Part shown: positions 1-34,357 of the stretch, piece after piece
How the letters are laid out: every line of letters begins with the position of its first letter
Position numbering within the stretch: position 1 is the first letter of the stretch
Source of the DNA: an uncultured Synergistales bacterium
GTDB taxonomy: Bacteria; Synergistota; Synergistia; Synergistales; Aminobacteriaceae
Direction: 5' to 3'
Length of the DNA stretch: 34,357 nucleotides
Assembly (NCBI GenBank): GCA_905233725.1
Contig: CAJOEM010000015.1
Location: forward strand, 1 to 34,357
Translations under genes and position numbers: made by a program
Notes under the pieces: model-generated
The model's database searches: none
What the model was told of the DNA's origin: nothing
The model's input: only the letters and a program-made list of their open reading frames with translations

Positions 1-15
1 GGTGAATAATTAATC

Positions 16-91
16 GGGGCTGTAGCGCAGCTGGGAGCGCGTTTCCCTCGCACGGAAGAGGCCGGGAGTTCGAATCTCCTCAGCTCCACCA
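16..91 (+). tRNA. tRNA-Ala (anticodon CGC)
   Basis: The 76-nt cloverleaf folds completely. The 7-bp acceptor stem pairs 16-22 with 81-87, and the D stem is GCGC/GCGC (25-28, 37-40). The anticodon stem is 42-46 with 54-58, its loop is CTCGCAC with anticodon CGC at 49-51, and the T arm carries TTCGAAT at 69-75. The discriminator is A and CCA is encoded at 89-91. It reads the alanine codon GCG. The promoter must lie upstream of the window. Confidence 0.95.
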
Positions 92-140
92 GAATATAAT
101 CGGGAGTGTTCCCGTTGAAATATATGTGAAAATACATGGA

Positions 141-170
141 GGCTCGTCACAGGTTGGCGAGTCTTGTTTT
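141..170 (+). terminator. Rho-independent terminator after tRNA-Ala
   Basis: GGCTCGTC (141-148) pairs with GGCGAGTC (156-163) over 8 bp including two G-T pairs. The loop is 7 nt and TTGTTTT follows. A smaller hairpin, CGGGA/TCCCG, lies just upstream at about 101-114. The position fits the end of the tRNA-Ala transcript. Confidence 0.75.
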
Positions 171-232
171 ATGCTAAAATAACACCGTGACATGATATGA
201 TATGATTCATAAAAAAGGAAGTGTGCGCTAGC

Positions 233-919
233 ATGAATTGGTTTGATAATCCGATAACCGATATTTACAAGAAGGAAGCATCCAAATTCAATGATGATAT
301 AAAAAAACTGGAGTCTGAAAAACTTGCTTTGGAAGATTCGCTCAAGTCAGAGCAACAAAGAGCAGCTCAGTACTTATTGGATTGGGTTTGGGAGAAACGA
401 CTCAGTGATAATGTTTGGAAGGGCAGATTATACGAGTACTATATAGGTTATCTCTGTGAGAGCAAGGGCTGGCAAGTCCAGTACAACGGCGTAACAAATG
501 GAGTAAATGATAAGGGACGCGACCTGATTTGCAATAAAGGCAACGCTGTTCTCATTGTGCAGTGCAAGAATTGGTCAAAATTTCAAGTTTATGAAAATGA
601 AATATACCAGCTTGCCGGAACTGTACAAGCTTACAAGTTAGATTTACTCGCGAAAAATCCGCAAGCAAAAGTGAAAGTGACAGGAGTACTTTGCACCAGC
701 ACTTCACTATCACCTGAAGCGAAAAATGCAGCTAAAACATTGGGGATCAAATTTCGTGAGAACAAAACTTTGCAACAATTCCCAATGGTAAAAGCAACAA
801 CTGACAACAACGGCGAGCGTCGCTATTACGTTCCAACAGATCCAGACTACGAAAATGTTGTCGCGGTTCAACGTTTCAATAACGCACTGAGTGCACAAAA
901 CGCAGGTTTCACGAGATAG
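233..919 (+). CDS. Mrr-like PD-(D/E)XK restriction endonuclease family protein
   Basis: This is a 228-residue soluble protein. Residues about 13-45 are rich in Lys and Glu and look like a short coiled coil. A restriction-endonuclease fold follows, with E68 in the first helix, D97 in GRDLI and Q110-x-K112 in QCKNW, the usual Mrr-type catalytic layout. Known relatives cleave DNA, often modified DNA, so defence is likely but not proven. I chose ATG 233, about 13 nt after AAGGAA. A GTG at 221 in the same frame sits almost on top of that site. No methylase or other defence gene is next to it. Codon choice looks richer in AAA, ATA and AAT than in neighbouring genes, which with the adjacent tRNA suggests possible acquisition. 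Confidence 0.75.
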   Translation: MNWFDNPITDIYKKEASKFNDDIKKLESEKLALEDSLKSEQQRAAQYLLDWVWEKRLSDNVWKGRLYEYYIGYLCESKGWQVQYNGVTNGVNDKGRDLICNKGNAVLIVQCKNWSKFQVYENEIYQLAGTVQAYKLDLLAKNPQAKVKVTGVLCTSTSLSPEAKNAAKTLGIKFRENKTLQQFPMVKATTDNNGERRYYVPTDPDYENVVAVQRFNNALSAQNAGFTR

Positions 920-1024
920 ATTATTTGCGTTTACTCGTTATCCAGCCATTTCTTGAGAGTTTCGCCAGTTTCGCGTGATAGCGTGAATATCTGTCCGTCG
1001 GATGTATTTTGTAATTGTGATGAA

Positions 1025-3454
1025 TTATGCTAAACTCGAAATTATTCTAACGCCTTCCATAGCGTCTCTTGCATAATAATCGGCTCCGGCAAATTTCGCA
1101 AGATCCGGTGTCAAAACTGCTCCACCCACGATTATTTTCACGTTCGGACAAGCAGCGCGCAATTTCTCAATCGTGTCCTTCATGCTGGCAACTGTCGTCG
1201 TCATTAACGCGCTCAATCCGACAATTTCAATGCTGTTTTTATGAATCGCTTCGATAATTTTCTCGGGAGGAACGTCTTTGCCCAAATCGTACACATGAAA
1301 ATTGTAGTTCTCGAATATAGTCTTCACGATGTTCTTGCCGATGTCATGAACGTCACCGTAAACCGTAGCCAACGCAACACGAATACGACGCGAATTTTGC
1401 GAATTTGAATCTGAATCTGGATTTGTCGGCGCGAATTGCAATTTCTCAAACGCGGATTTTGCAGCCTCTGCGGATTTGATCAGCTGCGGCAGAAATAATT
1501 TCCCGGATTCGTAGTCTTTGCCGACAAGATCAAGCGCAGGCACGATGAATTTCTCGATGATTTCCAAAGAGCTGTGTGTTTTCAAAAGTTCGAGCGTAAA
1601 ATTTGCTGCTTCGTCTTTCAAACCATTCTTGATCGCTGAGATTATGTCGGATTCCTGAGATTTTGCTTCTGGCTCTGGTTGGGAAGGCGTGTTCTGAGTT
1701 GTGAAAGTTTTCCCGGGATTTCTCTCGCAGAAAGTTATGTATTCCTGAATATCGGCTTCGTCGCCAGTTAGCAAATTCCAAGCCGAGATTGACTCCTGAA
1801 TTTCCAGATCAGCCGGGTTGATTATCGCTGCGTCAAGCCCGGATTTCAGAGCTGCGATTAACATTGTGCGATTTAACAAGCTGCGTCGTGGCAATCCGAA
1901 CGAGACATTACTCAAGCCCAAAACCGTACAAACTCCGAGTTCACGCTTCACAAGTTCGACAGCTTTGAGAGTTTCAATCACGAGTTTCTGTTGGGCAGAT
2001 GCTGTGAGTGTCAAGCAATCGATTAATATATTACGTCGCGGGATCCCGAATTTTTCTGCAGCATTTACGATTTTTTCGGCGATTTTGAATCGTTCAGTTG
2101 CAGTTTCAGGTATCCCGGTTTCGTCCAGAGTTAATCCCAACACACACGCACCATATTTTTTCGCAATGGGCAGGACTTTCTCTAGGCTCTCAGATTTACC
2201 GTTGACCGAATTTAGAATCGCTTTGCCGTTATAAATCCTCGCAGCAGATTCGAGCGCTGAATAATCTGAGCTGTCAATTTGAATCGGCAGGTCTATTACG
2301 CTCTGAATTTCCGTCAATGCACGCGCCAAAAATTCCGGTTCGTTTATGTCGGGCAAGCCTACGTTCAGGTCAAGAACTTTCGCAGCCTGAGATTGCTGTT
2401 TCAAAGCTTCGTTGATCATGTAGTCGAAATTCTGTTCACGGATAGCTTGCTGTAATTTTTTCTTGCCGGTTGGGTTTAATCTCTCGCCGATTATCACGAA
2501 TTTTTCACCGAATGTTGTGATTTTTGAACTTGACGCGATTATTGTGCGATCTGGAATTTTACGAGTTGCAATTTTCCCGTGAGTTTCGCGCATTACGTAT
2601 TTTCGCATTTTCGATATGTGTTCGGGAGTTGTTCCGCAGCAGCCTCCAAGAATCGCAGCTCCCATTTTCGCAAATTCAACGGAAGTTTCGGCAAATTCGT
2701 CGGGCGTTATGTCATAAAAAGTCTTGTTGTCACGAATCACGGGTAAACCGGCGTTTGGCTGAATCATGACGGGAACGTGCGAAATCTCGCAGAATTTTTT
2801 CACAAGCGGCAGTAATTGTTTAGGTCCAAGTGAGCAATTCACACCGAGTGCAGAAACACCTAAATCCTGAAGCACCGTGACCATGCTTTCGACACTCGCG
2901 CCGAAAAACGTTCGTCCTGAAGCTTCAAAACTCATCGTAGCAAAAACCGGCAGATCAGAATTTTCAACCGCAGCTAAAACCGCAGCTTTGAGTTCGTACA
3001 AATCCGTGAAAGTTTCGAGCAATATTACGTCGCTGAATTTTTTCCCGGCAATTACCTGTTCAGCAACTGAGTCATAAATTTCCTGAAATGACGCGTCACC
3101 GATTGGAGCGAGAATTTTGCCAGTTGAGCCGATGTCCAGAGCCGAGAAATATTCACCGGATTCAGATTTGCGCCACCGAGTTACAGCCTCGTGTGCAAGA
3201 AACGCTCCTGCTTCGACGATTTCAGATACTGTGTAGGAAGAATTTGCGAGTTTGAATCTGTTCGCGCCGAAAGTATTTGACGTGATGAAATTTGCGCCTG
3301 AGTTTAAATATTCGTTGTGAATGCTCGTGATTAAAGCCGGATTTTTGAGATTCAGAATTTCGGGTAACTCCCGTAATTGCAGACCCTTCGATTGCAACAT
3401 TGTTCCCATAGCGCCGTCAAAAAATAATATGTTCTCGTGTAAATTAATTCGCAT
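1025..3454 (-). CDS. metH: Cobalamin-dependent methionine synthase lacking the reactivation domain
   Basis: It transfers the methyl group of 5-methyltetrahydrofolate to homocysteine through cobalamin in the cytoplasm. Of 809 residues, 1-290 form the homocysteine domain with zinc ligands C207 (GVNCSLGP) and C272/C273 (GGCCGTTP). Residues about 315-570 form the pterin-binding barrel (IGERLNPTGKKK, QIDSSD). Residues about 620-809 carry the cap and B12-binding domain, with the cobalt-ligating His near 703 in DVHDIGKN and a GGA motif downstream. The AdoMet-binding reactivation domain of E. coli MetH (1227 residues) is absent, as in the Thermotoga type. ATG 3454 sits 10 nt after GGGGG; ATGs at 3463 and 3481 are alternatives, the latter inside a likely -10 region. 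It is divergent from a metal regulator. Confidence 0.92.
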   Translation of the reverse strand: MRINLHENILFFDGAMGTMLQSKGLQLRELPEILNLKNPALITSIHNEYLNSGANFITSNTFGANRFKLANSSYTVSEIVEAGAFLAHEAVTRWRKSESGEYFSALDIGSTGKILAPIGDASFQEIYDSVAEQVIAGKKFSDVILLETFTDLYELKAAVLAAVENSDLPVFATMSFEASGRTFFGASVESMVTVLQDLGVSALGVNCSLGPKQLLPLVKKFCEISHVPVMIQPNAGLPVIRDNKTFYDITPDEFAETSVEFAKMGAAILGGCCGTTPEHISKMRKYVMRETHGKIATRKIPDRTIIASSSKITTFGEKFVIIGERLNPTGKKKLQQAIREQNFDYMINEALKQQSQAAKVLDLNVGLPDINEPEFLARALTEIQSVIDLPIQIDSSDYSALESAARIYNGKAILNSVNGKSESLEKVLPIAKKYGACVLGLTLDETGIPETATERFKIAEKIVNAAEKFGIPRRNILIDCLTLTASAQQKLVIETLKAVELVKRELGVCTVLGLSNVSFGLPRRSLLNRTMLIAALKSGLDAAIINPADLEIQESISAWNLLTGDEADIQEYITFCERNPGKTFTTQNTPSQPEPEAKSQESDIISAIKNGLKDEAANFTLELLKTHSSLEIIEKFIVPALDLVGKDYESGKLFLPQLIKSAEAAKSAFEKLQFAPTNPDSDSNSQNSRRIRVALATVYGDVHDIGKNIVKTIFENYNFHVYDLGKDVPPEKIIEAIHKNSIEIVGLSALMTTTVASMKDTIEKLRAACPNVKIIVGGAVLTPDLAKFAGADYYARDAMEGVRIISSLA

Positions 3455-3482
3455 TTTTTTCATACCCCCGTGAAAATACATG

Positions 3483-3492
3483 ATATTATAAT
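3483..3492. promoter_or_regulatory. Overlapping divergent -10 boxes of metH and the DtxR-type regulator
   Basis: The string ATTATAAT (3485-3492) contains TATAAT on both strands: 3487-3492 on plus, and the reverse complement of 3485-3490 on minus. It sits in the 66-bp gap between the two starts. No convincing -35 box is seen on either strand. If used, transcription of the two genes would be mutually exclusive or jointly controlled. Confidence 0.4.
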
Positions 3493-3520
3493 CCAGAAAT
3501 TATTACAGGAGAGAAATTAT

Positions 3521-4204
3521 ATGATAACGCCACGAATCGAGGATTATCTTGAGGAATTGTTTTTAATCGAGAGCACTGGACACGAAGTTACGGTGACGGG
3601 ACTTGCTGAACGTTTGAAAATCACGAAGGGAACTGTTACGGCGACGGTTCAGAAACTGGTCGAACTTGGACTTGTTGAACACGAACGCTACGGGAATTTG
3701 CACTTGACGGACTCTGGTCGCAGAAAGGGAATGTCAGTTTTTCGCAGGCACGAAGGATTCAGAGCGTTTTTTCACGAGCTGCTCGGACTTGACCGCGAAC
3801 ATTCGTCTGAGATGGCGTGTTCAATGGAGCATTATGTCGATAACGTCACAGAAGATAGATTATACGCATTGCTGGAATTTTTCAGGCGCGCTCATGCAGA
3901 ACATCAGCCTTGGGTTGACGAAGCTTTTCTTGCGATTGAGAGACCGATTATTATTCTGCCGGTGCCTCTGACGTTGTGTGAAATTGGTGCGAAGGGCGCG
4001 ATTTTGCGATTGACCGCTGATGAAGAGATTCGCAAAGAATTACTCGAACGCGGATTTGTTAGCGGTACGATTGTGAAATTGATTTCTGTTCACGAAGATA
4101 AATTCGACGTTCAGGTTCAGAATTCGACCGAGATAATTAGCCTGAACTTGAACGAAGCTGCTACGATTTGGATTCAGCAGAATAAAGAGAGTAATTTCGC
4201 GTAG
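3521..4204 (+). CDS. DtxR-family metal-dependent transcriptional regulator with FeoA-like C-terminal domain
   Basis: The 227-residue repressor has a winged helix at 1-65, a dimerisation and metal-binding domain at 66-140, and a FeoA/SH3-like domain at about 147-218. Visible metal ligands are D8 and E11 (as in MntR), H77 in RRHE, and C100-x-x-E103-H104. The Cys-x-x-Glu-His triad matches iron-sensing DtxR/IdeR rather than MntR, which has Glu at the Cys position, so iron sensing is my inference. AGGAGA at 3507-3512 is well spaced from ATG 3521. A longer in-frame start at 3470 overlaps the metH leader and is unlikely. It is divergent from metH and convergent with capA, leaving only 10 bp between the stops. 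Confidence 0.88.
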   Translation: MITPRIEDYLEELFLIESTGHEVTVTGLAERLKITKGTVTATVQKLVELGLVEHERYGNLHLTDSGRRKGMSVFRRHEGFRAFFHELLGLDREHSSEMACSMEHYVDNVTEDRLYALLEFFRRAHAEHQPWVDEAFLAIERPIIILPVPLTLCEIGAKGAILRLTADEEIRKELLERGFVSGTIVKLISVHEDKFDVQVQNSTEIISLNLNEAATIWIQQNKESNFA

Positions 4205-4214
4205 ACTTGCTGAT

Positions 4215-5414
4215 TTACTTCGGAGTTTTTCGGCGGCTGATTGGCAGTTCGTCCGGATTTTCTTCTGACCAGAGCGTGTAGAATCCGAAATCGTCAACGT
4301 CATCGAGTTTTGCGCCCATAAATTCTAGAATCACGTTCCCGATTTGGCGAATTTGCCGCAATTTTTGTTTCGAGATCCCGGAGAAATCCAGCGTGTCAAG
4401 CATTGGCTCGTAACTTCCGGCGTAGATAATTTCCGTGCGTTTCTGACCCGGCGCATGAACGTAAAGCGGCGCGATTGAGATTCTCGTTAGTCTTGTGAAT
4501 CCGGAATCATTTTTCTCAAATTCGGCTGCTAAAATGCAAGTTCGTTCTCGTGGCAGAGTGCGTTGGAATGAGACGAAATTCCCGAGTGACCAAGCTACGG
4601 ATTTGAAATTCCCTGCATCGTCTGAGATTATCTCGACAGGCTGCAAAACGTGCGGGTGAGTTCCGATTATCAAATTTGCTCCGGATTCGAAAGCAATTTC
4701 TGCTGTGTGTTTCTGTTGAGTGTTTGGTTTGTAGTGATACTCGTAGCCCCAGTGAAAGCACGCTGTGATAATATCCGCGCTGAGATTCTTGGCTGAGATT
4801 ATGCTGTTTTGAATCACGTCATCGGAAATTATGTTGAGTTTCACGTCTGAGCTTTCGGGATAATTTCTTGGGAAAATATTGCTGCCGTAAGTGTAGTTTA
4901 TGAACGCGAGTTTGAAGCCGTCATGTTCGAGAATTGCAGCGTCTCTTGAAGTCTGTGAGTTTTCGATTTTCAAGCCCAGCCAAGGAATATCGCATGAATC
5001 CAGAATTTCTGTCGTACGTTTTGCGCCATCAGAGCCTTTGTCGAAAATATGATTATTCGCGAGAGTCAGCAAATCGAAATCCAGATCTTTTAGATTATCT
5101 GCGAGTGAATCCGGCGTGTTGAACATTGGGTAGCCCGTATAGGATAATTTCCTGCCATTCTGAAGCGTTCCTGCGAAAGTTGTCTCGAGATTGCCGATTA
5201 GAAATGCGTTCTCGATTAACGGACGAATGCGCCTGAATTGCGGTGAAAAATCCCAGGAGTCTTTGCGCTTTGCTGCGTCGAGTTGCTGCTGATGCGCCAT
5301 AATATCGCCTACGAATAGCAGCCTGATTCGTGAAATTTCTGCGTGAGATTGCGCGTGAGAGATTGCGAGTAATAATGCGATTGTGAAAATGATTATCTTA
5401 AGCCTGCCGAGCAT
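4215..5414 (-). CDS. CapA family exported protein (PGA_cap / metallophosphatase-like)
   Basis: The 399-residue protein starts with a signal peptide or membrane anchor (about 1-24). It shows the CapA/YwtB pattern: VGDIM with D37, GNLE at 74-77, ANNH at 119-122, an HWG motif and a later GTHPHV motif. This is a calcineurin-like metal-binding fold. Family members take part in poly-gamma-glutamate or other capsule assembly, but no capB or capC homologue is present, so the substrate is unknown. The start overlaps the end of wecB by 17 nt and has GGAG seven bases upstream, which points to translational coupling as the last gene of the rpiB/upp-tagO-wecB operon. It probably acts on a surface polymer whose precursors those genes supply. 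Confidence 0.82.
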   Translation of the reverse strand: MLGRLKIIIFTIALLLAISHAQSHAEISRIRLLFVGDIMAHQQQLDAAKRKDSWDFSPQFRRIRPLIENAFLIGNLETTFAGTLQNGRKLSYTGYPMFNTPDSLADNLKDLDFDLLTLANNHIFDKGSDGAKRTTEILDSCDIPWLGLKIENSQTSRDAAILEHDGFKLAFINYTYGSNIFPRNYPESSDVKLNIISDDVIQNSIISAKNLSADIITACFHWGYEYHYKPNTQQKHTAEIAFESGANLIIGTHPHVLQPVEIISDDAGNFKSVAWSLGNFVSFQRTLPRERTCILAAEFEKNDSGFTRLTRISIAPLYVHAPGQKRTEIIYAGSYEPMLDTLDFSGISKQKLRQIRQIGNVILEFMGAKLDDVDDFGFYTLWSEENPDELPISRRKTPK

Positions 5415-6516
5415 GATAGTTCTCCAGAACTGAGAGAATTTTCTGAGATGCTGTGCCGTTGCCGAAGGGTTTTGTGTTTTTGCTGAGGATTTTTTTCAAG
5501 AATGACTCGTTGTTGAGAATTTCTAGAGTAGTTTCGCGTATAATTTTTCGATTTGTTCCGACGAGAACACCCGTACCGTGATCGATTGCTTCGGGTCTTT
5601 CGGATAGAGTGCGCATGATTAGAACCGGTTTATTAATTGCGCTTGCTTCTTCCTGGACTCCGCCGCTGTCACTGAGAATGAATCTGCACTTGCTCATTGC
5701 GAACGTGAAATCCGGATAATTCAGAGGCTCTGTGAAAATTACGTTTGAGATATTATTTTGCAATTCGGATTTTATAACGTCACGCACGATCGGGTTTTTG
5801 TGAAGCGGAATCAGAAATTTCACGTCGGGTCTTGCTGCCAGAATATCACGAACAGCCGCGCAAATTTCCAGCAGAGGTTCTCCCCATGATTCGCGCCGAT
5901 GAGCTGTCATTAAGACGAACGGCTGATTGTCGAGTTCGCGCATAAATTCCGGTATGTTTTGATTAAGCTTCAGGATCTCGAATAAAGCGTCGATTACTGT
6001 GTTGCCTGTCACGAAAATTTTCTCGGGATTGACATGTTCATTGCGCAAATTCTCTGCTGCATTCTCAGTTGGCGCGAAAAATATCTCGGAAATTCTGTCG
6101 GTTAATACGCGATTCATTTCTTCGGGGAAGGGCAGGTATTTGTCATGACTTCGCAGACCTGCTTCGACGTGAGCGACTGGAATTTTGCGATAGAATGCTG
6201 CGAGTGATGCTGCGAAAGTTGTTGAAGTATCGCCGTGTACTAGGACGAAATCGTTGTGTTCACTGTCGAGATAATCGCCGGTTTTTGCGAGGACGCTTGA
6301 TGTTATGTGATCGAGAGTTTGTGCGTTTCGCATGATATTCAGGTTGAAATCCGGAGCAATGCCGAAATCTTCAAGAGCCTGTTTTAACATGTCAGTGTGT
6401 TGTCCTGTTGCGAGAACTTTTGTTGTGAACGAGTTTGAATTTTTCAGGGCGCGAATCACTGGAGCCATTTTTATAGCTTCAGGACGCGTGCCGATTACGC
6501 ATAATACTTTTCTCAT
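5398..6516 (-). CDS. wecB: UDP-N-acetylglucosamine 2-epimerase (non-hydrolysing)
   Basis: It interconverts UDP-GlcNAc and UDP-ManNAc for teichoic acid, enterobacterial-antigen-like or capsule linkage units. The 372-residue protein has all family landmarks: GTRPEAIKM at the N terminus, HGDTSTT, HVEAGLRS, PFPEEMNR with catalytic acids, GNTVIDA, TAHRRE and DSGGVQEEA. It lies 44 bp downstream of tagO. No Shine-Dalgarno sequence is visible before ATG 6516. Instead the leader is AT-rich with a repeated ATAAATTATAAAT, so it may rely on coupling or an unstructured leader. The TagO-WecB pairing suggests a ManNAc-containing linkage unit on undecaprenyl phosphate. Confidence 0.95.
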   Translation of the reverse strand: MRKVLCVIGTRPEAIKMAPVIRALKNSNSFTTKVLATGQHTDMLKQALEDFGIAPDFNLNIMRNAQTLDHITSSVLAKTGDYLDSEHNDFVLVHGDTSTTFAASLAAFYRKIPVAHVEAGLRSHDKYLPFPEEMNRVLTDRISEIFFAPTENAAENLRNEHVNPEKIFVTGNTVIDALFEILKLNQNIPEFMRELDNQPFVLMTAHRRESWGEPLLEICAAVRDILAARPDVKFLIPLHKNPIVRDVIKSELQNNISNVIFTEPLNYPDFTFAMSKCRFILSDSGGVQEEASAINKPVLIMRTLSERPEAIDHGTGVLVGTNRKIIRETTLEILNNESFLKKILSKNTKPFGNGTASQKILSVLENYHARQA

Positions 6517-6560
6517 GATATTTATAATTTATAATTTACACTTGTGAGTTTAACGTGAAA

Positions 6561-7451
6561 TTAACGCGAAATTAATCTCGAAAACACAGCCAATCCCGCA
6601 GCTAAAATTAATCCCTGTAGCGTAACCAGAATCGTCACGGTTAATATATTCGAGCCGGTGAGATTGAGCAAAATATGATGTAAGTGTTTTTTGTCCGGAT
6701 AGAACGGTGATTTGCCGGATAAAATTCTGCGTGAAAAAGCTATCATGGTGTCGAGAACAGGAACTCCGCCGAACAACAGGAATAATAACACGATTTCGTG
6801 AAGCGCGATATTTTTTGACGCTGGCATTGCTATCACGATGAAATGCGACGCGAATAAATATCCCAGCAATGTGCTGCCTCCGTCCCCGAGAAAAGTCCAG
6901 GCTGCCGGGAAATTCCAGCACAAAACTCCGAACGCCATCGCTCCCATGTACACGCCCGAATACGATCGTCCCAGGAAAAACAGAGCCGCTGATGATGCCA
7001 TGAAAATCGATATGCAAAGACCGTTCATGCCGTCAATCAAGTTATACGCACTTGTCACGCCTGCGAGCCAGACTGTCGCGAAAATCGCCAACAACGGGTT
7101 CAAATCCAGCGGAACTACGACTAAAGCAGCCGAGAACAAATGCAGAATCAATCTTGGAAACGGACTGAGTGAACACATGTCGTCGAGATAGCCGCAGAAA
7201 AATATTATCGTCGCACCGGTTGCTATGAATTTCATCGCGGGCAATTCCTCGGACATGAACAGAGCCATGAGCATATAGCCCACCCAGAGGCCAAGTCCTG
7301 CACCCCTGGGCGTATTTTGCGTGTGAATTTTCCGTGCGTCGGGAATATCAAGAATCCCGAAAATTGACGCGAGCTTAATCGAAACCGGCGCGGTCAATCC
7401 TCCCCAGAAAAATCCCATGATAAGCATTACGAATAGCTTAATATCGATCAA
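6561..7451 (-). CDS. tagO: Undecaprenyl-phosphate GlcNAc-1-phosphate transferase (TagO/WecA family)
   Basis: This polytopic membrane enzyme of about 296 residues starts lipid-linked glycan synthesis by moving a sugar-1-phosphate from UDP-GlcNAc to undecaprenyl phosphate. Motifs in order are DIPDARKIHT with TPRGAG, GYLDD, AYNLIDGMNGL, FLGDGGST, and the cytoplasmic His motif DKKHLHHI near the C terminus. The start is uncertain. I prefer TTG 7451, 20 nt after the upstream stop with AGG about 10 bases before it. GTG 7508 would overlap the fusion gene by 38 nt, and ATG 7427 lies inside the first membrane segment. It sits between the RpiB-Upp fusion and wecB, an order related to clostridial rpiB-upp-tagO-wecB clusters. 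Confidence 0.9.
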   Translation of the reverse strand: MIDIKLFVMLIMGFFWGGLTAPVSIKLASIFGILDIPDARKIHTQNTPRGAGLGLWVGYMLMALFMSEELPAMKFIATGATIIFFCGYLDDMCSLSPFPRLILHLFSAALVVVPLDLNPLLAIFATVWLAGVTSAYNLIDGMNGLCISIFMASSAALFFLGRSYSGVYMGAMAFGVLCWNFPAAWTFLGDGGSTLLGYLFASHFIVIAMPASKNIALHEIVLLFLLFGGVPVLDTMIAFSRRILSGKSPFYPDKKHLHHILLNLTGSNILTVTILVTLQGLILAAGLAVFSRLISR

Positions 7452-7470
7452 TTTGCTAAAACCTGCGAAA

Positions 7471-8565
7471 TTATTTTGTGCCGAACAATCTGTCGCCAGC
7501 GTCACCAAGTCCCGGAACGATATATCCGTGCGAGTTCAAGTGTGAGTCAAGAGCTGCGATGAAAATATCGACTTCAGGGTGGTCTTCGTGAACTTTCTTG
7601 ATTCCGTCCGGAGCGCCGATTAAGCAAACGAGTGAAATTTTCCGGCCGCCGCGTTTCTTGATCAGCGAGATTGCTGCTGAAGCTGAGCCGCCTGTTGCAA
7701 GCATTGGGTCTAACACGAAAATATCACGCTCCTGAATATCCGGTGGCAACTTGCAATAATACTCGACCGGATTGAGAGTTTCTGGATCGCGATAAAGTCC
7801 GATATGACCGACTTTCGCATTAGGCACGAGGCTCAAGATTCCGTCAACCATTCCAAGACCAGCGCGCAAAACTGGAACGATCGCTAATTTTTTGCCTTCG
7901 AGAGTTTTGACTTTTGTTTTCTCGATTGGAGTCTGGATTTCTATTTCGGTTAACGGCAGCGTGCGAGTGATCTCGTAGACCATTAAGCCAGCGATTTCCT
8001 GCACGAGTTCGCGGAATTCTTTTACGCTTGTGTTGATATTGCGAATGATCCCGACTTTGTGCTGAACTAACGGGTGATTGAATATTACAGTACGACCGCC
8101 GTGTTCCATTTGGACATTCAGCGTAGATTTCTCGTACATTGCGATTTTGTTAATGCGCCGTAAGTGCCTGTCGCCCTCAAATTCTGTGTCGAACCATTTA
8201 GCAAGTATCGGCGCAACCTGTTCGGGCTTTAAAACTCTGCCGCCGAGTGTGATTACGTTAGCGTTGTTATGAGCCCTTGCCATTTTCGCAGCGTCAGGAT
8301 TATCACACGGAACAGCACGAATCCCCGGAACTTTGTTCGCAGTAATCCCGATCCCGAAACCAGTGCCGCATAATAAAATTCCGCTGTCAAATTCCTCGTT
8401 TGCAATCGCCTGAGCAACTTTGATTCCGACATCAACGTAATCGTCATTGCGATCAATTTCGTAAGCTCCGAAATCCACGAAATCAATTTTTCGCTCGTTC
8501 AGGAAGTCGACTACAGGCTGCTTAATATCGTAGCCAGCATGGTCACAGCCAAGTGCAATTTTCAT
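7471..8565 (-). CDS. rpiB-upp: Ribose-5-phosphate isomerase B fused to uracil phosphoribosyltransferase
   Basis: One uninterrupted 364-residue frame encodes two complete enzymes. Residues 1-147 are RpiB, with CDHAGY (H9), [10 protein letters not shown] (catalytic C66) and [13 protein letters not shown] (H99). Residues about 158-364 are Upp, beginning NHPLVQHK, with PVLRAGLGM (231-239), the PRPP loop [13 protein letters not shown] (284-296) and the uracil-binding tail [17 protein letters not shown]. RpiB interconverts ribose-5-P and ribulose-5-P; Upp makes UMP from uracil and PRPP. In many Firmicutes these are separate neighbouring genes. GGAGG lies 10 nt before ATG 8565. The internal Met codons at residues 143 and 153 have no Shine-Dalgarno site, so the halves are probably made as one chain. 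Confidence 0.93.
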
Positions 8566-8588
8566 GTTAATTAATTCCTCCGTTCGTG

Positions 8589-8616
8589 ATTATAAATTTC
8601 GAAATAATTATAGCAA
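8589..8616 (-). promoter_or_regulatory. Putative promoter of the rpiB-upp operon
   Basis: On the minus strand TTGCTA (8616-8611) and TATAAT (8594-8589) are separated by 16 nt, just upstream of the GGAGG ribosome site. A second TATAAT overlaps the -35 box (8612-8607). The sequence match is the only support. Confidence 0.45.
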
Positions 8617-8644
8617 TCTTGTGAATTTTTGCGAGAATTTTTGC

Positions 8645-8671
8645 TTGACAAATGCGCGAAATTATTATAAG
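8645..8671 (+). promoter_or_regulatory. Putative promoter of the flavodoxin gene
   Basis: A perfect TTGACA (8645-8650) is followed 15 nt later by TATAAG (8666-8671). This is 40-70 bp before the flavodoxin start and divergent from the rpiB-upp promoter. The spacer is a little short. Confidence 0.5.
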
Positions 8672-8714
8672 TTGTGCATATCAAACATATTTTTCTAACA
8701 GGAGCGAATTTATC

Positions 8715-9131
8715 ATGAAAGTTATAATCGTTTATTGGACAGGCGGCGGCAACACGGAAAAAATGGCTGGGGCAATCGCTGAAGGCGCAAAATCAAAGGG
8801 TGCAGAAGTCGTTTGCAAAAATGTTTCGGAAGCGTCAGTTGCGGAATTGTCTGGCTATGATGTCGTAGTTTTCGGTTCACCTGCAATGGGTGCTGAAGTT
8901 ATCGAAGAAGGCGAGATGGAACCGTTCTTCAGTGAGGCGTTACCCGGACTTGGCGGCAAGAAGGTCGCATTGTTTGGCTCGTATGACTGGGGCGATGGCG
9001 AGTGGCTCAGAACTTGGGAAGATCGCGTGAAAGATGGCGGCGCGAATTTCGTTGCGAGTGTTAAGGCGCATCTTGAACCCGATGATGATGCAATCGCTGA
9101 GTGCAAGGCGTTCGGTGCAAATTTAGCGTAA
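8715..9131 (+). CDS. Flavodoxin (short-chain)
   Basis: This 138-residue FMN electron carrier is the usual length for clostridial-type short-chain flavodoxins. The phosphate loop reads YWTGGGNTE at residues 7-15. The FMN-contacting loops follow: FGSPAMGAE near 56-64 and FGSYDWGDGEW near 89-99, whose aromatic residue would stack on the isoalloxazine ring. AGGAG (8700-8704) lies ten bases before ATG 8715; longer in-frame starts lie within the promoter region. It probably substitutes for ferredoxin in low-potential electron transfer, as flavodoxins commonly do under iron limitation, though no Fur-type operator could be recognised. It is monocistronic, divergent from the rpiB-upp operon and followed by tRNA-Gln. 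Confidence 0.93.
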   Translation: MKVIIVYWTGGGNTEKMAGAIAEGAKSKGAEVVCKNVSEASVAELSGYDVVVFGSPAMGAEVIEEGEMEPFFSEALPGLGGKKVALFGSYDWGDGEWLRTWEDRVKDGGANFVASVKAHLEPDDDAIAECKAFGANLA

Positions 9132-9138
9132 ATTTCCC

Positions 9139-9166
9139 TTGACAAATTTCCTGAACCTGATAAAAT
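9139..9166 (+). promoter_or_regulatory. Promoter of tRNA-Gln
   Basis: TTGACA (9139-9144), a 16-nt spacer and TAAAAT (9161-9166) lie about 45 nt upstream of the tRNA. This is a near-consensus sigma-70-type promoter that begins 8 nt after the flavodoxin stop codon. Confidence 0.65.
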
Positions 9167-9210
9167 CTCACACGTTGTGCAAATTCAGCACATAATAAAG
9201 ATTTAGAAGT

Positions 9211-9284
9211 TGGGGAATGGTGCAACGGCAGCACGTCTGACTCTGGATCAGGTAATCGGGGTTCGAATCCCTGTTCCCCAGCCA
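9211..9284 (+). tRNA. tRNA-Gln (anticodon CTG)
   Basis: The 74-nt cloverleaf starts with T, as glutamine tRNAs often do. The acceptor stem is TGGGGAA with TTCCCCA. The anticodon stem is TCTGA/TCAGG and the loop is CTCTGGA, with anticodon CTG at 9243-9245 for codon CAG. The T loop is TTCGAATC-like, the discriminator is G and CCA is encoded at 9282-9284. Confidence 0.95.
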
Positions 9285-9319
9285 ATTTCATAAGAATTAA
9301 GATTACGGAAGAAAATACT

Positions 9320-9370
9320 CCCTGTTTTAGAATTAAATGTTAAGTCACGAAATTCTGAAGCAGGGTTTTT
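9320..9370 (+). terminator. Strong Rho-independent terminator after tRNA-Gln
   Basis: A 15-bp stem pairs CCCTGTTTTAGAATT (9320-9334) with AATTCTGAAGCAGGG (9351-9365), allowing G-T pairs, and is followed directly by TTTTT. It separates tRNA-Gln from the symporter gene. Confidence 0.85.
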
Positions 9371-9425
9371 GATTCTGGAAATTTTCAATTCGAAAGTCCG
9401 AAAGTGCGAAAGGTTGTGAACGTTT

Positions 9426-10796
9426 TTGTTTATATTTATCGTTGCGTATGCGCTGTTGCTGGTGATTGTCGGAGCGTTGATCGGCCGTCGTGTGAAGAGT
9501 GCGTCAGATTTTTTTGTCGCGGGAAGAAATCTGAACTCAGGCATGTTATTCACAACGTTGATTGCTGCGAATTTGGGAGCAGGTTCAACAGTTGGCGTTA
9601 CGGCGTTGGCTTGGCAATATGGCGTGTCGGCATGGTGGTGGATTGGCAGTGCCGGAATCGGTTCGATGATTCTTGCGTTTCTGGTTGGCCCGAAGATTTG
9701 GCGGATTGCGCGTGAGAAGAATTTTTATACGCTCAGCGATTATCTTGATGACAGGTACAGCAAAATTTTCTCGGGAATATTATCGCTTATGATGTCCGTG
9801 GGAACGTTGGCGTTATTCTCTGGACAGTTACTCGGCATCGCGTGGATTTTGGAAGTCGCAGCCGGTGTCCCGAAAAATTTCGGCGTAATCGCAGGCGCAT
9901 TTGTCACGACGATTTATTTCGCAGCAGGCGGATTATTATCGAGCGCAGTTGTGAATATAATCGAAGTTGCTGTAATTTTGGCTGGATTTGTTATTGCGCT
10001 GCCGTTCGTCTGGAATTTCACAGGAGGCGTTGAGGGAATAATTTCGCGCGTTAGTAATCCGGAATATTTCGAGATTTTCGGAATGGGTTCGACCGCGATA
10101 ATTGGCTATATCGTTATGCTTGTACCGTCGTTTTTCATATCGCCAGGCTTAATCGGGAAAGTTTTTGCTGCTCGTGATGAACGTGCGATTAAGATTGGAA
10201 CTTCGCTGAATGGACTTGTGCAGTTGATTTTCGCGGCGATCCCGGTTGTGATTGGCATGTGTGCGTATGCGTGTTTTCCTGAATTGTCGAACAAAGATCT
10301 TGCGTTGCCGATTGCGATGAAAAATATGATGCCGATGTTTATAGCGTCTGCTGCGTTGGCGGCGATTTTTGCGGCGGAAGTCAGTACGGCTGATACGGTT
10401 CTGTACATGTTAGCCGGAGCTTTAACAAATGATATTTACAAGAGATTTATTAATCCTAGGATTTCGGATAAAAAATTGCTGTTTGCGTCACGAATTGTCA
10501 GCGTAATTTCAGGAATTATCGGCGTGATTCTTGCGTTACAACTTGAGAGCATAATTTCTGCGTTGACGATTTTTTATTCACTTATGAGCGTTTCACTTGC
10601 TGCACCGTTGATATTCGGCTTGTTCACGAAGCGCGCGTCGAATTTTGCAGCGATTTGTTCGGCTTTGTGCGGAATTTCTGTCACACTATTCATGACGTTC
10701 GGAAAAATCCAGATTGCGAATCTCAACGCTACGACTTGCGGAATAATTGTCTCGTTTGTGATTATGTCGCTGTCATGTATAATCAGGCAAAAATAG
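9426..10796 (+). CDS. Sodium:solute symporter family (SSS) transporter
   Basis: This 456-residue inner-membrane protein has about 12-13 hydrophobic segments. Near residues 315-335 it carries the SSS signature EVSTADTVLYMLAGAL, whose Ser-Thr-Ala-Asp run forms part of the Na2 sodium site. Early motifs SASDFFVAGRNL and ANLGAGSTVG are also typical. The family couples Na+ entry to uptake of sugars, amino acids, nucleosides or carboxylates. Here uridine phosphorylase starts 19 bp downstream, so a nucleoside is the best guess. The start is a TTG with AAGG about 12 nt upstream; no ATG or GTG near it is in frame. Three CGAAAG repeats lie in the leader at 9391-9413. Confidence 0.88.
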   Translation: MFIFIVAYALLLVIVGALIGRRVKSASDFFVAGRNLNSGMLFTTLIAANLGAGSTVGVTALAWQYGVSAWWWIGSAGIGSMILAFLVGPKIWRIAREKNFYTLSDYLDDRYSKIFSGILSLMMSVGTLALFSGQLLGIAWILEVAAGVPKNFGVIAGAFVTTIYFAAGGLLSSAVVNIIEVAVILAGFVIALPFVWNFTGGVEGIISRVSNPEYFEIFGMGSTAIIGYIVMLVPSFFISPGLIGKVFAARDERAIKIGTSLNGLVQLIFAAIPVVIGMCAYACFPELSNKDLALPIAMKNMMPMFIASAALAAIFAAEVSTADTVLYMLAGALTNDIYKRFINPRISDKKLLFASRIVSVISGIIGVILALQLESIISALTIFYSLMSVSLAAPLIFGLFTKRASNFAAICSALCGISVTLFMTFGKIQIANLNATTCGIIVSFVIMSLSCIIRQK

Positions 10797-10815
10797 TATA
10801 GTAAGGTGTGATTTC

Positions 10816-11610
10816 ATGGCGAGTTGGCAATCAAATTCTGAGAAGCCTGCGATGGAAAATAATTTGCAGTATCACATTCAGTGCAAAAACGGAGACGTTA
10901 GCAAATATGTTTTGCTGCCGGGAGACCCTGAGCGTGTGAATGACATCGCGAATGAATGGCAAGAGGCGAAATTTATAGCGAATAATCGTGAGTTCAGAAC
11001 TTTCTCGGGGAAATTTTTCGGAGTTGATATTAGCGCGTGTTCGACGGGAATTGGCGGTGCGAGTGCTGCGATTGCTGTAGAGGAACTTGCTAATCTCGGA
11101 GCTGATACGTTTATTCGCATTGGCACGTGTGGAGCGATTCAGGAAAATATAACGTGCGGAGACTTGATAATTTGTTCGGGAGCTATGCGCCAGGATTCTA
11201 CGAGCGAAGATTACGTTGACTTGTCTTATCCGGCGATTGCTAATCACGAAATAATTTCCGCGCTGATTGCTGCGTGCGAAAAACTTGGCGTGAAATATCA
11301 TGTCGGAATCTCTTGCACAACAGCATCGTTTCATTGCGGACAAGCTCGTCACGGCTTCAGGAATTATTCACAGAGCAAATTCGAGAACAAGATTCGCGAT
11401 TTACAAGCTGCCGGCGTTCTGAATTTCGAGATGGAAGCTGCTACGATTCTGACGCTTGCTGGCATTTACGGCTTGAGAGCAGGCGCGATTTTCACGGTTG
11501 TAGCTGATCGCAACAGGAACGAGTTCAGATATTCAGGCGTTGATTTGAGCATTCGTGCAGCAAATGAGGCTGTAAAAATTCTGGCTTCGTGCGATAATAA
11601 TGCGAAATAA
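10816..11610 (+). CDS. udp: Uridine phosphorylase
   Basis: It cleaves uridine with phosphate to uracil and ribose-1-phosphate. The 264-residue protein is of the NP-I nucleoside phosphorylase family. Visible motifs are LPGDPERV (34-41), STGIGG (76-81), IRIGTCGA (100-107, with phosphate-binding R101 and T104) and NFEMEAAT (203-210, ribose-binding Glu-Met-Glu). GQAR at 175-178 supplies Q176 and R178, matching the uracil-recognising Gln166/Arg168 pair of E. coli Udp, so a pyrimidine substrate is more likely than a purine. AAGGTG lies seven bases before ATG 10816; ATG 10852 is an alternative. It is in an apparent operon with the upstream symporter and downstream hpt. Confidence 0.9.
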   Translation: MASWQSNSEKPAMENNLQYHIQCKNGDVSKYVLLPGDPERVNDIANEWQEAKFIANNREFRTFSGKFFGVDISACSTGIGGASAAIAVEELANLGADTFIRIGTCGAIQENITCGDLIICSGAMRQDSTSEDYVDLSYPAIANHEIISALIAACEKLGVKYHVGISCTTASFHCGQARHGFRNYSQSKFENKIRDLQAAGVLNFEMEAATILTLAGIYGLRAGAIFTVVADRNRNEFRYSGVDLSIRAANEAVKILASCDNNAK

Positions 11611-11635
11611 TTTCAGAACGGAGATTTTGCTAAAC

Positions 11636-12187
11636 ATGGAATACAAACTCGACAAGATAATGATTTCGCGTGAGGAAATTTCGGCGAGAGTTAAGGAAAT
11701 TGCGGCGGAAATTGTGAAGGATAACGGCATGGACAACGAGCTTGTTGTCGTGGGAATTTTGACGGGAGCGGCTGTGTTTCTGACGGATTTGGTTCGTGAA
11801 TTGCCCGAAGATATGAACGTAAAAATCGATTTCATGTCCGTAGCATCGTACGGCAACGAGATGAAGAGCAGCGGCGTTGTGAGAATTTATCACGATTTGA
11901 AGAACAGCATCGAAGGCAAAAACGTTATCGTAGTCGAAGATATTGTCGATTCAGGCTTGACGCTCTCACACCTGCTGAAACTTTTGGAAGGCAGGCACCC
12001 GTCATCGCTGAAAGTTTGCGTTTTGCTGGATAAATATTCTCGACGCGAGACCGAAGTCAAACTGGATTATTGCGGCTTCCAAGTTCCGGACGAATTTGTA
12101 GTTGGCTACGGGCTTGATTACGCCGGCAAATGGCGACACTTGAAAGATATTAAGACGCTCGTTCCAATCGAAGCCGAAGCGAAATAA
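11636..12187 (+). CDS. hpt: Hypoxanthine phosphoribosyltransferase
   Basis: It salvages hypoxanthine, and usually guanine, to IMP and GMP using PRPP. The 183-residue length is typical. The PRPP-binding motif is VVEDIVDSGLT at residues 99-109, containing the acidic pair E101-D102 and catalytic D105. The flexible loop SYGNE lies at 71-75, and VVGILTGA near 38-45 forms the pyrophosphate loop. I prefer ATG 11636, with GGAG 12-13 nt upstream, because it gives the standard N terminus. The longer in-frame ATG at 11600 overlaps the end of udp. It completes a symporter-udp-hpt salvage operon and is followed by a terminator-like hairpin. Confidence 0.92.
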   Translation: MEYKLDKIMISREEISARVKEIAAEIVKDNGMDNELVVVGILTGAAVFLTDLVRELPEDMNVKIDFMSVASYGNEMKSSGVVRIYHDLKNSIEGKNVIVVEDIVDSGLTLSHLLKLLEGRHPSSLKVCVLLDKYSRRETEVKLDYCGFQVPDEFVVGYGLDYAGKWRHLKDIKTLVPIEAEAK

Positions 12188-12205
12188 CTCGAAAATTTTC
12201 GAAGT

Positions 12206-12250
12206 CCCCCGTTGTTATGTTGCGTTATGTTTCATAATTCGGGGGATTTA
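12206..12250 (+). terminator. Terminator-like hairpin after hpt
   Basis: CCCCCG (12206-12211) pairs with CGGGGG (12240-12245) and an inner TTATG/CATAA stem extends it. The following ATTTATT is only moderately T-rich. A 12-nt palindrome, CGAAAATTTTCG, precedes it at 12190-12201. Confidence 0.6.
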
Positions 12251-12255
12251 TTCGG

Positions 12256-12285
12256 TTGTATGTATTACTTGAAAATCGTTATAAA
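12256..12285 (+). promoter_or_regulatory. Putative promoter of the SGNH/MBOAT pair
   Basis: TTGTAT (12256-12261) and TATAAA (12280-12285) are 18 nt apart. They lie after the hpt terminator and overlap the AAAGGAG ribosome site (12283-12289). The short distance to the TTG start makes this uncertain. Confidence 0.3.
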
Positions 12286-12300
12286 GGAGTATTGATTATT

Positions 12301-13329
12301 TTGAAATCTTTTGAGTATAATGGTCATCGGTCGTGGGGGTATTTGTGTCTCAAAATTCTAGTATCTGGTATTCTTGCGTTAATAATTCTTACATTACTCT
12401 GTAAAATTTACGATGATCCGCCACAACATCACATCAACTTAGACGGTGTAACTGATAGAATATTTGCCCCATATCGCCGCTATTTTTGCTTTCAGGAAGG
12501 CTTCTCAGTCGGAAAAACAAATAACGAAGGTTACAATAACACGTTTGATTTTGAAAAGGGAATGTCTCTTGATGTTTTGTTGATGGGTTCTTCACACATG
12601 GAAGCGTTTGGGGTTATGCAGGACGAGAACACTGCAAATTTGTTGGGTGAGTTCGCAAATGAAAGAGTCTATAATATCGGGGTATCCGGACATTTTTTCC
12701 CTACATGTGCTAGTAATCTCAAAGCAGCACTAAGGAAATATGCGCCCTCGAAATTTGTAATCATAGAAATTATGAATCTCAGTTTCACAGACGAAACATT
12801 TGCAAGTATCATAAATCATACTTTCCCTCACATTGACGGAGCTGTAGGTACAAGGAATCCGTTACGCGAGTTTATGCGTGAGAATCCGTATATATATCGC
12901 GCTTACTTAAATATATTTCATTTTCTACCAAATAAATTCCCAACACAGGATTACTCTTCGTTCAGTCAAAACAATCCCGAATTACTCGCAAAAGTTCTCG
13001 CACAAATGAGCGACACGCTTTCACAATCTAAGTCCGGCGCAAGATTGATAATTGCCTATCACCCGCCAGTTTCGCTAAATCTCGATGGAAGTCTGAAGAT
13101 AGAATCTGATCCGCAAGTATCGCGACAATTTTCTGAGTTATGCGAACAAAACGGAATTTACTTTCTCGACATGAGCGAGCGTTTCCTGAGTGAGTACGCA
13201 AAAGATTACACGCTGCCCTACGGATTCATTAATACATCGGTTGCAAGCGGTCACTTGAACAGATACGGGCACAGAATGTTCGCTGAAGAGATATACAAGT
13301 TAATGCAGAGAATCGAGGCGCAATCATGA
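12301..13329 (+). CDS. Membrane-anchored SGNH hydrolase-like protein, partner of the MBOAT acyltransferase
   Basis: The 342-residue protein has one N-terminal membrane segment (about 13-34) and an extracytoplasmic domain. VLLMGSSHMEAFG at 92-104 resembles SGNH block I, with S97 or S98 as candidate nucleophile. Near the C terminus GHLNRYGHRMFAEE resembles the block V histidine. Such proteins paired with MBOAT enzymes (AlgX/AlgJ, PatB, DltD-like) transfer or remove acetyl groups on exported polysaccharide, and that is my inference here. TTG 12301 fits the AAAGGAG at 12283-12289; in-frame TTGs at 12292 and 12256 are less likely. It overlaps the MBOAT start by ATGA. The first part of the gene looks more AT-rich in codon choice than its neighbours. 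Confidence 0.75.
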   Translation: MKSFEYNGHRSWGYLCLKILVSGILALIILTLLCKIYDDPPQHHINLDGVTDRIFAPYRRYFCFQEGFSVGKTNNEGYNNTFDFEKGMSLDVLLMGSSHMEAFGVMQDENTANLLGEFANERVYNIGVSGHFFPTCASNLKAALRKYAPSKFVIIEIMNLSFTDETFASIINHTFPHIDGAVGTRNPLREFMRENPYIYRAYLNIFHFLPNKFPTQDYSSFSQNNPELLAKVLAQMSDTLSQSKSGARLIIAYHPPVSLNLDGSLKIESDPQVSRQFSELCEQNGIYFLDMSERFLSEYAKDYTLPYGFINTSVASGHLNRYGHRMFAEEIYKLMQRIEAQS

Positions 13330-14702
13330 TATTCACATCGCCGGTTTTCGTATTGTTCTTTCTCGCAGTATTTTTCGTGACGTTGGCAATTCAGAAATTC
13401 GCGAATGACAGAGCAAAATATATTTTCCTGTTAAGTGCGAGCTATTTTTTCTATGGCTGGTGGGATTGGAGATTTTGTTTCCTGCTGTTATTCGTTACGT
13501 TGATGTCGTATGTTACGGCTATGAACTCTCGAAAGAAATTCGCGTATATTCTCGGAGTCGCGATCCCGTTAATCGTTCTGGGGATTTTCAAGTACTGCAA
13601 TTTCTTCCTGGATTCGCTTGCGTTGCTGACCGGTCGTGAATTTATGAGCTTGCAAATAATTCTGCCGGTTGGGATTTCGTTCTACACGTTTCAGGCGTTG
13701 AGCTATGTTATAGACGTTCACCGTGGGAAAATTCCTGTTGAAAGAGATTTCGTGAAACTCGCGTTATATATCAGCTTTTTTCCACAGTTAGTCGCCGGAC
13801 CGATTGTCAGAGCTTCGGATTTTCTGCCGCAATTAAACGAGTCCGGGCGAAAAATTACGCTTCAGAATTTCACGATTGGCGTGCAGATTATAGCGATGGG
13901 ATTTTTCAAGAAGATTGTGCTTGCGGATCATATTTCGGTTTTTGTTGACGATGTGTTTCGTGTGCCAGTTGCGTTTCATTGGGCGACGATAATTCTAGCG
14001 GTCGTGTCGTATTCGTTGCAGATATATTTCGATTTCTCGGGTTACTCGGATATAGCGACGGGTTGCGCAAAATGTTTGGGCTATGATTTCGTTATGAATT
14101 TCAATTTGCCTTATATTTCGCGAAGTGTTACGGAATTTTGGAGACGCTGGCATATTTCGCTGTCTGGTTGGCTGCGAGATTACCTGTACATTCCGATTGG
14201 CGGCAACAGGCTTGGTAAATTTCGGCAGCTTGTGAATATCATGATTACCATGTTGCTTGGGGGATTATGGCACGGTGCGAATTGGACGTTTGTATTCTGG
14301 GGAGGATTGAATGGCTTGGCGTTGTGTCTTGAGAAAATTTTCGCGCGTAAAAAATCTGCTCCAGGAAATTTCGTTACGTTTAGCTTTATCTCGTTCACAT
14401 GGATATTTTTCAGGGCAGAGAATTTTGTCAAGGCATGGCAAGTCATCACAGGAATATTCACGTTTCAGGACGGAATCTCGCAGCCGTTTTTCTGGTCATT
14501 CTTCGCGATTGTGATTCTGGCAGTTTCGCAAATCGTCGCAACCGTGAAATCCCGCCGTGAAAATTCGAGCGTCGTAACAGGATTTTGCCCAATCATGAAT
14601 CTCAACACAATCACAGGCTTAACAACATTTTTTGTATTCGTCGGGATAATTCTGGGACTTGCGTTCACTGGTGAGAATCCGTTCGTGTATTTCCAGTTTT
14701 GA
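13326..14702 (+). CDS. MBOAT family O-acyltransferase (AlgI/DltB type)
   Basis: The 458-residue polytopic membrane protein has the full MBOAT core: YFDFSGYSDIATG (234-246), EFWRRWHISLSGWLRDYLYI (270-289, with H276) and LGGLWHGANWTF (311-322), where H316 is the predicted catalytic histidine. AlgI, PatA and DltB use an acyl donor on the cytoplasmic side and pass the group outwards to a polymer or carrier. The start codon overlaps the stop of the SGNH gene (ATGA), showing translational coupling and joint function. No glycosyltransferase or alginate genes are adjacent, so the acceptor polymer is unknown; the TagO/WecB/CapA products about 6 kb away are one possibility. Confidence 0.9.
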   Translation: MIFTSPVFVLFFLAVFFVTLAIQKFANDRAKYIFLLSASYFFYGWWDWRFCFLLLFVTLMSYVTAMNSRKKFAYILGVAIPLIVLGIFKYCNFFLDSLALLTGREFMSLQIILPVGISFYTFQALSYVIDVHRGKIPVERDFVKLALYISFFPQLVAGPIVRASDFLPQLNESGRKITLQNFTIGVQIIAMGFFKKIVLADHISVFVDDVFRVPVAFHWATIILAVVSYSLQIYFDFSGYSDIATGCAKCLGYDFVMNFNLPYISRSVTEFWRRWHISLSGWLRDYLYIPIGGNRLGKFRQLVNIMITMLLGGLWHGANWTFVFWGGLNGLALCLEKIFARKKSAPGNFVTFSFISFTWIFFRAENFVKAWQVITGIFTFQDGISQPFFWSFFAIVILAVSQIVATVKSRRENSSVVTGFCPIMNLNTITGLTTFFVFVGIILGLAFTGENPFVYFQF

Positions 14703-14852
14703 TATATAAATTAAAGGTGGGCTGACACCTAAAAAATCCGAAATACTCGCCGAACATATGTGTCGGTCGTTGGCAGTCAACAGAAAAAACTGTGTTCTTG
14801 CCGGATATTTTTGCCGGTGGCTGGCGGACAGCAGAAAAATCAGTCACTCATC
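14703..14852. repeat. Gene-free segment with two imperfect direct repeats
   Basis: No convincing gene is present. A copy of about 29 nt starting at 14761 (TGTCGGTCGTTGGC, then CAGAAAAA) recurs at about 14812 (TGCCGGTGGCTGGC, then CAGAAAAA) with roughly 23 of 29 positions equal. GCCGG also occurs on both sides of ATATTTTT at 14799-14816. A small hairpin AGGTG/CACCT lies at 14715-14730. The composition is unlike the flanking genes. It could be a unit of a dispersed repeat family. Confidence 0.45.
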
Positions 14853-14893
14853 AAAGGGGAGTATAGTACACTGTGGTGTATTTGCTCCCTTTT
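14853..14893. terminator. Strong stem-loop, possible bidirectional terminator
   Basis: AAAGGGGAGTA (14853-14863) pairs with TGCTCCCTTTT (14883-14893) over 11 bp with G-T pairs. An inner TACAC/GTGTA stem is closed by a TGTG loop. A-rich and T-rich arms allow termination in both directions. It may end the MBOAT transcript or be part of the neighbouring repeat element. Confidence 0.55.
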
Positions 14894-14913
14894 GAAATTT
14901 CAGGAGGATTAAT

Positions 14914-15220
14914 GTGCCAAAATGGTTGGTAATTACGGTTCAGGTAAATCTTTTTTATGGACGGAAAAATTAGCAGGCACCGTACATGATATGCCTGCAT
15001 GGGATTTATTAGAGAAAATAATTATTACATTCCTAATACTGCACTTAGAGAAGATATTAGAGATATAACGTCGCAGCTTCCCAGTAGGATTCTTGCAATT
15101 TTCAGAAAAGCTACAACTCAAAAATTATATTGCTCAAAACCATGTTATGCAGCAAAGAATGTTGATATTTCGTCCATATTGCAAACAAACGATCTGAGAC
15201 AAAAATTCGAACAGACTTAG
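14914..15220 (+). pseudogene. Frameshifted remnant of a small gene with a P-loop-like N terminus
   Basis: AGGAGG (14902-14907) precedes GTG 14914 at good spacing, but that frame closes after 19 codons. The next frame, opening at ATG 14922, reads MVGNYGSGKSFL, a Walker A-like GxxGxGKS, and stops after 48 codons. A third frame from about 14999 to the TAG at 15220 has 73 codons, including EDIRDITSQLPSRIL. Restoring one A in the AAAA run near 14920 would join the ribosome site to the P-loop frame. A second shift near 15015 would join the last frame, giving about 95-100 residues. Codons such as AGA, ATA and TTA are common, unlike the neighbours. The end overlaps the argD stop on the other strand. 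I cannot assign a family. Confidence 0.4.
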
Positions 15221-16380
15221 CAGGCTTTCGCGATAATTTCCGCAGCTTTCTGCAATAATTCCAACGGTGTGTTAATCGGCGGTAAAAGTCTGATTCTGTC
15301 CTTGGCTGTCAGAGCTAAAACCCCGTTCTTGATGCATTCGTCTACAACTTCGCGCGCAGGTTTCGTAGGTTTCAGACCGATCATCAAGCCCATTCCAGTG
15401 ACTTGTTCGATATTTGACTGCTTCGAGAAATATTCGTGCAAAATTCTCCCGTTCTCGCGGACTTGCGCTAATAATTCGTCGCTGATTCTTGAGAGAATAT
15501 TACACGCTCCTGCACACACAACAGGATTTCCTCCAAATGTCGAGCCGTTATCACCGTGTCCGAAAACATCCTGAACTTTCTCGCTGAGTAACGTTGCCCC
15601 GATTGGCAGTCCTCCGCCCAAACCCTTAGCTGTTGAGATAATATCCGGCTGCAAATCGTAGTTCATGTACGCGAATAATTTTCCGGTGCGTCCGTTTCCA
15701 GTTTGAACTTCATCAACGCCGAGCAAAATATTTTTCTCACGCACGAAATTTTTTAGCTCATCGACGTAATTTTTTTCGAGCGCAATCACTCCGCCTTCGC
15801 CCTGAATACACTCGATTATAACGGCTGCGATTTTTGTTTTTGCTGCGAGTTCTTCGAGTTCGGAAATATTCCCTGCTTCGACATGAGCAAATCCCGGCGT
15901 TAATGGCTGGTATAACTCGTGATAATGATCCTGACCGGTTGCTGCGAGTGCTGTTAGAGTTCGTCCGTGAAAACTGTTCTTGAGCGTAACGATTGTGAAA
16001 TATTCTGAGCCACGAGTTTCTGCTGCAAATTTTCTCGCGACTTTGAACATGCATTCGTTTGCTTCAGCTCCGGAATTTGAGAAGAACGTTTTTGCGAGAC
16101 CGGATTTTTCACTAAGCATTTTCGCAAGTTTTACGCACGGTTCGTTGTAATAGAGATTCGACGTGTGCTGAATTTTCCCGAGTTGTTCGATTACCGCGGA
16201 TTTCCATTCGGCATCATTTGCACCGAAAAGATTCACGCCAATTCCGCTGCCCATGTCGATATATTCTTTGCCGTCAGAATCTTTCAAGAGCGAGCCATTC
16301 CCTGAAACTAGCGCGATTTTGTAACGGTCATAAGTATTTGCTATGTATTGCGAATCTAATTCCTGAAGATTATTATTCAT
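15217..16380 (-). CDS. argD: Acetylornithine/succinyldiaminopimelate-type aminotransferase
   Basis: The 387-residue fold-type I class III PLP aminotransferase probably converts N-acetylglutamate semialdehyde to N-acetylornithine. Landmarks are SNSGAEANE (101-109), FHGRT (137-141), the PLP-phosphate region IECIQGEGG (189-197), GVDEVQTGNGRTGKLFA with D223 (221-237), and the Schiff-base lysine K252 in STAKGLGGG. ATG 16380 is preceded by AAGGAG at a 6-nt spacing; a longer in-frame reading to 16428 has no ribosome site. No other arginine genes are nearby, so related omega-aminotransferase substrates cannot be excluded. It is divergent from ruvX. Confidence 0.88.
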   Translation of the reverse strand: MNNNLQELDSQYIANTYDRYKIALVSGNGSLLKDSDGKEYIDMGSGIGVNLFGANDAEWKSAVIEQLGKIQHTSNLYYNEPCVKLAKMLSEKSGLAKTFFSNSGAEANECMFKVARKFAAETRGSEYFTIVTLKNSFHGRTLTALAATGQDHYHELYQPLTPGFAHVEAGNISELEELAAKTKIAAVIIECIQGEGGVIALEKNYVDELKNFVREKNILLGVDEVQTGNGRTGKLFAYMNYDLQPDIISTAKGLGGGLPIGATLLSEKVQDVFGHGDNGSTFGGNPVVCAGACNILSRISDELLAQVRENGRILHEYFSKQSNIEQVTGMGLMIGLKPTKPAREVVDECIKNGVLALTAKDRIRLLPPINTPLELLQKAAEIIAKAC

Positions 16381-16442
16381 GTATAACTCCTTTTCAAATT
16401 TGAGAATTTCTAAAGCATTATAACGCATAAATGGGGGATTTC

Positions 16443-16871
16443 ATGCAAAATATTAATTCAGGGCGTGTTCTTGCGCTTGACATTGGTTCGGTCAGAATCG
16501 GCGCGGCAATTTCTGATCCGTCAGGAATAATTGCTCAGGGTTTGGGAGTCTGGAGCGCTGAGAATTTTCTGGATGAGTTCAGAGCGTGTGTCGAGAAATA
16601 TCAGCCAAGTTTGATTCTCGTTGGCTTGCCGAATCGCACAGACGGGAAAAAAAGTGATGCGTGCGAAAATATCTTGCGAATAATTTCGGATTTGAAAACG
16701 CAATTTCCGGCTCTGAATTTCGAAACCTGGGACGAGAGATTCACGACTGTAATTGCTCAGAGAGTTTTGCTCGAAGCAGACGTTTCCAGAAAAAAACGCC
16801 GTGAAAAAATCGACAAGCTGGCAGCCGTATTAATCCTCGAAAGTTGGCTGGAAAATCGCAAAATATTATGA
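16443..16871 (+). CDS. ruvX: RuvX/YqgF family putative pre-16S rRNA nuclease
   Basis: The 142-residue RNase H-like protein has the YqgF motifs ALDIGSVRIG (11-20, with catalytic D13), LVGLPN (59-64), WDERFTT (96-102) and DKLAAVLILESWL (124-136, with D124). The family is a Holliday-junction-resolvase fold, and the E. coli member matures the 16S rRNA 5' end. ATG 16443 follows GGGGGA closely. ATG 16431 is a possible start only if that purine run is coding. It is divergent from argD with about 60 bp between starts, and the promoter of nfnA begins just after its stop. Confidence 0.92.
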   Translation: MQNINSGRVLALDIGSVRIGAAISDPSGIIAQGLGVWSAENFLDEFRACVEKYQPSLILVGLPNRTDGKKSDACENILRIISDLKTQFPALNFETWDERFTTVIAQRVLLEADVSRKKRREKIDKLAAVLILESWLENRKIL

Positions 16872-16878
16872 AATTGTC

Positions 16879-16907
16879 TTGTGAAAAATCAGAATTTGGC
16901 TTATCAT
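16879..16907 (+). promoter_or_regulatory. Putative promoter of nfnAB
   Basis: TTGTGA (16879-16884), a 17-nt spacer and TATCAT (16902-16907) lie about 70 nt upstream of nfnA in an otherwise empty gap. Confidence 0.5.
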
Positions 16908-16975
16908 TTACTCATTAACTCTAAAACGAACTCGAAAAAGAAAAATTTTCACGAATATCATGAGGGGGTATTAAA

Positions 16976-17845
16976 TTGCACAAAATATTAGAGAAAAGAC
17001 AGCTTTCCTACGACCAGGAAAGAGATCAAGGTGTCTATTACTTCAAGGTCACAGCTCCGGAAATTGCACGAAATCGCAAAGCCGGACAGTTCATCATTTT
17101 CCAGATTGACGACAATTATGGCGAACGAGTTCCATTAACGATCGCAGACGCAAATGCTGACGAAGGTTGGATCGCGTTGGTTTATCAGACTGTCGGCGCG
17201 TCAACTCGCAAATTCTCAAGATTCAACGTCGGTGATGAAGTTCCCGTTCTCGTTGGACCACTTGGAAGTCCCACGCATATCGAGAAAATGGACGGCGTAG
17301 TTGTGTGTGTCGGTGGCGGAATCGGCGTTGCTCCGTTGCACCCAATCGTTCAGGCTCACCACAACATCGGCAACAAAGTAATCGCGATTATCGGCGCACG
17401 TTCAAAGAATCTCGTAATCTTCGAGGACGAAATGAAAGCCGCTTCGGATGAATTAATCGTCGTCACAGATGATGGAACTTACGGACGCAAAGCTCTTGTC
17501 ACTGAGCCGTTGAAAGAAATCTGCGAGCGCGAAAAAGTTGCGGAAGTCGTTTCAATCGGCCCGGCTATCATGATGAAATTCTGCGTTGACACTGTCAGAC
17601 CGTTCGGATATCCGATTACAACGTCACTCAACACGATCATGATCGATGGCACTGGAATGTGCGGTTGCTGCCGTGTTAGCGTCGGTGGCGAGACAAAGTT
17701 CGTCTGCGTTGATGGCCCGGAATTTGACGGCTACAAAGTCGATTTCGATAACATGATGAAACGTATGGGCGCATTCAAAGACAAAGAGCGTGAAGCCGAT
17801 CACAAATGCAGAATCGGTCTTGACGCTGGAAAGGTGAGTGCTTAA
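16976..17845 (+). CDS. nfnA: NADH-dependent reduced ferredoxin:NADP+ oxidoreductase subunit A
   Basis: The 289-residue small subunit of the electron-bifurcating transhydrogenase belongs to the ferredoxin-NADP reductase/dihydroorotate dehydrogenase electron-transfer family. Residues 1-100 form the FAD domain (RVPLTIAD at 51-58). Residues 107-210 bind nucleotide (VCVGGGIGVAPLHP at 110-123). The C-terminal [2Fe-2S] motif is DGTGMCGCC at 224-232 with a further Cys at 244, fitting the Asp plus three Cys ligation known for NfnA. The start is TTG 16976 with GAGGGGG seven bases upstream. The stop is one nucleotide before the nfnB start, so the pair is co-translated. The older name is sulfide dehydrogenase subunit beta. 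Confidence 0.92.
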   Translation: MHKILEKRQLSYDQERDQGVYYFKVTAPEIARNRKAGQFIIFQIDDNYGERVPLTIADANADEGWIALVYQTVGASTRKFSRFNVGDEVPVLVGPLGSPTHIEKMDGVVVCVGGGIGVAPLHPIVQAHHNIGNKVIAIIGARSKNLVIFEDEMKAASDELIVVTDDGTYGRKALVTEPLKEICEREKVAEVVSIGPAIMMKFCVDTVRPFGYPITTSLNTIMIDGTGMCGCCRVSVGGETKFVCVDGPEFDGYKVDFDNMMKRMGAFKDKEREADHKCRIGLDAGKVSA

Positions 17846-17846
17846 C

Positions 17847-19352
17847 ATGTCAGAACACAAAACTACTCAGGAATTACAGAACGAAGCAGCGAAAATCTGG
17901 GAAGAACTCGAAGCTAAGAAAACTGCAGGCACGAAATTAACTCCGAAAGATCGTACAGCGATACCACCTCAGGAAATGCCCTCACGTGATCCGATTCAGC
18001 GCGCTCATGAGATGGGCGAAGTTGCTTTGGGCTTCACAGAAACTCAGGCTCGCGTAGAATCCGAACGCTGCATTCAGTGCGGTGGTGCTCCGTGCAAAAA
18101 AGGCTGCCCGGTTGGAGTGCCGATCCCGGAATTTATCGCGAAGATTCAGCAGGGAGATTTCAAAGGCGCAGTCGATACGATTAAGCAAACGAACTTGCTG
18201 CCGGCGATTTGCGGAAGAGTCTGCCCTCAGGAAAAGCAATGTCAAAGCTTCTGCACAGTTGGCAAGATGCTCAAAGCTCCGGAGAAAGCCGTTGCGATCG
18301 GTCGTCTTGAAAGATACGTCGCTGACTGGGAGAGAGCAAATAATCAAATCACAGTCCCAACACCTGCGCCAGATACCGGCAAGAAAGTCGCAATCGTTGG
18401 TTCAGGACCCGCTGGATTGACAGTTGCTGCGGATACAAGACGTGCTGGTCATAGCGTTACGGTATTCGAAGCATTCCAGAAAACCGGCGGCGTTATGGTC
18501 TACGGAATCCCTGAGTTCAGACTTCCAAAAGAGATCGTCGCTAAAGAAGTCGAAAACTTGAAGAAAATGGGCGTTGAGTTCAAAACAAGCTTCTTAGTCG
18601 GCAGAACCGAAACTCTTGAGCAATTACTTGACCGTGAAGGTTATGACGCTGCATTCATCGGGACGGGTGCAGGACTTCCGAAATTCTTGGGCATCGAGGG
18701 CGAGAATTTGATCGGCGTATTCAGTGCGAACGAGTATTTGACACGCTCGAACTTGATGAAAGCTTATGACACAGAACACGCTGACACACCGTTGTATACT
18801 GCGAAACGTGTTGCTGTATTCGGCGGCGGTAACGTTGCTATGGACGGTGCGAGAACTGCTCTGAGACTTGGCGCGGAGAAAGTTTACTGCGTGTATCGTC
18901 GAACCCGCGCGGAAATGCCGGCTCGTGCAGAAGAAGTTGCTCACGCTATCGAAGAAGGTGTAGACTTCCATTTCTTAGAGAACCCGACAAAATTCATCGG
19001 TGATGAGAAAGGCAAGTTAATCGGCGTTGAGTTATTAAACTACGAACTTGGTGAACCGGACGCTTCCGGCAGACGTAAGCCAGTTGCAATTCCTGGCACA
19101 GAACACGTTCTCGACATCGACGCAGCAGTCGTAGCTCTGGGCAACGAGTCCAACCCGCTAATGGCTCAGACGACGGCAGGCTTGAACGTCACGAAACGCG
19201 GAAATATCATCGTTGACGAAAACCAGAAAACCAGCATTCCGAGAGTTTGGGCTGGTGGAGACATAGTTCTCGGAGCAGCTACGGTAATTCTCGCGATGGG
19301 TGAGGGACGCAGAGCAGCAGCAAGCATTAACGAATATTTAGCAAGCAAGTAA
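17847..19352 (+). CDS. nfnB: NADH-dependent reduced ferredoxin:NADP+ oxidoreductase subunit B
   Basis: The 501-residue large subunit resembles the glutamate synthase small chain. The N terminus holds two [4Fe-4S] cysteine sets, C75-x2-C78-x4-C83-x3-C87 and C122-x3-C126-x5-C132-x3-C136. An FAD-binding motif VGSGPAG (184-190) and a NADPH-binding GGGNVAMDGA follow. With NfnA directly upstream, the likely reaction is reversible bifurcation coupling NADPH oxidation to reduction of NAD+ and ferredoxin in the cytoplasm. A glutamate synthase small subunit is the alternative, but no large subunit is present. ATG 17847 has AAGGTGAG upstream; GTG 17838 lies inside the end of nfnA. A short tandem duplication spans the stop codon. 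Confidence 0.92.
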   Translation: MSEHKTTQELQNEAAKIWEELEAKKTAGTKLTPKDRTAIPPQEMPSRDPIQRAHEMGEVALGFTETQARVESERCIQCGGAPCKKGCPVGVPIPEFIAKIQQGDFKGAVDTIKQTNLLPAICGRVCPQEKQCQSFCTVGKMLKAPEKAVAIGRLERYVADWERANNQITVPTPAPDTGKKVAIVGSGPAGLTVAADTRRAGHSVTVFEAFQKTGGVMVYGIPEFRLPKEIVAKEVENLKKMGVEFKTSFLVGRTETLEQLLDREGYDAAFIGTGAGLPKFLGIEGENLIGVFSANEYLTRSNLMKAYDTEHADTPLYTAKRVAVFGGGNVAMDGARTALRLGAEKVYCVYRRTRAEMPARAEEVAHAIEEGVDFHFLENPTKFIGDEKGKLIGVELLNYELGEPDASGRRKPVAIPGTEHVLDIDAAVVALGNESNPLMAQTTAGLNVTKRGNIIVDENQKTSIPRVWAGGDIVLGAATVILAMGEGRRAAASINEYLASK

Positions 19353-19372
19353 TATTTATCTAGCAAGCAAGT
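19333..19372 (+). repeat. Tandem duplication over the nfnB stop codon
   Basis: AATATTTAGCAAGCAAGT (19333-19350) is followed at once by AATATTTATCTAGCAAGCAAGT (19351-19372), the same unit with four extra bases. The first copy encodes the last residues of NfnB, so the second is a non-coding echo of the gene end. Confidence 0.75.
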
Positions 19373-19414
19373 TTAATCCAGATCGTGAGAATTTTCCGGC
19401 CTGGATTAATTATT
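19373..19414. terminator. Bidirectional terminator between nfnB and the PARG-like gene
   Basis: TTAATCCAG (19373-19381) and CTGGATTAA (19401-19409) form a 9-bp perfect stem with a 19-nt loop and TTATT downstream on plus. It lies in the 66-bp gap between convergent genes. The T tract is weak on both strands. Confidence 0.5.
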
Positions 19415-19418
19415 GAAT

Positions 19419-20276
19419 CTAGTTGTTGAATCTCTTGCTGAATATTTGAAAGTTCGGGGTCTCGTAGTCTCTGAAATATATCGCGAAAATTATGTATTCG
19501 AAATTCTTCTGATATTGTTCGAGTGCTTTACTCCAAGCTTGGGACACTATGTCAGGATTATTTCTGAACGCTCCGCAACCAAATGCTCCGGAGATCATAA
19601 TATCAACACCGTGAAGCGATGCAACATGCAGAATATGTCTCGCTCGATTATAATGCAGATCGAAACTCTCGGATATTTCGAAATTCATGGGAGCATATTT
19701 CATGTTCGGTGCAGCACACGTGATCACGTCAACTTTCGCAAAATCTTCGCGGGGCAATCTCTCTGGATAATCCGTGTCTGATTTGCAAATCACAACGTCC
19801 TCGGAATAAATGCAGGCGTCATTATTCCTGAAATCACGAGCGGCTCTATTCGGAGCATAATAACTATCCCGCAGCCAATCCTGAGAAATTAACGGGTACA
19901 ACGTCGAACATCTGCACAAACTTTCCTCCTGAGCTCCACTTCCGCCAAAAACACCTCCGCCCGGTGTAGTTGATGAAGCGAAATTCAGAACAGCAATTTT
20001 TTTCTCGGGCATGGCTCTGTGAAATTTCATCGCAGCTTGAAAACTTCTCGAATTTATTGCAAGCGTTAATCCGAGTTTTTTGCCGATTCCGGATATGGCA
20101 GTTAATTCGGGGTAATCGTCGGCTGGATAAAAAATCGTCTTGGTCTTGCCAGTTTCTACAGCTTCACTCAAAACTGGATCGCTCGTGTAAAATTCCTGCG
20201 TGTCTTGAAAAATTTCGCGTAATCTCTCTCTTCTAGCAAAATCCCTTCCCATTTGTAATGTAACACTTCCCTTCAT
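19419..20276 (-). CDS. TIGR02452 family protein, bacterial PARG-like macrodomain hydrolase
   Basis: The 285-residue protein carries TPGGGVFGGSGAQEESLCR at about 104-122. This is the GGG-x(6-8)-QEE signature of poly(ADP-ribose) glycohydrolases, in which the second Glu is catalytic. ISGAFGCGAFRN near 230-241 is the other conserved macrodomain loop. Related enzymes remove ADP-ribose from proteins or process free ADP-ribose chains. No ADP-ribosyltransferase is visible in the window. ATG 20276 has only a weak AAGAA upstream; ATG 20252, preceded by a purine-rich AGGGAAG, is the alternative start. It is divergent from garK across a gap holding an inverted repeat. Confidence 0.8.
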   Translation of the reverse strand: MKGSVTLQMGRDFARRERLREIFQDTQEFYTSDPVLSEAVETGKTKTIFYPADDYPELTAISGIGKKLGLTLAINSRSFQAAMKFHRAMPEKKIAVLNFASSTTPGGGVFGGSGAQEESLCRCSTLYPLISQDWLRDSYYAPNRAARDFRNNDACIYSEDVVICKSDTDYPERLPREDFAKVDVITCAAPNMKYAPMNFEISESFDLHYNRARHILHVASLHGVDIMISGAFGCGAFRNNPDIVSQAWSKALEQYQKNFEYIIFAIYFRDYETPNFQIFSKRFNN

Positions 20277-20282
20277 GTATTC

Positions 20283-20314
20283 TTGTTTTTATATGCGGTA
20301 TTGATATTATACCG
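20283..20314. promoter_or_regulatory. Inverted repeat and possible promoter between the PARG-like gene and garK
   Basis: CGGTAT (20296-20301) and ATACCG (20309-20314) form a perfect 6-bp inverted repeat with 7-nt spacing. It overlaps a candidate garK promoter (TTGTTT 20283-20288, TATTAT 20305-20310) and a minus-strand TATAAT. This is a plausible operator for either gene; no regulator is identifiable. Confidence 0.35.
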
Positions 20315-20346
20315 GGAAAAAATATTTTTAGGAGAAGATTTGCGCC

Positions 20347-21513
20347 ATGAAATTAATTTTCGCGTCAGATTCATTCAAAGGCTCTCTCAGCAGCGAGAAA
20401 ACTATCGAATTACTAACCAAGGCAGCTCATGAAATTTTCGGGGCATGTGAGACTTTCGGAGTTCCTGTTGCTGATGGCGGTGAAGGCACAATCGAAGCAT
20501 TAATAGCAGCACGTAACGGATCAAAAATCTCAGTTGAAGTTCATAATCCCCTGATGGAAAAAACTACAGCATATTTCGGCAAATTGAGCGAGACTGAAGC
20601 TGTCTTGGAAATGGCTCAAGCTTCCGGACTCACAATGATCCCGCCAGAAAAACGCAACCCGTTATTAACGACAACTTACGGAACTGGCGAACTAGTTAAT
20701 GCTGCGTTGAATGCGGGCTTCACGGATATTTCGATCGCAATCGGCGGCTCGGCTACAAATGACGGCGGCACAGGCTTCGCTAGAGCGTTGGGCGTGAGAT
20801 TTCTTGATTCGAATGGCAACGAACTCGAGGCTAGAGGCTGCGATCTTGAGAAAATTTCCAGGATTGATGCTTCTGGCTTGAACGATAAAGCTAAACACGC
20901 AAAATTCACGGTGATGTGTGACGTTACGAATCCGTTGTGTGGCAAAGATGGCGCAACTTACACGTTCGGCAAACAAAAGGGTGGTACTCCGGAAATCCTG
21001 GACAGATTAGAATCTGGAATGCAAAATTATCGTGATGTTTTGATTAGCGAGTTCGGCGTAAATCCTGACGAAATAGCCGGAACTGGTGCTGCTGGCGGTC
21101 TCGGAGCTGCGTTGAAAATTTTCCTGAATGGCGAAATGAAATCCGGAATCGAAACTGTCTTAGATATTATCTCGTTCGACAAAATAATCGCTGGTTCTGA
21201 CGTTGTCGTAACTGGTGAAGGTCGCACGGATTGGCAGAGCTGTTTTGGCAAAGTCATGCAGGGTGTGGGCGATCGCTGCAGGAAATATAATATCCCGGTC
21301 ATAGCTCTGTGCGGCGGACTTGCTGAAGGCTACGAGAAAATTTACGAACACGGTATTGCTTCAATCATGACAACTGTAGATTCCCCGATGAAACTTGAGG
21401 ACGCGCTGAATAATGCTGAAGATTTGTATCTCAAAGGAGCAATTCGCATGTTCAGGTTTTTGAAAGCCGGAATGAATATCGCGAATCTTGCGCAGGAAAT
21501 TTCGCGGGCATGA
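20347..21513 (+). CDS. garK: Glycerate kinase (class I, GarK/GlxK type)
   Basis: It phosphorylates D-glycerate, giving 2-phosphoglycerate in characterised class I members, which feeds lower glycolysis. The 388-residue length is typical. Signature strings are FASDSFKGSLSS (residues 5-16), PVADGGEGT (40-48), IGGSATNDGGTGFARALG near 131-148, GTGAAGGLGAAL near 240-251 and VVTGEGRTD near 281-289. AGGAGA (20330-20335) lies about 11 nt before ATG 20347. No glycerate-producing genes are adjacent. The next gene has its own promoter 12 bp after the stop. Confidence 0.93.
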   Translation: MKLIFASDSFKGSLSSEKTIELLTKAAHEIFGACETFGVPVADGGEGTIEALIAARNGSKISVEVHNPLMEKTTAYFGKLSETEAVLEMAQASGLTMIPPEKRNPLLTTTYGTGELVNAALNAGFTDISIAIGGSATNDGGTGFARALGVRFLDSNGNELEARGCDLEKISRIDASGLNDKAKHAKFTVMCDVTNPLCGKDGATYTFGKQKGGTPEILDRLESGMQNYRDVLISEFGVNPDEIAGTGAAGGLGAALKIFLNGEMKSGIETVLDIISFDKIIAGSDVVVTGEGRTDWQSCFGKVMQGVGDRCRKYNIPVIALCGGLAEGYEKIYEHGIASIMTTVDSPMKLEDALNNAEDLYLKGAIRMFRFLKAGMNIANLAQEISRA

Positions 21514-21524
21514 ATGCTAAAATG

Positions 21525-21552
21525 TTGACATTGTATATTAAAGACTTATTTT
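21525..21552 (+). promoter_or_regulatory. Putative promoter of the secreted flavoprotein gene
   Basis: A perfect TTGACA (21525-21530), a 16-nt spacer and TATTTT (21547-21552) precede CGGAGG (21555-21560), which is ten bases before the start codon. Confidence 0.45.
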
Positions 21553-21570
21553 AACGGAGGTTTTTTCGTA

Positions 21571-23619
21571 ATGAAGTTCAGAAAGTTTGTAGGATTGTTT
21601 TTGGCTGCACTGATGATTTTTGCTCCGGCAGCTCAGGCATACACACCCGGAAGTTACACAGCTGTAGCTCACGGCAATAACGCGGATGTCCCGGTTAAAG
21701 TTCAGGTCACGTTCGACGAGAACAAGATCATCGACGTAAAGATTCTCTCACATGAAGAGACACCCGGTTTAGGCGACAAGGCTTTCGAGAAAATGATTCC
21801 GGAAGTTTTGGCGGAACAGAAATCCGATGTAGAAGGCTTCACCGGCGCAACAATGTCATCGAACGCGTTACGTGAAGCTGTTGCAGATTGTATCGCTCAA
21901 GCATCCGGTAAAAAATCCGAAGTGATCGACAAGTTCAAACCCGGCGAATACTCAGCAACTGTAACTGGTCATAACGGCCCGATGAAAGTTACGATGAAAT
22001 TCTCGGAGGACAAGATTCTCTCACTTGAAAGCGAAAATCTCGAATCTCCCGGAATCGGAACTGCTGCAATCGAGTTATTAACACGCGAAATTCTCGATAA
22101 TCAGTCACTTGCTTGCGACAGTGTCAGCGGTGCTACGGTTACAAGCGGCGCATTCCTGGCTGCTGTTCGTGATTGCGTGAAACAATCCGGAATTACTCTC
22201 TCAGTTCTTGAGTCTAGAGAAATCGCCTACCCGAAGAAATCTGACAAACCCATCGAAATGGCAGCGGACGTGATCATAATCGGTGCAGGCGGAGCAGGTT
22301 TTGCAGCAGCTACGGAAGCTATCGAGAACGGCGCAAGTGTTATTATTCTCGAGAAGAACGAGATCATCGGCGGAAATACTGCCAGAGCAGGCGGAACTCT
22401 CAACGCTCCTGACCCAGAACGTCAAAGCAAAATCGGTGTCGAAGATTCAGTCGAACTCTTCACGCAGAATACTCTTGAAGCCGGAGATTTCGCAGCAGAT
22501 CCCGAACTCGTGAAAGTTTTGGCATCACACGCTCTCGAAGCTAGACACTGGCTCACGAAACACGGCACAAAATGGACCGAGATGGTTTACCAGACAATCG
22601 GCGGCTTATGGCCACGCAGCATGGACGAGAAAGACAAGATCGCTTTCAACGGATTTATCGCTCCACTTGCGAAATTTGTATATGAAAACGGCGGAAAAGT
22701 TGTCCTGAATTGCAAAGCTGAGAAATTAACCCAGGATGAATCAGGCAGAGTTACTGGTGTTGTAGCTGTTGATCCAAAGAACGGTCAGGAATATATTTTC
22801 ACAGCCAAGAACGCTGTAATTCTCGCGACAGGTGGTTACGCTGCAAGTGCTGAACTCGTCAAGAAATATAATAATCTCAGCGGCTTGCCAACGTCAAATG
22901 CTCCGACTTCAACCGGCGATGGAATTGTAATAGCTGTTGCAGCAGGTGCGGATTTGAACGGCATGGAATACGTGCAGATTCACCCACACGGAAATCCTGT
23001 TACGGGCGGCTTGCAGAGTCATTTCGCTGGCGTTATCAAGAACTCGATCTACGTTAATCGCGAGGGTAAGCGTTTCGTCGAAGAAAGCGGCAGACGTGAC
23101 GTAATCTCGAATGCAACGATTGCTCAGACCGGGCAGATTATGTTCTCGATTTTTGACAGTGAAGGCGGATTTTACGCTGGCGTGAAAAAATTGCCGGATT
23201 CAGAAATGGCGAATCTCAAGTCCAAAGGCTATTTGTACGAAGCTGACACTCTCGAAGATTTGGCGAAACAAGCTGGTATTGACCCCAAAGGCCTCGTCGA
23301 AACAGTCGCGCATTACAACACACTCGTAGCTAAAGGCGATGACCCCGATTTTCATAAAGACGAACTCGAATTGACGATTGGAACAGCTCCGTTCTATTGC
23401 GTTCCATTGTCACCGACACTTCATCACACAATGGGCGGCGTGAGAATTAATACCGAAGCTCAGGTTCTCAGACATGACGGAAGCGTTATCCCCGGACTTT
23501 ACGCGGCTGGCGAAGTTACTGGCGGCATTCACGGAACGAATCGCGTCGGCGGAAATGCTCTGACCGATGGAGTTGTGTTCGGAAGAATCGCTGGCAAAAA
23601 CGCAGCATTGAACAAATAA
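21571..23619 (+). CDS. Exported FAD-dependent reductase with two FMN-binding domains (fumarate/urocanate reductase-like)
   Basis: The 682-residue protein starts with a Sec signal peptide (1-23, ending AQA). Two FMN-binding domains follow (about 24-112 and 123-205), with flavinylation-type motifs TGATMS (91-96) and SGATVT (186-191). Residues from about 232 form the flavocytochrome c catalytic flavoprotein, with FAD motif GAGGAG (238-243). Comparison from memory with Shewanella Fcc3 places H471, R509, H619 and R658 at conserved catalytic positions. The Thr-Glu pair that holds one fumarate carboxylate is not conserved. It probably reduces an enoate outside the cytoplasmic membrane, taking electrons through FMN instead of heme. 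No ApbE flavin transferase is in the window. A terminator follows. Confidence 0.9.
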   Translation: MKFRKFVGLFLAALMIFAPAAQAYTPGSYTAVAHGNNADVPVKVQVTFDENKIIDVKILSHEETPGLGDKAFEKMIPEVLAEQKSDVEGFTGATMSSNALREAVADCIAQASGKKSEVIDKFKPGEYSATVTGHNGPMKVTMKFSEDKILSLESENLESPGIGTAAIELLTREILDNQSLACDSVSGATVTSGAFLAAVRDCVKQSGITLSVLESREIAYPKKSDKPIEMAADVIIIGAGGAGFAAATEAIENGASVIILEKNEIIGGNTARAGGTLNAPDPERQSKIGVEDSVELFTQNTLEAGDFAADPELVKVLASHALEARHWLTKHGTKWTEMVYQTIGGLWPRSMDEKDKIAFNGFIAPLAKFVYENGGKVVLNCKAEKLTQDESGRVTGVVAVDPKNGQEYIFTAKNAVILATGGYAASAELVKKYNNLSGLPTSNAPTSTGDGIVIAVAAGADLNGMEYVQIHPHGNPVTGGLQSHFAGVIKNSIYVNREGKRFVEESGRRDVISNATIAQTGQIMFSIFDSEGGFYAGVKKLPDSEMANLKSKGYLYEADTLEDLAKQAGIDPKGLVETVAHYNTLVAKGDDPDFHKDELELTIGTAPFYCVPLSPTLHHTMGGVRINTEAQVLRHDGSVIPGLYAAGEVTGGIHGTNRVGGNALTDGVVFGRIAGKNAALNK

Positions 23620-23647
23620 TTTTTCGTAACAGATTTTAGCGATTAGA

Positions 23648-23673
23648 CCCTCACAAACATGTGGGGGTTTTTT
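23648..23673 (+). terminator. Rho-independent terminator after the flavoprotein gene
   Basis: CCCTCACA (23648-23655) pairs with TGTGGGGG (23660-23667) through a 4-nt loop, followed by TTTTTT (23668-23673). Confidence 0.9.
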
Positions 23674-23717
23674 CGTGCGATAATATATTTTTCATTCAAA
23701 CAAAGGAGTGAGATTTC

Positions 23718-25463
23718 ATGCGCAGAATTATTTTGGCAATTACGCTGATTCTGGCTATGACCTGTGAAAGTTTCGCCGAAGATTCTCAGGATTACGACCC
23801 ACAGAATACAATGCTTGCGTTAAATATGGCGATAGTATCGGTTCACAGGATTTTGACGACGAAAGACAGATTGATTCTCGATCAGGAATACCAGAATATA
23901 ATCAATACGTTAAGCATCGGCAATATCGAAGCTGACCCTGAAATTACGAGCTTGTACCAGAAACTTATGGATATTTCCAGCAAGCGCAAATTACGCGAGA
24001 ATGAATTGCAACTCGTCAAGAAAAGTTATGATTTGCAAATGCAGGGCAGATTATCTTCAAGTCTGTTGGAACTCTCGAAAAATTCCGGCACGATTCTCAA
24101 AGACATGTCAAGACGTCCAACGAGTACGAATCTGTTGCTGGGTGTCGGCAGATTGCTCTCAGCGTGTGGCGCAAGTTATTTCAAGTACCAGAATTCCGGC
24201 ATAGAAATCCGCAAAAATCTCGACGCAAATTTGTACAGGTTATACGCCGATGATCTCGAAGAATTTAACGATATGCAGAAGAAATTGCTGGACTCGTCAT
24301 GGAAGCTCTTGCGAAAATATTCCCTGCCAGACGAATACAGGCTCGTGCAAAAAACTATGGATGATTATTACAGAGCCGTCGAAGAACCTGACGAAGCTCC
24401 GAGAAAATTGCGAATGTTGAAGGCTCTCGAGGACGATTTCAAAGTTTATCCGCCGTACTGGTATTATCGCGCGAAAACTGCTCAAGATGCCGATGAGCCA
24501 GATGAAGCGAACAAATGCTTTGACAAGTTCGACGAAGTTTGGCGACCGGTTTTGCGTCAAGACCCGTACAAACTCGAAGTCACAAAATACAGATTCTCGC
24601 AGCTTGTTCAAAACGAAAATTTTGATTCAGGTTCGGATTCAGGTTCTAGAACTCAGGCTCTGAATTTGCTGGCGGAAATGCGGAAAAATACGCTTCGTGA
24701 AGATTGGCTGAATAATATTTTCGCCGGAACTTGCTATTATTCACTCGGGGAAATTGACGAGGCTGTGAAATGTATTGAGATAAACGTTGATTTCGGCTAT
24801 GAGCATGATCTGAGCGACGCTATGTTGTACGCAATGCGAAAGAAAGTTGCTCCGGAAAATTTGCCTGCTGACACGTTACGCGCAAAAAAACTGAATGACT
24901 TACTCGAAAAAATCTCGGACGAATCACGCGAAGCCGCACTCGCAATCGCCGATTATTTCGACGCAAGACCCAACGCACTCGAATATATTCAGCAATTACA
25001 CTCGGAAAATGCGAACCCGTTATTAACGCACGCCATGAGAATCTCGGAATTTCGCAAAAATGATCCGTCGGAGTTCGAGAATATTTTTGAGCTGATGAAT
25101 TTGCAGATTGAATCGAAAGATAATATCCCGATTTCGTACGCCGGATTCGTTCCGATGGTCAGAAATTACGCCGATGATGGCAACGTTCTCGCACAGATTT
25201 TTCTCGCGGACATGTACCAGTACGGCTGGGGAGTTGCTCCGAATAAGAGCCTCGCAGTGAATTATTACCAGAAAGCATCAGCCCAGCAGGATATTTACGC
25301 GCAGATTATGTACGTGAATAATATTTTGTCGAATCAACGTTACAAAGACGTCGCGGTGTTCACGTCTCACGAGCCGGAAAACCTCTCGCAGGACTTGAAG
25401 CCCAAAGCCAAACCCAAATCCAGGGAAAAAACTTTCTGGCAGAGATTAAATCCGTTTGATTAG
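23718..25463 (+). CDS. Exported helical-repeat (TPR/Sel1-like) protein of unknown function
   Basis: The 581-residue protein has a signal peptide (about 1-20, ending SFA) and a mature chain that is almost entirely helical and charged. Near residues 489-535 it reads GNVLAQIFLADMYQYGWGVA, then SLAVNYYQKASAQQDIYAQ, which is a Sel1-like repeat. TPR-like spacing is also seen around residues 330-360. It ends in a Lys/Pro-rich tail. I do not recognise the family. Such repeats usually mediate protein contacts, here in the periplasm or outside the cell. AAAGGAGTGAG lies just before ATG 23718. The gene follows the flavoprotein terminator, so it is probably transcribed separately. Confidence 0.7.
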   Translation: MRRIILAITLILAMTCESFAEDSQDYDPQNTMLALNMAIVSVHRILTTKDRLILDQEYQNIINTLSIGNIEADPEITSLYQKLMDISSKRKLRENELQLVKKSYDLQMQGRLSSSLLELSKNSGTILKDMSRRPTSTNLLLGVGRLLSACGASYFKYQNSGIEIRKNLDANLYRLYADDLEEFNDMQKKLLDSSWKLLRKYSLPDEYRLVQKTMDDYYRAVEEPDEAPRKLRMLKALEDDFKVYPPYWYYRAKTAQDADEPDEANKCFDKFDEVWRPVLRQDPYKLEVTKYRFSQLVQNENFDSGSDSGSRTQALNLLAEMRKNTLREDWLNNIFAGTCYYSLGEIDEAVKCIEINVDFGYEHDLSDAMLYAMRKKVAPENLPADTLRAKKLNDLLEKISDESREAALAIADYFDARPNALEYIQQLHSENANPLLTHAMRISEFRKNDPSEFENIFELMNLQIESKDNIPISYAGFVPMVRNYADDGNVLAQIFLADMYQYGWGVAPNKSLAVNYYQKASAQQDIYAQIMYVNNILSNQRYKDVAVFTSHEPENLSQDLKPKAKPKSREKTFWQRLNPFD

Positions 25464-25471
25464 AATTGCGT

Positions 25472-25501
25472 TTGCACGTTGAGTGTTCAATATGATATAT
25501 T
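25472..25501 (+). promoter_or_regulatory. Putative promoter of oadB
   Basis: TTGCAC (25472-25477) and TATATT (25496-25501) are separated by 18 nt, in the 86-bp gap before the oadB start. Sequence match only. Confidence 0.35.
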
Positions 25502-25549
25502 TGCGTTGTTTTAGAAATCACAAATCTTTTTGAAAGGATCGATGCCTTA

Positions 25550-26722
25550 ATGGAAATGTATTTGGCAGCTTTGAAAGACTTGATGTTACAGTCAGGTTTT
25601 GCAGGCTTAACTCAGGGCAATATAATCATGATTATCGTCGCGTTTATTTTGCTCTATTTAGCGATTGGAAAGGGCTTTGAGCCACTGTTGCTTGTGCCGA
25701 TTGCGTTCGGGTGTTTGCTCGTGAATTTGCCGTTGTCCGGAATTATTGAGGGCTTCAACGAGAACACACACACGATCGGATTTTTGAGAGCGTTGTATTA
25801 CGGAGCTGAATTTGAGATTTACCCGATTCTGATTTTCCTTGGCATCGGTGCAATGACAGATTTTGGTCCGTTGATCGCGAATCCGATTACGTTTTTGCTC
25901 GGAGCAGCGGCGCAGTTCGGAGTTTTCGTAGCGTTTATTTCGGCGAACTGGGTTGGAACTTTGACTAACGGACTTGTGAGCTTTAATATCAAAGAGGCAG
26001 CAAGTATCGCAATCATTGGTGGTGCAGATGGCCCGACGAGCATTTACTTGACGGTCATGTTGGGACAGCAGCAAATTCTCGGAGCAATCGCAGTCGCAGC
26101 ATATAGCTACATGTCACTCGTGCCGTTGATTCAGCCGCCGGTTATCAGGCTCATGACGAGTAAGAAAGACAGAGCAATTTTGATGGGACAGTTAAGACCT
26201 GTTTCGAAGCGCGAGAAAATTTTATTCCCGATTATTTGCACGGTTGTTTCTGGATTGATTCTGCCGGCGTGTGTGCCACTGGTTGGAACGCTGATGTTCG
26301 GAAATTTGCTGCGTGAGTGCGGCGTTACGGAAAGATTGAGCCAGACTGCTCAGAATGAGTTGTTGAATATCACGACGATTTTCCTGGGACTTTCGGTTGG
26401 ATCGACGATGGCTGCGGAATCATTCTTGAAGCCGAGTACGCTTGTGATTATCGCGCTGGGACTTGTTGCGTTTGCGTTCAGTACGGCGGGCGGATTGATT
26501 TTCGGACAGGTCATGAAGATTTTGTCCGGCGGCAAGATCAACCCGATGATCGGAGCGGCTGGAGTTTCGGCGGTTCCTATGGCGGCGCGTGTTGTTCAGC
26601 GAGTTGTGCAGCATGAGTACCCGGGACATTTCCTGTTGATGCACGCAATGGGACCGAATGTTGCGGGAGTTATCGGCACGGCGGTTGCGGCGGGAGTTAT
26701 GTTGACGTTGTTGTCGCATTAG
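25550..26722 (+). CDS. oadB: Sodium-ion-translocating decarboxylase beta subunit
   Basis: The 390-residue polytopic membrane protein belongs to the OadB/GcdB/MmdB family, which couples decarboxylation of a biotin-bound carboxyl group to Na+ export. The essential-aspartate motif GGADGPTSIY lies at 157-166 (D160). The second ion-pathway motif, NPMIGAAGVSAVPMAARVVQ, is near 325-345. No alpha (carboxyltransferase), gamma or biotin-carrier gene is adjacent, so the substrate (oxaloacetate, methylmalonyl-CoA or glutaconyl-CoA) cannot be told here. AAGGA is about 11 nt before ATG 25550. whiA starts 15 bp downstream, so they may be co-transcribed. Confidence 0.9.
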   Translation: MEMYLAALKDLMLQSGFAGLTQGNIIMIIVAFILLYLAIGKGFEPLLLVPIAFGCLLVNLPLSGIIEGFNENTHTIGFLRALYYGAEFEIYPILIFLGIGAMTDFGPLIANPITFLLGAAAQFGVFVAFISANWVGTLTNGLVSFNIKEAASIAIIGGADGPTSIYLTVMLGQQQILGAIAVAAYSYMSLVPLIQPPVIRLMTSKKDRAILMGQLRPVSKREKILFPIICTVVSGLILPACVPLVGTLMFGNLLRECGVTERLSQTAQNELLNITTIFLGLSVGSTMAAESFLKPSTLVIIALGLVAFAFSTAGGLIFGQVMKILSGGKINPMIGAAGVSAVPMAARVVQRVVQHEYPGHFLLMHAMGPNVAGVIGTAVAAGVMLTLLSH

Positions 26723-26737
26723 TGATTTAATCAGAAT

Positions 26738-27742
26738 TTGAGTTCAGAATTGCCGGAGTTTTTGCGCGTAACATGTGAGAACTTCGGCGATTTTTTTAGG
26801 ATTTTGCGTAATATTTATGACAAGAAATTAATACTCGATTCGTTCCGTGATGAGTGGCTCGAGTGCAGCGTGAGAAATTCCCGTGACGCGGATTTTGAAT
26901 GTGCCGGGCTTTTTCTGGGGATGCTGCGAAAAAATAATAATTCGTTCGTGTCAAAGCGTCTGCGTACGGCTCATAGATTATTTATGGGCGAAAATCTGTG
27001 GCTGAAATCGAATTTGTGCGAGAAATTTAGCGTGAATTTTTCCCTGTGTAATTTTCGTGATAAAAAGCCGTTCGTGAAATTTGAAATTACCGGGAAATTT
27101 GCAAATTTTTCGAGTGAGAATTTTCTTGGCGAGTTGACCGGAATTTCTGAGAATGTTTCTCGCGGGAAAATCTGGCTTTGGCTGCGAGGCTTATGGGGTT
27201 CGTGCGGCAACGTTTATTTTCCGAGGACTGGCTATTTGTTGACGCTTTCGATCCCGAATTTGCTCACGAGAAATTTTGCTGCGAATATTCTTGAGAAGAC
27301 GCATTTATCATGGTTCGAACGCGAACGGCGGAATGAGTATAATTTGCGCAATCAAGAGGACATCGTGACGTTCCTGAATAATATTGGCTTGTCGGCTGCA
27401 GCGTTGAAAGTCGAGGACATAGCGATAATTAAATCGGTTCGCAATAATGTCAATCGAGCGAAAAATTACGAAACGGCGAATATCAAGCGTTCGGTTGCGG
27501 CATCACTTGAACAGACACAACTCGCGCGGAAAATTCTTGAGGCGAATTTGCTGGACAAGCTGCCGGAAAAATTGCGTGAATTAGTAATCTTGCGCCTGGA
27601 AGACCCGGAATCTTCACTTTCGGAACTCGGGAAAAATTTATCACCACATATTAAGAAAAGTGCTGTAAAATATCGGTGGTTGAGTCTTGAAAAATTTATT
27701 GAGAGCAAAAATATAAATTTAACGGAGGAAGTTAAGAAATGA
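26738..27742 (+). CDS. whiA: WhiA-like DNA-binding protein
   Basis: The 334-residue protein matches WhiA mainly in its C-terminal helix-turn-helix domain: NRAKNYETANIKRSVAAS (about 238-255), LPEKLRELVILRLEDPESSLSELG and the SAVKYRW segment. The N-terminal half should be the degenerate LAGLIDADG-like domain but is strongly diverged. WhiA affects division and chromosome segregation in Gram-positive bacteria and sporulation in Streptomyces. The start is a TTG (26738) with no clear ribosome site; TTG 26750 is an alternative. The stop overlaps the pgk start (ATGA), so it is translationally coupled to glycolysis genes. Confidence 0.85.
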   Translation: MSSELPEFLRVTCENFGDFFRILRNIYDKKLILDSFRDEWLECSVRNSRDADFECAGLFLGMLRKNNNSFVSKRLRTAHRLFMGENLWLKSNLCEKFSVNFSLCNFRDKKPFVKFEITGKFANFSSENFLGELTGISENVSRGKIWLWLRGLWGSCGNVYFPRTGYLLTLSIPNLLTRNFAANILEKTHLSWFERERRNEYNLRNQEDIVTFLNNIGLSAAALKVEDIAIIKSVRNNVNRAKNYETANIKRSVAASLEQTQLARKILEANLLDKLPEKLRELVILRLEDPESSLSELGKNLSPHIKKSAVKYRWLSLEKFIESKNINLTEEVKK

Positions 27743-28932
27743 AGCTTAGAACGTTTACGGCGAATGATGTAGCAGGTAAGAAAGTGTTAATGCGTGTTGA
27801 TTTCAACGTCCCGTTCAAGAACGGCAAAGTTACGGACGATGCGCGAATCCGTGCTCACACGAGTACGCTGAAGAAATTGCTCGATGCAGGTGCGAAAGTT
27901 GCGTTAGTGTCGCATTTTGGCAGACCCAAAGGCAAAGTTGACCCGGCGTTTTCGCTTTCACAGATTGTCCCGGATATCGAGAAAGCTTATGGCTTGAAAG
28001 TCGTTTTTGTCGATGATTGCGTAGGTCAGAAAGTCGCTGATGCAGTTGACGCGCTGAAACCTGGCGAAATCGTCGTGCTGGAAAATTCGCGTTATCATCC
28101 CGAAGAGCAAAAGAACGATCCGGAGTTCTCGAAGAAAATGGCAGCTCCGTTCGATGTTTTCGTTATGGACGCGTTCAGTGCAAGTCACAGAGCAGATTGT
28201 TCGACATGTGGCGTGATTGATTTTGTGAAGGCAGCGTTTGCTGGAGATTTGTTGCAGCGTGAGGGTGAAATGCTCGGTGCAGTCAGCGAAAATCCCGCGA
28301 AACCCTACGTGCTGATTCTCGGCGGCGCAAAAGTCTCGGACAAGATCACGATTGTCGGCAATTTGTTGGACAAAGCTACGACGATCTTGATTGGCGGCGG
28401 AATGGCTTACACGTTCCTGAAGGCTCAGGGCAAGGAAATTGGCAAGTCGCTTTGTGACGAAGAGAGACTCGATTTTGCGAAAGACACGCTCAAGAAGGCT
28501 GAGGACATGGGCATAAAAGTCTTGTTGCCTGTTGACAGTGTTGTTGCTGATGGACTTGATTCAACGGAGACAGCGATTGCTTCAAGTGACGCGATGCCGG
28601 CGGATAAAATGGGACTCGATATTGGCCCGGAAACCGTGAAGAATTTTGTCGGCGCTTTGAAGGGTGCGAAGTCTGTTTTATGGAACGGCCCGATGGGAGT
28701 GTTCGAGAATGACAAATTCGCAGCTGGAACTCGTGATCTTGCAAAAGCAGTCGCAGAAGCTACGGAAACTCAGGGAACTGTCACGGTTATAGGCGGCGGT
28801 GACACGGCAGCAGCAGTCAGGCAATTCGGCTATGCAGGCAAAGTCTCGCACGTTTCGACAGGCGGCGGTGCAAGCTTGGAGTATTGCGAGGGCAAGAAAC
28901 TTCCAGGCATGGAGCCGTTCAAGATTGATTAA
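27739..28932 (+). CDS. pgk: Phosphoglycerate kinase
   Basis: It catalyses ATP formation from 1,3-bisphosphoglycerate in glycolysis. The 397-residue protein is full length. Motifs are RVDFNVP (19-25), SHFGRPKGK, LENSRYHPEEQKND, LGGAKVSDK, GGGMAYTFLKAQG, WNGPMGVFE and the C-terminal GGGDTAAA. Two normally rigid substrate-loop strings vary: MDAFSASHRAD stands where NDAFGTAHRA is usual, and LENSRYHPEE replaces LENVRFHPEE. The start overlaps the whiA stop; GGAGG lies about 9 nt upstream, inside whiA. tpiA follows after 21 bp. Confidence 0.97.
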   Translation: MKLRTFTANDVAGKKVLMRVDFNVPFKNGKVTDDARIRAHTSTLKKLLDAGAKVALVSHFGRPKGKVDPAFSLSQIVPDIEKAYGLKVVFVDDCVGQKVADAVDALKPGEIVVLENSRYHPEEQKNDPEFSKKMAAPFDVFVMDAFSASHRADCSTCGVIDFVKAAFAGDLLQREGEMLGAVSENPAKPYVLILGGAKVSDKITIVGNLLDKATTILIGGGMAYTFLKAQGKEIGKSLCDEERLDFAKDTLKKAEDMGIKVLLPVDSVVADGLDSTETAIASSDAMPADKMGLDIGPETVKNFVGALKGAKSVLWNGPMGVFENDKFAAGTRDLAKAVAEATETQGTVTVIGGGDTAAAVRQFGYAGKVSHVSTGGGASLEYCEGKKLPGMEPFKID

Positions 28933-28953
28933 TTCAGAAAGGAAATTGTGATT

Positions 28954-29700
28954 ATGAAAAAGATTTATCTGTACGGAAATTGGAAGATGAACATGACGGT
29001 CGCGGAGACTAAGAAATTCTTCGAGGATTTCGCACCAGTTTACGCGCAATTCAAGAATGATTCGGGACTTGAGGTCGGAGTTTTCGCACCGTTCACGTCA
29101 CTCTGGGCAGCAGCTGAGGGTGCAAAGGCTAATGGCGTTGTATTCGGCGCTGAGAATATTTACTTCGAGCCAAAAGGCGCATTCACTGGCGAAGTTTCGA
29201 TCCCGATGGTAAAGGAAACTGGCGCAACTCACGTGATTCTCGGACATTCTGAACGCAGGCATATCTTCGGAGAGTCCGACGAGCTGGTCGCGAAAAAAAC
29301 AAAAGCTGCTCTCGATGCTGGATTGATTCCGGTATTTTGCTACGGCGAGACGCTCGATGAACGCGAATCCGGACACACGTTTGATGTAATGACGAGGCAG
29401 TTAGACGCGATCCTGAAGATTTTATCCCCGGACGAGATCCGCAAAGTCATTTACGCCTACGAACCGGTTTGGGCAATCGGCACTGGCAAATCCGCAACAA
29501 GTGAACAGGCTCAGGAAGTCTGTGAATGGAGCAGGAAGCTTATTAAAGACCCGAACGTTGTAATTCTCTACGGAGGCAGCGTGAAAGGCTCGAATGCGAA
29601 AGAATTGCTCTCGATGAAGGATATTGACGGAGCTTTGGTCGGAGGTGCATCGTTGAAGCCTGCGTCATTTATCGAGATTTACGCGGAGTATAAAAAATAA
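28954..29700 (+). CDS. tpiA: Triosephosphate isomerase
   Basis: It interconverts dihydroxyacetone phosphate and glyceraldehyde-3-phosphate. The 248-residue TIM barrel has GNWKMN (8-13, with the catalytic Lys), GHSERR (catalytic His), the YEPVWAIGTG loop (catalytic Glu and flexible lid) and ILYGGSVKGSNA near the phosphate site. AAAGGA is ten bases before ATG 28954. GTG 28948, two codons earlier in frame, is less likely. It is in the whiA-pgk-tpiA operon, and the following secreted-protein gene begins 17 bp after its stop. Confidence 0.97.
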   Translation: MKKIYLYGNWKMNMTVAETKKFFEDFAPVYAQFKNDSGLEVGVFAPFTSLWAAAEGAKANGVVFGAENIYFEPKGAFTGEVSIPMVKETGATHVILGHSERRHIFGESDELVAKKTKAALDAGLIPVFCYGETLDERESGHTFDVMTRQLDAILKILSPDEIRKVIYAYEPVWAIGTGKSATSEQAQEVCEWSRKLIKDPNVVILYGGSVKGSNAKELLSMKDIDGALVGGASLKPASFIEIYAEYKK

Positions 29701-29717
29701 TCGGAGGATTCGTAGAT

Positions 29718-31403
29718 TTGAAGAGCAGATTTTTTAGAACAAGATTAGTAGCGCTTGCGTTGCTTGTGATTCTTGCGGTTTCCGGAGCGTCGTTTGCTGC
29801 TGAACCTGAGAATGCTTTGACGTTTCGTTCGAATTCGGGCTTGTATTTTGCGTTGAAAGCCAATGATGTCAGAGGATTCATTCAGTGGCTGGTTTCGCGC
29901 GAGAATATGAATCTTGTTGCGAAGTTCGTTCCGGATTTTGACAAGGACATGATCGACATGGTTGCGTCGGTTATTGACGATTTCCCGTTGAAAGCAGCAG
30001 CGTTCAATTTCGGAATTTCGCTCGTTGATGGCAAGCCGGAGCCTTACGTTCAGGCAGCGTTCACGTTGCACCCGTCAACAGCGCTCGTAGCTGACAAAAT
30101 CGAAGTTGCATCAGCAGAAGCCAAAGACATCGCAGCAATGCTTATCGGTTCGAGCAGTCCGTTGGTGAGCTTGCTTGAGACGATGATCAAAGTTGAGCAT
30201 GAACCCGGGAAAATTCTGCGGATTAATAACGAGATATTGGTAAAAGCAAAAGACGGCGTTGTTTTTGCCGGGACGGATATTCAGAGCGTGAATGATGCTT
30301 ATGAGACGTTTACGACTGGCAAAGATCGCTTTATTGACAAATTCGGCCGCAAATTTTCAGCGGATAATTTCGCGTTGATATACTTGGAACGTGACACTGT
30401 TATCGCGCTGAATAACTCGAGTGAAAAAGATATTCAAGAGCTTAACAAGTACTGGGCAAATCCTTTGAGAGCTGAGTGTGCGCTGGAATATCAGCCTGAT
30501 AAATTGACGTTTGGCTTTACGGCGAATTTGCTCGAAGCGCTGAATCCGGAAATTGTGAAAGAGTATATCGTGAAGCTTGATCCGGTTCGAGGCGGAAATA
30601 TTTTGCTCAATGGCATCGGCGGAGATTTAAGCCCATTTTTTGCATTGGGAACGGTTTTTAATTTCGGCCTTGCTGATGTTGACGAGGATATGTTGAAGGA
30701 CATGGCGGGATTTTTCAAGTTCCTGCAGAGATTCGACATTTCGCGCGAGGAGTTCTTCGAGTTTATGAAGGGTGCGTTCTCGATTGTAGTCGGCACAAAT
30801 TCCGTTCCTGTTGAGGGCTTCAAGATTCCGAGTGTATTCTTGACTAAGACTGGAGCTGCTGGATTAGCTGAGCAGATATTCAAGAAAATAGCTTCGAAGC
30901 CGTTCTTGACGGAAGTATCGAGTAATTCGACAGGCTGGACGAGATTGTTGCAGGTTGATTCGTCATTGAGTCCGGTATCGTTCCTGGTTGGATTGCGCGG
31001 AGATTCGCTGGGTCTGGGAGTTCTGGAGCTTTCGGCAACTGGTGAGAATCACGCATTGAAGGCTGCGTTTGAGAATTTGCTCGCGAGAAAATCGATTGCG
31101 TCGTTCTGGCTGGATTTCGAGGCGATTCAGTCCTGGCTAAAAGATAGCACGAATGGTGTGATGACGTTCTTGACACCGTTAGCGGCGTTTTCGGGTTATG
31201 GCGATGTTATGTCAGTCGTTGTTGATATTTTGAACTCGAAATTGTCTGTGCCGAGCGTTGCGTTTTACTCGCCGAATCTTGAGACGTTTTTTGCCGAGTT
31301 TGATCTAGCTGACGTTCCCGAGGGCGAAGGAATTTTCCCGAAACTAGTGACGCTGTATCAGAAACTTGATGCAAAGGGCGTATTCAAGAATTTAGCTAAG
31401 TAA
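29718..31403 (+). CDS. Exported protein of unknown family
   Basis: The 561-residue protein begins with a clear signal peptide (about 1-27; SRFFRTR, a hydrophobic core, then ASFAAEP). The mature part has no membrane segment. It reads as alternating beta and helix segments with recurring patterns such as GLYFALKANDVRGFIQWL, FLQRFDISREEFFEFMKGAF and SIASFWLDFEAIQSWL, which suggest internal duplication. I do not recognise the family. The start is TTG 29718 with GGAGG ten bases before it. Only 17 bp separate it from tpiA and no terminator intervenes, so it is probably expressed with the glycolysis operon. A strong terminator follows. Confidence 0.7.
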   Translation: MKSRFFRTRLVALALLVILAVSGASFAAEPENALTFRSNSGLYFALKANDVRGFIQWLVSRENMNLVAKFVPDFDKDMIDMVASVIDDFPLKAAAFNFGISLVDGKPEPYVQAAFTLHPSTALVADKIEVASAEAKDIAAMLIGSSSPLVSLLETMIKVEHEPGKILRINNEILVKAKDGVVFAGTDIQSVNDAYETFTTGKDRFIDKFGRKFSADNFALIYLERDTVIALNNSSEKDIQELNKYWANPLRAECALEYQPDKLTFGFTANLLEALNPEIVKEYIVKLDPVRGGNILLNGIGGDLSPFFALGTVFNFGLADVDEDMLKDMAGFFKFLQRFDISREEFFEFMKGAFSIVVGTNSVPVEGFKIPSVFLTKTGAAGLAEQIFKKIASKPFLTEVSSNSTGWTRLLQVDSSLSPVSFLVGLRGDSLGLGVLELSATGENHALKAAFENLLARKSIASFWLDFEAIQSWLKDSTNGVMTFLTPLAAFSGYGDVMSVVVDILNSKLSVPSVAFYSPNLETFFAEFDLADVPEGEGIFPKLVTLYQKLDAKGVFKNLAK

Positions 31404-31442
31404 TAATCACGCGATAGGTCAGAACTGGTTTTATGAAATTCA

Positions 31443-31482
31443 CCCAACCTTGCCAATCACAGGTGGGGTTGGGGATTTTTTT
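31443..31482 (+). terminator. Rho-independent terminator of the whiA-pgk-tpiA operon
   Basis: CCCAACC (31443-31449) pairs with GGTTGGG (31467-31473) with weaker inner pairing, followed by GA and TTTTTTT (31476-31482). A perfect tandem 10-mer, TTTGTCTAAG, overlaps and follows it (31480-31489, 31490-31499). Confidence 0.85.
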
Positions 31483-31518
31483 GTCTAAGTTTGTCTAAGG
31501 AGGAAGTTTAATTCACAA

Positions 31519-34113
31519 ATGAGCGCGAAAATTCTAAGGGTAATCAGGGAATATTTTGCGAAAGATATAGATTCGTCGGAACTTGCGAATGATTCGATTT
31601 TGAAACAAAGATTGTCGGATAACGCGATGTGGCTTTTGGAGCAGAGATATTTCGTGCCCAGATATGACTCGGAAATTCAGGGAACTCGTCCGGAGAGAAA
31701 TTTCGAGGAATTTGTGCGTCGTGTTTCTCGAACTGTTGCGAGTGCGGAAGTGAATTTTTCGGATTCGATTGATTGGCTAAGGACTCTTGAGAAAAATATT
31801 GCGAATGATATTCTTAACCGGAGATTCTTGTTTAACTCGCCGTGTCTGTTCAGTGCGGCAGCAGGTTTGACAGTGATTCCGGAATTTGCGGAGATAATTT
31901 ACAAGAGCGTCGATGACATGCAGCTTGAAGACTACCGGAAATTATACGAGTCCAAGACCAAGAATCAGCAATTATTCGCGTGTTTCGTGATTAGCGTTCC
32001 GGATAGCATCGAGGGAATTTTCGAGAGTGTCAAGAACGCGAGCATAATCAGCAAATTCGGCGGCGGTGTTGGAGGAAATTTCGGACATTTGCGCGAACAC
32101 AGTTCTGAGATTGCTGGCGGAACTGGCGGCAAAGCTTCGGGACCTGTGTCGTTCATGGAGACTTGGAACACGATGGGCGCGGTCGTAGTTCAGGGTGGCA
32201 AGCGTCGTGCTGCGTTGATGGGAATGCTGTTCGACGATCATCCGGATATTTGTGATTTTATTGACTGCAAGACCGAAGATGGCAAGTTGTCGTATTTTAA
32301 TATCTCAGTTGCGATTTCTGACGCGTTGATGAATGCTGCGGAAAATGACGGCGATTTCGATTTGCATTCGCGAGTTGACGGTTCTGTCACGAAGACAGTT
32401 AAGGCTCGGGAATTGATGGCGCATATTTGCGAGAGTGCGTGGAAGCGCGGAGACCCAGGAGTGTTTTTTATTGATCGTGCGCGTCAGGATAATATTCTCA
32501 AGATGGATCCGGAATGGGAAATCGAATCGACAAATCCTTGCGGTGAACAACCGTTGCCAAATTTCACGAGTTGCAATCTCGGCTCGATTAACACAGAAGT
32601 ATTTGTGAAAGAAGGCAAGTTTGATTACGAGAGTTTCAGAGCGCAGGTTTTCAGGTCGGTGTATTATCTTGATCTCGTGATTGATGCGTGCAGTTACCCG
32701 TTAGAGAAAATCGGCGAGCGTACGAAAGCAATCAGACCCGTCGGACTCGGCATTATGGGACTTGCTGATGCGTCGATCTTGCAAAATATAGTTTACGGAT
32801 CTGATGAGTTCAACAAGTTCTGCGAGAAATTATCCGGAGTATTGGCGCGTTCGGCTTTGTCAGCGACGATTCAGATTGTTACGGACCAGAATAAATCGCC
32901 GTTCCCGGAGCATGACTTGGTGCGAAAATTGTTCGAGAATTACACGCTGCCTGAGAAAATTGACGCAGCTTCACTCAGGGATTTGCTCGCGAAAATGCGT
33001 GCTGAAAAAATTATTCCGGTTACGCTGCTGAATACTCTCGAGACGTATTGTGATTCAGGATTTGATTTCGAGTCTGAGTCAGCTGGTTTTGAATCCGAAG
33101 TGAATTTCGTGCTTGAGAATCTTTTCGAGGGAAATATGCGTAACAGCCGCAGATTGTCGATTGCGCCGACGGGTTCGATCTCGATGATTATGGACGCGAG
33201 TTCAGGAATTGAACCGAATTTTGCGTGGTCATGGAGCAGACGCATTGCCAAGACAGACGGCTCTGGCTTCGAGAATAAAGATTTCTGGCACAAGCTGCTA
33301 TCACAGGAACAGCGTTCAGAATATCGTGCGAACGGCGGGAAATTGACAAATCCGGCTTATGTTACGGCTTATGATATTACAACGCAGCAGCATGTGAATG
33401 TTACGGGAATTTTTGCGCAAGTTGTTGACAGTGGCATCAGCAAGACAGTGAATCTGCCAAATTCCGCTACGATTGACGATGTTCGTAACGTGTATCGAGA
33501 TTGTTACATGATGGGCTGCAAGGGCATAACGATTTATCGCGACGGTTCGAGGTCGTATCAGCCGATCGAAGTGAAGAAATCTGACGACGAGAAATCAAAC
33601 GCGAATCTGATTGCGAAAGATAAAACCGAAAAATCTGAGCACAACACGCATTCTCGAAATGTGAAAGAACGTCCCGGTCTCGTAGTATTCGGCAAGACGA
33701 TCAAAGACACGACACCATGGGGCAGCATATACGTAACGCTGAATTTTGACGGCAAAGACCCGTTCGAGATTTTCATAAACGTTGGCAAGAGCGGCTCTGA
33801 ATTGAAAGCTATGACAGAAGCATTGTCGCGAGTAATTTCGATAGGCTTGCGTTCTGGCAGCAAACTTGAGGATTTTATAGACACGCTGAGAGGACTTTCT
33901 GGCAAGGAATACTGGCTCCTGAGTTATGATGAAGAACATGTAGTTAGATCTATTCCTGATGCGATTGCGCTTTTGCTGGAGAAATTGATTGATCGCGATA
34001 CGTCTGGACGAATGCGCGGAGGTCGTGAACTTTGTCCGGATTGCGGTGCGCCGCTGGAATTTATCTCGGGCTGCGAATATTGTTTCAGTTGCGGCTACAG
34101 CCCGTGTAAATGA
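31519..34113 (+). CDS. nrdJ: Class II (adenosylcobalamin-dependent) ribonucleotide reductase
   Basis: It reduces ribonucleotides to deoxyribonucleotides using a B12-generated thiyl radical and needs no oxygen. Of 864 residues, the barrel carries redox cysteines C155 (FACFVIS) and C352 (FTSCNLGS) and the finger-loop NPCGEQ (339-344: N339, thiyl C341, E343). SIAPTGS binds substrate phosphate. A TSCPD-type domain follows near 745-805 (PWGSIYVTLNFDG, GKSGSELKAM). The C terminus has CPDCG and CEYCFSCGYSPC (839-863), a zinc ribbon with likely shuttle cysteines. AAGGAGG (31497-31503) is 15 nt before ATG 31519, unusually far. No cobalamin riboswitch fits in the 115-bp gap upstream. Confidence 0.95.
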   Translation: MSAKILRVIREYFAKDIDSSELANDSILKQRLSDNAMWLLEQRYFVPRYDSEIQGTRPERNFEEFVRRVSRTVASAEVNFSDSIDWLRTLEKNIANDILNRRFLFNSPCLFSAAAGLTVIPEFAEIIYKSVDDMQLEDYRKLYESKTKNQQLFACFVISVPDSIEGIFESVKNASIISKFGGGVGGNFGHLREHSSEIAGGTGGKASGPVSFMETWNTMGAVVVQGGKRRAALMGMLFDDHPDICDFIDCKTEDGKLSYFNISVAISDALMNAAENDGDFDLHSRVDGSVTKTVKARELMAHICESAWKRGDPGVFFIDRARQDNILKMDPEWEIESTNPCGEQPLPNFTSCNLGSINTEVFVKEGKFDYESFRAQVFRSVYYLDLVIDACSYPLEKIGERTKAIRPVGLGIMGLADASILQNIVYGSDEFNKFCEKLSGVLARSALSATIQIVTDQNKSPFPEHDLVRKLFENYTLPEKIDAASLRDLLAKMRAEKIIPVTLLNTLETYCDSGFDFESESAGFESEVNFVLENLFEGNMRNSRRLSIAPTGSISMIMDASSGIEPNFAWSWSRRIAKTDGSGFENKDFWHKLLSQEQRSEYRANGGKLTNPAYVTAYDITTQQHVNVTGIFAQVVDSGISKTVNLPNSATIDDVRNVYRDCYMMGCKGITIYRDGSRSYQPIEVKKSDDEKSNANLIAKDKTEKSEHNTHSRNVKERPGLVVFGKTIKDTTPWGSIYVTLNFDGKDPFEIFINVGKSGSELKAMTEALSRVISIGLRSGSKLEDFIDTLRGLSGKEYWLLSYDEEHVVRSIPDAIALLLEKLIDRDTSGRMRGGRELCPDCGAPLEFISGCEYCFSCGYSPCK

Positions 34114-34146
34114 TAGATAGATAAATAGTAATAATAAATCGAAAGC

Positions 34147-34222
34147 TCCCCGTGAAAATGCCAATGTTCTTAACTTAATAACTAACTTAATAATTTTGGT
34201 AAATTCGCGAGGGGATTTTTTT
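34147..34222 (+). terminator. Terminator after nrdJ
   Basis: TCCCC (34147-34151) pairs with GGGGA (34211-34215), an inner TGCCAA/TTGGTA stem adds 6 bp, and TTTTTTT follows (34216-34222). The long loop holds a perfect direct repeat AACTTAATAA (34172-34181, 34184-34193). Confidence 0.65.
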
Positions 34223-34236
34223 GTGCAAAAATTATG

Positions 34237-34265
34237 TAGAGAAAAATTATTCGTTGTGATATAAT
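34237..34265 (+). promoter_or_regulatory. Promoter of the gene at the window edge
   Basis: TAGAGA (34237-34242), a 17-nt spacer and TATAAT (34260-34265) with an extended-minus-10 TG at 34257-34258 lie after the nrdJ terminator and before a GAGGAGGG ribosome site (34313-34320). Confidence 0.6.
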
Positions 34266-34332
34266 TTTAAAAAATAAATATATTTTTACGCAAAGTTGAT
34301 CTTAAAAATAGCGAGGAGGGACGTTTACAAAA

Positions 34333-34357
34333 ATGTGTTTTTGTGGTAGCATAAAAA
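34333..34357 (+). CDS. Start of a gene cut by the window end (partial)
   Basis: ATG 34333 follows GAGGAGGG (34313-34320) by 12 nt and reads MCFCGSIK before the sequence ends. Two Cys in the first four residues could be metal-binding, but eight codons do not allow a family call. Confidence 0.4.

Follow-up and report, generated by a model that had tools for sequence, protein, structure and literature searches.

A truncated PBECR4 gene behind a conserved pseudoknotted RNA in a Synergistales genome: probable relic of an RNA-antitoxin module

The window analyzed here is the whole stretch of 34,357 nucleotides from an uncultured Synergistales bacterium (contig CAJOEM010000015.1, forward strand). 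The region of interest, 14912-15220, lies between an MBOAT-family gene and a class III aminotransferase gene, the latter presumably argD-like. The initial annotation had noted a ribosome-binding site followed by overlapping short frames of low GC content, and had read them as the possible remains of a decayed ATPase gene. The sequence elements were as described. AGGAGG is present at 14902-14907 with an ATG at 14912, and the overlapping frames, including the one with MVGNYGSGKS from 14922, can be seen in the sequence. The ATG at 14912 opens a frame of only six codons, and the stop codon of the last frame (15218-15220) overlaps the opposite-strand aminotransferase frame at its end. The GC content of 14912-15220 is 34.6%, compared to 43.5% in the MBOAT gene and 44.2% in the aminotransferase gene, and none of the 309-base segments taken at 50-base steps was as GC-poor (minimum, 35.0%). 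We found that the decay and truncation of a gene were correctly recognized and that the identification as an ATPase was not. The range considered was also too narrow: the informative part lies directly upstream (14716-14895), where a conserved RNA and a terminator-like hairpin had been overlooked. The features of the locus are as follows.

14716-14845, + strand: class A RNA core with three hairpins, two inner stems and three pseudoknots (match to model R1, 6.7e-20; the window sequence is one of those used to build R1)
14716-14729, + strand: hairpin H1, with loop 14720-14725 (GGCTGA) pairing with tail 3 (structure model)
14737-14740, + strand: tail 1 (TCCG), partner of loop 3 (structure model)
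14749-14767, + strand: inner stem S1, 14749-14753 with 14763-14767 (structure model)
14769-14781, + strand: hairpin H2, with loop bases 14774-14777 (CAGT) pairing with tail 2 (structure model)
14789-14792, + strand: tail 2 (ACTG) (structure model)
14800-14818, + strand: inner stem S2, 14800-14804 with 14814-14818 (structure model)
14820-14832, + strand: hairpin H3, with loop bases 14825-14828 (CGGA) pairing with tail 1 (structure model)
14840-14845, + strand: tail 3 (TCAGTC), partner of loop 1 (structure model)
14851-14895, + strand: terminator-like hairpin between the RNA and the gene (-26.2 kcal/mol, z -7.63, 0 of 200 shuffles as low)
14902-14907, + strand: ribosome-binding site AGGAGG of the former putative toxin gene (seen in the sequence)
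14913-14981, + strand: first piece of the putative toxin remnant, in the frame of MVGNYGSGKS, from codon 105 of the G017 gene; end approximate (comparison with G017)
14990-15220, + strand: second piece of the remnant, in a different frame, with its stop at 15218-15220; start approximate (59% identity to G017 over 71 residues)

When 99 related genomes and the genome itself were searched at the protein level, one relative was found, in G017, a genome of the same genus. The intact relative in G017 has 205 residues and matches PBECR4 (PF18813) at 6.5e-34, with 118.4 bits compared to a curated cut-off of 27. PBECR domains are described in the available part of PMC5512222 as predicted BECR-fold RNases of phages. 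The two pieces in the window match residues of about 105-129 and 129-202 of the G017 protein, and the frame at 14999-15217, with its 59% identity, aligns to part of a stop-free open frame, which bears out the decay. The first tblastn piece begins at residue 93, but its beginning falls within the leader. Judged by these alignments, the stretch 14913-15217 represents the C-terminal half of a PBECR4 gene, whose product is a predicted BECR-fold RNase, and the window copy is a remnant and not a working member of the family. By itself the remnant scores 15.7 bits against PF18813, below the cut-off, and H50, which is invariant in 35 relatives, falls in the half that is missing.

Two defects separate the window copy from the G017 gene. 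The first 104 codons are absent, the start region being joined directly to codon 105, and the frame changes between the two remaining pieces. Because of this deletion and frameshift, the putative toxin cannot be made from the window copy. The proposed repair of the frames by two single-base changes would not give back a whole protein, because, compared to G017, the first 104 codons would still be missing. The evidence supports both suggestions, an acquisition scar and the truncated end of a larger gene: the segment is an AT-rich C-terminal remnant, and the protein search found a relative in one of 42 genomes of the same genus and in none of 57 others. No relatives were seen in which the same frames are kept as separate small genes. 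Among 29 aminotransferase (argD) loci from the same genus, none shared the window's neighbors, and thus there was no insertion scar or empty site by which to date the window copy.

The reading of MVGNYGSGKS as a P-loop was ruled out by alignment. The string aligns with MVGVYDHTKS, MIGDFTDAGP, MMGNFNNSHP and others, so that at the position of GSGKS the relatives carry DHTKS, NNSHP, TDAGP and similar sequences. A Walker A motif was found in 0 of 35 relatives, and we regard the string in the window as a chance one.

All 35 relatives matched the PBECR4 profile; most of them had been found with that model. ToxN was not among the eight Pfam families listed for the relatives. A sequence search of the PDB gave no match, and a profile search gave only two ribosomal proteins (E 0.2 and 0.65), taken as chance. 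An AlphaFold2 model built from five sequences (pLDDT 72.8, pTM 0.73) had no match at E 0.001 or better in a fold search, and hence no reliable solved relative, whether with the MazF-like core of ToxN and CptN or with another fold. In a second-look fold search the RNase toxin BrnT came first, with a Z of 2.5 that is too weak to count. ToxN, AbiQ and CptN were absent among the fold matches listed, an absence that proves nothing. There was no match in PADLOC, a single weak and unrelated match in NCBIfam, and only weak matches to families of unknown function in PHROGs. Searching plasmid DNA with the window stretch gave nothing beyond short matches at E 0.5, and tblastn of plasmids with two relatives gave no match. 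Phage tblastn gave one record with the G017 protein as query and three, two of them partial, with a phage protein as query. Two scans of viral contigs found no relative, and later scans gave one and two loci.

Five broken PBECR4 copies (the window, L146, L124, L110 and L193) retain the RNA and a C-terminal piece. In the window, L146, L124 and L110 the gene resumes at a residue of about 100-112, a low-confidence stretch of the predicted model. The broken copies at L146 and L110 are open in frame.

The RNA upstream of the gene is repetitive, with units 51 nt apart in both the window and G017. A perfect repeat motif occurs twice in the window genome and twice in G017, with the same 51-base spacing, and nowhere else in those two genomes; at L035 the RNA has a repeat with a period of 83 nt that is exact over 91 nt. 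Apart from tRNAs, no Rfam family matched the window's RNA, and the covariance model of the drum RNA (RF02958) had no match up to E 5 on 14600-15250. Between the window and G017, identity is 84.3% (107/127) in the RNA at 14716-14845, 68.3% in the terminator, 68.0% in the gene remnant and 47.3% in the 80 bases before the RNA.

In the class A model there are three hairpins (H1-H3), with an A-rich stretch and then a short tail after each and an inner stem between units. The loop of H2 pairs with the tail of its own unit; the molecule is closed by the outer units, in which loop 1 pairs with tail 3 and loop 3 with tail 1. In the window RNA all pseudoknot pairs stand, one as G-U. We evaluated the model with an alignment (A3) of 22 of the 28 class A leaders, all 28 having been chosen by eye from upstream sequences. 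The omitted leaders were L024 (a near-duplicate), L035, L069, L071 and L072 (other unit lengths) and L070 (two units). Across the 22 sequences, all 88 cells of loop 3 and tail 1 were paired, four different pair sets occurring there; the count was 87 of 88 for loop 2 and tail 2 and 129 of 132 for loop 1 and tail 3. Over all 36 pairs, 93.6% of cells were paired, and 29 of the 36 had changes on both sides. None of 500 shuffles reached the observed value on any of five measures. When the partners were slid by one to three columns, at most 50.1% of cells were paired and the covariation score was at most 0.120, compared to the observed 0.412. The inner stems were the weakest helices (82.6% and 78.2% paired). 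An alternative pairing of tail 1 with loop 2 and tail 2 with loop 3 was at chance and was rejected.

Because the structure had been drawn from these 22 sequences, ten further sequences were checked. They were found with a model without pseudoknots, and some are closely related to the first set. In these, the pseudoknot cells were paired at 39/40, 39/40 and 55/60, compared to 33/40 and 25/40 for the alternatives. The loop 1-tail 3 count at L146 is lowered because L146 has a fourth unit. Misses beyond L146 were in L136, L141, L145 and L154, all without a match to a PBECR4-like protein; L135, L140 and L142 also have no such match, yet have no pairing miss. On the basis of covariation, the RNA is probably pseudoknotted as in type III antitoxins. 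In a leader-peptide test, the lengths of the RNA cores fell in all three classes modulo 3 (13, 6 and 3 of 22). A stop-free frame was present in 5 of the 22, including that of the window, and a leader peptide may exist at single loci.

At L070 (G398) and L155 (G217) the class A RNA is one unit short, apparently by recombination between repeats. The outer loop-tail pairing is retained at both, judged by eye.

A pattern scan for terminators did not list the hairpin at 14851-14895. With a folding test, in which a hairpin must beat all 20 of its shuffles, a strong hairpin was found within the last 120 nt before the gene at 46 of 54 PBECR4 loci, compared to 9 of 33 control ORFs drawn from 18 loci. 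This test, with its controls, replaced an earlier and laxer terminator scan (34/54, with 13.2 expected). The eight loci that failed included G017's own (L006) and the phage locus L030; taken alone, the G017 hairpin has a z of -3.35. These hairpins are predicted to form an intrinsic terminator between the RNA and the putative toxin gene, a type III trait. On the + strand before the window RNA we found no sigma-70-like site, and G017 has one with 10 of 12 matches before its RNA, although such scans prove little. Because no promoter was seen there, the window copy, its RNA included, may be unexpressed, or transcription may reach it from the upstream gene.

The same layout recurs in other genomes. 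Leaders like that of G017 also stand before PBECR4 genes of other Synergistota, of an Erysipelothrix phage, of Lachnospiraceae and, as a copy with a frameshift, of Butyrivibrio fibrisolvens. By eye, promoter-like boxes come first, followed by the RNA, the terminator hairpin, the ribosome site and finally the gene. In 185 Synergistota genomes, the class A model was found in five; PBECR4 is downstream in four and the fifth is the window's. PF18813 was found in seven of the 185, of which three are without class A (L034 has drum, and two are near contig starts).

A larger sample came from the family to which Lachnospiraceae bacterium C10 belongs: among 397 genomes of this family, PBECR4 occurred at 96 places (72 genomes), class A RNA at 44 (38 genomes) and drum at 42 (35 genomes). 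The layout count covered 85 of the 96 PBECR4 places, the 11 weakest being left out. At the 61 near-full-length places, the RNA just upstream was class A at 20, drum at 24 and neither at 17; the left-out places in G260 and G307, near full length with neither RNA, would join the 17. Most of the 17 have other hairpin leaders, by eye. Inspection by eye gave no clear case of a near-full-length PBECR4 gene without a structured leader; the place in G511 runs into a contig end, and the hairpin test was negative at L094, L099 and L100. A PBECR4 match within 520 nt was not entered for 22 of the 44 class A places. Several of these 22 have clear remnants (L144, L146 and L155), and the RNA in G467 was counted as lacking PBECR4 because its remnant was among the places left out. 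A high frequency of RNAs without the putative toxin gene would be expected if the toxin must be lost first.

Several individual loci were also observed. Viral contigs L161 and L162 carry class A RNA and PBECR4, and viral contig L160 carries a PBECR4-like gene with a leader that is drum-like by eye. In Erysipelothrix phage phi1605 (L030), the class A RNA-PBECR4 unit, annotated only as a hypothetical protein, has a type III restriction gene on one side and a site-specific recombinase on the other, the latter separated from it by one small gene. At L157 (G258) and L158 (G562), a complete RNA-PBECR4 pair is faced, at a distance of about 2 kb, by a lone class A RNA that precedes an unrelated gene. 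At L154, the class A RNA is followed, in place of PBECR4, by what appears by eye to be a RelB/PIN-type toxin-antitoxin pair.

The drum RNA, which was reportedly first described in Weinberg 2017, has PBECR4 14-142 bases downstream on the same strand at 30 of its 42 places. At the other 12 there was no PBECR4 match, although a C-terminal half is present at one of these and short pieces at another. No PBECR4-like protein match was seen in the stretch analyzed at L106-L109, L111-L115 and L117, with L106 cut at the contig end; these places may represent lone drum RNAs or drum with other partners. There are, by eye, at least three further leader types before PBECR4 genes (L067, L068 and L081; L087, L088 and L091; L098, L104, L118 and L121), one further type having repeated hairpins whose loops seemingly pair with their own tails. 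A sub-threshold antisense match in Rfam at L023 (E 0.46) was taken as chance, as were several other sub-threshold Rfam matches.

The window locus is a dead copy in which the RNA core has been kept and the putative toxin gene gutted. We estimate a probability of roughly 80% that, in an intact module, the structured RNA binds and blocks a PBECR4 RNase made by read-through of a leaky terminator, with the window being a toxin-dead copy of this module. A promoter would drive a short structured RNA, and read-through of the leaky terminator that follows it would yield a small amount of mRNA for the PBECR4-domain RNase. The three-hairpin RNA, closed by the loop 1-tail 3, loop 2-tail 2 and loop 3-tail 1 pairings, would bind and block the RNase, and the A-rich linkers are possible sites at which the RNase might cut to release RNA units. 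The assignment of the PBECR4 protein as an RNase toxin, and of the RNA as its inhibitor, is by analogy to type III systems.

We think there is a slightly better than even chance that the locus is a plain pseudogene and that the adjoining RNA is a fossil without a present function. The toxin has been destroyed, the + strand before the RNA is without a promoter-like site, and within the genus the class A RNA is found only in the window genome and G017. Against this, the RNA core has kept more identity to G017 than the remnant (84.3% and 68.0%, respectively), and every pseudoknot pair stands. This conservation is still compatible with a fossil, because recent decay explains it as well as retention does; the RNA may have been kept for use as an orphan antitoxin, or the decayed copy may simply be young.

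In a different view, the leader does not bind the PBECR4 protein at all but regulates its gene in cis, in the manner of an attenuator or a riboswitch. Its position as a 5' leader next to a terminator hairpin is attenuator-like. A cis regulator would leave unexplained the 22 of 44 class A places without a PBECR4 match within 520 nt and the lone copies before unrelated genes (L157 and L158), and the available parts of PMC5086642 and PMC4627078 treat the combination of repeated units and loop-tail pseudoknots as characteristic of type III systems. We therefore consider cis regulation unlikely. It is very improbable that misassembly caused the breaks and that the organism has an intact gene: the source is a 57-contig draft, but the copy has two distinct defects, including the loss of 104 codons, the locus is at low GC as one unit, and the same half is lost in copies elsewhere (L146, L124 and L110). 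Finally, despite the presence of a start codon and a ribosome site, there is next to no chance that the frames are genuine small genes, one encoding a P-loop protein, given the six-codon frame from 14912, the alignment of the pieces to separate parts of one longer protein, and the lack of the motif in all 35 relatives.

Returning to the reading in which the RNA blocks a PBECR4 RNase, a wider proposal is that PBECR4 RNases are the toxins of a widespread and unnamed RNA-antitoxin superfamily in Bacillota, Synergistota and phages. Several unrelated RNA folds (the closed three-hairpin RNA, drum and at least three leader types seen by eye) would serve as antitoxins, and lone RNAs would give immunity to incoming copies. 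We judge this proposal to be about as likely as not. In the literature searched, which covered few subscription papers, we found no report of PBECR4 in a type III toxin role and noticed no link of PBECR or drum to RNA antitoxins; the name PBECR4 was not found, and the drum RNA was named as a structure example. What seemed to be a throw-away pseudogene becomes a lead on a group of RNA-controlled RNases, and the orphan RNA family drum gains a likely job. The pseudoknot architecture makes a specific prediction, since the covariation indicates which paired changes should break and then restore activity. Were a second toxin family to be established, it would point to more than one origin of the RNA-antitoxin strategy.

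Type III toxin-antitoxin systems are presented in the available part of PMC5086642 as few in kind and relevant to phage defence, with a layout of repeat RNA, terminator and RNase gene and a pseudoknotted antitoxin. The layout predicted for the locus described here is shared by ToxIN, CptIN and TenpIN: a repetitive pseudoknotted RNA and an intrinsic terminator followed by an RNase gene (PMC5086642 and PMC4627078, from the parts available). Unlike in those systems, the protein here is PBECR4, with ToxN not among the Pfam families listed, and the first and last units of the class A RNA pair mutually, only the middle unit pairing with itself. Beyond these classical families, AbiF, with its RCd22 or abiF-motif RNA, is a functional parallel in that a structured ncRNA is encoded with a toxic protein, as is predicted here. 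For AbiF and RCd22, the available part of PMC12373285 reports that the RNA binds the protein directly and neutralizes it both in cis and in trans. This system differs in having another protein family (Abi_2) and another RNA. The PBECR domains of phage polyvalent proteins belong to the same predicted RNase clade, and solo phage versions are mentioned; the available text of that account mentions no RNA partner (PMC5512222). The drum RNA (RF02958) and the window RNA are alike in that both types are located just upstream of PBECR4 genes, although the window has no drum match.
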